Shown here one piece after another: positions 1 to 64,000 of a stretch of DNA of 64,000 bases. Source of the DNA: Candidatus Sphingomonas phytovorans (GTDB lineage Bacteria; Pseudomonadota; Alphaproteobacteria; Sphingomonadales; Sphingomonadaceae); the NCBI GenBank assembly GCA_029202385.1, contig CP119314.1, positions 2,110,501 to 2,174,500 of the forward strand, given 5' to 3'. The translations under genes and the position numbers were made by a program. The notes beneath the pieces are model-generated. The model saw only the letters and a list, made by a program, of their open reading frames with translations, was not told where the DNA came from and ran no database searches. How positions within the stretch are numbered: the first letter of the stretch is position 1; each line of letters opens with the position of its first letter.

Positions 1-519
1 GTTGATCGGCCGCGCCGCCACGATCGCGCGCGCCACCCTGCGGGACCGGGGCTCGTCGCCATATTGGTACAGGATATCGGCAATCACCGCCTCGTCGGCA
101 TGGTTGACGAAATCGGCCGCGCTCTCGCCTTCCTGGCTCATCCGCATGTCGAGCGGCCCGTCCGACTGGAAGGAGAAGCCGCGCTCCGCCTGGTCGAGCT
201 GCATCGACGACACGCCGATATCCATCGTCACGCCGTCGACCGGGGTCGCGCCCCGCGCCTCCAGCTCGGCGTCGAGCGCGGAGAAGGTCGCCGGGATCAG
301 CGTCAGCGCGCCATCCGATGCAGCCTCCAGCGCCCGCCCACCCTCGATCGCATCGGGATCGCGGTCGAAGGCGAATACGCGGGCGCCGAGGGAGAGCAGC
401 GCCCGCGTATAACCGCCCGCACCGAAGGTCGCATCGACATGACGTTCGCCAGGGGTAATGGCGAGCGCGTCGACGACCTGGGCGAGCAGCACGGGGATAT
501 GGGGTTCGGGGCCGCTCAC
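1..519 (-). CDS. rsmH: 16S rRNA (cytosine-1402-N4)-methyltransferase RsmH, 5' part only
   Basis: Cytosolic SAM-dependent methyltransferase that N4-methylates C1402 of 16S rRNA. The visible 173 codons carry the family's N-terminal HIPVLL segment, the SAM-binding stretch [13 protein letters not shown], the FDRDPDAI motif and the [10 protein letters not shown] block, all typical of RsmH/MraW. The gene runs off the left edge of the window, so the C-terminal half is not seen. The GTG start overlaps the TGA stop of mraZ (GTGA), which suggests translational coupling and co-transcription as the first genes of the division/cell-wall cluster. Family assignment is secure; only completeness is unknown. 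Confidence 0.95.
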
Positions 520-1016
520 AGCGCGATCCCCTTGAGCTGGCAATGGTAACGGGCGCAGGACTTCACCATCTCGGCCACGCCCTCGGCCTCGATCAGCGTC
601 TTGGGATCCCAGATCTCGAAATAGTCGAACACGCCGTAGAAAAAGGCGTTCGCGCCGATCTTGGCGTGGAAGCGCGGGAAGCCCGGCATGATGAAGCGGC
701 CGCTGCCGTCGAACGGCGTCGCCTCTCCCTGCGCCGCGCGGCGCTTGATATTGTAATCATATTCACCGTCATCGGCGGTGTAGGCCTCTTCGCGCGCGTC
801 GAGCTTGGCCTTCAGGATGGGCACATAAGCGGGGTCATAGGCGATCAGGCAGGGGTGCTTCTGATGGACGCCGATGATGACGGTGCCGCCGTCCTTGCCG
901 TCGGGACGCGGGCTGTTCGCAGCCAGGATGGCCCTGAGCGAAGCGGGGATCGCGACCCGGCCCTTGTCGTCGACAAGGCCAAGTCCGTCTCCCTGATATT
1001 CTGCCCTTTGCGCCAC
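516..1016 (-). CDS. mraZ: MraZ, transcriptional regulator of the division/cell-wall cluster
   Basis: 166-residue MraZ with two AbrB-like swapped-hairpin repeats: the first contains [14 protein letters not shown] near the N-terminus, the second [14 protein letters not shown] around residues 100-113. It is slightly longer than the roughly 145-150 residues common in the family. Start is GTG at 1016; an upstream ATG at 1042 is out of frame. MraZ binds tandem repeats in its own promoter and represses the downstream cluster (established for E. coli); a matching repeat array lies about 100 bp upstream of this start. It is followed directly by rsmH with overlapping stop and start codons. Confidence 0.95.
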
Positions 1017-1120
1017 GCCGTACCCCGAACTCCAGCAGGCATGACTCCCCCGTCCTCGGAAGACGGCCTTCGCCGCCCTCCAGCGCCACGTCGCGCAGGC
1101 GAGATGAGTTTACCCCTGTC

Positions 1121-1180
1121 AGCACAGGGTTAACTCGGGTTAGTCGGGGATTCAAGGGGAAAGCCGGGGAAAGTCGGGGC
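1121..1180. promoter_or_regulatory. Putative MraZ operator: six tandem 10-bp units
   Basis: Six consecutive 10-mers each end in GGGN in exact 10-bp register: GGGT, GGGT, GGGA, GGGA, GGGA, GGGC, ending at 1130, 1140, 1150, 1160, 1170 and 1180. MraZ boxes known from other bacteria are direct TGGGN-type repeats spaced one helical turn apart, so this is the expected operator of mraZ. Here the G-rich strand is the plus strand, opposite to the mraZ coding strand. The rest of the 1017-1358 gap is the mraZ leader plus GC-rich inverted sequence around 1265-1300 with no gene that I can support. Confidence 0.75.
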
Positions 1181-1358
1181 AAAAGCCCTAATATCTTCGA
1201 TTCTCCGGGGAATTAATTGCAGTCATTTCAACCTGTTCTCGGTGTGTTCTTGGGATCTCGGGGCTTGGGGGGCGTTTTCCCCGGATCGCCCCGGGGTCGG
1301 GCCATGTTTTCCCTGATTCTCCCCGTCGGCACCGTTGGCCTGACAGGGGATATCGGGC

Positions 1359-1703
1359 TCATTTGGTCTTCGCGGCGTGGGGCTCGGCCCGGCGCGTGGC
1401 CTGGGCGATGTTGAGTTCGGCCGTGGAACTCGGCGCGACGCCGAGTTCGGCGAGCGGTTCGCTGGTCGCGCCTTCGATCGGAAGCATCTGGTTGCCGGCC
1501 GCCATATTGGCCACCACATCCGGACGGGCGCCGCCGACGACGATCAGCGGCCGCTCCCTGTTGGCGGTGGAGAAGATCGCGGCGGCCAGACCGATAAGAA
1601 GCAGAACCGCGGCGAGGCCGATCATGCCGACCTTCACCCGTTGCGACGTCTGCGCCGGATCTTGAATCATGATTTTCATACGTGTGGCATAAATGTAACG
1701 CAT
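1359..1703 (-). CDS. Small single-pass membrane protein of unknown function
   Basis: Encodes up to 114 residues. One clear hydrophobic segment (VGMIGLAAVLLLIGLAAAIF, about residues 25-44) follows a short charged N-terminus, and the remaining ~70 residues form a soluble tail rich in Ala, Pro and Glu. I do not recognise a family. Internal ATG codons at 1679 and 1670 could be the true start; none has a strong ribosome binding site. It stands alone between the mraZ control region and the cysteine synthase, all on the minus strand. Coding is supported by the membrane-protein pattern and an acceptable frame; function is unknown. Confidence 0.6.
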   Translation of the reverse strand: MRYIYATRMKIMIQDPAQTSQRVKVGMIGLAAVLLLIGLAAAIFSTANRERPLIVVGGARPDVVANMAAGNQMLPIEGATSEPLAELGVAPSSTAELNIAQATRRAEPHAAKTK

Positions 1704-1728
1704 GAAAAGAGTCTTGTCGATGGCCCGG

Positions 1729-2721
1729 CTATTCGCGCTTCAGCCGCTCCGGAACGGTCAGCCCCTTGGACTCGAGCCAGGCCCGATTGTAGAGCGTCGA
1801 GAGGTAGCGGAACCCCGTGTCGCACAGGATCGTCGCGATCCTTTTGCCCGGCCCGAGCTCCCTGGCCAGCCGCACCGCGCCGGCGACGTTGATGCCCGAC
1901 GAGAGCCCCAGGCACAGCCCCTCCTCGTCGAGCAGCCGGGTCACCCATTCAAGCCCCTCCTCGTCGGAGATGCGGAACTGGGTGTCGATCGGCGCGCCTT
2001 CCAGATTGGCGGTGATTCGTCCCTGCCCGATCCCTTCGGCGACCGAACTGCCCTCCGACTTCAGCTCGCCACAGGCGTAATAATCGTAGAGCGCGGCGCC
2101 GTACGGATCGCTGAGCGCGATGCACACGCCCTCGTCCTTCGCCTTCAGCCCCAGCCCCACGCCCGCCAGCGTGCCGCCGGTGCCGACCGAGCAGGTGAAG
2201 CCGTCGATCCGGCCCTCCATCTGAGTCCAGATCTCTTCCGCCGTGCCAACGATATGCGCTCGGCGATTGGCGATATTGTCGAACTGGTTGGCCCAGATCG
2301 CGTTGGGCGTCTCCTCTGCGATCCGACGGGAGGTGTGAACGAAATGCCCCGGATTCGAATAAGGGGCGGCCGGCACCAGTACAAGTTCGGCGCCGAGCGC
2401 GCGCAGCGTGTCCATCTTCTCGCGGCTCTGGGTCTCCGGCATGACGATGATCGTCCGGTACCCCTTGGCATTGGCGACCAGCGCCAGGCCGATGCCGGTA
2501 TTGCCCGCGGTACCCTCGACGATCGTCCCGCCCGGCTGGATCAGCCCGCGCTCCTCGGCATCCTCGACGATGAACAGGGCGGCGCGATCCTTCACCGAGG
2601 CGCCGGGGTTGGCGAACTCGCATTTGCCGAAGATATCGCAGCCGGCGGCCTCGCTTGGGCCGTTCAGGCGGACGAGCGGTGTATGGCCGATCAGGGCGAG
2701 CGTGTTGGGGGCGGTGTGCAT
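1729..2721 (-). CDS. cysK: Cysteine synthase A family PLP enzyme
   Basis: 330-residue fold-type II PLP enzyme expected to make cysteine from O-acetylserine and sulfide. The PLP lysine lies in NPGASVKDR (Lys44), the phosphate/substrate loop in EGTAGNTGIGLA (about 70-81), and the glycine-rich PLP phosphate loop in SVGTGGTLAG. The usual TSGNT loop reads TAGNT here, so the first Ser is Ala; related family members such as cystathionine beta-synthase-like enzymes are alternatives. The start at MHTAPNTLAL was chosen because the alignable domain begins there; the open frame continues 12 codons upstream without family similarity. It is a single gene with no cysE neighbour. Confidence 0.85.
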   Translation of the reverse strand: MHTAPNTLALIGHTPLVRLNGPSEAAGCDIFGKCEFANPGASVKDRAALFIVEDAEERGLIQPGGTIVEGTAGNTGIGLALVANAKGYRTIIVMPETQSREKMDTLRALGAELVLVPAAPYSNPGHFVHTSRRIAEETPNAIWANQFDNIANRRAHIVGTAEEIWTQMEGRIDGFTCSVGTGGTLAGVGLGLKAKDEGVCIALSDPYGAALYDYYACGELKSEGSSVAEGIGQGRITANLEGAPIDTQFRISDEEGLEWVTRLLDEEGLCLGLSSGINVAGAVRLARELGPGKRIATILCDTGFRYLSTLYNRAWLESKGLTVPERLKRE

Positions 2722-2825
2722 GGGCGCTAGATAGAAGCGCCACCCCCTGCTGGGCAAGCAAGCGAAACTTGTGTCGGAGGATCGACCACTTCCGCGATAG
2801 CCAAGTTCGCCCGATCACCGATAAG

Positions 2826-4190
2826 ATGCGCCCGATGACCACGCCCGATCCCGTTCAAGCGCTTCACGAAACGCTCGTCAGGCGCGACACGCCGGAGACG
2901 GTGGCAGCGCTGATCGCATCCGCGCTGCCGTCGCCGCAGGATCGCAAGCTCACGGCCGAGCTTCAAAGGATTATCCGGGGATCGGGGGCGCGACGCTTCG
3001 GCTGGTCCTCGATGGCCAGCGTGTTCCGCGCACCGGACCGTATGGACCGGCAGATCGCGAAAGCGCGCGAGCTGGCCCAGCTCTTTCTCGATAATGCACT
3101 GCCGGAATCCGACGATGCCGACGCACTCGATTCCTTCATCGCGCGCTTCAACGTGTTGATCGGCAAGCAGCCCGGCCGGGCCAGCTTCAAGCATGACCGA
3201 CATAATCGGCAGGCGCGGGGCGCGCTCGGCCTCGATATCTCGCGTCGCCGGTATGTGAAGCTGTTCCGCGTCGCCGCCCGCCTGGAACGGCGGCTCGCAG
3301 CATTGAGGCGCGAGGAATCACGCCACCGCCTGGTCCTGCTGGGCAAGGCCGCGCTCGCCCCCGACCTGACCTTGGGCGATCTCGGCGGCCATGCGCAGAC
3401 AGCAGCCTTTGTCGCTTATTATGCAGCGCGCATGAAACTGCGCAGTGAATTCACGATCAGTGGTCAGCAACAACCATTCGATCATCTTGCGGCCGCCCTG
3501 CTCGGCCTGTGCGCTCGGGATACCCGGACCCGCTGGTATGCGATCGCCCATGTCTTTCCGCGCGATGACGTACTCTCGCATCTGTCGGATGCCGAAAAAG
3601 GCCAGCTGCTCGGCCGCTGGTTCGATATTCTGAACGAGATTTCGGATCGGCTCGAGGCGGCGTACCGGACCACCGACATCGATCTTGCCAGCATGATCGT
3701 GAAGCGGGGCAATGATTCGTCGACCTGGAATCTGCTTGCCACCGCGTGGAACCGAGCACGCGATCACTGGATGGCCTTGATCGTCGCGCTCGGCCTGGAG
3801 CCGGTGTTCGAGCAGATGCTACCCGGCAAGGTCATGCGCCTGATGGCAGCGGACGTGGCTTATTGGCACCGCAGCGCCGGTGGCGGAATCCATCCCGATA
3901 CCTTGGTCTGGCAGGCCCTCCCCAAACCATGGGAGGTGCTTCACGGAGAGATGAAATGCACTCGCGAAAAGGTCGAGGTCGCCTGCGCGGAAAAGGACGT
4001 CGACCCGATCAAGGCCGGCTGGACAACGCCGCGGTCGCGTCGCGCCGTGGCGTCCGCAAAGCCGACACCCGAACTTGTCCATGGGGTTACGGTCAACAAT
4101 CCCTATTTCGCCTCGTTGCTTCGTGACATGGGTGCTTTCAGCGGCAAACCTCCACGGAAGCGATTCTTCGACCTGCTGTTCGGCGATTGA
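2826..4190 (+). CDS. Hypothetical cytosolic protein, about 454 residues
   Basis: The frame is open from 2655, but the likely start is ATG 2826 or ATG 2835, since the upstream part overlaps the divergent cysteine synthase promoter. The product has no signal peptide or membrane helix, is rich in Arg and Ala, and looks mostly helical. Late segments such as WNLLATAWNRARDHWMALIV and the C-terminal NNPYFASLLRDMGAF look like ordered domains. I do not recognise the family. The gene is transcribed divergently from the cysteine synthase and ends about 35 bp before the tRNA-like sequence. Coding is well supported by length and composition; function is unknown. Confidence 0.75.
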   Translation: MRPMTTPDPVQALHETLVRRDTPETVAALIASALPSPQDRKLTAELQRIIRGSGARRFGWSSMASVFRAPDRMDRQIAKARELAQLFLDNALPESDDADALDSFIARFNVLIGKQPGRASFKHDRHNRQARGALGLDISRRRYVKLFRVAARLERRLAALRREESRHRLVLLGKAALAPDLTLGDLGGHAQTAAFVAYYAARMKLRSEFTISGQQQPFDHLAAALLGLCARDTRTRWYAIAHVFPRDDVLSHLSDAEKGQLLGRWFDILNEISDRLEAAYRTTDIDLASMIVKRGNDSSTWNLLATAWNRARDHWMALIVALGLEPVFEQMLPGKVMRLMAADVAYWHRSAGGGIHPDTLVWQALPKPWEVLHGEMKCTREKVEVACAEKDVDPIKAGWTTPRSRRAVASAKPTPELVHGVTVNNPYFASLLRDMGAFSGKPPRKRFFDLLFGD

Positions 4191-4224
4191 CAGACAACTG
4201 CGCGAAAGATCAAAAGTCAGGCGC

Positions 4225-4296
4225 CCCCCGGTAGCTCAGTGGCAGAGCAGTCGGCTCGTCTCCGACCGGACGCTGGTTCGAGCCCAGCTCGGGAGG
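4225..4296 (+). tRNA. tRNA-like sequence, possible tRNA-Thr(CGU) or degenerate tRNA
   Basis: Folds as a cloverleaf: acceptor 4225-4231 pairs with 4289-4295 with one C-A mismatch; the D arm is GCTC/GAGC; the anticodon stem GTCGG/CCGAC closes the loop CTCGTCT; the T arm GCTGG/CCAGC has loop TTCGAGC. The anticodon would be CGU (Thr). Oddities: positions 37-38 of the anticodon loop are C and T instead of purines, and there is no encoded CCA. It may be a decayed tRNA or an integration scar beside the vapBC pair that follows. Confidence 0.45.
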
Positions 4297-4458
4297 CACC
4301 TTATTCTCCCGCCGCTCTATCGATACGAGGCGCCGGTCCTCGCCGTCGCCGCCGATCATGCGAATTGTAGGAGCCGGCGCGCGGCGCGCACGGTGTTGTG
4401 GGCAAGCAAGCTGGATCATCACCCCCTAAGTTCGCCGTTGTCGCATCCGCGTGCCCAT

Positions 4459-4486
4459 GGTAGAATTTTCTACCTCGGAGGTAGAA
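4459..4486. promoter_or_regulatory. vapBC operator palindromes overlapping the vapB ribosome binding site
   Basis: Three half-sites GGTAGAA / TTCTACC / GGTAGAA form two overlapping inverted repeats: 4459-4474 (7-bp arms, 2-bp spacer) and 4468-4486 (perfect 9-bp arms around one G). The second contains the Shine-Dalgarno GGAGGT used by vapB at ATG 4489. This is the expected placement for autoregulation by a VapBC complex. Confidence 0.75.
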
Positions 4487-4488
4487 AC

Positions 4489-4761
4489 ATGGGCGTTCAG
4501 CTCAACATCAAGGACGAAGAGACCGTCAGGCTGGCCCGCGAACTCGCCGCCGAAATGGGCGAGAGCGTTACCCAGGCGGTACGCATCGCCCTACAGGAAC
4601 GGCGCGCTCGCACGGCTACGCCGCGACGCCGGGCAACCGTCGAGGAAATGATGGCAGTCGTTCGCGGTTTGCGAGACCATTGGAAACCGGAGTTTCGTGA
4701 TCAGGAATTGTCGCTGACGCACGGCGACCTGCTCTATAATGAGGATGGTTCGTTCAAGTGA
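4489..4761 (+). CDS. vapB: VapB-type antitoxin
   Basis: 90-residue antitoxin with an N-terminal DNA-binding half (MGVQLNIKDEETVRLARELA, then GESVTQAVRIAL) resembling the PSK/RHH-type antitoxins paired with PIN toxins, and a C-terminal toxin-neutralising tail rich in Arg and Glu. The start at ATG 4489 has GGAGGT six bases upstream and follows the operator palindromes directly. Its TGA stop overlaps the GTG start of vapC, so the two proteins are translationally coupled. It should bind VapC and repress its own promoter (family knowledge). Confidence 0.88.
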   Translation: MGVQLNIKDEETVRLARELAAEMGESVTQAVRIALQERRARTATPRRRATVEEMMAVVRGLRDHWKPEFRDQELSLTHGDLLYNEDGSFK

Positions 4762-5150
4762 TTGTCGATACGTCGGCGATCATTGCGATCTTGCGAGACG
4801 AGCCTGAGGCGAGAGCCTTTCTGGAGGCGATGGCTACAGCAACGAGCTTGCGGATATCCGCCGGCTCCTGGCTGGAACTGACGGTGGTCACGACGCGCGG
4901 GGGCGATGCGCTGATCGGCGAGGCTGCCGACGCGTTGCTGGCACGCTTCGACGTCCAGATTGAGGCTGTGACTAAGGAAATCGCGACAATCGCGAATGAC
5001 GGCTATCGGCGATATGGACGAGGCACCCGGCATGCCGCCGATCTCAATTTCGGCGATTGCTTTGCCTATGCGCTCGCGAAAGCGACGGGCGAACCGCTCC
5101 TCTTCAAAGGCAATGATTTCCTAAGGACTGATATCGTCCCCGCGCTCTGA
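4758..5150 (+). CDS. vapC: VapC PIN-domain ribonuclease toxin
   Basis: 130-residue PIN domain. Acidic metal-binding residues fall in the expected places: VDTSAIIAIL (Asp4), SWLELTVV (Glu), LNFGDCFAYALA (Asp in the third motif) and LFKGNDF near the end. VapC toxins are Mg-dependent RNases, often cleaving tRNA or rRNA, and are held inactive by VapB. The GTG start overlaps the vapB stop. The C-terminus ends just before the convergent Mpo1-like gene (stop codons adjacent at 5150/5151). The pair looks intact, with no sign of frameshift. Confidence 0.9.
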   Translation: MIVDTSAIIAILRDEPEARAFLEAMATATSLRISAGSWLELTVVTTRGGDALIGEAADALLARFDVQIEAVTKEIATIANDGYRRYGRGTRHAADLNFGDCFAYALAKATGEPLLFKGNDFLRTDIVPAL

Positions 5151-5477
5151 TCAGGCGACACCCGCCGCGCGCAGATGCGGCCCCAGCCGCCCGGTCAGCC
5201 ACAAAAAGAACATCCGGTAATCGCTGAACAGCGACCACAGCGGATAGGTGAAGGTCGCCGGCCGGTTCTTCTCCACCCCGAAATGCGCGCCCCAGGCAAA
5301 ACCGTATCCGGCGAGCGGCACCAATGCCCACCACCAGCCACCCTTCGTCAACGCGAGCGCGAGGAAGACGAAGGTCAGCGCCGTGCCGACATAATGCAGC
5401 CGCCGCGTCTCGGGCTTCGCATGCTCGCGAAGATAATAAGGCCAGAATGCGGCATAGGTGGTGATCTGCTGTACCAT
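5151..5477 (-). CDS. Mpo1-like (DUF962) membrane protein
   Basis: 108-residue protein of the DUF962/YGL010w family. Family signatures are the N-terminal [10 protein letters not shown] followed by RRLHYVGT, two hydrophobic helices, and the C-terminal [25 protein letters not shown] block. Yeast Mpo1 is an Fe(II)-dependent dioxygenase acting on 2-hydroxy fatty acids; conserved His residues (REHA, LHYVGT, GAHFG) are kept here. A similar role in 2-hydroxy fatty acid turnover would fit a sphingolipid-making sphingomonad, but that is inference. Start at ATG 5477; the open frame upstream of it has no family similarity. Confidence 0.85.
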
Positions 5478-5688
5478 GAGTCGGGATGCTAGCGTCGCGG
5501 CCAAGCATGTCGACCGATAATTTCGGCACGCCTTCGGAGCAGGAATATGGCTCACGGAAAGTACGGTTTTCCGCCGAAAATCTAATATCCCCTCATGAGA
5601 TAGGAAAACGCTTGCCTGCCCGGAAAAGCCGTGACACAAACACGGCGAAAATGAGGCCCAAATAAGGCAAGTATCTAGGGAGCATGTC

Positions 5689-7260
5689 ATGAAGTCCAAG
5701 ACGATCCTGTGCTGCGTCGCGTTGGCGGCGGTGACGGCCGGCTGTTCGAAGCCGGGCGGCAACAATTATTCGATGCCCAGCTATGAAGCGAGCGACACCG
5801 CCGAGGCTGGACTGGCCACCCCCGATGCAAGCGGCGAGAAATACAAACCCAATGCCATCTCGCCGGTGCACATGGTCGCCGACGCGCCAGTCTCGACCTT
5901 TGCGGTCGATGTCGACACCGCCGCCTATGCCAATGTCCGCCGCTTCCTCACCCAGGGCCGGAAGCCGCCGGTCGACGCGGTCCGCACCGAGGAGATGATC
6001 AACTATTTCCGCTATGACTATCCCCTGCCCTCCGACCGCGAGGCGCCGTTCAGCGTGACCACCGACGTCGCTCAATCGCCCTGGAACCAGGATACGAAGA
6101 TCCTGCGCATCGGCCTGCGCGGTTATGACCTTCCCTATGCGCGCCGCCCGGCCGCGAACCTGGTCTTCCTGGTCGATGTCTCGGGGTCGATGGACGAGCC
6201 GGACAAGCTGCCCCTGGTCAAATCCGCCCTCTCCACCCTCGCCGACAATATCGGCCGCGAGGATCGGGTCGCGATCGTCGTCTACGCCGGTGCGGCCGGC
6301 GTGGTGCTCGATTCAACCAGCGACCCGTCGGAGATCAAGGCGGCGCTCGACACTCTCAGCGCTGGCGGCTCGACCGCCGGCGGCGAAGGACTCCAGCTCG
6401 CTTATTCGATCGCCCGCGAGCATTTCATCAAGGGCGGCGTCAATCGCATCCTCCTCGCCACCGACGGTGACTTCAATGTCGGCATCACCGACCAGAAGGA
6501 GCTGGAGACGCTGATCGAGCATGAACGCGACGACGGCATCACCCTCACCACGCTCGGCTTCGGCCAGGGCAATCTCAACGACTCGATGATGGAATCGATC
6601 GCCGATCTCGGCAACGGCAACTATGCCTATATCGACAGCGCGATGGAGGCGAAGAAGGTCCTGTCCGAGGAACTCGCCTCGACCCTCTTCACGATCGCCA
6701 AGGACGTGAAGGTCCAGGTCGAGTTCAACCCCGCCTATGTCAGCCAGTACCGCCTGATCGGCTATGAGAACCGCGCGCTGGCCGAGCAGGATTTCGACAA
6801 CGACAAGGTCGACGCGGGCGACATCGGCGCCGGCCACCAGGTCACCGCGATCTACGAGGTCGTGCCCGCCGGAACGAAGGGCTGGATGTCCGACCGCCGC
6901 TACACCGACAACCGCCGCGCCACGCAGGCCCCGGCCAGGCAGGACGGCGAGATGGCGTTCGTCCGCCTGCGCTACAAATTGCCGGACGGCGACACTTCGC
7001 GCCTGATCGAACGCCCGGTCGACGCCCGCCAGCTCGCCACCCATGCCCTGCCACAGGGCGACATGGCCTTTGCCACCGCGGTCGCCGCCTTCGGGCAAAA
7101 ATTGCGCGGCGACACGCGGCTCGGCGACCTCGCCTATGCCGATATCCGTCGCCTCGCCGGCAACGCGGACGGCTATTGGCGACAGGAATTCATCAAGCTC
7201 ACTGAACTCGCCGAGGCGGGGCAGGTGCCTGCGGCGTCGCGCCGGGACTGGATCGGCTAG
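5689..7260 (+). CDS. von Willebrand factor A domain lipoprotein, YfbK-like
   Basis: 523-residue lipoprotein. The signal peptide ends in a lipobox (AVTAGC, Cys19). An N-terminal domain (about 55-135, with [21 protein letters not shown]) precedes a vWA domain whose MIDAS motif DVSGS is at residues 163-167, and a C-terminal DUF3520-like domain follows. This order is that of the YfbK family. The protein should be membrane-anchored in the periplasm and bind a partner through the metal site; the partner is unknown. A ribosome binding site AGGGAGC precedes the start. A strong stem-loop follows the stop at 7296-7331. Confidence 0.88.
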
Positions 7261-7295
7261 GGAGATCCAGTTCAGCCGCGATCGTCGCAGCAGGG

Positions 7296-7331
7296 AGCGG
7301 CCGGGGATGTGTCCAACCCCGGCCGCTCTTT
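7296..7331 (+). terminator. Stem-loop terminator after the vWA lipoprotein gene
   Basis: Perfect 11-bp stem AGCGGCCGGGG / CCCCGGCCGCT around a 10-base loop, followed by CTTTA, 35 bp after the stop codon. Confidence 0.75.
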
Positions 7332-7462
7332 ACGCATTCCTTATGCGGATGCCCCCAGGTCGCCGTCGAAGCTTAACGCCCCCCGCGCCTATCTGAGGGC
7401 CGCGGCACGACAACGCGCCGCGCCATCGCCGGCGGCCCCCTTGCCGGCGCAGGAGCATCCCG

Positions 7463-7684
7463 ATGCAGACCCGTCCCGCCGATCCCGGTGCGACACCCCA
7501 TATCCTCCAGGTCGGGCAGGATCGCCGCGGCCGCTGGATGGTCCAGGAAAATCACGGCCTGATCGAGGGCGTGTTCATCTCCCGCGACGCGGCCCTCCAT
7601 TTCGCCCGCCTCGAACGCCATGCCTTTCCCGGCGCGACGGTGGAACTCGCGAGCCACCCGCTCACCTCGACTCTCGCGGCCTGA
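7463..7684 (+). CDS. Small hypothetical protein (73 residues)
   Basis: Short cytosolic protein with a compact pattern: HILQVGQDRRGRWMVQENHGLIEGVFISRDAALHFARLE. The beta-hairpin then helix layout (VGQDRRGRWMVQE, then FISRDAALHFARLER) resembles small DUF2188-like domains, in which a query strand is followed by a helix, but I cannot assign it firmly. GGAGCATCCCG lies just upstream of the ATG. It is followed after 14 bp by another tiny gene and then a methyltransferase, suggesting a short operon starting after the 7.3 kb terminator. Confidence 0.65.
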   Translation: MQTRPADPGATPHILQVGQDRRGRWMVQENHGLIEGVFISRDAALHFARLERHAFPGATVELASHPLTSTLAA

Positions 7685-7698
7685 CATGGAGAAAGACG

Positions 7699-7857
7699 AT
7701 GTCCCCGGATCTCACCGGCCTGCTGGTCATCGCCCTGATCGGCCTCGCCCTGACGAGCCTCGCTCTGCTCTGCCGTCTCCGCACGACACGCACGCCCAGC
7801 CGGCACCCGGCGCCCCACCCCGACATCACCCTCGGATTCAGGGATCCCTGGCGCTGA
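7699..7857 (+). CDS. Tiny single-pass membrane protein (52 residues)
   Basis: Starts at ATG 7699 with GGAGAAAG upstream. Residues 4-26 (DLTGLLVIALIGLALTSLALLCR) form one transmembrane helix, followed by a basic, Pro/His-rich tail. It sits between the 73-residue gene and the methyltransferase, all on the plus strand with short gaps. No family recognised. Confidence 0.6.
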   Translation: MSPDLTGLLVIALIGLALTSLALLCRLRTTRTPSRHPAPHPDITLGFRDPWR

Positions 7858-7924
7858 GGCCCTTCCGCCGCCCGGTCGATCGCGACCCCGGCAATCATTG
7901 AACTCCCCCTTTCAGGAGCCACCC

Positions 7925-8854
7925 ATGGCAACCCGCCTTGCGTTCGACGACATCACGGACCCGGACCCTCTCCCGGCCAGCGCCGAAATCGCCCTCGCCT
8001 ATGACGCCGCCGGCGCGGACTATCGTGACTATGCCGATGGCGACGCATCGTCCGGTTTCTCCGGCCGCTACGACTTTGCCGATCGCGAACTGTGGCTGCG
8101 GATCGACAAGACCCTGATCGAACTGCGTGCCCAGGGCCGCCACGCCATCCGCATCCTCGATCTCGGCTGCGGCCCGGGCACCTGGCTGCTGCGCACCGCC
8201 GCCCGCGCCCGCGATCTCGGCTTCACCGCGATCGAGGGGCGCGGCGTCGACATCTCCCCGGCGATGATCGCCCTCGCCAACCAGGCCGCCGCCCGCATGA
8301 CCGACCCGAGGATCGGCCTGACCTTCGACGTCGGCGACATAGTGGAGACGCTCGAACAGGAGGGCCGCCATGCCTGCGACATCGCGCTCTGCCTCTACGG
8401 GGTGCTCAACCATGTGGTGCCGTCCAGCTACCCCGCCGTGGCGCGCGCGCTGGCCGAGGTGACCGACGGCGCGCTGATCGCCACGGTCCGCTCGACCGGC
8501 AGCCTCCCGTCGATCTTCATCTCGGGGCTGGAGAAGGCGCGGCATTACCATCAGGACCATGAGCATGACCGGCTCGAGATCGACCTGCTCGATGGTCGCC
8601 ACCTCGAATTCGCCCTCCATCTGTTCAGCGCCCGCGAAGTCCGCGCCCTGTTCGCCCCTCACTGCGCGATCCGCGAACTCGCCGGCATCGACGTCTTCCA
8701 CAGCCGCTTCCGTCCCGAACGCGACTGGAACCCGGCGACCGAGGACCCGGCGCTCGAGGCAAGCCTCGCCCGCCTCGAACATTTCTGCGCCACCGATCCG
8801 ACCTTCATCGATCGCGCCGCGCATATCCTGCTGCTCGCCGGGCCGGCCGAGTAG
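7925..8854 (+). CDS. Class I SAM-dependent methyltransferase
   Basis: 309-residue methyltransferase. SAM-binding motif I is ILDLGCGPGTWLLR (about residues 78-91), motif II contains GRGVDISPAMIALANQ, and the later DIALCLYGVLNHV is the motif IV region. The substrate is not evident. ATG 7925 was chosen because AGGAGCC lies eight bases upstream; an earlier in-frame ATG at 7898 lacks such a site. It is the last gene of the small 7.46-8.85 kb group. Its length and the long C-terminal part after the Rossmann core suggest a small-molecule methyltransferase, but that is inference. Confidence 0.85.
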   Translation: MATRLAFDDITDPDPLPASAEIALAYDAAGADYRDYADGDASSGFSGRYDFADRELWLRIDKTLIELRAQGRHAIRILDLGCGPGTWLLRTAARARDLGFTAIEGRGVDISPAMIALANQAAARMTDPRIGLTFDVGDIVETLEQEGRHACDIALCLYGVLNHVVPSSYPAVARALAEVTDGALIATVRSTGSLPSIFISGLEKARHYHQDHEHDRLEIDLLDGRHLEFALHLFSAREVRALFAPHCAIRELAGIDVFHSRFRPERDWNPATEDPALEASLARLEHFCATDPTFIDRAAHILLLAGPAE

Positions 8855-9142
8855 AATGAAGGCAGCCGCCGTTCCTCCAGGCTGAGGCTGCTGCCTTTGT
8901 CCCATTGCCGCCCCCGACCGTTCGCGTCGCGCGCCCCTCGAGACCCGGTACGCCCTCACCGGCATGCCCGAACCCGCGCGGCGCGAACGGAAAGGGCGTC
9001 CAGCCCCCCGTCGTCACCCCGGAATAAGTCCGGCACGGCGGAAATCATCGAAGCGCCTGAAACGCCCCCGTCCGCCGGAAGCGTTTGACACCCCCCGAAC
9101 CGCCCCCTTAGCCTGCCCCTCAAAACCCCGGGGGAACCATCA

Positions 9143-10561
9143 ATGAAACCACTCGCCACAGCCGCCGCAACCGCGCTCGCCCTGTTCGTCTCCCACGGCG
9201 CCACGGCCCAGACTCAAGCCCCCCGCCCCGACCAGCTCGCCTTCCGCGATCTCTACCGGGAGCTGGTGGAAACCGACACCTCGGTCTCCACCGGAAGCTG
9301 CACCGCCGCCGCGGAGAAACTCGCCGCCCGGCTGAAAGCGGCCGGCTATACCGACGATCAGCTCACCCTGTTCAAGGCCGACGGCTTCCCGCTCGACGGC
9401 GGGCTGGTCGCGCAGCTTCCCGGCACGTCGCCCAAGGCAAAGCCGATGCTGCTCCTCGGCCATCTCGACGTGGTCAATGCCCGCCGCGAGGACTGGCAGC
9501 GCGATCCGTACAAGTTCATCGAGGAGGACGGCTATTTCTACGGCCGCGGCACCTCCGACATGAAGGCGATGGTCGCGACCTGGGTCGACACGCTGATCCG
9601 GCTCAAGCAGCAGGGCTACAAACCGAAACGCACGATCAAGCTCGCCCTCACCTGCGGCGAGGAATCCGGCGCCCGCATGAACGGCGCACAATGGCTCGCG
9701 GAGAACCGGCCCGAGCTGATCGCCGCCGAATTCGCCCTCAACGAAGGCGGCGGCGGCCGTACCGACGGGCACGGCAAGGTCGTCACCCAGGCGATGCAGG
9801 TCGGCGAGAAATCCAACCGCAGCTTCGAAGTGGAGACGACCAACCCCGGCGGCCACAGCTCGATCCCGATCGACGACAACGCCATCTACGAACTCGCCGA
9901 CGCGATCGAGAAGCTGCGCGCCTACACCTTCCCCGTCCGCTTCAACGACACCACCCGCGCCTTCTTCGCCAAGGCGGGCGCGGAGCGGAACGACGAGACC
10001 GGCCGCGCCATGGCGGCGCTCGCCGCCAACCCGGCCGACCGGGCGGCAGAGGCGATCGTCTCGGCCGACCGCACCTTCAACTCGATGCTGCGCACCACCT
10101 GCGTCGCGACGATGCTTGAGGCGGGGCATGCCGTGAACGCGCTGCCGCAGCGCGCCAAGGCGACGGTGAACTGCCGGATCGTACCCGGCGAGGATGGCGA
10201 TACGACCCGCGCCGCGCTGATCGCGGCGATCGGCGATGCGAAGACGAAGGTCACAATGGTCGGCCGCCTCCGCCCGGTCGCCGTCCCGCCGCCGCTCGAC
10301 CCGAAGATCATGGGCCCGGCGGAAAAGCTCGTCGCCCGCTATTTTCCGGGCGTCTCGCTCATCCCCACCATGTCGCCCGGCGCCACCGACGCCACCTATC
10401 TCGCCCCGATCGGCATCCCGACCTATGGCGTGCCCGGAAGCTGGGGCGACCCGGACGGCAATGGGGCCCATGGCCTGAACGAACGGCGCGAAGTGCGCTC
10501 GGTCTATGTCGGACGGGATTTCCTGTTCGACCTGGTAAAGGCCTATGCCAGCGGCAGCTAG
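9143..10561 (+). CDS. Secreted M20 family metallopeptidase
   Basis: 472 residues with a Sec signal peptide ending at ATAQ (about residue 23). Di-zinc peptidase motifs of the M20/M25/M40 family are visible: LLGHLDVV (His and catalytic Asp), YGRGTSDMKA (bridging Asp), TCGEESG (catalytic and metal Glu), and a C-terminal GAHGLNE His ligand. It should act in the periplasm as a carboxypeptidase or dipeptidase. The upstream 8855-9142 gap is C-rich and contains only a partial extragenic palindrome-like sequence near 9010-9035. It converges with the M14 gene, and a strong stem-loop lies between them. Confidence 0.9.
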   Translation: MKPLATAAATALALFVSHGATAQTQAPRPDQLAFRDLYRELVETDTSVSTGSCTAAAEKLAARLKAAGYTDDQLTLFKADGFPLDGGLVAQLPGTSPKAKPMLLLGHLDVVNARREDWQRDPYKFIEEDGYFYGRGTSDMKAMVATWVDTLIRLKQQGYKPKRTIKLALTCGEESGARMNGAQWLAENRPELIAAEFALNEGGGGRTDGHGKVVTQAMQVGEKSNRSFEVETTNPGGHSSIPIDDNAIYELADAIEKLRAYTFPVRFNDTTRAFFAKAGAERNDETGRAMAALAANPADRAAEAIVSADRTFNSMLRTTCVATMLEAGHAVNALPQRAKATVNCRIVPGEDGDTTRAALIAAIGDAKTKVTMVGRLRPVAVPPPLDPKIMGPAEKLVARYFPGVSLIPTMSPGATDATYLAPIGIPTYGVPGSWGDPDGNGAHGLNERREVRSVYVGRDFLFDLVKAYASGS

Positions 10562-10604
10562 GCGCCGGCTATCCGGGACCGGCCTTCGGGCTTAGAAAAC
10601 AGCC

Positions 10605-10632
10605 GCTGCCGCCCCCTGACCGGGGCGGCAGC
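10605..10632. terminator. Stem-loop between convergent M20 and M14 genes
   Basis: Perfect 11-bp stem GCTGCCGCCCC / GGGGCGGCAGC with a short loop, located between the two convergent stop codons. It lacks a long U-tract, so efficiency as a bidirectional terminator is inferred. Confidence 0.6.
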
Positions 10633-10639
10633 GATCCGT

Positions 10640-11560
10640 TCACGCCTGCGCCAGCGCATAGTCCAGCGCCGCGCACACGGCGGTCACCTGCGCATGGTTG
10701 CACTCCTCCGGCGTAGCGGTCGCGCTGTCGGGATAGACCTCGGTGGTGGTCGTGTAGCGCGCACCCGTGATCGAGGTGCAAAGCGCATAGTCGGCCAACG
10801 GATATTCGATCACACCGTGCGCGACCACGGGCGAACCGATGATCTCGCCTTTGTCGTCCGGCGGGGCGATATGGGTCACCCGTTCGACCGCGGCGATGAT
10901 GGCCTGCTGGAAGCCCGGCTGCGGATTTGCGCTGTCGTCCACCAGATAGAAGCCATCGGGAATGGTTTCCGGCTCATGGGCCTTGCCGTCGCGCGCGGCC
11001 AGCGCCGGACGGAACTCGCCCTCGTCGCTGTCGGTCGTCTCGTGCAGGTCGATATGCAGCAGGAACGTTTCGTGCACGGAGGCAACGAGCTCGATCAGCG
11101 CGGTGGCTTCCCGCGCCGGACCATCGGCCCGGAAATTCCGGTTGGGGTCGACCGCGTCGTGGTTCCAGCGGTTGATTCGTTCATAACCCCATGGGCTGAC
11201 ACACGGCACGACCAGCAGATTGACCCTGCCCGCATAAGCGGTGGCGCGCTGCTCGAGGAAGTCGAGCGCCCCCATCACGCCGCTGGTTTCGTAGCCGTGC
11301 ACGCCCCCGGTCACCAGCGCGGTGGGCAGCGCGGGGTCGAAATGCCGGTCGCGCAAGGCAAGCAGCGTGTAGGTTTCGCCGGCATAGTCGAGCCGGCCAT
11401 AGGCGATTTTCTCGTACCGGTCGGCCAGCGCCTCGATGCGCGGGACGACGTCCTCGTCATAGCGGCGCTGGCGCGATTGCCGTGCCCGCCACTGGTTCAG
11501 GTCATCCTCGTTCCATGGCTGGCCGGGGGTGCCCACGGGGTAGAAGCTGGTGTTCGTCAT
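10640..11560 (-). CDS. M14 family zinc carboxypeptidase
   Basis: 306 residues without a signal peptide. Zinc ligands of the M14 fold are visible: HGYE (His88, Glu91) and the later HIDLHE (His169/His173), with a candidate catalytic Glu in TTTTEVYPD near the end. The PNRNFR segment around 139-144 matches the substrate-carboxylate-binding Asn-Arg motif of the family. It likely trims C-terminal residues from imported peptides. It lies directly downstream of the serine hydrolase gene on the same strand (137-bp gap), so it probably belongs to the same scavenging locus. Confidence 0.87.
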   Translation of the reverse strand: MTNTSFYPVGTPGQPWNEDDLNQWRARQSRQRRYDEDVVPRIEALADRYEKIAYGRLDYAGETYTLLALRDRHFDPALPTALVTGGVHGYETSGVMGALDFLEQRATAYAGRVNLLVVPCVSPWGYERINRWNHDAVDPNRNFRADGPAREATALIELVASVHETFLLHIDLHETTDSDEGEFRPALAARDGKAHEPETIPDGFYLVDDSANPQPGFQQAIIAAVERVTHIAPPDDKGEIIGSPVVAHGVIEYPLADYALCTSITGARYTTTTEVYPDSATATPEECNHAQVTAVCAALDYALAQA

Positions 11561-11697
11561 CTCATTCTCACTGACCGGCCTTCCGGCCCCTTCGATTGCA
11601 GCACCAGGAATGTCGGTCCGGGCACATGCCCGGCCTAGTCGTCTCCATCGACGATTGGCAAATCATTCGCCGCTGCCCCTGCCGCGTGACCGTCGCC

Positions 11698-13128
11698 TCA
11701 ACGGATGCGGGGAATCCCGCGAATCTCGAAAACCATCCGCCCCTCCCGTTCGCCGAGGGTCGCCACCACCCCCGATTGGGAATCGACAAATCGGCCGTTG
11801 CCCAGCGGAAGCAGCTCCGCAATCTGCACGGGGCCGATCAGGACCAGCAGCGCATCCCCGGCCGGCGATCGCTCGAGCCGGCAGGAATCCGAACTGGATC
11901 GGTAGACGCCTTCGTAGCGAAGCAGATCGCCCGGCGGGACTGATGCGCCGGCGACCTTGACCGGATCGAACCCCGACCAGCCATTGGCCTTGGCGATCGC
12001 CTGGATGATCTCCGCCGCCAGTTCCTGGCCGCGATCGCCATTGGTCATCACGACCACGCCCTGCCGCCGCTCCGGCAGCCCGATCATCATGCCGCGGAAA
12101 CCGAAATTCGCACCGCCGTGGAAGAAGCGAAGATCGCGCCCGCTGCCCGCGACCGACACACCCAGCCCCCAGCCATCCTTGTCGGGCGTCAGCATCGCGC
12201 GCGCGGTGTCGGGGCGCAGGATCGCGCCCGGCCGACCGGCATAGGAATCCTCGATCCCGATCACCCAGCGGGCAAGGTCGGAGGGTGTCGTCCACAGCCC
12301 GGCGGCAGCCAGTTCGGGATAGGTATTGTAGCGCCCGTCAAGCGGATCGCCCTGGTAGCGGTAGGCGGTTGCCGCGCGACCGGCCAGTGCCTGCGGCAGC
12401 GGCTGCATGAAACCGCTGTCCGCCATTCCCAGCGGGGCAAGCACCCGCTGCTTCATCACCGCGTCGAACGGCTTGCCGGATACGTCGCCGATCAACTTCT
12501 GCACGACCGTGAAACCGCCGCCCGAATAGCGGTTGATCGAGCCGGGCTGGACGTTGACGACCACCGGCACATTGTTGGCGGGCGCCGCGCCGGACAGAAT
12601 GGCGACGAGGTCGGGCAGCGGCTTCCCCGGCGAATAACCGGTGAAGCCGGAGACGGTGAGTCCGGCCCGGTGGGTGACCAGATGGCGCAGCGTGACCGGA
12701 TGACCAGCGGTCAGGTCGTTCTCCGGGATCGTCCATCCGCGCAGTTGCTGATTGACCGGCCGGTCGAGCGCGAGCTTGCCCTCGTCGACCATCGTCAGCG
12801 CAGCACTGGCCGTCACTGCCTTGCTCATCGAAGCGGCCTGGAAAAGGGTGCGGACATTTACCCGGCGGCGCGCCTCGCGATCCGCCCAGCCCCGGGTCGC
12901 GGTCCAGGCGATCCGCCCCTTGTCGATGAAGACGATGCTGATCCCCGGGACGCGAAGCCGCTCCATCTCGTCGGCGAGGCGGCGCGGGGAATAGTCGCGC
13001 CCCTCGATCTGCACCTTGGGATAAAGCTGGTCCAGCGGCTGCTCGGATCGCGGCGACCCGGCCGAGACTGGTTGCGAACAGGCGATCAGGACGGAACAGG
13101 CCGTCGCGCCACGGAGAATAGAATGCAT
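11698..13128 (-). CDS. Secreted serine hydrolase, beta-lactamase/PBP4* family
   Basis: 476 residues with an N-terminal signal region. The catalytic SxxK is SMSK (Ser100, Lys103), the Tyr motif is RYSGGGF, and the HGG triad is FFHGGANFGF; this is the class C beta-lactamase-related (PF00144) set. A C-terminal lipocalin-like domain of about 90 residues follows. Likely substrates are esters or D-amino-acid peptides rather than beta-lactams (inference). The 13129-13349 upstream gap contains a perfect 28-bp palindrome that may be a control site for this gene. Confidence 0.87.
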   Translation of the reverse strand: MHSILRGATACSVLIACSQPVSAGSPRSEQPLDQLYPKVQIEGRDYSPRRLADEMERLRVPGISIVFIDKGRIAWTATRGWADREARRRVNVRTLFQAASMSKAVTASAALTMVDEGKLALDRPVNQQLRGWTIPENDLTAGHPVTLRHLVTHRAGLTVSGFTGYSPGKPLPDLVAILSGAAPANNVPVVVNVQPGSINRYSGGGFTVVQKLIGDVSGKPFDAVMKQRVLAPLGMADSGFMQPLPQALAGRAATAYRYQGDPLDGRYNTYPELAAAGLWTTPSDLARWVIGIEDSYAGRPGAILRPDTARAMLTPDKDGWGLGVSVAGSGRDLRFFHGGANFGFRGMMIGLPERRQGVVVMTNGDRGQELAAEIIQAIAKANGWSGFDPVKVAGASVPPGDLLRYEGVYRSSSDSCRLERSPAGDALLVLIGPVQIAELLPLGNGRFVDSQSGVVATLGEREGRMVFEIRGIPRIR

Positions 13129-13293
13129 CGGCCGCTCCCATAGTCGATGGCGAGGCGGCGCATCGCCGGCCCGCGTTTCCCAGCCTCAAGACCCCGGGGT
13201 GCTTTGCCCGATCGTCATTCCGCAACGCCCGATGGGCCGCCAGCCCGTTTCAGGGCTGCTCCCGGTGGTGAAGCTTGGATATCAGTAGAATAG

Positions 13294-13321
13294 GAAAAAT
13301 TCTCTTACAAGAGAATTTTTC
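13294..13321. promoter_or_regulatory. 28-bp palindrome, putative operator (site 1)
   Basis: Perfect inverted repeat with 13-bp arms (GAAAAATTCTCTT and its complement) around AC. It lies between the end of the XRE-cupin regulator and the start of the serine hydrolase, both minus strand. A hairpin terminator is the alternative reading. Related sequence occurs upstream of the regulator (13984-13993) and upstream of the hydrolase/TonB receptor pair (15916-15940), which favours an operator. Confidence 0.55.
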
Positions 13322-13349
13322 TCATATGGTTATCAAAGCCTGCGGCGTA

Positions 13350-13940
13350 TCATACGTTCAGATTGACCGAGACGATCCAGGCCTCGCCCTCCCCGGCATT
13401 GAGATAAGCATGTCCCATGCGGCTATCGATATAGGCACCCTCGCCGACATCGAGCACGCGGGGCTCGTAGAATTCGGTATGGATCTCGACCCGCCCCTGT
13501 ACGACCAGGACGAATTCTTCCGCGTCATGGCGCAGCAAGTCGCCAAACTCTTCCAGCGTATGGGCCTTGCACTGGCAATGGATCGGTATCATCGCCTTGA
13601 CGCGCAAGTCGTTGCACAAATAGTGATAATTATATTTCTGGGTCTCGACCAGCAGGCCGGAACCACGGAGCGCCCAGCTGATCCGCCCCGTCGGCGCGGC
13701 CCGCACGCTTTCCTGTGGCGTCTCGGGCGAGAGGAATTCGGAAAAGCTGACGTCGAATGCTTCGGAGATTTGCTGGATACGATCATAGTTCAGCGTCAGC
13801 AGACCATGCTCGACCTTGGACAGTGTCGACAACGGGATACCTGATTTCTCGCTGAGCTGCGCCAGGCTCCACTTGCGCGACTTGCGCAGCGTCTTGATTC
13901 GCTGCCCCATCAGCTCACCATGTTTACGCGAAACGTCCAT
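13350..13940 (-). CDS. XRE-family regulator with C-terminal cupin domain
   Basis: 196 residues. The N-terminal helix-turn-helix (about 10-66: GQRIKTLRKSRKWSLAQLSEKSG, then LSTLSKVEHG) is a lambda-repressor-like domain, and the C-terminal ~80 residues (HTLEEFGDLLRHDAEEFVLVVQGRV ... GHAYLNAGEG) form a cupin sensor. Such regulators usually control catabolic genes in response to a small ligand. The start at ATG 13940 has AAGGA ten bases upstream. It sits among a serine hydrolase, an alpha/beta hydrolase and a TonB receptor, which are its likely targets. Confidence 0.9.
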   Translation of the reverse strand: MDVSRKHGELMGQRIKTLRKSRKWSLAQLSEKSGIPLSTLSKVEHGLLTLNYDRIQQISEAFDVSFSEFLSPETPQESVRAAPTGRISWALRGSGLLVETQKYNYHYLCNDLRVKAMIPIHCQCKAHTLEEFGDLLRHDAEEFVLVVQGRVEIHTEFYEPRVLDVGEGAYIDSRMGHAYLNAGEGEAWIVSVNLNV

Positions 13941-13983
13941 CGATAATCCTTGGCGCCTGCGCTTCCCTGGGATGAGGAAGCGT

Positions 13984-13993
13984 AAAATTCTCT
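13984..13993. promoter_or_regulatory. Half-site of the putative XRE-cupin operator (site 2)
   Basis: AAAATTCTCT matches the left half of the palindrome at 13294-13321 and lies 44 bp upstream of the regulator's own ATG, a position suited to autoregulation. Only a half-site is clear. Confidence 0.35.
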
Positions 13994-14108
13994 GCGGGAT
14001 AGCTATCGATATCGCCACGGTCAAAAGCACCCGGCCATCATTCTCCCATGGAGAACGGCCGGGCGCTTTATCCCGTCCCCCGAACCGGCGCCGCGGCGCC
14101 GCGCGGGA

Positions 14109-15764
14109 TCAGGGCCGCCGCAATGCGTCGATCCGCCTGGTCAGTTGCTCCTGCTCGGCGGCCGACTTGGTCCGCCACCAGTCAGCGACATAGCCGCTGC
14201 TCATCGGCACCAGCCTGCCGGGCCACCGCGCCATCTGGGCTTTCGGGAAGTGGTTATCGATACCCCGCAGATAATGGTCGAAAAAGCCGAGCACCATGTC
14301 CTTCTGCGTCTCGATCAGGTCGCGCGCCGGCGCCTCGCCGAGGAGCATTCCCTTGAGTGGCTGGCGGATGAACAACGGGAAATCGGTGATGCCGACATGC
14401 TTCGAATCGACCAGCATCACGCGATGGAGATCAGGAAGGCGGCCGGCGTCGGCGAAGCGTTCATAGGAGAATTCATTGCTGCCACGCGGCTCAGCCGGCA
14501 CCGGCGCGCCGAGCAGCTTGAATATATTGAGCGGATCCGAATGGAACATCAGGAACGGCACCGGCATATTGCGATCGAAGGCGTCATAGCCAAGATCGGT
14601 GCCGTCCAGGTTCACGCCGGCTGCGCAGCGCCGGTCGACCATGCATACCGCGCCGGTCGTTGCCCCGCCGAACGACATGCCCAATTCACCCACCCGGTCA
14701 TAGCGGCCGGCGGCGACCAGCCGGGCGACCGGTGCCGGCACCGCACCCTTCTGCAACTGGTCATGCACGAACAGCCGGTCCGCCAGCCAGGTCGTGGCGC
14801 TGCGCATGCCGATCCGGTCGTTCGTCCTGACGGCATCGGCACGCAGCTTGAGCATCGCGTCCAGGCGATCGCCGGGGCTTGCACCGGTAACGGCCTTCAC
14901 AAGAACAGGGGCGGGCTTGCCGTTTGACTTCTTGCGCTGGGGCATCGGCTCCATAGGGATGACATCGCCGTTGGGAAACATCGTGGCGCCGGAATCGCCG
15001 GCATGCTGGATCGAGACGATCATGTAGCCGTGGCTCGCCAGCTGTTCGAGCAAGGCGCTGTTCTGCGCCAGGAATGCCATATAGCCGTGGCTGAAGAACA
15101 GCACCGGAAGCTGATGGGCGCCCGGCGCCAGCGGCGCATCGTCATAGGCATTCGACATGACATGCCGCAAATGATCGAAGAGCAGCGGGAAACCCACGGC
15201 TTCGCCGATCGCACGAGCCGAGCTATGGGCTTCGGCCCTGGTCAAATAGGGGCGAGGGTTCATCCCGCGAACATCACCCGCCGGGTACCAGATGCGAACC
15301 AGCAACCGCCTCGGCTGATCGGCCGGGACCCCGGAGACGCCCTTGCGCGAAGGATCGTCGAGCTCGAAGGTGCGCACGCCGACCGCATATTTGCCGTCGG
15401 GCCTGGGCAGCGGCCGCACCGGGAACATCCAGACCGGAAACAACAGGGGCAGCGCCAGGAACAGCCACAGCAGCCCCGTCACCCAGGGGAGCCGCCAGGG
15501 CCTTGCCGGACGCCCGGCCTTTTCGGCGCGCGTTGCCCGCCAGCGCGAGACCCCGATGGCTGACAGCCCCAGCAGGCCAAACAGCGCGCAGCCGCCGACC
15601 TGCCAGCGATCGATCGCAATCCCCCAGATCGCCGTCGCGATGATCGCGATCGCCAGCGCCGACAGCACCTGCCGCCGCCGCTGGTCGCGCCAGAAGAGCC
15701 AGCAGCCGATAAACCCGGCCATCAGAATGACCTGCAACCAGTCGACGATCATCATCGGACGCAT
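14109..15764 (-). CDS. Membrane-anchored alpha/beta hydrolase, PAF-acetylhydrolase-like
   Basis: 551 residues. Several hydrophobic helices occupy the first ~120 residues, followed by a soluble alpha/beta-hydrolase domain. The nucleophile elbow is GMSFGG and the oxyanion-region segment is LFFSHGYMAF; the start of the hydrolase domain (RTFELDDPSRKG ... RRLLVRIWYPA) is typical of the platelet-activating-factor acetylhydrolase/dienelactone-hydrolase-like group. It likely hydrolyses short esters at the membrane. It is transcribed divergently from the TonB receptor across a 528-bp gap that contains operator-like site 3. Confidence 0.82.
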   Translation of the reverse strand: MRPMMIVDWLQVILMAGFIGCWLFWRDQRRRQVLSALAIAIIATAIWGIAIDRWQVGGCALFGLLGLSAIGVSRWRATRAEKAGRPARPWRLPWVTGLLWLFLALPLLFPVWMFPVRPLPRPDGKYAVGVRTFELDDPSRKGVSGVPADQPRRLLVRIWYPAGDVRGMNPRPYLTRAEAHSSARAIGEAVGFPLLFDHLRHVMSNAYDDAPLAPGAHQLPVLFFSHGYMAFLAQNSALLEQLASHGYMIVSIQHAGDSGATMFPNGDVIPMEPMPQRKKSNGKPAPVLVKAVTGASPGDRLDAMLKLRADAVRTNDRIGMRSATTWLADRLFVHDQLQKGAVPAPVARLVAAGRYDRVGELGMSFGGATTGAVCMVDRRCAAGVNLDGTDLGYDAFDRNMPVPFLMFHSDPLNIFKLLGAPVPAEPRGSNEFSYERFADAGRLPDLHRVMLVDSKHVGITDFPLFIRQPLKGMLLGEAPARDLIETQKDMVLGFFDHYLRGIDNHFPKAQMARWPGRLVPMSSGYVADWWRTKSAAEQEQLTRRIDALRRP

Positions 15765-16292
15765 CCTCCCAACGCAATGTTCGCGCCTTGGTAACCGCCT
15801 TCCGGTGGCCTGTGCCCGTTATGCGGGCAGGAAGGCGCATCCGCAGGAAATCCCGTGACGCATTCGGAGCGCCTCTAGCCGCCCGAGAAACGCCTGTCGC
15901 CATTTTTTTCTTATCGGAAAAGTTCTCTCAAGAATTTTACCTGATCGCAGGACATTTTGCGATCGTGGAGGCGTCCGCCTCACCCTGTCTCGACATCGCA
16001 GCAGAGTCCGAAATGCGGCAGAAGCCACGAATTCCGCTGCTGCTGACGAAATGAAGGAACCCGTCCCCGGCCTCGACGCCACGATCGAGCGGCGCGCATC
16101 GGACGCATGAGCCAACAAAGGGGAGTTCGAGACGAATTCCCCGATATGAAATATTTTCTAATCAGGATTGCTTTTTGCCCGGTGGGCGGCATATCCAGCG
16201 AACAGCCCGAAGATGGCGGCCGCCTGCCCGGCACAGAATCAGGAAGCAGGCCGGGATGCCGATCGGAGGGATGCATAAAAATGGGGAGGACT
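15765..16292. promoter_or_regulatory. Divergent control region with operator-like site 3
   Basis: No convincing gene in this gap; the TonB-receptor frame is open from 16107 but its signal peptide starts at 16293. At 15916-15940 the sequence GGAAAAGTTCTCT followed by AAGAATTTTA closely matches the palindrome 13294-13321 (12 of 13 bases in the left half). It sits between the divergent hydrolase and receptor genes and could control both. Confidence 0.45.
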
Positions 16293-19022
16293 ATGAAGTT
16301 CAATCATCTGCACTGGCTCGCCGGCACCGCGCTGTCCGCCATGGCGATCGCGTCGCCCGCCTTCGCGCAGGAGGGGAAGGCCCGGGTCGCCGAAGCCACC
16401 TCACCCGATATCAGGCCCGACGAGGATATCGTCGTCACCGGCTCGCGCATTCAGCGTTCCGGTTTCGATGCACCCACGCCGACGACCGTCCTCGATGAGA
16501 AGGCGCTGAGCATCGGCGATCGTCCCGGTATCGCGCAGGCACTCAATGACGCGCCGCAGTTCCGCCCGTCGCTGACGCCCGAAACCACTGTCGCCAACAC
16601 CAACGCGGCCGCGACCGCGGCAGACCTACGCGGCCTCAACCCGGTTCGCACACTGACCCTGCTCAACGGCCACCGCTTCAGCGGCAGCAACGATCTCAAT
16701 TCGGTCCCGCAGAATGCCGTCAAGCGTGTCGACGTCGTCACTGGCGGCGCGTCGGCGGCATGGGGTTCCGGCGCCGTCGCGGGCGTCGTCAATATCGTTC
16801 TCGACGACGATCTGACCGGCCTGAAAATGGGAGTCGATTCGGGGATTTCCTCGCGCGGGGATGGCGGCCGGTACGGCGCCGATCTTGCCTGGGGCAGCAA
16901 GTTCGCCGGTGGGCGCGGACATATCCTGATCGCCACCGAATATCAGAAGAGCGACGGCGCGCTCGATCGCGCGTCGCGGCCCAATATGAATGGCGGCATG
17001 TTCCAGCGCGCCGACGGACAGCTGGTTCTCGCCAGGGACGTCAATTTCACCATCGCCAACAACGGCGGCGCGATCGTCAACCCGTTCACCGGGGCACCCT
17101 ATAATCTGGTGTTCAATCGAGACGGCTCGGTCGGGCCGCTCACTCTCGGCAGCGAGACCGCGGGCCAGCTCACGATCGGCGGCAACGGCCAGAACCTGAC
17201 CCAGTATCTCAACGTCAGCACGCCCTATGAACGCATCAACCTGCTGGCGCGGGCGAGCTATGATGTCACCGACTCGCTGAAGGTCTGGGCCGACTTCAGC
17301 TTCAACCAGATGACCGCGAGCTTCGGCTTCTTTCCGGACACGGCGCTGGCGGTCATCATGCCTGACAATGCGTTCCTGACCCCGACCGCCCGGCAGCAGC
17401 TCGCGGCCGCGGGCGTGAGCGGCCCGTTCATCCTGGGCCGCCTGCTCGACGATGTCGGCCCAACCCACCTGCTCAACTATGCCTATAACCGCCGCAACCT
17501 CGAAGGCGCCGTTGGTTTTGACGGGAGCTTTGGCGGTGGCTGGAAATACCAGGGCTATTACGACCATGGCGAGTTGCGGAACCGGCAGTCGCTCGACAAC
17601 CAGCGGATCCCCGCCAATTTCAACCGCGCCCTCGACTCGGTACTGGTGAACGGCAAGGCGGTGTGCCGCGTCAACGCCGACGCCAACCCGGCCAACGACG
17701 ATCCGGCCTGCGTTCCGCTCAATCTTTTCGGCAACGGAAACATCTCCGACGCGGCGCGCGCCTATTCCTTCGCCAAGGGGACCGGAATCAGCACCAATAA
17801 GCTCGACGCAGCCGGTGTCAGCCTGAGCGGCCAGCCCTTCTCAACCTGGGCAGGGCCAGTCGATCTCGCCGCGGGTACCGATTTCCGCTGGGAAAAGTTC
17901 GTCACGAACTATACCGACCCCCTCTCCCAGGCCATGGCGCTTGCCCCGCTCAACTTCGCGCCGACCAATGGCGGCTTCAGCGTCAAGGAATTTTTCGGCG
18001 AGCTCAACGCGCCGTTGCTCAACCAGCCGGGCACGATCAGGCTCGAGATCAACGGCGCGGCGCGCTATTCCGACTACAGCACCAGCGGCGGCATCTGGTC
18101 GTGGAAATTTGGCGGCACCGCGCGGCTGTTCAACGATCTTCTCCTGCGCGGGGTCTATTCGCGGGACATCCGCTCGCCGAGCATCACTGAATATTTCCTC
18201 GGTCGCTCCACCAATCTCGGGGCGGTGCTCGATCCCTACAAGAACAACAAGCTGGTCCAGTCGGTCTACAATTACTCAAGCGGCAATCCCGATCTGAAAC
18301 CGGAAGTGTCGCATACCCTGACCGTCGGCGGCTCCTATTCGCCGCACGGCATCCCCGGCCTGCGCGTGTCGGTCGACTATTACCGGATCAAGATCGACGG
18401 CGTGATCGTCACCCTGCAGCCGCAGGACGCCCTGAACCTGTGCGTGGCGCAATTCCCCGGCGACAATCTCTGTGGCGGCCTGATCGAACGCGGCTCCGAC
18501 GGCGAGATCAAATCCCTGATGCGCAAGATGATCAACCTTGCAAAATACCAGACAAATGGCCTCGATATCGAAGCTTCGTATCGCAGGCAGCTCGGATCGG
18601 GCACGCTGAGCGCCCGCATCCTTGCGACACATGTCTTTCAGCTGTTGATCGACGATGGGGTCAAGACGACCGATCGCGCCGGCATCATCGGAAGCGAAAC
18701 CAGCTTCTCCACCCCGAAATGGCGCGGAACCGGGTCCATCAGCTACGACGACCGGAGTTTCGGCACCGATCTGCGCCTGCGCTATGTCGATGGCGGCCTC
18801 TACACCAACCAGGTCGGCCCCAACGGGAAACTGCCGCTCAACAACGATGTGGCCAGCCGCCTCTATGTTGACCTGGGATTGCGGTTCAAGACAGGGCCGT
18901 TCACGCTGTACGGCAACGTCAACAACCTGTTCGATCGGCAGCCGCCGCTCAGCTATTACAGCAGCCCGAACTATGACGTGATCGGCCGCTACTTCTCGGC
19001 GGGCGTCAAGCTGCGGTTCTGA
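16293..19022 (+). CDS. TonB-dependent outer-membrane receptor
   Basis: 909-residue receptor. Signal peptide of about 25 residues (ASPAFAQ), TonB box region DEDIVVTGSRI, plug domain with LRGLNPVRTLTLLNGHR and VVTGGASAAWGSGAVAGVVNI, then a beta-barrel ending in the aromatic C-terminus KLRF. The start at ATG 16293 follows GGGGAGGA; the longer open frame upstream is rejected because it would bury the signal peptide. It should import a large or scarce substrate using TonB energy. Grouping with peptidases and hydrolases suggests a peptide or conjugate substrate (inference). Confidence 0.93.
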   Translation: MKFNHLHWLAGTALSAMAIASPAFAQEGKARVAEATSPDIRPDEDIVVTGSRIQRSGFDAPTPTTVLDEKALSIGDRPGIAQALNDAPQFRPSLTPETTVANTNAAATAADLRGLNPVRTLTLLNGHRFSGSNDLNSVPQNAVKRVDVVTGGASAAWGSGAVAGVVNIVLDDDLTGLKMGVDSGISSRGDGGRYGADLAWGSKFAGGRGHILIATEYQKSDGALDRASRPNMNGGMFQRADGQLVLARDVNFTIANNGGAIVNPFTGAPYNLVFNRDGSVGPLTLGSETAGQLTIGGNGQNLTQYLNVSTPYERINLLARASYDVTDSLKVWADFSFNQMTASFGFFPDTALAVIMPDNAFLTPTARQQLAAAGVSGPFILGRLLDDVGPTHLLNYAYNRRNLEGAVGFDGSFGGGWKYQGYYDHGELRNRQSLDNQRIPANFNRALDSVLVNGKAVCRVNADANPANDDPACVPLNLFGNGNISDAARAYSFAKGTGISTNKLDAAGVSLSGQPFSTWAGPVDLAAGTDFRWEKFVTNYTDPLSQAMALAPLNFAPTNGGFSVKEFFGELNAPLLNQPGTIRLEINGAARYSDYSTSGGIWSWKFGGTARLFNDLLLRGVYSRDIRSPSITEYFLGRSTNLGAVLDPYKNNKLVQSVYNYSSGNPDLKPEVSHTLTVGGSYSPHGIPGLRVSVDYYRIKIDGVIVTLQPQDALNLCVAQFPGDNLCGGLIERGSDGEIKSLMRKMINLAKYQTNGLDIEASYRRQLGSGTLSARILATHVFQLLIDDGVKTTDRAGIIGSETSFSTPKWRGTGSISYDDRSFGTDLRLRYVDGGLYTNQVGPNGKLPLNNDVASRLYVDLGLRFKTGPFTLYGNVNNLFDRQPPLSYYSSPNYDVIGRYFSAGVKLRF

Positions 19023-19032
19023 TCCCTCTCAT

Positions 19033-19064
19033 TGTCGGCGGTCCGCCTGCGCGGGCCGCCGACA
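19033..19064 (+). terminator. Inverted repeat after the TonB receptor gene
   Basis: TGTCGGCGG / CCGCCGACA arms with additional inner pairing, 11 bp after the receptor stop. No U-run, so this is a likely but unproven transcription end. Confidence 0.5.
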
Positions 19065-19142
19065 TCGTTCCCGGTCAGGCCCTGGCCGCATTCTGCATCG
19101 CCCCATCGACGCCCCGCCCCCACCCCGCTACACCGCCGCCCC

Positions 19143-19649
19143 ATGACGACTCACCTCTACGATCTCACCATCCCGGTCTTCCTCCGGGGCTTCCACGCCA
19201 TGTCCGGCTTCCTTGCCAAGGGCGAGGCCTGGGCGGCGGAAAACGGCGTCGATCCAGCCGACCTGCTCACCGCGCGGCTGTTCGAGGATATGGCCCCGCT
19301 CACCGGCCAGGTGCAACGCGCCAGCGACGCGGCGAAGTTCACCGCGGTCCGCCTCGGCGGAGTCGAGAACCTGGCCATGGCCGACGAGGAAGCAAGTTTC
19401 GCCGACCTGCAGGACCGGATCGCGAAGACCGTCGCCTTCCTCAAGGCAGTCCCGCGCGAGGCGATCGACGGCAAGGAAGACGCTGCCGTCACGCTCACCA
19501 CCCCGCGCGCCACGTTCGATTTCACCGGCCGTGATTATGTGCTGAACTTCGTCCTGCCGAACTTCTATTTCCACGTCACGACAGCGTACGGCATCCTCCG
19601 CCACAAGGGCGTGCCGGTCGGCAAGATGGATTTCCTCGGCGGAGTCTGA
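19143..19649 (+). CDS. DUF1993 domain protein
   Basis: 168 residues, helical, without signal peptide. The N-terminal LYDLTIPVFLRGFHAMSGFLAKGEAWA and the C-terminal NFVLPNFYFHVTTAYGILRHKGVPVGKMDFLG are signatures of DUF1993, a DinB-like four-helix family. Conserved His residues suggest metal binding as in DinB-type proteins, but no reaction is known. ATG 19143 was chosen at the start of the domain. Its TGA overlaps the ATG of the following lipoprotein gene (TGATG), so the two are probably translated together. Confidence 0.85.
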   Translation: MTTHLYDLTIPVFLRGFHAMSGFLAKGEAWAAENGVDPADLLTARLFEDMAPLTGQVQRASDAAKFTAVRLGGVENLAMADEEASFADLQDRIAKTVAFLKAVPREAIDGKEDAAVTLTTPRATFDFTGRDYVLNFVLPNFYFHVTTAYGILRHKGVPVGKMDFLGGV

Positions 19650-20053
19650 TGCCAGTGCCGGGTTCGACCGCAACGCCGCTGCGCGCTGCCGCGCTCGCCG
19701 CCGCCCTGCTGCTCGCCGGCTGCGGCGGCGGTGGCGCCGGGGGCAAGTCCGGCGGCACGGCGGCGATGGCGTTCACGCCGATCGCGCCCGGCACCTTCGC
19801 TGTCGTGATCGATCCGAACGCCAATGTGCCGAAGACCGAGGCAGCATTCCGCAAGCAATGCGCCGGCAGGCAGGATTGCACCATCCTCGCCTGGACGAAG
19901 GCGGGCGCCGCCGCGCACGGCATGCCGCTCAGCGACCAGCAAACGGCGGCGCTCGCCCTTCGCTATGTCCACCGCGCGGCCGGACAGGACGAGATGATGT
20001 GGGATTGCGTCAGCTTCCCCACCGCCAAGGCGCCCTGCCTGTCAAAGGCGTGA
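19649..20053 (+). CDS. Hypothetical lipoprotein
   Basis: 134 residues with a lipoprotein signal (LAAALLLAGC, Cys24) followed by a glycine-rich linker and a small domain with Cys residues (QCAGRQDC, WDCVSFPTAKAPC) that could form disulfides in the periplasm. I do not recognise a family. The start codon overlaps the stop of the DUF1993 gene, which supports this start and co-expression. Confidence 0.72.
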   Translation: MPVPGSTATPLRAAALAAALLLAGCGGGGAGGKSGGTAAMAFTPIAPGTFAVVIDPNANVPKTEAAFRKQCAGRQDCTILAWTKAGAAAHGMPLSDQQTAALALRYVHRAAGQDEMMWDCVSFPTAKAPCLSKA

Positions 20054-20094
20054 TTTGGGGCTGAGCCCGACGCCTTGCTCACCAACGGCTTTGC

Positions 20095-20230
20095 CGTTCC
20101 TGTCGAGTAGAGATCGAGCAGGCGCAGCGGTATCGAGAGCTCGTATCGAGGTACAATTGAAGCGCGAAACACCTGTCCCTTGATACGCCATCTCGACACG
20201 CTCGATGGCTACTCGGGACGAACGGACATG
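20095..20230. repeat. Extragenic palindromic repeat pair (REP-like, inverted)
   Basis: The segment 20170-20230 (CTTGATACGCCATCTCGACACG, split by a centre, then CTCGATGGCTACTCGGGACG) is a recognisable copy of the palindromic repeat common in Sphingomonas intergenic regions. The segment 20095-20160 (CCGTTCCTGTCGAGTAGAGATCGAGC ... TATCGAGGTACA) looks like a diverged copy in the opposite orientation. No transposase is adjacent. The rest of the 20054-20698 gap is lower in GC and I see no gene I can support there. Confidence 0.6.
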
Positions 20231-20698
20231 GTTCGGATGTAGCGCACGGTACCTGGCGCCGATTCAAACCCACGCCTCTTCATGCTGGAATCGCCCGGAC
20301 CCCCACGCCCCTTCCGGCGCGGGAAGAGCCCGAACTATTCGATTCCGAAGGCAAGAAAAGCGTGACGAAAATCCGATCCCCCTCGCGAAATTCGGCAAAT
20401 ATTCTTGCAGTATCGTGCCAATATGCCGGATCGCCGCTCGACGCGAATGGGCAGTCCCCAGACGATCCCGGATGTCGTTCTTCACTATTCGTCGTGACAC
20501 ATCCAAGAAATGCCGGATTCCACCTCTCTCGCGGACGCGTCGCGTAAATCGGCGAATATTGTGACATTTTCCGCAGTCCGGCCCGCACCGAGCCACGAAT
20601 TCATGGCGATTATTGTTACGCCGCTCCAACATTTCGCCGATCCGCCCCCTGCCCCGGCGGTCGCGGCCGACCCCGATTCAATCCTGCCATCAGCGCGG

Positions 20699-20833
20699 CT
20701 ATCCAAGATCGCGCAGGGTCACGCTTCCTGCTGCTCTTTCCACCGTGCAGCTCTTCATCTGATCCTGGCTGAAGATCGTCACCACCGGCTTCGACAAGCG
20801 CGCCGCGATCGATAAAGCAGGTGTCGTGGTCAT
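20699..20833 (-). CDS. Candidate small gene encoding a 44-residue protein
   Basis: ATG at 20833 to TAG at 20699 encodes MTTTPALSIAARLSKPVVTI followed by a further 24 residues that include FSQDQMKSCTVERA and end VTLRDLG. The peptide has a natural-protein pattern with one Cys, and AAAGGAGCG lies about seven bases upstream of the ATG. The start codon lies inside the first codons of the divergent DNA glycosylase gene, so the two 5' ends overlap by 8 bp. I do not recognise the family. It is shorter than usual ORF cutoffs and could be missed by automatic annotation. Confidence 0.55.
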   Translation of the reverse strand: MTTTPALSIAARLSKPVVTIFSQDQMKSCTVERAAGSVTLRDLG

Positions 20834-21320
20834 CGCGAAACGCTCCTTTCCGCCCGTGGTGAATCCCGAGGTCCGGCTGCTGATGCTCGGCAGCCTCCCC
20901 GGAGACCGCTCGCTCGCCGCGGGGCGCTATTACGCCCATCCCCAGAACCAGTTCTGGCACCTGATGTCGGGCGTCATCGGCCGCGATCTCGTCGCGCTCG
21001 ACTATGACGACCGCCTCGCCGCCCTGCTCGCCGCCCATGTCGGCCTGTGGGATGTCGTCGCGAGCGCCCGCCGCGACGGCAGCAGCGACGCCGCGATCCG
21101 CGATCCCGTCGGCAACGACCTGCCCGGACTGGTCGCCACCCTGCCCGATCTTCGCGCGATCGGCTTCAACGGCGCGACCTCCTTCCGGCACGGGTCGGCG
21201 CGGTTGGCCGGGGTCACTGACATCGCGCTCGTCGCTCTTCCCTCCAGCAGCCCGCTCCACACCGTGGGGATCGCGGCGAAGCAACCGCTATGGGATCGGC
21301 TTCGCGAGGCCCTGCGCTGA
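20826..21320 (+). CDS. DNA-deoxyinosine/uracil glycosylase family protein
   Basis: 164 residues of the uracil-DNA-glycosylase superfamily, subfamily of hypoxanthine-DNA glycosylases. Motif 1 is LLMLGSLPGDRSL; the substrate pocket segment is YYAHPQNQFWHLM; the leucine-loop motif is LPSSSPLHT. It should remove deaminated bases from DNA. The GTG start at 20826 gives the KRSFPPV N-terminus typical of the family; no alternative start lies between it and the domain. It is divergent from, and overlaps the start of, the small gene on the other strand. Confidence 0.85.
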   Translation: MVIAKRSFPPVVNPEVRLLMLGSLPGDRSLAAGRYYAHPQNQFWHLMSGVIGRDLVALDYDDRLAALLAAHVGLWDVVASARRDGSSDAAIRDPVGNDLPGLVATLPDLRAIGFNGATSFRHGSARLAGVTDIALVALPSSSPLHTVGIAAKQPLWDRLREALR

Positions 21321-21475
21321 TCCCTCTACCGTGCCCCGACCGGCTCTGGTCCGTCCGGCTCCGGCAAGGGAAGATGATTGCTCCGTTTCGGCGGTATATC
21401 CGCCTCCTGTCCCGCCGGGGACATGATAGACTCTTCCATGCGCTCGCCAATAAGCGAGCCGACAGGGGAGCCGAT

Positions 21476-21772
21476 ATGCCAAACGACGAGGAAACCCGGA
21501 TTCCGACCGGTGACGACATCTTCGAGCATCCCGCCGAGTTCGCTTCGGGCCCGAATCCCCCGGCGCCGGGCACCGCCGTCGGAAAAGGCACCGCCGGCCA
21601 GGATGCCCAGCGCCGCCGCAACGGTGGAGATGGTGGTGGAGGCGGTGGGGGTGGTGACGACGGCGATGGCGATGGGGGCAGCGGCAAGCGCATCTCCGGC
21701 ACTGACGCGCAACGCCGCCACAGCGGTGGCAAGGGCACTGCCGGCCAGGACGCCCAGCGCCGCCGCAATTGA
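21476..21772 (+). CDS. Repeat-containing small peptide, candidate precursor of a modified peptide
   Basis: 98 residues. An acidic N-terminal part (1-35) is followed by three related 14-residue units at 36-49, 70-83 and 85-98, consensus GKxxxGxDAQRRxx, separated by a Gly/Asp-rich linker (50-69). Units 1 and 3 are identical in protein but differ at five codons by synonymous changes only, which indicates selection on the peptide. The start has GGGGAG seven bases upstream. A gene for an asparagine-synthetase-like enzyme begins 37 bp after the stop. A leader-plus-repeated-core precursor is one reading; a disordered stress protein of KGG/Con-10 type is the main alternative. Confidence 0.65.
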   Translation: MPNDEETRIPTGDDIFEHPAEFASGPNPPAPGTAVGKGTAGQDAQRRRNGGDGGGGGGGGDDGDGDGGSGKRISGTDAQRRHSGGKGTAGQDAQRRRN

Positions 21773-21809
21773 CCTGCCCCCCGGCCTGAACACCCCGGTC
21801 TGAACATCG

Positions 21810-23438
21810 ATGCTTTCCCTGCATCTGCTGGCGGGCGATGCCGGGCTCGACTGGCACCGCACGGCGACCGGCATCGCCCGCGGGTCGAGCCAGGTCGATC
21901 CCTATCGCCACGATGCCCTGGAGGAGGTCATCGCCGTCAACGGCGAGCGGCTGCTCGTCTGCGTGCGGGAACGATGCGCCGGACTGATCGGGCCTGAGAT
22001 CGACATCCTCGCCGGGTCGGCGTCGCCAGCCCCGATCGACGCTGAACGGTTCGACCGGCTGGTCGGCAGCCTGCGCGCCTGGCCGCTGCAATGGCACCTG
22101 CTGATCGTCGATCGCGATACGGCCCGGCTTGAGGCGGGCCATTGGGGCACAGCGCCGGTTTTTCTCGTCGCCCGGCCCGGCGGCGAGCTGCGGGGGCATT
22201 GGGATGCTGACCGGCTGTTGCCCGGCCTGGAGCGCACCAGTCTCGATCCGGCCCGCGCCGCGCGCTGGATCGCCGAATATGACGCGCCCTATGCCCGACG
22301 GACCCTGTTCCGCGATCTGATGCTGCTCACCGAACGGGCCGTCGCGACGTGGCGCCGGGCTCCGGGCGGGGATCACGGACTGGACATCGCCTACCCTGCT
22401 CCATGGCCGCGGCCGGTCCCCGGCACCCTCCGCCCGGAGGCCGACCCGCTCGACGCATTCGAGAACATCCTGCGCTCCTCGATGCGTCGATGGACTCGTC
22501 TCGCGGGGGAAACGCTTGGCGCGGAGTTGAGCGGCGGCCTCGATTCCGGCCTTGTCGCGGCGATCGCGTCCCGGGAATCGGCGAGCCCCTTGGCAAGCTA
22601 CGGACTCGCCATCGCCGGGATGGCGGACGCCGTCGCGGATCAACGCGCGCGCCGGGCGGATCTGATCGCGGCGTTCGGCCTGCGCGACACGGAAATCCCG
22701 ATGGAGGATTTCCTGCCGCTTGCGCCCGGCAGTTGCCGGCTCGACGGCAACGCGCCGGTCCTCCCATGGGAGGAGGGTTATTACGAGGCGATGGATCATC
22801 TGCTGGAGCGGGCCTATGCGGCGGGCACGCGGGTGATGCTGACTGGCTTCGGCGGAGACGAGCTTTGCGGCCTTCGCCCGTCCGAACAACGCGCGCTTGG
22901 CCTCGCGGCGGAACCGGCCTGGTCCCTCTCGCCGCCGGAAGGTCCCGCCTTTCTCACTCCGATGGCAAGCGCTACCCTGGCGACGTCGCCGGACCAGCCG
23001 CCCCGCGCAGCGAGCTGCGATTCATCGGTCGAGGTCGCCGCGTTCAGCGCGGCGCGCTATCTGTGGCATGGCATCTGGCCGGTTCATCCGTTGTGCACGC
23101 CGGAACTTGTCCATTTCTGCGCGCGCCTCCCCGCCGCCTGGCGCGCCGACCGCACCATCGAACGCGCCCTGCTCGCGCGGCTCGGCGCGACGCCGCGGGT
23201 GACTAAGCCGGCCTTTCGGGACGATCTCTCCCCGGCGCTCGTGCGCGGCATGCGTTTCAGTGCCCGGCCACTGCTCGACCGCCTGTTCGCTCAGTCGAAC
23301 CTTGCCCGACAGGGCATCGTCGATGCTGCCCGGCTGCGCCGCGATTATGCCGAATGGTGCGAGCGCGACGACACTGATGGAGCCGAACGTTATTACGCCG
23401 TCGCGATCCTGGAACTGTGCCTCGCCAGGATGCGCTGA
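21810..23438 (+). CDS. Asparagine-synthetase-like amide-forming enzyme
   Basis: 542 residues. The C-terminal half has the ATP-pyrophosphatase P-loop SGGLDS (241-246) and the later GFGGDE (346-351), as in asparagine synthetase and lasso-peptide macrolactam synthetases. The N-terminal domain does not start with Met-Cys, so the Ntn glutaminase nucleophile of true asparagine synthetase B is absent. The enzyme therefore probably adenylates a carboxylate and joins it to an amine other than glutamine-derived ammonia. The small repeat peptide encoded immediately upstream is the obvious candidate substrate (inference). No lasso B1/B2 leader protease is present nearby. Confidence 0.8.
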   Translation: MLSLHLLAGDAGLDWHRTATGIARGSSQVDPYRHDALEEVIAVNGERLLVCVRERCAGLIGPEIDILAGSASPAPIDAERFDRLVGSLRAWPLQWHLLIVDRDTARLEAGHWGTAPVFLVARPGGELRGHWDADRLLPGLERTSLDPARAARWIAEYDAPYARRTLFRDLMLLTERAVATWRRAPGGDHGLDIAYPAPWPRPVPGTLRPEADPLDAFENILRSSMRRWTRLAGETLGAELSGGLDSGLVAAIASRESASPLASYGLAIAGMADAVADQRARRADLIAAFGLRDTEIPMEDFLPLAPGSCRLDGNAPVLPWEEGYYEAMDHLLERAYAAGTRVMLTGFGGDELCGLRPSEQRALGLAAEPAWSLSPPEGPAFLTPMASATLATSPDQPPRAASCDSSVEVAAFSAARYLWHGIWPVHPLCTPELVHFCARLPAAWRADRTIERALLARLGATPRVTKPAFRDDLSPALVRGMRFSARPLLDRLFAQSNLARQGIVDAARLRRDYAEWCERDDTDGAERYYAVAILELCLARMR

Positions 23439-23490
23439 GGCGATCGGTAAAAGAGTCCCGGCCTCCACTTGTTCGTGCTATGTTCCAATC

Positions 23491-24792
23491 GTGCCGGACG
23501 ACTCGCCCCTCCTGCCCCCGCGCCCGCTGCGCTGGCTGTTCCTCGACCTGAACAGCTATTTCGCGAGCGTCGAGCAGCAGCTCCAGCCCGAATTGCGCGG
23601 CAAGCCGGTCCTCGTCGCGCCCGTGCACAGCGACACCACCGTCGCCATCGCCGCCTCGGTCGAGGCCAAGCGCTACGGCATCTCGACCGGCACGCCCGTG
23701 TGGGAGGCGAAGCGCCTGTGCCGGGACCTGATCGTCACGCCCGCCCGCCACGAAAAATATGTCGAGTTCCACGACGCCATCATCGAGGAGATTTGGAAGC
23801 ACATTCCCGTCACCCGGGTCTGCTCGATCGACGAGGTCGCCTGCCGCCTGCTCGACAACGAGAACTCGGTCGAGGCGGCGGTCGCGCTCGCCCGGCGGAT
23901 CAAGGCCGGCATCCGCGCCAATGTCGGCGGGTGCCTCACCAGTTCGGTCGGCATCGCGCCCAATTGCCTGCTGGCCAAGCTCGCCTCGGACATGATGAAA
24001 CCCGACGGCCTGGTCGTAATGACCGCGGACCAGCTTCCCCACCGCCTGTTCGACATGCCGCTCCGCGACATCGCCGGCATCGGCGCGAAGATGGAACGGC
24101 GCCTGGCGCGGGACGGCATCAACGACATCCGCCAGCTGTGCGAGCGCCGTCCGCGCGATGCCGGCACTGCCTGGGGCGGTACCAATGGCGACCGGCTCTG
24201 GTATCTGCTCCACGGCGTCGACCTGCCGGAAAAGCCGACTCAAAGCCGCTCGATCGGCCACAGCCACGTCCTGTCGCCCGGCAAGCGCGGGGTCGAGCCG
24301 GTCCGCCTCACCGCGCGCCGCCTCGCGCTCAAGGCGGCGAGCCGGCTGCGGCGCAAATCCTATCGCAGCCGCCTGCTCGTCCTCCACGCCCGGTTCGAGG
24401 ACGACAAGTCGACCTGGCGCGCCAGCATCCGCCTGCCCGCCACGCAGGACAGCTTCGCGGTGCTCGCCGGGCTCGATGCGCTGTATCCCCGGCTCGTCGC
24501 GGTCGGGCGACGGCGCCCCGGCGACTTCCAGATCCGCATGGTCGGCGTCACCCTGGCCGAGATCGAGCCGGTGGCCGGGGAACAGGATTCGCTGTTCGCC
24601 CTGCTCGATCCGGACGACCCGCTGGCGCGCGAGACTCGCACCCTGTCGCTCAGCCGCGCAATGGACCGGATCAACGAACGATTCGGTCGCAACGCGGTCA
24701 GTGTGGGGCCGCTGCACGGGGGCAGGCTCGACCGGGTCGGCACGAAGATCGCCTTTGGAAGAATCCCGGAAATGAGCGAGTTTCACGAATAG
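23491..24792 (+). CDS. Y-family DNA polymerase (DinB/UmuC-like)
   Basis: 433 residues. Catalytic palm motifs are visible: LFLDLNSYFASVEQQ (metal Asp plus the steric-gate region) and CSIDEVACRL (Asp-Glu pair). The thumb helix-hairpin-helix region IAGIGAKMERRL and the little-finger domain (SIGHSHVL onward) complete the Y-family order. It should perform error-prone translesion synthesis. The GTG start at 23491 was chosen because the domain begins about 15 residues later; the open frame extends upstream into the preceding gene. It is not part of an imuA-imuB-dnaE2 cassette. Confidence 0.88.
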   Translation: MPDDSPLLPPRPLRWLFLDLNSYFASVEQQLQPELRGKPVLVAPVHSDTTVAIAASVEAKRYGISTGTPVWEAKRLCRDLIVTPARHEKYVEFHDAIIEEIWKHIPVTRVCSIDEVACRLLDNENSVEAAVALARRIKAGIRANVGGCLTSSVGIAPNCLLAKLASDMMKPDGLVVMTADQLPHRLFDMPLRDIAGIGAKMERRLARDGINDIRQLCERRPRDAGTAWGGTNGDRLWYLLHGVDLPEKPTQSRSIGHSHVLSPGKRGVEPVRLTARRLALKAASRLRRKSYRSRLLVLHARFEDDKSTWRASIRLPATQDSFAVLAGLDALYPRLVAVGRRRPGDFQIRMVGVTLAEIEPVAGEQDSLFALLDPDDPLARETRTLSLSRAMDRINERFGRNAVSVGPLHGGRLDRVGTKIAFGRIPEMSEFHE

Positions 24793-24898
24793 TCCGATAC
24801 TTGGCCCCTGCTTTTCCGTATGACGTTTTTGTGACCGCCCGGAATGGGTCGGACAATCCTATAGGATGTGATAATAAGCTATTGACGGAGCGATTTCC

Positions 24899-25300
24899 GT
24901 GGGCAAAGCAGCCCGCGACATGACGAGCCGCCTCCTCCCCGCCGCCGCCGTCGCGCTTCTCGCGCTTTCGGCCTGTAACAACGACAAGCCGGAGACGGTC
25001 ACGCTGACCGCGCCGGATCCGCAGGCGGCTGAAATCGCCAATCGCGCGCCGGTCGAGCTGCCGCCGGCGATGAAGGCGGACGTGACCATGCGCTGCAAGG
25101 ACAACAGCCTCGTCTATGTCACCTTCTTCCAAGGCGACAAGATGGCCGTCGTCAAGCTCGCCAAGGACGGCCCCGCCACGAAGCTGACCGCCGCCAAGGA
25201 AGGCGATCCGCTGAAGGCCGAGGGTTACTCGCTGACCGGCAACCCGAAGAACATCAGCCTGACCGCACCGGGCAAGGGCTCGACCACCTGCCACCAGTAA
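24899..25300 (+). CDS. MliC-like lysozyme-inhibitor lipoprotein (tentative)
   Basis: 133 residues from GTG 24899 (GGAG upstream) or 126 residues from ATG 24920. The lipobox is ALSAC. The mature part has the MliC-type pattern: an early Cys in MRCKDNSLVYVTFFQGDKMAVV, a middle EGYSLTGNPKNISL strand pair and a final Cys in STTCHQ, consistent with one disulfide in a small beta-barrel. MliC proteins inhibit c-type lysozyme at the outer membrane. The match is by pattern only, so the function is tentative. An intrinsic terminator follows. Confidence 0.65.
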   Translation: MGKAARDMTSRLLPAAAVALLALSACNNDKPETVTLTAPDPQAAEIANRAPVELPPAMKADVTMRCKDNSLVYVTFFQGDKMAVVKLAKDGPATKLTAAKEGDPLKAEGYSLTGNPKNISLTAPGKGSTTCHQ

Positions 25301-25325
25301 GGCGGTCGTCCGATCGATTTCAACG

Positions 25326-25355
25326 AGGCCGGCGGAGCGATCCGCTGGCCTTTTT
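25326..25355 (+). terminator. Intrinsic terminator after the MliC-like gene
   Basis: Stem AGGCC-GCGGA / TCCGC-GGCCT with a GCGA loop and one internal mismatch, followed by five T residues. Confidence 0.8.
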
Positions 25356-25421
25356 CATGGGCGCATGGTTGCCTCGCCCGCCTCCGTGGGGCACGATGGC
25401 GCTACCATATTAGGGGCGAGC

Positions 25422-26150
25422 ATGGCGACGATCGCGATCTACAGCCTGAAGGGCGGCGTCGGGAAGACGACGCTGGCGGTCAACCTCGCCTGGTGCGCCG
25501 CGACACTCTCCGCCCGCCGTACCCTGTTATGGGATCTCGATCCCCAGGCCGCGAGCAGTTTCCTGCTGTCGGGCAGCAAGGCGAGGGAACAGGCCCAGTC
25601 GGTCTTCTCGAAGGATGTCGAGCCGGAGAAGCTGATCCATCACACCGCGATCGACCGCCTCGACCTGATCGGCGCCGACGCGTCGCTGCGCGGGCTAGAC
25701 CTGCTGTTCCACGAGCTCGACAAGAAGAAGCGCCTGCAGAAACTGCTCACCGGCCTGCGCAAATCCTACGACCGTATCCTGCTCGATTGCCCGCCGGGGC
25801 TGACCGAGACAAGCGACCAGGTGATGCGCGCGGCCGACCTGATCGTGGTGCCGGTGATCCCCTCGCCCCTGTCCGAACGCGCCTATGCCGAGGTGGTCAA
25901 GCATCTCGGGGGCGCCCTCGGTGCGAAGGGCGCGCAGGTGATGCCGGTCCATTCGATGGTCGACCGCCGCCGCAAGCTCCATGCCGAGGCGCTTGAACGC
26001 CACCCCGACTGGCCGGTGGTGCCGATGGCGAGCATCGTCGAATCCATGGCGGTCAGGCGCTCGCCGGTCGGTGCCTATGCCGCGAAGTCGCCCGGCGGCC
26101 AGGCCTTCGCCCAGCTCTGGCAGGCGGTCGAGCGCCGCCTCGCCAGATGA
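25422..26150 (+). CDS. ParA/MinD-type ATPase, not linked to parB
   Basis: 242 residues. The deviant Walker A motif KGGVGKTT is at residues 9-16, with the Walker A' Asp in LLWDLDPQAASS and Walker B in RILLDCPPG. It belongs to the ParA/Soj family that positions cargo by ATP-dependent dimerisation on DNA or membrane. There is no parB or centromere-like repeat next to it, so it is an orphan ParA whose cargo is unknown. ATG 25422 starts directly with the Walker strand; the open frame upstream has no similarity. It ends 10 bp before aat. Confidence 0.85.
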   Translation: MATIAIYSLKGGVGKTTLAVNLAWCAATLSARRTLLWDLDPQAASSFLLSGSKAREQAQSVFSKDVEPEKLIHHTAIDRLDLIGADASLRGLDLLFHELDKKKRLQKLLTGLRKSYDRILLDCPPGLTETSDQVMRAADLIVVPVIPSPLSERAYAEVVKHLGGALGAKGAQVMPVHSMVDRRRKLHAEALERHPDWPVVPMASIVESMAVRRSPVGAYAAKSPGGQAFAQLWQAVERRLAR

Positions 26151-26160
26151 ACGCCCCCCG

Positions 26161-26922
26161 ATGAGATCGGGGCCGCCCGATGCGTCGGCCGCCTTTGCGC
26201 CGCTCGATCCGCAACTGGTGCTCGGCGCCTATGCGATCGGGGTCTTCCCGATGGCCGATGCCCGCGACGCCGACGGGGTCTATTGGGTCGAGCCCAAATA
26301 TCGTGCGATCCTGCCGCTCGATGGCTTCCACTTGTCCCACTCGCTGCGCAAGACGATCGCCGCTGACCGTTTCCGCGTCACCGCCAACGCTGCGTTCGAG
26401 CAGGTGATCGCGCTCTGCGCCGAAGCAGCCGAGGATCGCCCGGACACCTGGATCAACCCGCAGATCGAACGCGCGTCGATCGAGCTTCACCGCCTTGGCT
26501 TCGCCCATTCGATCGAGGTGTGGGACGGCGAGCGGCTGGCCGGCGGGCTCTATGGCATCGCGCTCGGCCGGGCCTTTTTCGGTGAATCGATGGTCAGCCG
26601 GGCGCGCGACGCGTCAAAGGTCGCGATGGCATGGCTCGTCGCGCGGTTGCGGGCGGGCGGCTTCACCCTGCTCGACTGCCAGTTCATGACCGATCATCTC
26701 GCTTCGCTCGGCGCGGTCGAGATCCCGCGCAGCACCTATGTCGGATTGCTATCCGCGGCGGTCGAAGGCGTGGTCGGCGCGGGGGCCTCGACGGCAGGCG
26801 CAGCCTCGGCCGGCGACTTCTTCGCGCTGGACCGGGGCTTATCCTCGTCGCCTCCTGCCGGCACCGAATCAGGTCCGCCGACCGGGAAGGTCATCGCGCA
26901 GCTCTTGGTCCACACGTCGTAG
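26161..26922 (+). CDS. aat: Leucyl/phenylalanyl-tRNA--protein transferase
   Basis: 253 residues. The family signature is clear: LVLGAYAIGVFPMAD, YWVEPKYRAILPLDGFHLS, the catalytic-core segment WDGERLAGGLYGIALGRAFFGESMVS, and DCQFMTDHLASLGA. The enzyme adds Leu or Phe to proteins with N-terminal Arg/Lys, making substrates for ClpS-ClpAP. The last ~60 residues overlap the end of the convergent DUF2155 gene by 187 bp. The C-terminal GKVIAQLLVHTS is family-like, so the overlap appears genuine rather than a misread stop. Confidence 0.93.
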   Translation: MRSGPPDASAAFAPLDPQLVLGAYAIGVFPMADARDADGVYWVEPKYRAILPLDGFHLSHSLRKTIAADRFRVTANAAFEQVIALCAEAAEDRPDTWINPQIERASIELHRLGFAHSIEVWDGERLAGGLYGIALGRAFFGESMVSRARDASKVAMAWLVARLRAGGFTLLDCQFMTDHLASLGAVEIPRSTYVGLLSAAVEGVVGAGASTAGAASAGDFFALDRGLSSSPPAGTESGPPTGKVIAQLLVHTS

Positions 26923-27380
26923 ATCGGGTGCTGAACGACGTTCAGCGCCGGACGCTCCTTGTACAGCCAGCCCGAGAAGACCCGCTTCCAGGTGCGATCG
27001 AGCTGCTGCACGTCGAGTTGCACGAATGCCCCGGTATAATGGTCCTGCTCCCACGGCGCTGTCTGCTCGCAGGCGCGCAGGCGGACGATCACGTCGCCGA
27101 CGCGCACTGCCTGGCCCGGCTTGAGCGTGACTTCGCGCGCCGCGCCGTTCCGCTTGTTGAGCAGCCCGATCACCGCGACGCGCTGCGCCATCGGCGTCGC
27201 GCCGAACGACGGGTCGGCTCCGCTCGGTACGTCCACCGTCACCACATCGGATGGCGGCTGATCCTCGTCCAGCGCGGTTTTCGGCACAGGCTTGGCGCCG
27301 GGCGTATCGGTCTTCCGGTCGCACCCGCCAACGGCGAGCAGCGTCAGGATCGCCGCGCCGCCCAGCAGCCGACGCATCAT
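26736..27380 (-). CDS. DUF2155 lipoprotein
   Basis: 214 residues. A lipoprotein signal (LLAVGGC, Cys20) precedes a linker and the DUF2155 domain at about 65-170, with conserved RLRACEQTAPWEQDHYTGAFVQ, FSGWLYKERPALNVVQHPIYDVWTKSC. A 40-residue Ala/Pro-rich tail follows and is the part that overlaps aat on the other strand. DUF2155 is typical of alphaproteobacteria and commonly sits beside the NDUFA12 gene, as here: the ATG overlaps the NDUFA12 stop (ATGA). Function is unknown; envelope location is inferred from the signal. Confidence 0.88.
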   Translation of the reverse strand: MMRRLLGGAAILTLLAVGGCDRKTDTPGAKPVPKTALDEDQPPSDVVTVDVPSGADPSFGATPMAQRVAVIGLLNKRNGAAREVTLKPGQAVRVGDVIVRLRACEQTAPWEQDHYTGAFVQLDVQQLDRTWKRVFSGWLYKERPALNVVQHPIYDVWTKSCAMTFPVGGPDSVPAGGDEDKPRSSAKKSPAEAAPAVEAPAPTTPSTAADSNPT

Positions 27381-27766
27381 TCAGGCATCCAGGCTTCGTA
27401 ATCGCCCGTTGCGGCGGCCCGCTGGCCGCCCTTTTCCAGGGCACCCGGCGGACGATAGGCAAGCGCGGTGCCGGTCATGTTGGGCACCGCAGGCTTTTCC
27501 CAGACGCGCGGCGCGGGGAGCGACCGATCCGGCAGATCGTCGACCTGGTGGTGAAGCCAGCCGAACCATTCGGGCGAGATTCGGCTCGAATCATTCGCGC
27601 CGTCATAGATCACCCAGCGTCGCGTGATCCCGTTGGGGTCGGTGCCGCCTTCGTAATAGACGTTGCCGAGATGGTCTTCGCCGACCTGCGTCTTGCCGCG
27701 CAGGCCGATCATGGTGCCCCAGCTGGCGCCGTTCCACCAAGTGAATGGATTGAGGTTGATGCCCAT
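27377..27766 (-). CDS. NDUFA12-like respiratory complex I accessory subunit
   Basis: 129 residues matching the NDUFA12/B17.2 family: WWNGASWGTMIGLRGKTQVGEDHLGNVYYE, RRWVIYDGANDSSRISPEWFGWLHHQVDDLP and the Pro-rich end. This accessory subunit of NADH:ubiquinone oxidoreductase is found in alphaproteobacteria and mitochondria and helps assembly and stability of the complex. ATG 27766 was chosen because the domain starts there; the open frame runs 16 codons further upstream without similarity. It is translationally coupled to the DUF2155 gene. Confidence 0.92.
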   Translation of the reverse strand: MGINLNPFTWWNGASWGTMIGLRGKTQVGEDHLGNVYYEGGTDPNGITRRWVIYDGANDSSRISPEWFGWLHHQVDDLPDRSLPAPRVWEKPAVPNMTGTALAYRPPGALEKGGQRAAATGDYEAWMPE

Positions 27767-27823
27767 GCGCCGCCGCTTACCCGTTGCTCGCCACGCGGGC
27801 AACTGCCCTCGCACCGATCGGCC

Positions 27824-28792
27824 TCAACGCGCCGTCCCGGCCAGGATCATGGTCGCGATCGTATCGGTCACCGTCGGGTCGATCGCGATCGCCGGATCGC
27901 CATAGGTCGCGACATTGGCGCCGCGCCCGTCGCTCGCCACTGGCTTCAGTACATGATTGACCCCAGCAAGCGTCACCATCTTCGCCGCCGGCCGCGCATT
28001 CTTGAGCAGGGAGGCATCCTCGATCCCGACCTGGATATCGTTCTTGCCCTGAAGGATCAGCACCGGCCCCTTCACCGCGGCGACAAGTCGGGCCGGGTCA
28101 TAGCGAAAAGCGTCGATCAGGTAGGATTGCACACGAGGATCGAACAGGCCGGCGACCGCAGGATGCAGGGCCGCGACATCGACCTTCCTGCCCGCCTCGA
28201 GCGAATCGATCGCGGCGAGCGCCGACGCCAGGATCGGCGCATTGGCAGGGTTGGCGCGCAACTGGGCGCGAAGCACTTCGCCCATCGGGCGCCCGGCGGT
28301 CGCGACCAACAGCAACCCGCATATGTCGGTCGCCTCCTGTGCGGCGGCCAGCGCGACCAGCCCGCCCTCGCTATGCCCCAGGACCCAGACACAGGGCACG
28401 CCGGTGCGCTTGCGGATCACGCCGATCCAGCCGCGCACGTCGCTGGCATAGTCGGCGATGGTCACGTCGTTCGCGTCGGCAATCGCACCGGCACTGCCGA
28501 ACATGCCGCGCTTGTCGATCCTGACGCTGCCGATCCCCCGCGCCGCAAGCCCTTCGGCCAATTGCCGGAACACGGCGCCGCGCACGCCCAGGGGGCTGTC
28601 GCCGTCGCGGTTGGTCGGCCCGGATCCGGGAATGATCAGCACCATCGGCGCCGGGGTACCGTTCGTCCCGGTTGCCTCGACCAGGGTTCCCCGCAACGGT
28701 CCCGAGGGCCCGGGCGCTTCGATTGCCCCATCCGGCATCGGCTGGGCGATCGCCTGGGGCGATATCATCGCCATCAGCAGCGCGCCGATCAT
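27824..28792 (-). CDS. Exported alpha/beta hydrolase
   Basis: 322 residues. Short signal peptide (PQAIAQ), oxyanion-hole segment LIIPGSGPTNRDGDSP, nucleophile elbow GHSEGG, acid in LQGKNDIQV and the catalytic His in GVNHVLKP. This is the dienelactone-hydrolase/peptidase S9-like esterase group acting on small substrates. Substrate not evident. Its start overlaps the stop of the DUF192 gene (ATGA), so the two envelope proteins are co-translated. Confidence 0.87.
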   Translation of the reverse strand: MIGALLMAMISPQAIAQPMPDGAIEAPGPSGPLRGTLVEATGTNGTPAPMVLIIPGSGPTNRDGDSPLGVRGAVFRQLAEGLAARGIGSVRIDKRGMFGSAGAIADANDVTIADYASDVRGWIGVIRKRTGVPCVWVLGHSEGGLVALAAAQEATDICGLLLVATAGRPMGEVLRAQLRANPANAPILASALAAIDSLEAGRKVDVAALHPAVAGLFDPRVQSYLIDAFRYDPARLVAAVKGPVLILQGKNDIQVGIEDASLLKNARPAAKMVTLAGVNHVLKPVASDGRGANVATYGDPAIAIDPTVTDTIATMILAGTAR

Positions 28793-29289
28793 TTCTTACC
28801 GTGACCGGTCCAGGTCACCTTGTCGCCCTGGGCGATGCCCAGTTCCGCCGAGCGTCCGCCATTGATCTCCAGCACCGCCGCCACCGGCTCGCCCGACGGA
28901 ATCTGCGTTTCGGAGAAGGGCACGGTGTTTTCCGCGATCGTCGCGATGGTGCCGTCCGCGCGGATGAAAATGATGTCGAGCGGGCTCGGCGTGTTCTTCA
29001 TCCAGAAGCTTGCCTCCTTCGGCGCACCACCCTCGGGCGGATAGGGCGCGAACAGCATGCCGCCGTTCGGGGCGATCCCGGTACGGAACATCAGGCCTTT
29101 CTGCTGTTCCTGCTCCGTCTTCGCGGTCTCGACGACAAAGTCATGTACGCCGTTCGAACTGGCGATGGTCAGCGAAACCGTCCTGGCGGCAGTCCCCGCG
29201 GCGGACGAAGCGACCGCACCGTCACCCGAGCAGGCGGTGAGCATCAGCGCCGCCAGCGCGAACGCGGCCGCGAAATTCTTCGGCATCAT
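28789..29289 (-). CDS. DUF192 lipoprotein
   Basis: 166 residues. Lipobox LMLTAC, then a DUF192 domain: EQQKGLMFRTGIAPNGGMLF, FWMKNTPSPLDIIFI and the C-terminal VLEINGGRSAELGIAQGDKV. DUF192 proteins are small secreted beta-barrels of unknown function found widely in bacteria and archaea. The ATG at 29289 (MMPKNF) was preferred because the signal peptide begins there. It lies in a minus-strand run: cold-shock protein, DUF192, alpha/beta hydrolase, NDUFA12, DUF2155. Confidence 0.87.
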   Translation of the reverse strand: MMPKNFAAAFALAALMLTACSGDGAVASSAAGTAARTVSLTIASSNGVHDFVVETAKTEQEQQKGLMFRTGIAPNGGMLFAPYPPEGGAPKEASFWMKNTPSPLDIIFIRADGTIATIAENTVPFSETQIPSGEPVAAVLEINGGRSAELGIAQGDKVTWTGHGKK

Positions 29290-29296
29290 GACAGAA

Positions 29297-29887
29297 TCAG
29301 CCTTCCTCTTCGACCACCACCGCAAGCGGGCCCTTGCGCCCCTCGACGATTCGCGCCCGCAGGCGCCGATCGGGCTCGACCTCGGCGATACCGGCACGCC
29401 GCAGCGTTTCCATATGGACGAATATATCGGCGGAATCCGCGCCGCGCACGAGGAATCCATAGCCTTTCAGGCGATTGAACCATTTCACCGTCACCGGTTC
29501 GAACGGCCCGGCATTCTCGACCAGCGCCGAAGGATCGACCCGGTCATCGCCCTGCCGCACCCGGATCGTCGGCTCCACCGCGTTGCTCAGGTCGATCGCG
29601 ACGATCTCGCTCGCCTGGAAACCACGGTCGCGCTGCACGGCCAGGCAATCGACACGCGCGCCTTCGGGCAGGCTGCGCCGCCCGTGCGGCTGAAGGATGG
29701 AGAAATGAATCAGGACGTCGCCCACCGAAGGATCGTCGGCGACGACGAAGCCGAAGCCGCGCGTCACATCGAACCATTTGAGGATGCCCGAAACCGCAAG
29801 CCCACCAGCCGTCGCGGCAAGTGGCGCCTCGATCGTCGTGTCATCCCAGGTCCGGCCCCCGAACGCCGGTTGCGGATCGTTACGCAT
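29297..29887 (-). CDS. Cold-shock protein with two CSD domains
   Basis: 196 residues containing two cold-shock domains, at about 31-98 and 128-194. RNP1-like motifs are KWFDVTRGFGFV and KWFNRLKGYGFL; RNP2-like are VLIHFS and IFVHME. Alphaproteobacteria commonly carry this double-domain form in place of a ~70-residue CspA. It should bind single-stranded RNA/DNA. ATG 29887 was preferred over an in-frame TTG six bases upstream. It ends only 7 bp before the DUF192 start. Confidence 0.92.
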   Translation of the reverse strand: MRNDPQPAFGGRTWDDTTIEAPLAATAGGLAVSGILKWFDVTRGFGFVVADDPSVGDVLIHFSILQPHGRRSLPEGARVDCLAVQRDRGFQASEIVAIDLSNAVEPTIRVRQGDDRVDPSALVENAGPFEPVTVKWFNRLKGYGFLVRGADSADIFVHMETLRRAGIAEVEPDRRLRARIVEGRKGPLAVVVEEEG

Positions 29888-29977
29888 AACCAACTAGTCC
29901 CCCGGACGGCACATTAGCACGGATCTTTGCTAGGACAAAAACGACGATTCCACCGAAATTCATCCGAATTCACCGAT

Positions 29978-30517
29978 TCATTCAAGCTCGTCGATTTTCT
30001 CGCCCGGCGCCATGGACGCGATACGGCGCGCCAGCGTGAAATCATGCCCCCCGCGAATCATCGCCGCGATCTGTTTCTCGCGCTGCGGGCGATCCGGCGC
30101 GACGGTCGCGAACGGGCCGATCCGGCGCTTGCGGGCAAAGGTCAGCGCCGCCTCAAGCCCGCGCGCCTCGATCCCTGGCGCGAGCGCCTCGGCATCCTCC
30201 TCATCGATACCGGCCTGGCGAAGCACGCCGCTCACCCGCCTCTTGCCCAGCCCGCGTCGTGCCATCGCGGCGGCACGCGCCTCACCGAACGCCCGATCGT
30301 CGATATAACCCAGTTCGGCGAATTTCTCGGCAAGCCCCTCCGGGGCGGTGCGGTCGCCCTCCCAGCCCCGTTCCCGGATCTTGCGGACCAGATAGTCAGT
30401 GAGTCTGCCACGGGTCGTCGCAAAGCGCTCGACATAGCGCAGCGCGAGCCTTTCGAGCGATGCCGCATCGAGCGGCGGCGGCGGGCGCCGCTCTCGGCTG
30501 TTCCGGGTATGAGGCAT
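29978..30517 (-). CDS. recX: RecX family regulatory protein
   Basis: 179 residues with helical repeats typical of RecX: LERLALRYVERFATTRGRLTDYLVRKI, EGLAEKFAELGYIDDRAFGEARA, and GKRRVSGVLRQAGID. RecX binds RecA filaments and modulates recombination. It is not next to recA. ATG 30517 gives a start just ahead of the domain; the longer frame would overlap the divergent acyl-AMP ligase promoter. Confidence 0.83.
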   Translation of the reverse strand: MPHTRNSRERRPPPPLDAASLERLALRYVERFATTRGRLTDYLVRKIRERGWEGDRTAPEGLAEKFAELGYIDDRAFGEARAAAMARRGLGKRRVSGVLRQAGIDEEDAEALAPGIEARGLEAALTFARKRRIGPFATVAPDRPQREKQIAAMIRGGHDFTLARRIASMAPGEKIDELE

Positions 30518-30633
30518 CACGCCATGATTGTGCCACACTCGGAACGGATTTTGAACGCTTGGAAGCGGCAGAAGTGCACGCTTCATAAGGAGCGGCTTTT
30601 GGGGAAAGGCCGCGATCAAGGGCGCAAGGACAA

Positions 30634-32403
30634 ATGGTTAGTGATGTTCGGGGATCGGGAGAGCTGTTGGCCGAGCGTGCCGCGCTGACGTCGACCCCCA
30701 CCAACGATCCGCTCGCGCGGCGTTTCGCGGATTTCGAGACGCTTGGGGAAGCGCTCGATTATGCCGCCAGCGGCGTTCGCGGGCTCAATTTCCACGATGC
30801 GCGCGGCGGCCTCCTCCGCCCCTATTCCTTCGCTGAACTGCGCGAGGATGCGCTGACGATGGCGCGCCGCCTGATCGCTGCCGGCGTCACGCCCGAGGAT
30901 CGTATCGCGCTGGTCGCCGAGACCAGCCCGGATTTCGCCGCCCTGTTCTTCGGTGTCGTCTATGCCGGGGCCTGGCCGGTGCCGCTGCCGCTGCCGACCT
31001 CGTTCGGCGGCCGCGATTCCTATATCGAGCAGCTTCGCGTCCAGCTTTCGAGCTGCGACCCCACGATGCTGATCTACCCGCCCGAGCTGGCCCAGATGGC
31101 CGGTGAGGCCGCCCGCCTCGTCGGGATCGAGGGTGTCGACTGGTCCGAACTGGTCGAGCGTCCCGCGCCCGACGCCGCATTGCCGGCCGCCAAGGGCACC
31201 GACATCGCCTATCTGCAATATTCCAGCGGCTCGACCCGGTTTCCGCACGGCGTGGCGATCACCCATCATGCGCTGCTCAACAATCTTGCCGCCCACGGCC
31301 ACGGCATGGAATTGCAGCCAAGCGACCGCTGCATCTCCTGGCTGCCCTGGTATCACGACATGGGTCTGGTCGGCTGTTTCCTCTCCCCCGTCGCGAACCA
31401 GGTTTCGACCGATTATCTGAAGACCGAGGATTTCGCGCGCCGCCCGCTCGCCTGGCTCGACATGATCAGCCGCAACCAGGGCACCAGCCTCTCTTATTCG
31501 CCGACCTTCGGCTACGATATCTGCGCGCGGCGCATGTCGAGCCAGACCAAGGCCTCCGATCGCTTCGACCTGTCGCGCTGGCGCGTCGCCGGCAACGGCG
31601 CCGACATGATCCGTCCTGACGTGATGCAGAGCTTCGTCGACGCGTTCGCCGATGCCGGTTTCAAGGCAACTGCCTTTCTGCCGAGCTACGGCCTGGCCGA
31701 AGCCACGCTCGCCGTCTCGATCATGCCGCCGGGCGAGGGTATCCGCGTCGAGCTGGTCGAGGAGACCCAGCTCTCCGGTGTGGCCGCAGGACAGGATCGG
31801 CCGCAGCGTTACCGCGCGATCGTCAATTGCGGCAAGCCGGTGCGCGACATGAAGGTCGAGATCCGCGAAGAGGACGGCACGCCGCTCCCCGAGCGCGCGA
31901 TCGGCAAGGTCTGGTGTTCTGGCCCGTCGGTGATGGTCGGCTATTTCCGCGATCAGGCATCGACCGATGCCTGCATGGTCGATGACTGGCTCGACACCGG
32001 CGACATGGGCTATATGTCCGATGGCTATGTCTATATCGTCGGCCGGGCGAAGGACATGATCATCATCAACGGCCGCAACCACTGGCCGCAGGATATCGAA
32101 TGGGCGGTCGAGCAGCTCCCCGGCTTCAAGGCCGGCGACATCGCCGCCTTCGCCATCACCACGCCGGGCGGTGAGGAAACCCCTGCCGTGCTAGTCCAGT
32201 GCCGCAGCTCCGACGATGCGGAGCGTGTCCGCCTGCGCGAGGAAATCCGCGAACGAGTCCGCTCGGTGACGGGCATGAATTGCGTGATCGAGTTGATCCC
32301 GCCGCGCACCCTGCCCCGCACCAGCTCGGGCAAGCTCAGCCGCGCCAAGGCGCGCAAGCTCTATCTCGACGGCGAGATCAAGCCCTACGACATCGCGGCA
32401 TAA
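30634..32403 (+). CDS. Fatty acyl-AMP ligase (FAAL-type adenylating enzyme)
   Basis: 589 residues of the acyl-activating superfamily. ATP/AMP motifs: YLQYSSGSTRFPHGV (P-loop), the FAAL-like WLPWYHDMGLVG, SYGLAEATLAVS, DWLDTGDMGY (ribose Asp) and GRAKDMIIINGRNHWPQDIE near the C-terminus. The HDMGL and NGRNH-P-DIE segments are characteristic of fatty acyl-AMP ligases, which hand acyl groups to carrier proteins rather than to CoA. No carrier protein or polyketide synthase is adjacent; a role in lipid (possibly sphingolipid) synthesis is speculation. AAGGAC lies upstream of the ATG. Confidence 0.88.
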   Translation: MVSDVRGSGELLAERAALTSTPTNDPLARRFADFETLGEALDYAASGVRGLNFHDARGGLLRPYSFAELREDALTMARRLIAAGVTPEDRIALVAETSPDFAALFFGVVYAGAWPVPLPLPTSFGGRDSYIEQLRVQLSSCDPTMLIYPPELAQMAGEAARLVGIEGVDWSELVERPAPDAALPAAKGTDIAYLQYSSGSTRFPHGVAITHHALLNNLAAHGHGMELQPSDRCISWLPWYHDMGLVGCFLSPVANQVSTDYLKTEDFARRPLAWLDMISRNQGTSLSYSPTFGYDICARRMSSQTKASDRFDLSRWRVAGNGADMIRPDVMQSFVDAFADAGFKATAFLPSYGLAEATLAVSIMPPGEGIRVELVEETQLSGVAAGQDRPQRYRAIVNCGKPVRDMKVEIREEDGTPLPERAIGKVWCSGPSVMVGYFRDQASTDACMVDDWLDTGDMGYMSDGYVYIVGRAKDMIIINGRNHWPQDIEWAVEQLPGFKAGDIAAFAITTPGGEETPAVLVQCRSSDDAERVRLREEIRERVRSVTGMNCVIELIPPRTLPRTSSGKLSRAKARKLYLDGEIKPYDIAA

Positions 32404-32411
32404 CGCACCGC

Positions 32412-32437
32412 TCGCGAGGCGCTGAAGCGCTTCGCGA
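32412..32437 (+). terminator. Inverted repeat after the acyl-AMP ligase gene
   Basis: CGCGA-GCGCT / AGCGC-TCGCG arms with one-base bulges, 8 bp after the stop. The remaining 32438-32660 has no feature I can support. Confidence 0.4.
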
Positions 32438-32660
32438 CTGCTTCCGGGAACCTTCCAGAGACGCGAAAACGCGCTGCCGTGCGTATCGCCTGTGTGGGCG
32501 CGCGTCTTTTGTGGAAGCCCCGGCGCGGCTGTACGCCGGATCGACCATTCATCGCGGGAGCTCAAGGCAATTCGTCAGAATGTGGCCATGGCGAGCGGCA
32601 TCGACGCGTGTTATGGCGATCCTGAACAGCCCATTTTTCGATCCTGGGGACAAAAATTTC

Positions 32661-35120
32661 ATGCAAGCCAATGCGTCCCCTACTGGTTACCCCGACCTCG
32701 CCCATCAAATGCTGCGCTGGCTGCTGGTGCTCCTAATCCTTTTGTCGGGTGTCGCGCTGGCGGTGCTGGCGAACCGGCTGCCGACACCAGTGCCGGAAGG
32801 AGCACCGGCGACTCAATTTTCGGCCGCGCGGGCGATGAAGGATGTGCGGATGATCGCCCGGCGGGCGCATCCCGCCGGATCGGCCGAAATCGAGGAGACG
32901 CGCCGCTATCTGATGGAGCGGATGACGGGGCTCGGGCTTGCTCCGCAAATCCACACGCAGACCGCGATCGTGGGGCGGCGCTATTTCAACGATGTCGCGA
33001 TCGGCGGGCTGATGCGCAATATCGTCGGCGAGCTCAAAGGCAGCGATCCCGCGCTCCCGGCGGTGCTGCTGATGGCGCATTATGACACCGTGCCGCTTTC
33101 TCCAGGCGCCGGCGACGATACATCGGGCGTCGCGGTCGCGCTTGAGGTAGCCCGCGCACTCAAGGCAGCCGGGCCGTTGCGGCGGTCGGTAATCTTCCTC
33201 TTCACTGATGGCGAGGAGGCCGGCCTGCTCGGATCGTCCGCCTTTTTCGAAAGCGATCCGCTGCGCAGCCGTATCGGACCCGTCATCAATCTTGAGGCTC
33301 GGGGCGATCGCGGCAAGACGATGATGTTCCAGACCAGCGCCAATAATCGCGCGCTGATCGACGTCTATCGCCGCAGCGTCAGCTCGCCGGCAGCAGATTC
33401 GCTGATGGTGACGATCTACAAGCGCATGCCCAACGATACCGATCTCACGGCCGCGCTGGAGCAGGGCCATGCCGGCATGAATTTCGCCTTTGTCGGGCAT
33501 CAGATGGCCTATCACACGCAGCTGTCGACGCCGGACAACCTCGATCCGGGCAGCCTTCAGCATATGGGTAACCAGGTGCTGCCCGTGGCCCATGCCTTCG
33601 CACAGGCGGGAAAGCTCGATCAGGCGAGCGAAGATGCGGTGTTTGCCGATCTGTTCGGCCAGTATCTGGTCGCCTATCCCTCCTGGCTGGGCTGGGTGCT
33701 GGCGATCGTGGCGGTCGGCGTGGTGTTTGCCTCTGCGGGGGCCGGCATGGCGCGCGGCGCCGTCGCCTGGCGCGATGCGGTGGCGGGTGCCGGCGGGCTG
33801 CTGACGCTGCTGCTCGGCATCGCGATGATGCTCATGCTGGCGCCTCGGCTGGTGGCACTCCTGCTGAGTGACGTCGCTTCCCCCTACGCACTGATCGGCC
33901 AGTTCGACTGGCTGCTGGCGGCCACGATCCTGCTCGGCATCGGCAGCGGCGCGTTGCTGATTCATGCGGCGGCCAATGGCCGGCGCGGGGGCGCAGCGGT
34001 CTTGCTGGGTGCCGCAGGCGTACTGGCGGCGCTGCTCGGCAGCTTCAGCCTCGTCCCGCTGGTGCTGGGTGTCGCGGCCGCGCTCCTCGCGCTGGCAAGC
34101 CTTGGCCGGCGCGTGGCGCTGACCGCCTGGTTCACGGGCGCGGTCGCCCTTGTCGCTCTGTTCGCGCTGGTGCTGCAGATCATGCTGCCCAATGGCGCGC
34201 ATGCGCTGGTCTGGCCGCTGCTGCTTCTGGCGCCGGTCCTGGCGCTGCTGCTGTTCGCGCCGAAAGTGTCGGCCCGGCCGGCCGGGCTGGTGGCCATGGC
34301 CATCCCCGCCGCGTTGCTTGCCGGACTGATGGCGCGATCCGGCTATGATTTCTTCTTGATGATCGGGGCGACCTTGCCCGCCGTCATCGCCCCCTTGATC
34401 CTGCTGGCCCTGCTCGCGCTCGTGCCGTTGATCTGGTCGTCACGGAACCTGTGGCCACTTGGTCTGCTGTGCGTCGCCGCCGGCCTCGCCATCTGTATCG
34501 CAGCCGGGATCAGGGGGCGGACACCGACGGCGGACAGCCCTGAAATGGTCGAGGCCTTCTATCTCGCCGATACCGACAAGGGCAGCGCCAGCTGGGTCAG
34601 CGGCAAGCTCGATTCCACTGGCTGGGTCAAGGCAGCGCTCGCCCAGGATGGCGGCACCGCCAGGCTTCAGTCGCTCGCGCCGCTCTTCAAGGGCGACCAT
34701 TGGGTGGCCAGGGCAAAGCCTGCCGCTCTCGTCCGGCCAGGACTGGCACTGGCCGTTGCCGGAGACGGCAAGGAACGCCGGATCAGCCTCAGCGCCACCA
34801 ACGCCAATGGCGGCCGCTATATGCGCATCTTTCTCAAGCCATCGGTCGACCTGGCCGGTCTCACATTAATGGACCGGCCGCTCCCCGACACGCTGAAGGC
34901 GGGTGACTGGTCGCAACTCACCTTTCATGCCAGCGGCACCGAGGCGGTTCGCCTGACCATGCCGGCGGCCGGACCATCGGGCCAGCTTGAGGTTGAAATG
35001 ATCGAGGTTCGGGACAGCTGGCCGGAAGGCCGAACGGCGGCACCCTTGCCACCACACGTCATCCCCTATCGGCGTGCCGGCAACAGCGTGATCGTCGCCC
35101 GCGCCGCGGTGAAATGGTGA
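32661..35120 (+). CDS. Membrane-bound M28 family aminopeptidase
   Basis: 819 residues. One N-terminal membrane anchor (about 19-38), then an M28 peptidase domain with zinc ligands in MAHYDTVPLSPGAGDDTSGV (His140, Asp152) and catalytic Glu in TDGEEAG (Glu185/186). After residue ~330 come about eight hydrophobic helices, and the last ~170 residues are soluble. This layout matches the Fxna-like membrane M28 peptidases. The active site should face the periplasm. ATG 32661 was chosen because the anchor follows shortly; the frame remains open for 154 codons upstream into the ligase gene. Confidence 0.88.
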   Translation: MQANASPTGYPDLAHQMLRWLLVLLILLSGVALAVLANRLPTPVPEGAPATQFSAARAMKDVRMIARRAHPAGSAEIEETRRYLMERMTGLGLAPQIHTQTAIVGRRYFNDVAIGGLMRNIVGELKGSDPALPAVLLMAHYDTVPLSPGAGDDTSGVAVALEVARALKAAGPLRRSVIFLFTDGEEAGLLGSSAFFESDPLRSRIGPVINLEARGDRGKTMMFQTSANNRALIDVYRRSVSSPAADSLMVTIYKRMPNDTDLTAALEQGHAGMNFAFVGHQMAYHTQLSTPDNLDPGSLQHMGNQVLPVAHAFAQAGKLDQASEDAVFADLFGQYLVAYPSWLGWVLAIVAVGVVFASAGAGMARGAVAWRDAVAGAGGLLTLLLGIAMMLMLAPRLVALLLSDVASPYALIGQFDWLLAATILLGIGSGALLIHAAANGRRGGAAVLLGAAGVLAALLGSFSLVPLVLGVAAALLALASLGRRVALTAWFTGAVALVALFALVLQIMLPNGAHALVWPLLLLAPVLALLLFAPKVSARPAGLVAMAIPAALLAGLMARSGYDFFLMIGATLPAVIAPLILLALLALVPLIWSSRNLWPLGLLCVAAGLAICIAAGIRGRTPTADSPEMVEAFYLADTDKGSASWVSGKLDSTGWVKAALAQDGGTARLQSLAPLFKGDHWVARAKPAALVRPGLALAVAGDGKERRISLSATNANGGRYMRIFLKPSVDLAGLTLMDRPLPDTLKAGDWSQLTFHASGTEAVRLTMPAAGPSGQLEVEMIEVRDSWPEGRTAAPLPPHVIPYRRAGNSVIVARAAVKW

Positions 35121-35187
35121 GGCTTGCACGACACTGGCCTCTCATGCCCCTTCCCCACTGCAAGCGCGTCTCATCCCAGCCGGCGGT

Positions 35188-37212
35188 TCACCAGATGGAG
35201 ACCCGTTCGCCGGGCGAGAGATAGAGCCTGTCCCCCGGTACGATGCCGAACGCGTCGTACCATCCGTCGATATTGCGGACGACACCATTGACGCGGAAGG
35301 CGGCCGGGCTGTGCGGGTCGGAGGCGATATTCGCCCGGAGCGCCGCTTCGCGGATTTTTTCGCGATATGTCTGCGCCCATGACAGGAAGAAGCGCTGGTC
35401 GCCCGTAAACCCGTCAAGGACAGGTGGGGATTCACCATGGAGCGACAGGTGATAGGCTTCGAAGGCGACATTTAATCCACCGACATCGGCGACATTCTCG
35501 CTCAGGGTGGTCTGTCCGTTGAGATGGACACCGGGCAGCGGTTCGTAGCGCGAATATTGCCCGGCAAGGCGGTTCGTCAGTTCCCTGAACCGGACGACAT
35601 CGGCAGCAGCCCACCAGTTCCGTTGCGCGCCGCGCGCATCCGTCTTGGCGCCCTGGTCGTCGAACGCATGCCCCATTTCATGGCCGATGACGCCGCCGAT
35701 TCCTCCATAATTGACTGCCGGATCGGCCGACGGGTCGAAATAGGGTGGCTGCAGGATGGCGGCCGGGAAAACGATCTCGTTGAAGAAACTGTTCGAATAG
35801 GCGTTCACCGTCTGGGGCGTCATTCCCCATTCGTTGCGATCGGTCGGCTGCCCGAGCCGCGCGATCCGCCGCCGCCAGTCCCAGTGCAAGGCCCGCTTGC
35901 GATTTCCCAGCGGATCACCGGGGCGAACCTCGAGCGTCGAATAATCGCGCCACGAGTCCGGGTAGCCGACCTTGACGCGAAGCGCCGCAAGCTTGGCGAG
36001 CGCGGCCCGTTTCGTCTCGTCGGACATCCAGTGGAGTTGCTCGATCCGCTTTTGGTAGGCGGCACGCAGATTCTCGACAAGCGCGGCAATCTGCGTTTTC
36101 GCTTCAGGCGAGAAATGGCGTTCGACATAGCGCCGGCCGATCGCCTCACCAAGCGCGGCGTTGAGAGCGCTGGTCGCACGTTTCCAACGCGCGCGCTTTT
36201 GCGGCTGGCCGGACAGGATATGGTCGTTGAAATCGAACGACAGGTCGTCGAACGCCGCCGGCAGGACGTCGGCCATATTGTTCAGGTACCGGAACGTCAT
36301 ATAGGCGCGCCATGTCGCCACCGGGGTCGCGCGGAACAGCCGGGCCAAATCGCGGATCGCCGTGTCTTCCTTCACCACGAAGAAATCCTGCGACGGTATC
36401 TCCAGCGCGCGGAGCGTGGCGTCCCACGGATAATCGGGTGCGAACGCCTTCAGCCGCGCGCGCGATTTCGGGTGATAGGTCAGGTCGCGGTCGCCACGCT
36501 TCTCGCGCGTCCATTGCAGTTCGGCCATCCGGGTTTCGAGTGTCAGCACCGCGTCGGCGGCTCGCTCCGGATCGGGATAGCGGCCGAGCTTCAGGATCGC
36601 GGCGACATAGGTCCGGTACCTGGCGCGGATCACCGCGAATTTCTCATCGCCCTTCAGGTAATAATCGCGATCGGGAAGGGTCAGCCCGGACTGGACGATG
36701 TTGAGCGCGTAGCGATCGGGATTTTCGGCATCGGGCCACGGGGTGAACGACATCGGGCCGCCTACGCCAAGTTCGGGATGCCCCATCAGCCGCGCAATAT
36801 CGACATGGGTGCGTGCCGCCGCAATCGACGCCAGATCGACGGCGGCTGGTGCCAACCCCGCCGCCTCGATCGCGCTGGTATCGAGATAGGCATTATAGGT
36901 GTCTGCGATCTTCCGCTCGATCGAACCGGCCTGCCCGGGCCGCGCAACGATATCATCGATGATCGTCTTGACCTCGGCCTCGGCATTGGCGCGCAAGGCG
37001 ATGAACGGCCCCCACGCGCTGCGATCCGGAGGGATTGTCGTCGCCTGAACCCACGCGCCGCTGCTGTAGGCGACGAAGTCGTCGCCCGGTTTCACCGCGC
37101 GATCCATGCCGGCAAGATCGAATCCCCATGGCGGGATCACCGGCGCGGCGGCGGACAGGGTCAGATACAAGACGGCCGAGATGCTCGCCCGCAGCGCGAA
37201 ATGGCGCGTCAT
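35188..37212 (-). CDS. Secreted M13 family (neprilysin-like) metallopeptidase
   Basis: 674 residues with a signal peptide. Zinc motif HEMGH is at 511-515 and the third ligand in ENVAD (Glu572); the substrate-binding NAYSNSFFNEIVFPAAILQ segment and the C-terminal Trp-ended stretch are also typical of M13. It should cleave small peptides in the periplasm. The ATG at 37212 overlaps the stop of the upstream serine hydrolase (ATGA), so it is the last gene of a marR-hydrolase-M13 operon. Length is normal for the family. Confidence 0.93.
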   Translation of the reverse strand: MTRHFALRASISAVLYLTLSAAAPVIPPWGFDLAGMDRAVKPGDDFVAYSSGAWVQATTIPPDRSAWGPFIALRANAEAEVKTIIDDIVARPGQAGSIERKIADTYNAYLDTSAIEAAGLAPAAVDLASIAAARTHVDIARLMGHPELGVGGPMSFTPWPDAENPDRYALNIVQSGLTLPDRDYYLKGDEKFAVIRARYRTYVAAILKLGRYPDPERAADAVLTLETRMAELQWTREKRGDRDLTYHPKSRARLKAFAPDYPWDATLRALEIPSQDFFVVKEDTAIRDLARLFRATPVATWRAYMTFRYLNNMADVLPAAFDDLSFDFNDHILSGQPQKRARWKRATSALNAALGEAIGRRYVERHFSPEAKTQIAALVENLRAAYQKRIEQLHWMSDETKRAALAKLAALRVKVGYPDSWRDYSTLEVRPGDPLGNRKRALHWDWRRRIARLGQPTDRNEWGMTPQTVNAYSNSFFNEIVFPAAILQPPYFDPSADPAVNYGGIGGVIGHEMGHAFDDQGAKTDARGAQRNWWAAADVVRFRELTNRLAGQYSRYEPLPGVHLNGQTTLSENVADVGGLNVAFEAYHLSLHGESPPVLDGFTGDQRFFLSWAQTYREKIREAALRANIASDPHSPAAFRVNGVVRNIDGWYDAFGIVPGDRLYLSPGERVSIW

Positions 37213-38399
37213 GCCCACAGGAACACCGGATGCTCGCGTCCGGTAGCGGCGCGCAGGATTCGATCGATGAGCCGCGGGCCGTTGATGTGGTTGGTGAACA
37301 CAACCATTCCCGTCTCGGAAGGTGGGTGGAGCAGGCAGAAGCTGGTGCAGGCGCCGGCAAGCGAGCCGTTCTGGAACAGATAGGTCATGCCGTCCGCCAT
37401 CTCGTTACCCCAGCCGAGCCCCCAGGAGATGGCGCGATTGACCCGCACCAAAGGCCGCGCCACGAGCGCGCGCAGTCGCGGTGACAGGTCCAGGCCATCG
37501 CCGAACGACGTCGTGAACCGGGCGACGATCCGAAGATAATCGGCGACGGTCGTCATCAGGCTCATCGCCGGATTAGGATAATAAATGGCGCCCGGCAGCG
37601 GCGACACGCCCTTATCCGTGCCTGAAACGGGCGTCATCGCGGCCGCAACGCGGTCGAGCGTCCATTGGGAAACCGGGAGGTCGCCGGCGCCGATCCGGGT
37701 ATGGAGCCTGTCGCGCCATGATGCGTCGTCCCATGGCGTTCCTTCCCAGTGATGTCCCGGCGCCAGCCGCTCAGGGAGGTCGGGGCGCCAGAGAAAGGTC
37801 GATGAATTCATGCCGAGCGGTCCGAACACCACATCCTGCATGTAAGCCTCGAAACCGACTCCGGTGATTTTTTCGATACAACGCGCCAGCAGGAAATAGC
37901 CCTCGCCGGAATAACGGAACTGGCTTCCCGGCGCGAATGCCGGAACGATCTCACGGGTCTGTCGCCAGTTGGGCAACCCGCTCGAATGAGTCAGCGCGTG
38001 CCGCGCGGTGATGCGGCGGGCAGTCGCATCGGGCAACGCATCTTCCCCGAGATAGAATGCGAGCGGGCGGTCCAGATCGAGCGCACCGGTGTCGGCCAGA
38101 CGAAGCGCGGCGTAACAGCTGACCTGCTTGCTAAGCGAGGCGGCTTTCCAGATCGTTGTCGCGCCGACCGCCGCGCCATCCTTGTCGACCGTCCCGACAT
38201 GCGCTTGCCAGATCGCCTGCCCCCTTGCGACCAGGCCGATGGCGATCCCGGGCACACCGGAAATCTCCATCAAACCGGGCAGCGATGTCATGAAATCCTC
38301 GCCTGGAACCGAGATCGGTGGTCTGGCGGCACGCGCGAAGGCGCCCCCTGAAATCGGAAGAGCTGCCGCACTGGCGAGAAGATCGCGACGTCGCATCAC
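37209..38399 (-). CDS. Exported serine hydrolase, beta-lactamase family
   Basis: 396 residues. The N-terminus MRRRDLLASAAALP with a following hydrophobic stretch looks like a Tat-type signal. Catalytic SxxK is SLSK (Ser88, Lys91), the Tyr motif is FRYSGEGY, and the third motif region is FQNGSLAGA. It is a PF00144 enzyme, likely an esterase or D-peptidase. It lies 27 bp downstream of marR and overlaps the M13 gene, and a palindrome in the marR-hydrolase gap may be a MarR site. Confidence 0.87.
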   Translation of the reverse strand: MMRRRDLLASAAALPISGGAFARAARPPISVPGEDFMTSLPGLMEISGVPGIAIGLVARGQAIWQAHVGTVDKDGAAVGATTIWKAASLSKQVSCYAALRLADTGALDLDRPLAFYLGEDALPDATARRITARHALTHSSGLPNWRQTREIVPAFAPGSQFRYSGEGYFLLARCIEKITGVGFEAYMQDVVFGPLGMNSSTFLWRPDLPERLAPGHHWEGTPWDDASWRDRLHTRIGAGDLPVSQWTLDRVAAAMTPVSGTDKGVSPLPGAIYYPNPAMSLMTTVADYLRIVARFTTSFGDGLDLSPRLRALVARPLVRVNRAISWGLGWGNEMADGMTYLFQNGSLAGACTSFCLLHPPSETGMVVFTNHINGPRLIDRILRAATGREHPVFLWA

Positions 38400-38405
38400 T
38401 CAATT

Positions 38406-38421
38406 ATGTAGCCGCCTACAT
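38406..38421. promoter_or_regulatory. Palindrome between marR and the serine hydrolase
   Basis: ATGTAG-CCGC-CTACAT: perfect 6-bp arms around four bases, placed just upstream of the serine hydrolase start and just after the marR stop. Size and symmetry suit a MarR dimer, though an intra-operon position is unusual. Confidence 0.4.
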
Positions 38422-38426
38422 TTATG

Positions 38427-38939
38427 TCAATCGCCCTTCTCAGTGCAGGCTGCACTATCCAGCTTCTCGGCCACCCGCTCGAAAAGCGACCTGCGACCGA
38501 GCGCGTCGTCCAGGCGGTCGAGGAGAGCGACCACATCGCCCGCCTCGGCATTCAATTCCTCGCCCACGACGTTCAGCGCCTGCCACACTGGGGCAAGCTG
38601 AACGACGAGATCACGTCCCTTCACGGTCAGGCTGAGCTCGCGGCGGCGCGCATCGGAGGGCGAAACATCCGAGCGGACAATGCCTTCAGCTTCGAGGGAG
38701 CGGCTTGCCTGACTGACCGAGACATGGGTGATGCGCAGTGCCTCGGCAATGGCACCGATCGACATCGGGCCGTTCAGCACGAGCTGGTTGAGCAGCCCGT
38801 ACCAGCGCTGCTCGAACCGGATGTTCTGCCGTGCGTAAATGCGCGTACCGTCGCGATCGATCCGTTCGGACAAACGCCGCAGCCTTGCCGCGAGGGCAGC
38901 GCCACCCGCCGCTCGGCTGTAATCGGATAGCTGGTCCAT
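38427..38939 (-). CDS. MarR family transcriptional regulator
   Basis: 170 residues with a winged helix-turn-helix: FEQRWYGLLNQLVLNGPMSIGAIAEALRITHVSVSQASRSLEAEGIVR followed by the wing SPSDARRRELSLTVKGRDLV. Helices before and after form the dimer interface. It likely represses the co-directional serine hydrolase and M13 peptidase downstream and responds to a small ligand. ATG 38939 begins the family-like region; the open frame upstream is not conserved-looking. The upstream 38940-39147 gap separates it from the divergent GGDEF/EAL gene. Confidence 0.88.
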   Translation of the reverse strand: MDQLSDYSRAAGGAALAARLRRLSERIDRDGTRIYARQNIRFEQRWYGLLNQLVLNGPMSIGAIAEALRITHVSVSQASRSLEAEGIVRSDVSPSDARRRELSLTVKGRDLVVQLAPVWQALNVVGEELNAEAGDVVALLDRLDDALGRRSLFERVAEKLDSAACTEKGD

Positions 38940-39147
38940 TCTTCCTCCCAATGACGGAGCGGATTTATCATCATGGCCGGCGCCTCGCACCCGAAAGGAG
39001 TGGCACGGAAGCGCATCATGGCTCCTCCCGCCGTGCCGCAAGATTCACTTGCCCCTTTCAGCCTTTATCCCGCGCCCTGAAAATAAAGCGCCAGAATCGC
39101 TCCTTCGCCTAACCATCCGATAACCAGCACTGGTTTATTGCGGGGGC

Positions 39148-41505
39148 GTGAGCACGCGCCCTGCCTCTCAATTCGCCCATCCGCGCATCGACGGACGCGC
39201 GCTTCTTGGATTGTACGATCCGGCCGACACGACCGATTGGGCGCCGATTCGTGCTGCCCAGGTGAATGCCGGCAGCCAGCTCGCCCTATTCCTGCTCGCG
39301 GCCAATGTCGTCGCGGCGGCGCTGGTCGCCCTCGTCCTTGAACCGGTCGCGCCGCTCTGGTCGCTGGCCAGCTGGGGCGCGGTGGTCGCGGCCGTCGCCG
39401 TGGCAATCACCTTTCGTCGCCTCGCCGCTCGCCAGCGCACGGCGGAGACCGCGACGTTGCGCGACGTCCGCGATACCGTCGTGGAAGGCATCGCGCTTGC
39501 CGCGGTCTGGTCGGTGCCGCCGCTGGTCTATGGCATCAAGGCCGATCCGGCGATCGCGTTCGGCCTGTGGATCGTCGTCGCGCTGCTGATGACCGCATCG
39601 GCCGTCGCCATGGCTGCCCTGCCGCTCGCGACGCTCAGCTTCCTCGGCATCCTGGGCGCCTCGATCACGGTGATGCTCTATTTCGTCGGCGGGCCGTTGC
39701 TCGCCTCGACCGCGATCGTCTTCACCGCGCTGCTGATGCTGGTCTGCTTCGGGCGCGGCAAGGCGCTGGTCGTGATACGCGCAGGCGAGATCGCGCTCGC
39801 CGAACGCGACGAGACCGTCAGCCTGTTGCTGCGCGAGTTCGCCGAACACAGCGCCGACTGGTTGTGGGAAACCGACATCAGCCGCCGCATCGTCCGCGCC
39901 TCCCCCCGGTTCGCCCATTCGGTCGGGCTCGATCCCCTTTCCGTCAACGGCAAGCCCTTTCTTCAGGTGCTCGCCGGATCGGCCTGGGAATCCGGCAATT
40001 TCTCTTCTGGCCTGCGCGCCCTGGCCGAGAAGCTGAAGGGCCGTGAGAGCTTCCGCGACCTGCTCCTCCCGGTCGTGGTCAATGGCGAGGAACGCTGGTG
40101 GGAGATCGCGGCGAATCCGCGCCTCGACGAGCGCGGCGCCTTTGTCGGCTTTCGCGGCGTCGGCTCCGATGTGACCGAACAGCGCGCCTCCGCCGACAAG
40201 ATCAACCGGATGGCGCGCTTCGACACGCTCACCGGGCTGCCGAACCGCTTGCTGATCAACGAGGCGCTCGTCCATGCGATGGGCCAGGCGGAGAAGTGGG
40301 GCAGCCGCTGCGCCTTCATGATGATCGATCTCGATCGCTTCAAGGCGGTCAACGATACGCTCGGCCACCCGATCGGCGACCGGCTGCTCGGCCGGGTCTC
40401 CGAACGGCTGAGCCAGTTGATGACCGACAATGAGGTGATCGGCCGACTCGGTGGCGACGAATTCGCCGTCGTCGTCCGCGATGCGAGCGACTCGGCGCGG
40501 ATGGAGCAACTGGCCCAGGCCATCATCGACACGCTGTCACGCCCCTATGAGCTCGATCAGCATACGCTCTACACCGGCGCCAGCGTCGGCGTGGCGACCG
40601 GCCCCCGCGACGGGCGCACGGCCGAGATGCTGATCCGCTCCGCCGACCTGGCACTGTACCGCGCCAAGGACGCAGGCGGCGGCGTGGTCCGCATCTATGA
40701 GCCGCAGCTCCATGTCGAGGCGGAGGAACGCCGCATCCTCGAAATGGCGCTGCGCAAGGCGGTCCAGAACGACGAGATGCACCTGAATTACCAGCCGGTG
40801 GTCGACGCAGCGACCGGTATGCTCACCGGCTTCGAGGCGCTGCTGCGCTGGACTCATCCCGAACTCGGCAACATCTCGCCGGTGAAGTTCATCCCGCTCG
40901 CCGAGGAAGCCCGGCTGATCGCCCCGATCGGCGAATGGGTGCTGCGCACGGCCTGCGCCGAGGCAGCGCGCTGGAATTCGCCAGTGCGAGTCGCCGTCAA
41001 CGTCTCGCCCGATCAGCTCCACAATCCGGCCTTCGTTTCGACTGTCGCCTCGGCCCTCGCCAATAGCGGCCTGCCGCCGGAGCGGCTTGAGCTGGAGGTG
41101 ACCGAGAGCGTGTTCATGCGTGAGGGCACCGGCGCGACCAAGGTGCTTGAACGAATCATGGATCTTGGCGTGCGGCTCAGCCTCGACGATTTCGGGACGG
41201 GCTATTCTTCGCTCGGCTATCTCAGCCGGACCCGCTTCTCCTCGATCAAGATCGACCGCAGCTTCGTGCAGGGCGCTTCCCGGAACGTGCCTGAGGCGAT
41301 CGCGATCATCCGTGCCGTCGTCGCGCTGGCGCAGAGCCTCGGCATGGCCACCACGGCCGAAGGTGTCGAGACGGAGCAGGAGCATCACATGGTGCAGGAG
41401 CTCGGCTGCACCAAGGTCCAGGGCTATTATTTCGGCCGTCCGCTGCCGGTCGAGGAGGCCAGAGCGGTCGCCAATCGCGATTGGGGCGAAGCTGCAGCCG
41501 CCTGA
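39148..41505 (+). CDS. Membrane GGDEF-EAL protein (cyclic-di-GMP turnover)
   Basis: 785 residues. N-terminal membrane helices (about 40-210), a PAS domain (about 230-350, LLREFAEHSADWLWETDISRRIVRASPRF), a GGDEF domain with intact GGDEF at about 435, and an EAL domain with intact EAL at about 563 plus the DDFGTGYSS loop. Both catalytic signatures are complete, so it could be a diguanylate cyclase, a phosphodiesterase or both. The start is GTG 39148. A tRNA-Trp gene follows 45 bp after the stop. Confidence 0.92.
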   Translation: MSTRPASQFAHPRIDGRALLGLYDPADTTDWAPIRAAQVNAGSQLALFLLAANVVAAALVALVLEPVAPLWSLASWGAVVAAVAVAITFRRLAARQRTAETATLRDVRDTVVEGIALAAVWSVPPLVYGIKADPAIAFGLWIVVALLMTASAVAMAALPLATLSFLGILGASITVMLYFVGGPLLASTAIVFTALLMLVCFGRGKALVVIRAGEIALAERDETVSLLLREFAEHSADWLWETDISRRIVRASPRFAHSVGLDPLSVNGKPFLQVLAGSAWESGNFSSGLRALAEKLKGRESFRDLLLPVVVNGEERWWEIAANPRLDERGAFVGFRGVGSDVTEQRASADKINRMARFDTLTGLPNRLLINEALVHAMGQAEKWGSRCAFMMIDLDRFKAVNDTLGHPIGDRLLGRVSERLSQLMTDNEVIGRLGGDEFAVVVRDASDSARMEQLAQAIIDTLSRPYELDQHTLYTGASVGVATGPRDGRTAEMLIRSADLALYRAKDAGGGVVRIYEPQLHVEAEERRILEMALRKAVQNDEMHLNYQPVVDAATGMLTGFEALLRWTHPELGNISPVKFIPLAEEARLIAPIGEWVLRTACAEAARWNSPVRVAVNVSPDQLHNPAFVSTVASALANSGLPPERLELEVTESVFMREGTGATKVLERIMDLGVRLSLDDFGTGYSSLGYLSRTRFSSIKIDRSFVQGASRNVPEAIAIIRAVVALAQSLGMATTAEGVETEQEHHMVQELGCTKVQGYYFGRPLPVEEARAVANRDWGEAAAA

Positions 41506-41550
41506 GCGCTTGCTCCCTGCCGAACCTCGCGCTAAAGCCCGCAACCGCAC

Positions 41551-41627
41551 AGGGGTGTAGCTCAGTTGGTTAGAGCGTCGGTCTCCAAAACCGAAGGCCC
41601 TCGGTTCGAGTCCGAGCTCCCCTGCCA
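41551..41627 (+). tRNA. tRNA-Trp (anticodon CCA)
   Basis: Complete cloverleaf: acceptor AGGGGTG / CTCCCCT, D arm GCTC/GAGC, anticodon stem TCGGT / ACCGA with loop CTCCAAA, T arm CTCGG / CCGAG with loop TTCGAGT, and encoded CCA end. In many proteobacteria tRNA-Trp directly precedes secE; here secE is 4.1 kb downstream. Confidence 0.97.
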
Positions 41628-42125
41628 CTTTCCGCATTCGCCGATTTGGGCCCATTGGGCGCCCCTCTCCCGGGAATATTCTCGACGAGGATAGCAAGCG
41701 GTCCCGGTAGGTCGCGGTAAGCTCTCAGCCCCAAATGGACGAGCGCGCGTGCATGTCGCGCGGTCCGCGTGCATGACTGGTCTCCTCGATACACCGCCTC
41801 GAAAAGCTCGATGACAAACGAGACGAACGAGGTTGGCACATCGATTCAACCTATATCCGGACCGTAGCAGCATGGCGTCGGACCAAGGCTCCGGTTGAGG
41901 TCCCGCTGTTTCGCATGAACGAACATCACCTCGACGATGCCGTTCCCTGTTCCAGACGAGAAATTCCCTGTTATCGAACAGCAGGGAATTCACGATCAAA
42001 TAATTGATATACATTGATAATTATGCGAACGAACCGCCCGGAACGAGGCAAAAAAAACAAATTCCCTGATAATTTCCCTGTTAATCGGCCCGGAACAGGG
42101 AAATCCCGGCGTTCCGCCCCCTCCC
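41628..42125. repeat. Gene-poor stretch with six TTCCCTG / CAGGGAA repeats
   Basis: No supported gene. TTCCCTG occurs at 41943, 41964, 42062 and 42074, and its complement CAGGGAA at 41982 and 42096, within 160 bp of unusually AT-rich sequence (for example 41990-42075). Position beside a tRNA and local composition suggest the remnant of an integrated element, but no integrase or recombinase frame was recognised. Confidence 0.5.
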
Positions 42126-43709
42126 CTAATTCTTGGCAAACTTCGCGAAGACACTGGTCGGCAACCAGCTCGGCCGCACCGGATCATTGGCGATCTCAAC
42201 CGCCAGCGCCGTCACATAGTCATCCAGCCTGATCGCCTCGTCGCGCAGCACGCCAGGCTGGTTCAGATCGTCGCTCGGCGAATGATAGCGCGTGGCACGC
42301 CATTCATGCTCGATCTCGAACGCCTTGCTACCGGGCGGAAAGCCGAACTTGAAGGCAAGCGACGGAATGCCGGCCCGCACGAACGCATATTGGTCGGTGC
42401 GGATGAAGCTGTTGCGATTGGGCAGCGGATCCGGGATCAGCGACAGGTCGTGTCGTGCCGCGACCACCCTCGCCGGATCGCCAAGGCTGCTCTCCTGGTC
42501 GCCCTGCACCAGCACGGTCTCCAGCTTCCATAGCGGCAACGGCATGTCGAAATTGAGATCGGCGACGATCGAACCTGCGGGCACCGTCGGCCGCCGCGCG
42601 AAATAGCCTGATCCGAGCAGCCCTTTTTCCTCCGCCGTCACGATGACGAAGAGGAAGGATCGTTTCGGGCGCTGACCGGATTTCAGCCGCGCGGCGATAT
42701 CGAGTACCGTCGCTACGCCCGATGCATCGTCCATTGCGCCGTTGTAGATGCGATCGCCATTGATCGGCGCGCCGACGCCGACATGGTCCAGGTGCGCCGA
42801 TATGACGACATATTCCCTGGCGAGCACCGGGTCCGAGCCTTCAAGCTTCGCGACGATGTTCGGCGAGGCCAGCAGCCGCCGGTGCGTCACGATCGATGCT
42901 TTCAACCGAAGCGGCAGCGCGAAAATGGGGACCCTGGCCGACTGATCGGAAGCCGCCGCCAGCTCGGCGAAGCTGTGGCCGGTACCGGCGAACAGGCGCT
43001 CGCTCTGCTCGGGATCGAAGCTCGCGGCGAAAAAACCGTTCGGCGTCTCGCGTAACGGCCCGTCTGCCAGATACATGCCTGGTGCCGGCGAGAGCAGTTT
43101 CTGTCGTTCCCAGGGAATCTCGATCTGCTTCGGCGGCGTCAGCGTGATCAGCCCGACCGCCCCGGCCTTGCCGAGGAAAGCGGCCCGGTCCGACCGGTTG
43201 CTTGCCTTGACCGGTCCCGGAATATTCCCCGGCCCGCCAGCGATGGCGACTGCGATCTTGCCCTTGAGGTCGAGCCCGGCAAGGTCGTCATGCCCGTTGT
43301 CGGGCAGGTTCAGCCCATAGCCGATGAAGACCAGCGGCGCGTCGACCAGCGCCGGACGCGGGCCGCCGCCCGACGATATCAGCATGTCCGCGCCGAGCTT
43401 GAGCGGAATCACGTCGCCCTTCACGCCGATCAGTTCGGCGGACGAAGCAGGATAATCCACCCGCTGCTCCTCGAAGGCGACATCCTGCCGGAAGCCCGTA
43501 TCGCCCGCCGGCGTCAGGCCGATCGCCCGCAGACGGCCTTCGACATAATCGGCGGCGCGGAGATAGCCGGCCGATCCGGTCTCGCGCCCCTCGTTCGCGT
43601 CATCGGCGATGGCGGCAATGTCCGCCCACCATTGGTCGGCCCGCGGCACCGCGGGCGAGGATGCTGCGGCAAGCGGCAGCAGGGCGAGCGAAGCCAGTGC
43701 GCGGATCAT
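42126..43709 (-). CDS. Secreted M28 peptidase with PA domain
   Basis: 527 residues. Signal peptide (LPLAAASSPA), a protease-associated (PA) insert at about 130-235 (VFIGYGLNLPDNGHDDL ... AFLGKAGAVGLI), and an M28 core with ISAHLDHVGVG, AMDDASGVATVL and TAEEKGLLGSGYF carrying the zinc ligands and catalytic Glu. It should act as a periplasmic or extracellular aminopeptidase. It is the third zinc exopeptidase family represented in the window. No operon partner is evident. Confidence 0.9.
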   Translation of the reverse strand: MIRALASLALLPLAAASSPAVPRADQWWADIAAIADDANEGRETGSAGYLRAADYVEGRLRAIGLTPAGDTGFRQDVAFEEQRVDYPASSAELIGVKGDVIPLKLGADMLISSGGGPRPALVDAPLVFIGYGLNLPDNGHDDLAGLDLKGKIAVAIAGGPGNIPGPVKASNRSDRAAFLGKAGAVGLITLTPPKQIEIPWERQKLLSPAPGMYLADGPLRETPNGFFAASFDPEQSERLFAGTGHSFAELAAASDQSARVPIFALPLRLKASIVTHRRLLASPNIVAKLEGSDPVLAREYVVISAHLDHVGVGAPINGDRIYNGAMDDASGVATVLDIAARLKSGQRPKRSFLFVIVTAEEKGLLGSGYFARRPTVPAGSIVADLNFDMPLPLWKLETVLVQGDQESSLGDPARVVAARHDLSLIPDPLPNRNSFIRTDQYAFVRAGIPSLAFKFGFPPGSKAFEIEHEWRATRYHSPSDDLNQPGVLRDEAIRLDDYVTALAVEIANDPVRPSWLPTSVFAKFAKN

Positions 43710-43788
43710 TGAGCAGATGTAACTTCATGTATCGAATATCGTCCAACGCTAATTTGCGTGCCAGCACGGCCTGCCACTCTCCCGAATC

Positions 43789-45399
43789 CTAGCCCTTCGC
43801 CGGCAGCAGCTCGCCGATCGCGCGCACCAGTTCCTCGCTCGAAAAAGGCTTGCGCAGCAGCCCGACACCCGGCTCGATCACCGCATCCAGCTTCGCCGAT
43901 TCCGAAAAGCCGGTCATGATCAGCACCGGCCGCCCGGGATGCGCCTTGCGCAGCCGCGCTGCGACGTCCGCCCCGTCCTGTCCGGGCATGGCGAAGTCGA
44001 CCACGATGAGGTCGATGCCATCCTGTTCAGCCGCGACCAGGCCCGCCCGCCCATCAGCTGCGGTGATGGTCGTCGCGCCACGTGCCTCCAGGGTCGCCGC
44101 CACGGTGTTCAGCACGTCCGGGTCGTCATCGATGACCAAGACGTTCAGCCCGGTCAGCATCGCCTCGGGCTCGGCCTCGTCCGGCAAGGGCCCGTCATGT
44201 CCCGGGGCGATATCGAAGGCCCGGCGCAGGAAGAGGCGTACCGTGGTCCCCGCGCCTTCGACCGAGTCGATCTCGACCACGCCGCCCGCCTGCGAGACGA
44301 CACCGAACACCATGCTCAGGCCGAGCCCGGTCCCACCCCCGTTGAGCCGCGCGCTGAAGAAGGGCTCGAAGGCACGCGCCGCGACCTCGCGGCTCATCCC
44401 GATTCCGTCGTCGCTGACCGCGATCATCACATAGTCGCCCGGAGCGAGGTCGGGATGCGCCATGCCCGAGACCGCGCTCGTCCTGATGCTGATGGTGCCG
44501 CCATCGGGCATTGCGTCGCGCGCGTTGATCGTCAGGTTCAGCAGGGCGAGCTCGAGCTGCCCGCGATCGGCAATGACGCCCAGATCCTCGTCCGGCATCT
44601 CCATGTCGACCTTGATCTGCGGCCCGACCGATTTCCCGAACAGGTCCCGCGCCTCCTCAAGCATCCGGGCCACACCGAACGAGGCGGTCTCCAGCTTCTG
44701 GACTCGCGAGAACGCCAGCAACTGTCCCGTCAGCTTCTTGCCCCGTTCGACGGCCTGGCGGGCGTTGCGGCTCCACCGCACGATCCCCGAGCTGTTCTCG
44801 GGCTGGATGTCGATCAGTTCCAGATTACCGGTGATCGCCTGGAGCAGATTGTTGAAATCATGCGCGATGCCGCCGGTAAGCTGCCCCAGCGCCTCGAGCT
44901 TCTGTGCCTGCAGCAAGGCGCGTTCGGCCTGCTCGCGCTGCTGCATCTGGGCGCGCATCTCGCTCATCGCCGCGTCCCGCGACGCGATCGCGTCGGCCAG
45001 TTCGGTGTTCGCCGCGGCGAGCGACGCGGTCGAGGGCAGTGCCACTGCCTTGGGAATGAGCGGCCACAACATGATCGCCGTCGCGACGGAGGCGACCGCG
45101 GTGATCACCTTCACCACCGCCTCGACGCCGTAATTGCCGTGCCACAATGTCCAGATCGACATCACATGGGTGGCCCCGCAGGCAAGGATGAAGGTCGCGA
45201 AGAGCGCGATCATCCAGCCGTAGCGAATATCCTCCCGCTTGCGCATCAGGGTCAGGAGCGCCAGCGGAATCGAGAAATAGGCGGCGGCGATCAATGCATC
45301 GGCGATCACATGGGTCCGGATCAGCGCCGGTTCCCATAAAAGGCAATAACCGTGCGGCGCATAGCTTCCATCGAAAAACGGTCGAAGCAAACCACCCAT
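43789..45399 (-). CDS. Hybrid histidine kinase with ethylene-receptor-like sensor domain
   Basis: 536 residues. Residues 25-115 form three membrane helices closely resembling the ethylene-binding domain of plant ETR1: HVIADALIAAAYFSIPL and FILACGATHVMSIWT. Asp34, Tyr41, Ile44, Pro45, Ile71, Cys74 and His78 correspond to ETR1 Asp25, Tyr32, Ile35, Pro36, Ile62, Cys65 and His69, all at the same offset of nine. A coiled coil (~125-165), HisKA with His180 (GGIAHDFNN), HATPase (FEPFFSARLNGGGTGLGL) and a C-terminal receiver (Asp468) follow. Start ATG 45399 was preferred over GTG 45408. The ligand could be Cu(I)-bound ethylene, but binding is not proven by sequence. Confidence 0.88.
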   Translation of the reverse strand: MGGLLRPFFDGSYAPHGYCLLWEPALIRTHVIADALIAAAYFSIPLALLTLMRKREDIRYGWMIALFATFILACGATHVMSIWTLWHGNYGVEAVVKVITAVASVATAIMLWPLIPKAVALPSTASLAAANTELADAIASRDAAMSEMRAQMQQREQAERALLQAQKLEALGQLTGGIAHDFNNLLQAITGNLELIDIQPENSSGIVRWSRNARQAVERGKKLTGQLLAFSRVQKLETASFGVARMLEEARDLFGKSVGPQIKVDMEMPDEDLGVIADRGQLELALLNLTINARDAMPDGGTISIRTSAVSGMAHPDLAPGDYVMIAVSDDGIGMSREVAARAFEPFFSARLNGGGTGLGLSMVFGVVSQAGGVVEIDSVEGAGTTVRLFLRRAFDIAPGHDGPLPDEAEPEAMLTGLNVLVIDDDPDVLNTVAATLEARGATTITAADGRAGLVAAEQDGIDLIVVDFAMPGQDGADVAARLRKAHPGRPVLIMTGFSESAKLDAVIEPGVGLLRKPFSSEELVRAIGELLPAKG

Positions 45400-45710
45400 G
45401 ATGATCACCCGTCGTTTCTTGCGCCAAATGCCCTATTATCCTCCCATCCAGCGCGAGTTACCATCAGGAAATTGCTGGATTGGCTCCAGATTCGCTGCGA
45501 TCTTGCAACTGCAAGTCCAGATCGGCCCGATTTGCTGCCGCCAATGGACCGGCCTGGGGGTGGCCGGGCCTCCTCTCTTGCTTTCCGGGCGCGTCGGGGT
45601 TATCTGCGCGGTCAATCCGAAATCGAGGATTGGACGGCGCCGGTTCCCTGGGACCCGGGCAGCGGCTCCATGCCTCGATCTCGTGCGTTTTGAAAAGCGA
45701 GCTGAGCAGC
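45400..45710. other. Gap upstream of secE
   Basis: Divergent intergenic region between the histidine kinase and secE. It should hold the secE-nusG promoter, but no clear -35/-10 pair stands out and no gene is supported. Confidence 0.4.
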
Positions 45711-45908
45711 GTGGCGAAGACGACACCGTTAGAGTTCATCCGGCAGGTCCAGGCGGAAACCAAGAAGGTCGTCTGGCCGACGCGGCGCGAGACGATCATG
45801 ACCGGGGTGATGGTGATGATCATGACGACGCTGCTGGCGATCTTCTTCTTCGGGATCGATACGATCTTCGAGGCGATCGTGAAGATGCTGCTGAGCCTCG
45901 CGAACTGA
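45711..45908 (+). CDS. secE: Preprotein translocase subunit SecE
   Basis: 65 residues, the short one-helix form. The amphipathic segment PLEFIRQVQAETKKVVWPTRRE is the family signature, followed by one membrane helix (TGVMVMIMTTLLAIFFFGID). SecE clamps SecY in the translocon. GTG 45711 was chosen because it gives the usual short N-terminus; the frame stays open far upstream. nusG starts 13 bp after the stop. Confidence 0.95.
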   Translation: MAKTTPLEFIRQVQAETKKVVWPTRRETIMTGVMVMIMTTLLAIFFFGIDTIFEAIVKMLLSLAN

Positions 45909-45921
45909 TTTGGGTAGAGAC

Positions 45922-46458
45922 ATGGCGCGCTGGTACATCATTCACGCTTATTCCGGGTTCGAGGGCAAGGTGCGCGACTCGATCATGGCGGAGGCGACCC
46001 GCATGGGTCTCGACGCCCTTGTCGAGCAGATCGAGGTCCCGACCGAAACCGTCACCGAGGCCCGTCGCGGCAAGAAGGTGGCCGTCGAGCGCAAGTTCAT
46101 GCCGGGCTATGTGCTCGCCAAGCTGAACATGAACGACGACGTGTATCACCTGGTGAAGAATACGCCGAAGGTGACCGGCTTCCTCGGATCGATGGGCAAG
46201 CCCCAGCCGATCAGCGAAGCCGAAGCTGCGCGGATGCTCAACTCGAAGGAGGAAGCAGCCGCCGCGCCGAAGCAGAAGATGAAGGTCGATTACGAGATCG
46301 GCGATTCGGTGAAGGTGCTGGACGGTCCGTTCGCGAGCTTCAACGGCATCGTCGAGGAACTCGATTTCGATCGCAGCCGAGTCAAGGTGTCGGTGTCGAT
46401 CTTCGGTCGCGCCACCCCGGTCGAGCTCGAGTTCGAGCAGGTCGAGCGCGCGAAGTAA
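45922..46458 (+). CDS. nusG: Transcription termination/antitermination protein NusG
   Basis: 178 residues. N-terminal NGN domain (ARWYIIHAYSGFEGKVRDSI ... RKFMPGYVLAKLNM, VKNTPKVTGFLG) and C-terminal KOW domain (GDSVKVLDGPFASFNGIVEELD). It binds RNA polymerase and couples it to Rho or the ribosome. ATG 45922 gives the conserved start MARWYIIHAYSG. The gene lies in the standard secE-nusG-rplK order. Confidence 0.97.
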   Translation: MARWYIIHAYSGFEGKVRDSIMAEATRMGLDALVEQIEVPTETVTEARRGKKVAVERKFMPGYVLAKLNMNDDVYHLVKNTPKVTGFLGSMGKPQPISEAEAARMLNSKEEAAAAPKQKMKVDYEIGDSVKVLDGPFASFNGIVEELDFDRSRVKVSVSIFGRATPVELEFEQVERAK

Positions 46459-46467
46459 TTTTGGTTT

Positions 46468-46549
46468 CGTCGCCCCGGACCTGTTCCGGGGTCCATTTCA
46501 CCGCCCGCGCCCGCGGCCCGGTGGATGCCGGAACAACCCCGGCATGACG
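46468..46549. repeat. Extragenic palindrome between nusG and rplK
   Basis: CGTCGCCCCGGACCTGTTCC...GGTCCA and the facing TGGATGCCGG ... CCCCGGCATGACG form a large imperfect hairpin; the left arm also contains an inner inverted repeat. The wording matches the CGTCACCCCGGACTTGTTCC family common in sphingomonad intergenic DNA. A shorter related sequence lies in the rpoB leader (56371-56399). Confidence 0.65.
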
Positions 46550-46630
46550 GATTGGGCGTTTGTAGACTGCGTACCGTGCGGGAGGCCTTCAAAAGCCGTT
46601 CGGACCGCTAAACTTGAAAGAGAGTGAGAC

Positions 46631-47062
46631 ATGGCAAAAAAGATTACAGGCTATATCAAGCTGCAGGTGCCGGCCGGCAAGGCCAACCCCAGCCCGCCGA
46701 TCGGCCCGGCCCTGGGTCAGCGCGGCGTGAACATCATGGAATTCTGCAAGGCGTTCAACGCGCAGACCGGTGACCAGGAAGTCGGCACGCCGCTTCCCAC
46801 CGTCATCACCGTCTATGCGGATCGCAGCTTCTCGTTCGAGACCAAGACGCCGCCGGCGTCCTATCTCATCAAGAAGGCAGCGAACCTGAAGTCGGGCTCG
46901 AAGGAGCCGGGCAAGCTCTCCGCGGGCAAGATCAAGCGCTCCGTGCTGAGCCAGATCGCCGAGACGAAGATGAGGGACCTGAACGCCAACGATATCGACG
47001 CGGCGACCCGCATCATCGAAGGCTCCGCCCGCGCGATGGGCCTCGAAGTGGTGGAGGGCTGA
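46631..47062 (+). CDS. rplK: 50S ribosomal protein L11
   Basis: 143 residues with the L11 signature: [35 protein letters not shown] in the N-terminal domain and [14 protein letters not shown] [12 protein letters not shown] at the end. It binds the GTPase-centre rRNA. A ribosome binding site AAGAGAGTGAG precedes ATG 46631. rplA follows after 4 bp. Confidence 0.97.
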
Positions 47063-47066
47063 GAAC

Positions 47067-47765
47067 ATGGCAAAGCTGACCAAGAAGGCGAAGACCCTCG
47101 CCGCCGCGATCGACACCAACAAGCTGCACGGCGTTGACGAAGCGATCGCGCTGGCCCGTGCCAACGCGACCTCCAAGTTCGACGAGACGATCGAAGTCGC
47201 GCTGAACCTGGGCGTCGACCCCCGCCATGCCGACCAGATGGTCCGTGGCGTCGTCACCCTGCCCAAGGGCACCGGCAAGACCGTCCGCGTCGGCGTGTTC
47301 GCCAAGGGCGCGAAGGCTGACGAGGCTCGTGAGGCTGGCGCCGACGTCGTTGGCGCCGAGGATCTTATGGAGATCGTCCAGGGCGGCACGATCGATTTCG
47401 ATCGCTGCATCGCGACCCCGGACATGATGGGTGTCGTCGGCCGCCTCGGCAAGATCCTGGGCCCGAAGGGCATGATGCCGAACCCCAAGCTGGGCACGGT
47501 CACGATGAACGTCGCGGAAGCCGTCAAGGCGGCCAAGGGCGGCCAGATCGAGTATCGCGTCGAAAAGGCAGGCATCATCCATTCCGGCATCGGCAAGGCG
47601 AGCTTCCCCGCCGAGGATCTGCGCGCGAACTTCGATGCGCTGGTCGATGCAGTGGTCAAGGCCAAGCCGTCGGGCGCCAAGGGCAAGTATGTCCGCAAGG
47701 TCGCCATCAGCTCGACCATGGGCGCGGGCATCAAGGTCGACACCGCTGAAGTCACCGCGGCCTGA
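47067..47765 (+). CDS. rplA: 50S ribosomal protein L1
   Basis: 232 residues, normal length. Typical segments: [45 protein letters not shown] and [15 protein letters not shown]1 binds 23S rRNA and represses its own mRNA in other bacteria. The rplK-rplA pair ends here with a strong terminator, so rplJ-rplL are transcribed separately in this genome. Confidence 0.97.
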
Positions 47766-47809
47766 TCAAATCTCCCCCTCCCGCTTCCGGGGGAGGAGAA
47801 AATATTGCG

Positions 47810-47837
47810 AAGGGCCGGGGGAAACCCCGGCCCTTTT
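47810..47837. terminator. Intrinsic terminator after rplA
   Basis: Perfect 11-bp stem AAGGGCCGGGG / CCCCGGCCCTT with GAAA tetraloop, followed by TT. A second, imperfect inverted repeat at 47943-47968 (GAGGG-CGGG / CCCG-CCCTC) lies next to the end of the convergent PhoX-like gene. Confidence 0.85.
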
Positions 47838-47993
47838 GCTATGGGCGCAATCGAGCGGGCCGCCGATTTGCCGCGTCCTTCACATGCTGCCCGCCTCCAG
47901 CTTCCTCGCCGCATTGCTTCCGCCACTGGCCTGAAATGCGAAGAGGGCCGGGAATGACCCCGACCCTCTCCTGTTTGCGACGACCCTTTCGGC

Positions 47994-50453
47994 TTACAGC
48001 GCGACCACGCCGCCGTCGTTCTTGGTGATCACCACGGTCGCCGATCGCGGGCGGACGCCCGGTGCCGGCGCGGTCTGGTTTGCCGGCCAGTTGCTGGTGA
48101 TGTTGCCGGTGTTGCCGTTCTCGCCCGGGTGCTGGATGTTGACGAACAGCGTCTTGCCGTCCGGAGTCGAATCCACGCCGGTGATCTCGGCCTCGACCGG
48201 ACCGACCAGGAAGCGGCGCAGCATGGTGCTGGGCGCTGCGCCCACGCGCGTCGCCTGCGTGATGCCGGTACCGCCGGTCGGGGTGTTGGTGATCGTCTTG
48301 ACCCCACCGTCGTTTACCGAACCGGGCATCGCCGCGAGCATCATGCAGTTGGTGACGTCCGTATAGGCGCTGTCGTCGGTCTGGATCCACAGCACCGGCT
48401 TGACCAGGCCCGACGCGTTGGACGGGCGGCCGAACCAAAGGCCGTCCGGGCTGGAGAAGTCGTTGGTCGCGTCCAGGCCCGAGAGATTAATATTGGCTGC
48501 GTTGAGATCGGAGCCGGCGCCGAACAGATAGATGTCCCAGGCGAAGCCGGTCGCCTCGGACGTGTCGCCGGTCTCGCGCAGGCGGATGATATGGCCATTG
48601 CGGTTTGAGACAGAGCTGCTCGGCGGATCGATATAGGCGCGCGGATTGGCGGCATCGGTGTTGCCCGGGGTGCGCGACGAGTTGTTGGTGAGGGTCAGAT
48701 AGACCTCGCCCGTGACCGGATTGACCGCGGTCCATTCCGGGCGGTCCATCTTCGTCGCACCCAGCGCGTCGCCGGCAAGCCGGGCATGAGTCAGCACGTC
48801 GGCCTGGTCGGCAAAGGGATAGGGCGCGGCGCCCGAGGTCAGCGGACCAGTCCCATAGACGAGCGGCATCCACTGGCCGGTGCCGTCGGCGTTGAACTTG
48901 GCGACATGGAGCGTGCCGCTATCGAGATATTTGTCGCCGATCGCCAGCCGGTCGGCTGAGCTCGCATCGTTCGCCGACCAGGGGGTCGCCGACACGAACT
49001 TGTACAGATACTCGTTCTGGGCGTCGTCACCCATGTAGAAGGCGGGCTTGCGCCCCGCGACGAAGTTCGAGGGCCAGCAGCCTTCATGGTTCATGCGGCC
49101 GAGCGCGGTGCGCTTCCGCGGCGCGGCGGTCTTGTCGTACGGATCGATCTCGACGACCCAGCCGAACTGGTTGTGCTCGTTGCGGAAATCCGCGAGCGCG
49201 CTCGCCCCTGTCGCCTGCGCGTCCCAGCGGCGATAGATGGTGCTCGCCGAGTCAGCCGGAACGACGGTGGCCCAGCCATAATTGCCCGATCCGCTGGTGA
49301 CCCCATAGCGGGTAAGCGCGGTGACCTGCTTCGGCGTGCGGCGGGGATTGTCGGCGGCGGTCGGACGGCGGAAATAGCCCGCCCAATTCTCCTCGCAGGT
49401 GAGATTGGTGCCCCAGGGCGTATAGCCGTTGGCGCAATTGTTGATCGTGCCGCGGCCGGCGACACCGGTCGGCGAGAAGACGGTCTGCAGGTGCGCGGTG
49501 CCGCGAACCGGGCCGTTGAACACGGTCGGCGTCAGCGGGGTGATGCGGCGATTGAGCGCGCCGTTCTGCGCATAGCTCCAGGCGGCGCCGCTCTTCGAGA
49601 CCTCGACGATGCTTAGACCATGGCACTCCATTTCCTTGAGCGCCTCGCCTTCCGGACGCCCACCCGCCACGGTCGTGGCACCGGCGACGTGCAGATAGGG
49701 CTGGTTGATGTTCTCGTGATTCATCACGAGCAGGCCGCGCGTGCTGCTGCCGTCCTCGCGGGTCGAACCCGATGCTGCGAGCCCGAACCAGTAGAGCGCA
49801 TCGCCATGGTCGCCCGCGCGATTGGCGTAGTCGGTGTCGGTACCATCATTCTTGTACGTGCCCGTCCCGGCCGCGATCGGATCACCCAGACGGTAGAGGA
49901 TCGATACGCTGTACCCTTCAGGAACGCTGACCTTGTCGAGCCTGTTCTTGGCGACCGCGGCGAAGCCAAGCACGGCCGGCGTCACCGTCACCGTGGTTTC
50001 CACGGAAGAACTCTGATTCTTCGAATCGACCGCCGTGTAGCGGAAGACGAGCGGCGTGCTCGCGCTGACGCTGGGCGCGATGAACGTCGCCGAACCGCTG
50101 GCCGCGTTGGTCAGCGTCACCGCCGGGCCGGAAACCTGGGTGAATGTCTGCGACGCGATCGTGCCATTGTCGGCGGCGATCCCGGTAAGGGTGACGAGAC
50201 GCCCCGAGCTGGCCGTGCCCGACGACCCCGCCGTCACCACGGGGGCTGGATCATTGGCCGCATCGTCGTCGCGGCAGGCCGAGAGCACCGCCCCGCCGAA
50301 CACGGCGAACGCCGCTGCCGACACGCCGCCGCGGAGGGCATCGCGCCGCGAGTAACGGCGGGCAACCATATCGTTCAGCGAATCGCCGCCAGCGCGATTG
50401 GTATCAATGTCGCCGTCGTCATAGCCGAACGTGACGCTGGTCGAGTCTGTCAT
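47994..50453 (-). CDS. PhoX/DUF839 family Tat-exported protein with Ig-like insert
   Basis: 819 residues. A long pre-signal N-region leads to the Tat motif SRRDAL (Arg36-Arg37) and a lipobox-like LSAC (Cys60). An Ig/PKD-like domain (about 70-165, TLTGIAADNGTIASQTFTQVSG) precedes the PhoX domain, whose hallmarks include LLVMNHENI, TCEENWAGYFRRP and GRMNHEGC. PhoX enzymes are Ca/Fe-dependent phosphatases; here the activity is inferred from family. ATG 50453 starts after an unconserved 49-codon open stretch. The gene sits on the opposite strand between rplA and rplJ. Confidence 0.87.
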   Translation of the reverse strand: MTDSTSVTFGYDDGDIDTNRAGGDSLNDMVARRYSRRDALRGGVSAAAFAVFGGAVLSACRDDDAANDPAPVVTAGSSGTASSGRLVTLTGIAADNGTIASQTFTQVSGPAVTLTNAASGSATFIAPSVSASTPLVFRYTAVDSKNQSSSVETTVTVTPAVLGFAAVAKNRLDKVSVPEGYSVSILYRLGDPIAAGTGTYKNDGTDTDYANRAGDHGDALYWFGLAASGSTREDGSSTRGLLVMNHENINQPYLHVAGATTVAGGRPEGEALKEMECHGLSIVEVSKSGAAWSYAQNGALNRRITPLTPTVFNGPVRGTAHLQTVFSPTGVAGRGTINNCANGYTPWGTNLTCEENWAGYFRRPTAADNPRRTPKQVTALTRYGVTSGSGNYGWATVVPADSASTIYRRWDAQATGASALADFRNEHNQFGWVVEIDPYDKTAAPRKRTALGRMNHEGCWPSNFVAGRKPAFYMGDDAQNEYLYKFVSATPWSANDASSADRLAIGDKYLDSGTLHVAKFNADGTGQWMPLVYGTGPLTSGAAPYPFADQADVLTHARLAGDALGATKMDRPEWTAVNPVTGEVYLTLTNNSSRTPGNTDAANPRAYIDPPSSSVSNRNGHIIRLRETGDTSEATGFAWDIYLFGAGSDLNAANINLSGLDATNDFSSPDGLWFGRPSNASGLVKPVLWIQTDDSAYTDVTNCMMLAAMPGSVNDGGVKTITNTPTGGTGITQATRVGAAPSTMLRRFLVGPVEAEITGVDSTPDGKTLFVNIQHPGENGNTGNITSNWPANQTAPAPGVRPRSATVVITKNDGGVVAL

Positions 50454-50893
50454 GTGGATGCCCCCGGGTATATCGCGATCCGGTTCGGATTCGCTGCCGC
50501 GCCCTCTTGTGCGGTCCAGCTGACGGCCTGATGGATATTCCTTGACTGCTGCGTGACAGATTGACGTCTGTTTCAATACACCGCCCTGGACTCGACGCAT
50601 TTGTTGACTTTCGCGTCTCAGGCGCTAAGGACCCGCGCTCGCTTGCTAGGCGTTCGCGTCGGGCAAGCTACCGTCCGAGACAGTGGGTGGCCGGAATCCT
50701 CCGGCCTTAATCTCCCGCCTAGACGGGGAATGGAATTTTTCCGCTCGCGTATCAGCGCGGCCGGTCTGCTGTCGCTCACGCGGTCAGTTCCCATGCCCCA
50801 ATCGACGGACACCCCGGATACGCGGGTTTTCCGCGTCTCCGGTTCAACCGGCCCGGTGGCTTCGGCCAGCGGGTCAGACACGTGGAGAATGGC
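50454..50893 (+). promoter_or_regulatory. rplJ-rplL promoter and leader region
   Basis: 440 bp without a supported gene. TTGACT (50604-50609) followed 16 bases later by TAAGGA is a weak candidate promoter. The roughly 250-nt transcribed leader would be expected to contain the L10-L12 autoregulatory binding site known from other bacteria, but I could not delineate the structure by eye. Confidence 0.4.
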
Positions 50894-51415
50894 ATGGATC
50901 GTGCTCAAAAGACCGAGCTCGTCGCCGAACTGAACCGCACCTTCAACGAGGTCGGCGTGGTGGTCGTCACCCGCAACCTCGGTCTCACCGTCGCCCAGTC
51001 GACGGTGCTGCGCAACAAGATGCGGGACGCCGGCGCGACCTACAAGGTCTCGAAGAACAAGCTTGCCAAGATCGCGCTCGACGGCACCGACTATCTCTCG
51101 CTGGGCGATCTGCTCACCGGGCCGGTAGGCCTTGCCACCTCGATCGATCCCGTCGCCGCAGCCAAGGTTGCGGTCGACTTCGCGAAGACGAACGACAAGT
51201 TCGAAATCGTGGGCGGATCGATGGGCGCGACTGTCCTCGACGTCGAAGGCGTGAAGGCGCTCGCAACGCTGCCCTCGCTGGATGAACTGCGTGCCAAGAT
51301 CGTGGGCCTCCTGGTTGCACCTGCAACCAAGCTCGCGACCGTCACCCAGGCTCCCGCGGCGCAGCTCGCACGCGTGTTCGCTGCCTATGCCGACAAGGAC
51401 ATGGAAGCTGCCTGA
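50894..51415 (+). CDS. rplJ: 50S ribosomal protein L10
   Basis: 173 residues: [34 protein letters not shown] and the C-terminal helix that binds L7/L12 ([23 protein letters not shown]). L10 anchors L7/L12 dimers to the stalk. ATG 50894 has GGAGAA eight bases upstream and was preferred over GTG 50882. rplL follows after 81 bp. Confidence 0.96.
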
Positions 51416-51496
51416 TTTCAGGCTCCCTGAAATCGGACACCGATACTTTTTTGAACTGAACCAAATGGGGCTTTTGCCCCGATACGGAGAATGAAC

Positions 51497-51877
51497 ATGG
51501 CAGACCTGAACGCGCTGGTTGACCAGCTGAGCGAACTGACCGTCCTCGAGGCCGCCGAGCTCTCGAAGCTGCTCGAAGAGAAGTGGGGCGTTTCCGCCGC
51601 CGCTGCCGTTGCCGTTGCCGGCCCGGCCGCTGGTGGCGCCGGCGCCGCCCCGGCTGCTGAAGAGCAGACCGAGTTCGACGTGATCCTCACCGGCGACGGT
51701 GGCAAGAAGATCAACGTCATCAAGGAAGTCCGCGCGATCACCTCGCTCGGCCTGACCGAAGCCAAGACGCTGGTCGAGTCGGCTCCCAAGGCCGTCAAGG
51801 AAGGCGTGTCGAAGGACGAAGCCGCCAAGATCAAGGCTCAGCTCGAAGCCGCTGGCGCGACCGTCGAGATCAAGTGA
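51497..51877 (+). CDS. rplL: 50S ribosomal protein L7/L12
   Basis: 126 residues. N-terminal dimerisation part ([31 protein letters not shown]), an Ala-rich hinge and the factor-binding C-terminal domain ([29 protein letters not shown]). ATG 51497 was chosen because the ribosome binding site GGAGA directly abuts the alternative ATG 51491 but is correctly spaced from 51497. Confidence 0.97.
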
Positions 51878-51930
51878 TTTCCGCTTCGGCGTAAATCATT
51901 CCGGCACAAAACCGGGATCAAAGACAAGAG

Positions 51931-51965
51931 AAAGGGCGGCTCCCGCAAGGAGGCCGCCCTTTTTC
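51931..51965 (+). terminator. Intrinsic terminator after rplL
   Basis: Stem AAAGGGCGGC / GCCGCCCTTT with further CTCC/GGAG-type pairing toward the loop, ending in a T-rich run. It separates rplL from rpoB. Confidence 0.88.
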
Positions 51966-52176
51966 TTGATCCGAATCAATAGGAAAGATGACCAATGTGG
52001 GACACTCCCGTCTGAGTGACGACTGCGGCGTTCGAATCCTTTTCAATGGAATAGATCGTTAAATTCGGGTAACGATATCCCAACAGGCTGCTCGTCGCTC
52101 GCGTCCCCGCCCTTGGCATCGATCGAGCATCGTTCTGGCCTGGTAGAGATCGACAGATATCAAGGGGGATGATTCC

Positions 52177-53142
52177 ATGACCAGTATGATCAGAATGTTC
52201 AGCCTCGCCGTCACGGCGATGCTGTTCGGCCTGTGCTTCGCGGCTCCTGCCAGTGCCCAGGCGACTCGCACCTGGATTTCGGGCGTCGGCGACGACGTCA
52301 ATCCGTGCAGCCGCACTGCTCCGTGCAAGACCTGGGCAGGCGCAATCTCCAAGACCGCGGCGGGCGGCGAGATCGACTGCCTCGATCCGGGTGGCTTCGG
52401 CTCGGTCACCATCACCAAGTCGATCACGCTCGATTGCGCTGAAGGCATTGGCGGCGCGGCTGGCGGCATCCTGAATTCAGGCGTTCCCGGCGTCACCATC
52501 AACGACCCGAACGGCGGAACGGCGCCGACCATCAAGGTAACGCTGCGCAATCTTACCATCGACGGCGCGGGCGTGACCCAGGGCACCTATGGCGTCCGCT
52601 TCCTCAGCGGCAAGTCACTGACGCTGCAGAATGTCAGCATCATGAACCAGGGCACCGGCTCGGTACCCGCCGTCAGCTTCGAACCGTCGGCCGCGAGCGT
52701 CGGTGCGACCCTTCACATGACTGACGTGGACATCGTGAACGTCCAGAACCAGGGCGTTTATATAACGCCGGTCAGCGGCGTAGCGGTCTCCGCGTTCCTG
52801 AACCGGGTCACGATTACGCAGGCAGCGATCGGTTTCAAGGTCGAGGCCGGCGGCACCGCCACCCTCATCGACAGCAACCTCTCGAACAATGGCCGTGCCC
52901 TGTGGACCGCGTCGGGCGCCGCGACAGCCAATCTCGAGGGTGTCACGATCGCCGGCAGCCTTGAGGCCGCGGTTTTCGCGACCAATGGCACCACGATCCG
53001 CCTCTCGAACGTCGGGCTCTACAACAACGCGTTCGGCATCAAGACCACTGGCACGGGCATCGTCCAGTCGTTCGGCAACAACCGGCTTGGCCCGGATGCC
53101 GGCAGCATCGGCCTCCCGACCGCAACCGTCACGCAGAAGTAA
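52177..53142 (+). CDS. Secreted right-handed beta-helix protein
   Basis: 321 residues. Signal peptide ending APASAQ (about 28). The mature protein starts with a Cys-containing NPCSRTAPCKTW segment of the kind found in parallel beta-helix proteins, followed by repeated short strands (VTLRNLTIDGAG, LTLQNVSIMNQG, LHMTDVDIVNV, ATLIDSNLSNNG, ANLEGVTIAGS, IRLSNVGLYNN). Such folds occur in polysaccharide lyases and adhesins; no catalytic residues can be assigned. AAGGGGGAT lies upstream of ATG 52177. It is a single gene between rplL and the convergent membrane-protein pair. Confidence 0.82.
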   Translation: MTSMIRMFSLAVTAMLFGLCFAAPASAQATRTWISGVGDDVNPCSRTAPCKTWAGAISKTAAGGEIDCLDPGGFGSVTITKSITLDCAEGIGGAAGGILNSGVPGVTINDPNGGTAPTIKVTLRNLTIDGAGVTQGTYGVRFLSGKSLTLQNVSIMNQGTGSVPAVSFEPSAASVGATLHMTDVDIVNVQNQGVYITPVSGVAVSAFLNRVTITQAAIGFKVEAGGTATLIDSNLSNNGRALWTASGAATANLEGVTIAGSLEAAVFATNGTTIRLSNVGLYNNAFGIKTTGTGIVQSFGNNRLGPDAGSIGLPTATVTQK

Positions 53143-53199
53143 GTAAAGACCCTGCCGGGGCGGACACCCGCCCCGGCAGTCGATCCGATCCGCGCTAGT

Positions 53200-54678
53200 C
53201 TATCGCCGGACGGAAACCGTGTAGGGCAGACTATTCACGCCCTCATGCATGCGCGGCCCGGCATCGAGCCGGAACGGCGCCATCTTGACCCCCTCGCCCC
53301 GATCGATCCCGATCACGTGCGAGATCGCGGTCTGCCCCGTGCCGCCCTCCCATTCGTACAGCATATTGATCGCCAGGACGGGCACGAACAGTATCCTGTC
53401 CTGCACCGTCATCACGCTCAGCATGTCCTTCGGCATCATCGCCATGCCGCTGAGTTCGATCGCCCCACGCGACGGCAGTTCGAACGATGGCGTGATCGGC
53501 CGTTCGATCGGACTCGAGAATAACGTCGCGATCCAGCCGTCCTGCTCGACACCGGCGCTGAGCAAGCGGACATCGACCTGAATCGCGCGCGCGACCGCCT
53601 GCCCGACATTGCGCACGACGATATCATATTCGACCGCGGCACTCAGCAAATTGGTGCCCGCGCGCTTCACCCGCACCTCGATATCCAGCGTTGCCCGGGC
53701 AGATACCGCGGGCGCTGGCGGTACCGGTGGGACGATCTCGACAGCAGGCAGCGGAGGTGCCGTCGGCGGCTCCTCGGGAGCCGGTGCAGCTTCTTCCGCG
53801 GACCTCTGTGGTGCTTCCGTCACTCCCGCCGGCGGCGCGGGCATCTCCGAAGCCACCGCCCCAAGGTCGAATATCGCGTGCGCCCCGCGCTTGGGCGGCA
53901 AACCGAAATCGGGCGTTGCCTGGGCAGGCGTCGCGGACGACGGGGCGACCGGGTCCGGAGCTGCCTGCGACGACGGTCGCATTATGGGCTCCGAAACTGC
54001 TTCGGGCGCGTCCGCGACCAGATCGAAACGGACATGCGATCCACGCTCAGTGGCAGGCTCCTCCCCGCCTTCTTCGCTCTCGCGCCGCTGCAGGAACCAA
54101 TATCCCAATCCGGCCAGCAACAAGACAATCGCGCCAGCCCCGCCGATGAGCGGCCAAGGAGAGCCTCCCGGTGCAGCCGCCGCACCTGGTACCGGTGCCG
54201 CGAGAGGGCTGGCGGCAGGCGACGGCACGGATGCCGGAGACGCCGCCGCGACCGGCTCGGCGGGAAGCGGCGAAGCGGCCGGCGTCAGCGTCGGTGCCAC
54301 CACTGGCACCCGGGGAGTTGGCGTCGGTGCAGACGTCGGAGACACACGCGGCGCCGGCGTTGCACTTGCCCGCGGTGTTGCACTCGCGCGCGGCGTCGGG
54401 GTCGGGGTGGGCCGCGGCGTCACAGCGGAGCGGGATGCTGTCGGAGTCGGACTCGGTACCGTGCGGACGACGGGCGGCGGGGTGGCGGTGCGGGTCACCG
54501 TCGATCCCTGGCGCGGCGTCAGGCTGAAGGTCTCCAGGCCCGGAATCAGGTTCGGTGTAGGCGGCGGCGTAGGCGTGGGAGTCGGTGCGCTTTGTGCCCA
54601 TATCGGCGCGGCGAGCCCGGCCAAGGGCAGCAATGGAAGCGTCATTGCCCGCACCCGGCGAGCGGCAAATTTGGACAT
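53200..54678 (-). CDS. Proline-rich single-pass membrane protein, paralogue A
   Basis: 492 residues. Signal peptide (to IWAQ), about 135 residues of Pro/Thr/Ser-rich low-complexity sequence, one membrane helix (WPLIGGAGAIVLLLAGLGYWFLQRR), a second low-complexity stretch, and a ~150-residue C-terminal beta-rich domain beginning LDIEVRVKRAGTNLLSAAVEYDIVVRNVG. The same layout and a similar C-terminal domain occur in the next gene, so the two are paralogues. The C-terminal part resembles domains for structured protein-protein contact, but I do not recognise the family. ATG 54678 was preferred over GTG 54687. Confidence 0.75.
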   Translation of the reverse strand: MSKFAARRVRAMTLPLLPLAGLAAPIWAQSAPTPTPTPPPTPNLIPGLETFSLTPRQGSTVTRTATPPPVVRTVPSPTPTASRSAVTPRPTPTPTPRASATPRASATPAPRVSPTSAPTPTPRVPVVAPTLTPAASPLPAEPVAAASPASVPSPAASPLAAPVPGAAAAPGGSPWPLIGGAGAIVLLLAGLGYWFLQRRESEEGGEEPATERGSHVRFDLVADAPEAVSEPIMRPSSQAAPDPVAPSSATPAQATPDFGLPPKRGAHAIFDLGAVASEMPAPPAGVTEAPQRSAEEAAPAPEEPPTAPPLPAVEIVPPVPPAPAVSARATLDIEVRVKRAGTNLLSAAVEYDIVVRNVGQAVARAIQVDVRLLSAGVEQDGWIATLFSSPIERPITPSFELPSRGAIELSGMAMMPKDMLSVMTVQDRILFVPVLAINMLYEWEGGTGQTAISHVIGIDRGEGVKMAPFRLDAGPRMHEGVNSLPYTVSVRR

Positions 54679-54821
54679 CAACCCCACTCTGCCGCCTTAG
54701 CGCGGCTTGGCTGAACGCGATAGGACAGCTTTTCCCCCTGCGATAGATCGTTTGACTGATGCGACCGGGCCTGCCTCCCGCGATCGGGAGACAGGCCCCG
54801 GAACACCTCAGCGATCAGGTA

Positions 54822-56102
54822 TCAGGCGTGCTCGGGCACGCCGTGCAGCCGCGCCTCGACCTCATCGTGCATCGCCCGCTCGGTCAGCTTGATCGGCGAC
54901 ATGGCCGGTGCGCCCTCCTCGCTGACCCCGATAGTGAATGATGCCGAGGTACGGCCCTCGGTTCCGTCCGCGAGCGTATAGCGGGCATCGGCGACGATAA
55001 TCGGCAGGATCGAACCATTGCTGTTCTCGATCAGCGTCGCCTTGGACAAAGCCAGCGTCGCGTCGACCCGGGTTCCCTCGCCCGGCTTGATCGTCACGGG
55101 CGACACGCCCTCCTCGCCACGCTCGATCAGCATGCGCTCCATCTCGCTGCCATTGGCGGGCTCCGATGCGAACATGAAGGTCGAGATGCGGACATCCTTT
55201 GCCGCAACTGAACCGGCATTGCCCACGGTCAGTTCAATCTCGACCAGCGCTTCGTCCACATTGGTGCCGGCGCGCACCGGGCGCAGCGACATTTCGAGCC
55301 ACGGGCGATCGGCTACCGGTGCGTCGGCCTCGGTCAGCGATGCGACCTCCTCAGCTTCGGGCCTCACCAGCGTCGCGTCCTCGGCGGCGACCGGCACGAG
55401 CGGCTCGTCTACCGCAGCCAGCGGTGCCGCGCGCAGGAACTGCGGCTCCGGATCCGGTGCGAAAGGCGCAGGCTCGGCGCGGATCGGCGCAGCCTCCCCT
55501 GCCCCGGTCTCGAGATAATGTTCTTCGGAATAGGCATCCTCATAGGTGCGACGGCGGCGCGTCATCGCGAAGCCGATCGCCGCCATCAGCACCACCAGTC
55601 CGCCAAGCACCCAGGGCCATATTGCAAAGGATTGTTGCTCTGTCGTGCTTTGGGCCACTGCCGTTTCAGCAACCGGGGCCGGCGTCGTCGCCTCGACAGG
55701 CGGCGGCGTTACGGGCGCGGGCGTAACGTCTGCCGGGGCCGGGGCTTGAACGGGGACTGCAGCGACAGGCGCAGGCGCGGCCCGAACCGGAGCTGGCGTT
55801 CGAACGACACGCGTCGAACGGGCTTCCGTACGAGTCCTGGTGCTACGGGTCGCGGTGCGTGGCGCAGGCGCCTCTGCCTCCGGCGCTGCAGCCTCAACGG
55901 GCGCAACAACGGGCGGCGGCTCGACCGTGGCAACCGGCGGCGCGATCGTCGGGACGACCGGCGGCGGCGCTACCGTCTGCTGCACCGGCGGCGACGGTGG
56001 CGTGGCTGGTTGAACCTCTTGTGCATGGCCCGGAACGGCCAGCAACAAGGTGGCGGGAACAAGCGCGACGAACGCGCGGCGGGTTGCGGGTTTGTTTTTC
56101 AT
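54822..56102 (-). CDS. Proline-rich single-pass membrane protein, paralogue B
   Basis: 426 residues. Signal peptide (to GHAQ), a Pro/Ala-rich region, one membrane helix (FAIWPWVLGGLVVLMAAIGFAM) followed by a basic stop, and a C-terminal domain starting WLEMSLRPVRAGTNVDEALVEIELTVGNAG. The motif R-A-G-T-N then alternating strands and N-x-G is shared with paralogue A. Topology predicts a proline-rich arm outside and the conserved domain in the cytosol. Function unknown. The gene lies immediately upstream of, and divergent from, rpoB. Confidence 0.75.
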   Translation of the reverse strand: MKNKPATRRAFVALVPATLLLAVPGHAQEVQPATPPSPPVQQTVAPPPVVPTIAPPVATVEPPPVVAPVEAAAPEAEAPAPRTATRSTRTRTEARSTRVVRTPAPVRAAPAPVAAVPVQAPAPADVTPAPVTPPPVEATTPAPVAETAVAQSTTEQQSFAIWPWVLGGLVVLMAAIGFAMTRRRRTYEDAYSEEHYLETGAGEAAPIRAEPAPFAPDPEPQFLRAAPLAAVDEPLVPVAAEDATLVRPEAEEVASLTEADAPVADRPWLEMSLRPVRAGTNVDEALVEIELTVGNAGSVAAKDVRISTFMFASEPANGSEMERMLIERGEEGVSPVTIKPGEGTRVDATLALSKATLIENSNGSILPIIVADARYTLADGTEGRTSASFTIGVSEEGAPAMSPIKLTERAMHDEVEARLHGVPEHA

Positions 56103-56204
56103 GACGCAGACTCAATGAAGGGAACCCGCAATCGGACCCGCCCCGACACCGGAATCGCGCCGAACCGTTTCGTCGCGCCGATGAGACGACTTTTGCGGGC
56201 GCAT

Positions 56205-56233
56205 TTGACAGTCTCCGACACGCTCCCTATATG
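56205..56233 (+). promoter_or_regulatory. Sigma70-type promoter of rpoB
   Basis: TTGACA (56205-56210), 17-bp spacer, TATATG (56228-56233): close to consensus. It leaves a leader of about 190 nt before ATG 56429, containing a hairpin at 56371-56399 (CGTGCCCG / CGGGCACG). The remainder of the 56103-56428 gap has no other feature I can support. Confidence 0.8.
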
Positions 56234-56428
56234 GCGCGTTCCACCACAGCTTTCGGGAAATGACGTGCCGTCGCGCAGCGTGTCGATCGAATTGGAGGCT
56301 GTGGGTTCATAAGACGCCAGGAGCTGCTGTTTTCCGAAAAGGAGAGCTAGCGGCTTTTTGCGTCTTCATGCGTGCCCGCCCGGTGGATTCCGGGCACGAT
56401 ATTATCAGCTGTTAAGGCGAAAAACTCC

Positions 56429-60580
<4,152 letters not shown>

Positions 60581-60586
60581 AGGATA

Positions 60587-60613
60587 GAGCGCTGCCCTCC
60601 AAAGGCAGCGCTC
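60587..60613 (+). promoter_or_regulatory. Perfect hairpin in the rpoB-rpoC gap
   Basis: GAGCGCTGCC / GGCAGCGCTC: 10-bp perfect stem, 7-base loop, without a T-run. It could be a processing site or a mild attenuator between the two genes. Confidence 0.55.
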
Positions 60614-60655
60614 CCTCCCCCGCCCCGCATATTTTTCCCTGGAGGGAAGTGAAAC

Positions 60656-64000
<3,345 letters not shown>

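Follow-up and report, generated by a model that had tools for sequence, protein, structure and literature searches.

A repeat peptide and an asparagine-synthetase-fold enzyme form a conserved two-gene module with a predicted multicore Lys-Asp lactam product

In the window analysed here (i.e. the whole stretch of 64,000 nucleotides from contig CP119314.1 of Candidatus Sphingomonas phytovorans), a gene for a short repeat peptide lies directly ahead of a gene for an enzyme of the asparagine synthetase fold, and the two constitute a genuine two-gene module. The conserved residues of the repeats point to a small Lys-Asp ring in each copy, closed by the enzyme. Probably, the enzyme is an ATP-dependent cyclase that joins the Lys side chain of each core to the Asp side chain of that same core, in an intramolecular reaction, which would make the product a multicore lactam RiPP.

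Table 1. Features of the peptide-enzyme pair and its flanks, in positions of the window.
Feature	Position	Strand	Remark
Precursor peptide gene, 98 aa, three cores	21476..21772	+	Relatives 5' of the enzyme in 5/5 other loci with context
Leader motif IPTGDDIF, probable enzyme recognition motif (putative role)	21500..21523	+	Similar motif in relatives by eye
Core unit 1, GKGTAGQDAQRRRN	21581..21622	+	Lys37 codon 21584-21586, Asp43 codon 21602-21604
Gly/Asp-rich spacer, cores 1 to 2	21623..21682	+	From translation
Core unit 2, GKRISGTDAQRRHS	21683..21724	+	Lys71 codon 21686-21688, Asp77 codon 21704-21706
Core unit 3, GKGTAGQDAQRRRN	21728..21769	+	Lys86 codon 21731-21733, Asp92 codon 21749-21751
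Asparagine-synthetase-fold enzyme (PF00733), 542 aa, proposed Lys-Asp lactam synthetase	21810..23438	+	
Flanking DNA-deoxyinosine glycosylase, outside the system	20826..21320	+	TIGR04274, 136.2 bits vs cut-off 80
Flanking DinB-type polymerase, outside the system	23491..24792	+	PF00817

A preliminary description of this DNA had reported an open reading frame of 98 residues with three repeat units, 37 bp ahead of the enzyme reading frame, and both were recovered (Table 1). Units 1 and 3 (GKGTAGQDAQRRRN) do encode the same amino acids with five codon differences, all of them synonymous, and the N-terminal part is indeed acidic, with 7 acidic residues versus 1 basic residue among the 36 ahead of core 1. 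Compared with its counterpart in Sphingomonas sp. QA11, the window peptide differs by three synonymous and five amino-acid-changing codons; the changed residues (3, 6, 15, 25 and 70) all lie outside the K...R cores, residue 15 being part of the leader motif and residue 70 being the Gly that opened the second unit as originally delimited. With these codon counts, a dN/dS ratio taken over the entire peptide is uninformative. The flanking glycosylase and DinB genes explain nothing about the pair.

The enzyme search returned 51 proteins from scattered sources, with five further loci for which the context was available, namely those of Sphingomonas sp. QA11 (98% enzyme identity), two Acidobacteriaceae MAGs (54%), Nocardia vaccinii (53%) and an uncultured Sphingomonas (53%). 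In 6/6 loci (the window included) the reading frame directly 5' of the enzyme has three to six copies of K-x3-G-x-D-x-Q-x-R, and since the same core recurs at this place every time, the pattern is more than chance. The co-occurrence of such peptides with enzyme homologues, proposed earlier as a check, was therefore found, but not in the frame of the sphingomonads in which it had been cast: the enzyme is rare there (1/397 genomes of the window's family) and is present in other phyla too, including 2/200 genomes of the order of L002, both known beforehand. A profile of the peptide matches one place alone in 6/6 genomes, beside the enzyme (the two matches in G401 fall within a single reading frame), and it matched 1/269 genomes of the window's family and 1/256 genomes of Nocardia's class, each time the genome known to hold the enzyme. 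The genome surveys, those for the enzyme as well as those for the peptide, scored a small number of candidates in each genome (3, 7 or 17-18). When reading frames of at least 90 aa were compared between five of the six loci (the window and L002-L005, the near-identical L002 and L004 not being counted against each other), those in common were the peptide, the enzyme and the reading frames opposite them on the other strand, and no protease or exporter gene was common to these loci. Equal-sized longest contigs in three pairs of enzyme and precursor entries (11,216 for P0059/P0007, 318,981 for P0064/P0002 and 4,141 for P0054/P0029) suggest, though they do not prove, linkage within each of these pairs as well.

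No relative was found among viral contigs, nor were there matches in phage records searched with the enzyme or in plasmid records searched with the L004 precursor, and PADLOC gave no result. The site was also considered as an insertion: among 22 other glycosylase-bearing genomes of the family, one (L074) has a DinB gene beside the glycosylase, within a 1.5 kb flank. There, the two genes adjoin without the cassette, and with this single case among 22, gain of the cassette is indistinguishable from loss.

Precursor searches added 22 members, which brings the total to 28 once the window and the other five loci are counted. Cores were located by G-x-D-x-Q, a pattern that is blind to lysine, and in the resulting 79 cores (36 distinct 13-mers) Lys stands at D-6 in 79/79, with core positions 2, 3, 4, 6, 8 and 10 variable. 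Starting from K-x3-G instead, 91 places were obtained with Asp at +6 in 82, including two leader stretches (P0066 and P0067) and one P0074 core without Gln. Asp is missing from the other nine: the P0059 place is a truncated core, that in P0069 is a true core read in a shifted position, and the remaining seven fall within leaders, linkers or folded domains. Such a layout, in which an amine and a carboxylate stand a constant number of residues apart while the sequence separating them is free, is what a side-chain lactam requires. The unit had been described as GKxxxGxDAQRRxx, of which the K...G-x-D core stands but the leading Gly does not, as the residue ahead of the core Lys is K in 31, G in 19, A in 9, N in 7, Q in 4, P in 4, R in 3 and S in 2 of the 79 cores; the corrected conserved core is K-x3-G-x-D-x-Q-x-R. 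Ahead of the first core, most of the 28 precursors have a motif like (I/V)PTGD(D/E)xF (a loose likeness, judged by eye), which we infer to be the enzyme's handle. With a leader, a conserved core and a linked candidate modifying enzyme, the peptide has the make-up of a RiPP precursor.

The Lys-Asp spacing extends to divergent relatives. Profile searches gave distant enzymes in 12/394 genomes of Nocardia's class (the known Nocardia included) and in 2/385 genomes of the window's class (counting that of the window itself), while a plasmid search gave 31 records, of which 8 (H1-H6, H8 and H9) were examined. This resulted in 22 distant loci, from Actinobacteria, Rhizobium, Mesorhizobium, Xanthomonas and others, with enzymes 24-45% identical to the nearest aligned relative. 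Upstream reading frames were taken as those of 30-150 aa whose stop falls in the interval from -250 to +60 nt around the expected start of the enzyme, a rule that 20/22 loci satisfy whatever the content of the frame, which makes it a weak criterion by itself. An upstream frame with K(i)-D(i+6) is found in 17/22 loci, whereas 300 shuffles average 4.5 and never exceed 10; as the peptides are kin within groups, the shuffles overstate independence, and with one peptide per group (grouped by eye) the spacing is found in 8/10. The stretches from Lys to Asp are unlike each other (KSSGSSD, KPAGTED, KGGKPGD, KRRLPGD, KPYLGDD and KMPGGGD). The five loci that miss i+6 are L031 (where an annotated KGGKPGD peptide lies just past 250 nt), L042 (upstream masked), L046 (no fitting frame), L048 (K..E at i+6) and L049 (K..D at i+7).

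Offsets 2-5 and 7-11 occur in 2 to 9 of the 22 loci, for example offset 3 in 9/22 (shuffled mean 4.8, maximum 10) and offset 7 in 8/22 (mean 4.3, maximum 10). Offset 12 is enriched too (11/22 versus a shuffled maximum of 9), because several actinobacterial peptides carry a second constant Asp at i+12; in L036-L038, L044, L045 and similar loci it is kept beside the Asp at i+6, and in these peptides either Asp could be the partner of the Lys. L049 (G000:C1:240707-242170, minus strand) is a second, distant enzyme in the window's own genome, 35% identical over residues 22-481 and preceded by a 51-aa reading frame with K-T-P-Y-E-P-Y-D. Downstream of the enzyme lies an ABC-type gene in L030 and L034 (Streptomyces plasmids) and a phosphotransferase gene in L051 and L052 (Mesorhizobium plasmids), with export or tailoring as possible functions.

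The enzyme itself has PF00733 as its sole Pfam match at E 0.1 and carries the SGGLDS and GFGGDE motifs that had been pointed out before. This domain, the SGGxDS motif and the two-domain fold place it in the asparagine synthetase superfamily, the fold being that of an AlphaFold2 model (pLDDT 93.1), to which the closest solved folds are TsnB9, carbapenam synthetase, AsnB and beta-lactam synthetase. Searching PDB sequences with the A4 profile found nothing, and the enzyme touches six NCBIfam models but falls far short of every cut-off (e.g. 34.4 versus 267.1 bits for asparagine synthase). The N-terminal glutaminase Cys is absent, as the preliminary description had it: residue 2, which is Cys in glutamine-dependent asparagine synthetase B, is Leu in the window enzyme and Cys in 0/41 aligned sequences (Leu 33, Phe 4, Ile 3, gap 1). 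Residue 347 is Phe in 37/41 rows, a position which in the HMMER alignment corresponds to the Tyr of TGYGAD in beta-lactam synthetase and to the Glu of SGEAADE in TsnB9. Residue 419 is Trp in the window enzyme and Arg in 38/41 rows as well as in the 98%-identical QA11 enzyme, and with this Trp the window's copy might be impaired.

The earlier proposal was that the adjacent enzyme couples the Asp of each unit to an amine, and the comparative tests (i.e. the linkage in 6/6 loci and the confinement of the peptide profile to those places) favour such a reaction. To this proposal we add that the amine is probably the core's own Lys, fixed at D-6. In the mechanism we propose, the multicore precursor would consist of a short leader with IPTGDDIF followed by three cores, and the enzyme, which is predicted to have the build of beta-lactam synthetase and AsnB minus the glutaminase cysteine, would first bind this leader. 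It would then use ATP (motif SGGLDS) to adenylate the Asp side chain of one core, which would come under attack from the side-chain amine of the Lys six residues earlier in the same core. Each K-x3-G-x-D would in this way become a 7-residue side-chain lactam, with the residues past the Asp staying outside the ring, and the predicted mass loss would be 18 Da per core and 54 Da overall. Against this reading speak the second Asp at i+12 in some relatives, the kinship among the peptides behind the statistics, the Trp at residue 419 of the window enzyme and the finding that no protease or exporter gene is common to the five loci. Beta-lactam and carbapenam synthetases, which form an intramolecular amide after adenylation of small-molecule substrates, are alike in being among the closest solved folds to the model; unlike in beta-lactam synthetase, the Tyr of TGYGAD is mostly Phe here.

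The core Asp could also be changed without ring formation, through amidation to Asn (or on to the nitrile) or coupling to a free amine, with the Lys serving for recognition only, which we consider unlikely. The modelled fold, common to AsnB and the hydroxyamidotransferase TsnB9, would suit such a reaction, and AS-like enzymes acting on ribosomal peptides are reported in a 2026 survey (PMC13060819), i.e. TsrC and ScdTA for C-terminal amidation and PesC for a nitrile, one such enzyme taking ammonia in place of glutamine. TsrC, ScdTA and PesC act on a C-terminal carboxylate; the constant residue in the present cores is internal, an Asp accompanied by a fixed Lys. Recognition alone need not pin the Lys at D-6 amid differing intervening residues. 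The absence of the glutaminase Cys and the replacement of the Glu of TsnB9 by Phe argue against amidation as well.

In some of the related precursors the repeat tail sits on an aegerolysin-like or aerolysin-like domain (i.e. of pore-forming type), and in some relatives the tail on such a folded domain is predicted to be disordered. Together with the presence of as many as six cores per chain, this would fit a bond between Lys and Asp of different cores or molecules, giving cross-linked repeats or a tether to another protein. Such a link is nevertheless quite improbable, given that distant one-core peptides retain K(i)-D(i+6), which is needless for a bond between chains.

At locus L005 three genes lie in a row (6095-9605), coding for an aerolysin-like protein without a tail, an aegerolysin-like protein with a six-core tail and the enzyme, an arrangement that resembles binary pore-forming pairs. 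Beside this module (L005:9764-17547, minus strand) are three reading frames of ~235-415 aa that look alike by eye and one of 1811 aa; five L005 neighbours gave no match to Pfam. Eight precursors with long N-terminal parts likewise had no real Pfam match (two weak ones were below the cut-off), and P0069 shows a third kind of N-terminal part, of ~100 aa, ahead of two cores.

Lasso peptides are a known case of an asparagine-synthetase-family enzyme (the macrolactam synthetases of NF033535) working on a ribosomal peptide, and their lactam is likewise made to an Asp or Glu side chain, with a ring size similar to the one proposed here. In a lasso-type reaction, a protease would cleave on the N-terminal side of the Gly in GKGTAGQD, after which the enzyme would link this newly exposed Gly to Asp8; all three window units read G-K-x-x-x-G-x-D, and the Gly1-Asp8 spacing fits known lasso ring sizes. 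In lasso cores the opening residue is conserved (mostly Gly) and precedes the Asp or Glu by 6-8 residues, whereas the residue ahead of the core Lys varies here and is Gly in a minority of cores. For NF033535 the enzyme reaches 35.4 bits where the cut-off is 525, and a scan of 8 neighbouring window proteins, two of which gave no Pfam hit, found no B1/B2-type domain, nor was there an extra gene common to five loci, which agrees with the earlier remark that this is not a standard lasso cluster. A lasso-type product is accordingly very improbable, and the module we propose differs from lasso systems in its nucleophile (an internal Lys side chain instead of a new N-terminus) and in having several cores per precursor. 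That the peptide is an unmodified stress repeat of the KGG/Con-10 kind beside an unrelated enzyme by accident, as its basic, Gly-rich repeats by eye might suggest, is hardly credible, since the check for such a match gave none (the window peptide has no Pfam family at E 0.1, and neither it nor its relatives have an NCBIfam match above cut-off) and the peptide is linked to the enzyme in 6/6 loci and never found without it in the sampled genomes.

With an intramolecular Lys-Asp lactam as the preferred reading, a parallel in terms of product is formed by the graspetides. Their ligases are ATP-grasp enzymes and plesiocin is a multicore example, whereas the linked enzyme here is PF00733, and no ATP-grasp ligase was found among the 8 neighbouring window proteins or as a gene common to the five loci. 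According to PMC13097080, graspetides are ribosomal peptides with side-chain macrolactams or macrolactones, and a side-chain lactam is likewise predicted here. The 2026 survey (PMC13060819) counts ~3,800 RiPP-linked PF00733 enzymes, of which ~3,500 are lasso-related, and leaves ~300 non-lasso RiPP-linked AS-like enzymes uncharacterised.

A description of the module was not found in open-licence PMC papers, covered mostly through titles and the starts of abstracts, which does not prove its absence from print. It therefore concerns a putative RiPP system with an asparagine-synthetase-fold cyclase, of which the substrate layout and the predicted bond were not found described in that literature. 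Going further, we give about even weight to the idea of a new RiPP class, spread over Proteobacteria, Acidobacteria and Actinobacteria, in which AS-fold enzymes staple Lys(i) to Asp(i+6), with one branch having multicore tails, some of them on pore-forming-type (aegerolysin-like or aerolysin-like) proteins, so that the enzyme's work would extend beyond the cyclisation of small peptides to the modification of protein tails. The family offers a specific and cheap test, as two genes suffice for it and both the mass change (18 Da lost per core) and the bond (Lys to Asp) are predicted. Its association with aegerolysin-like and aerolysin-like proteins raises the question of what role a lactam-rich tail would have on a membrane-binding protein. 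If the proposed reaction is true, a second fold, besides ATP-grasp, would exist for making side-chain lactams in multicore peptides, and it would provide a compact staple that might be usable on protein tails.
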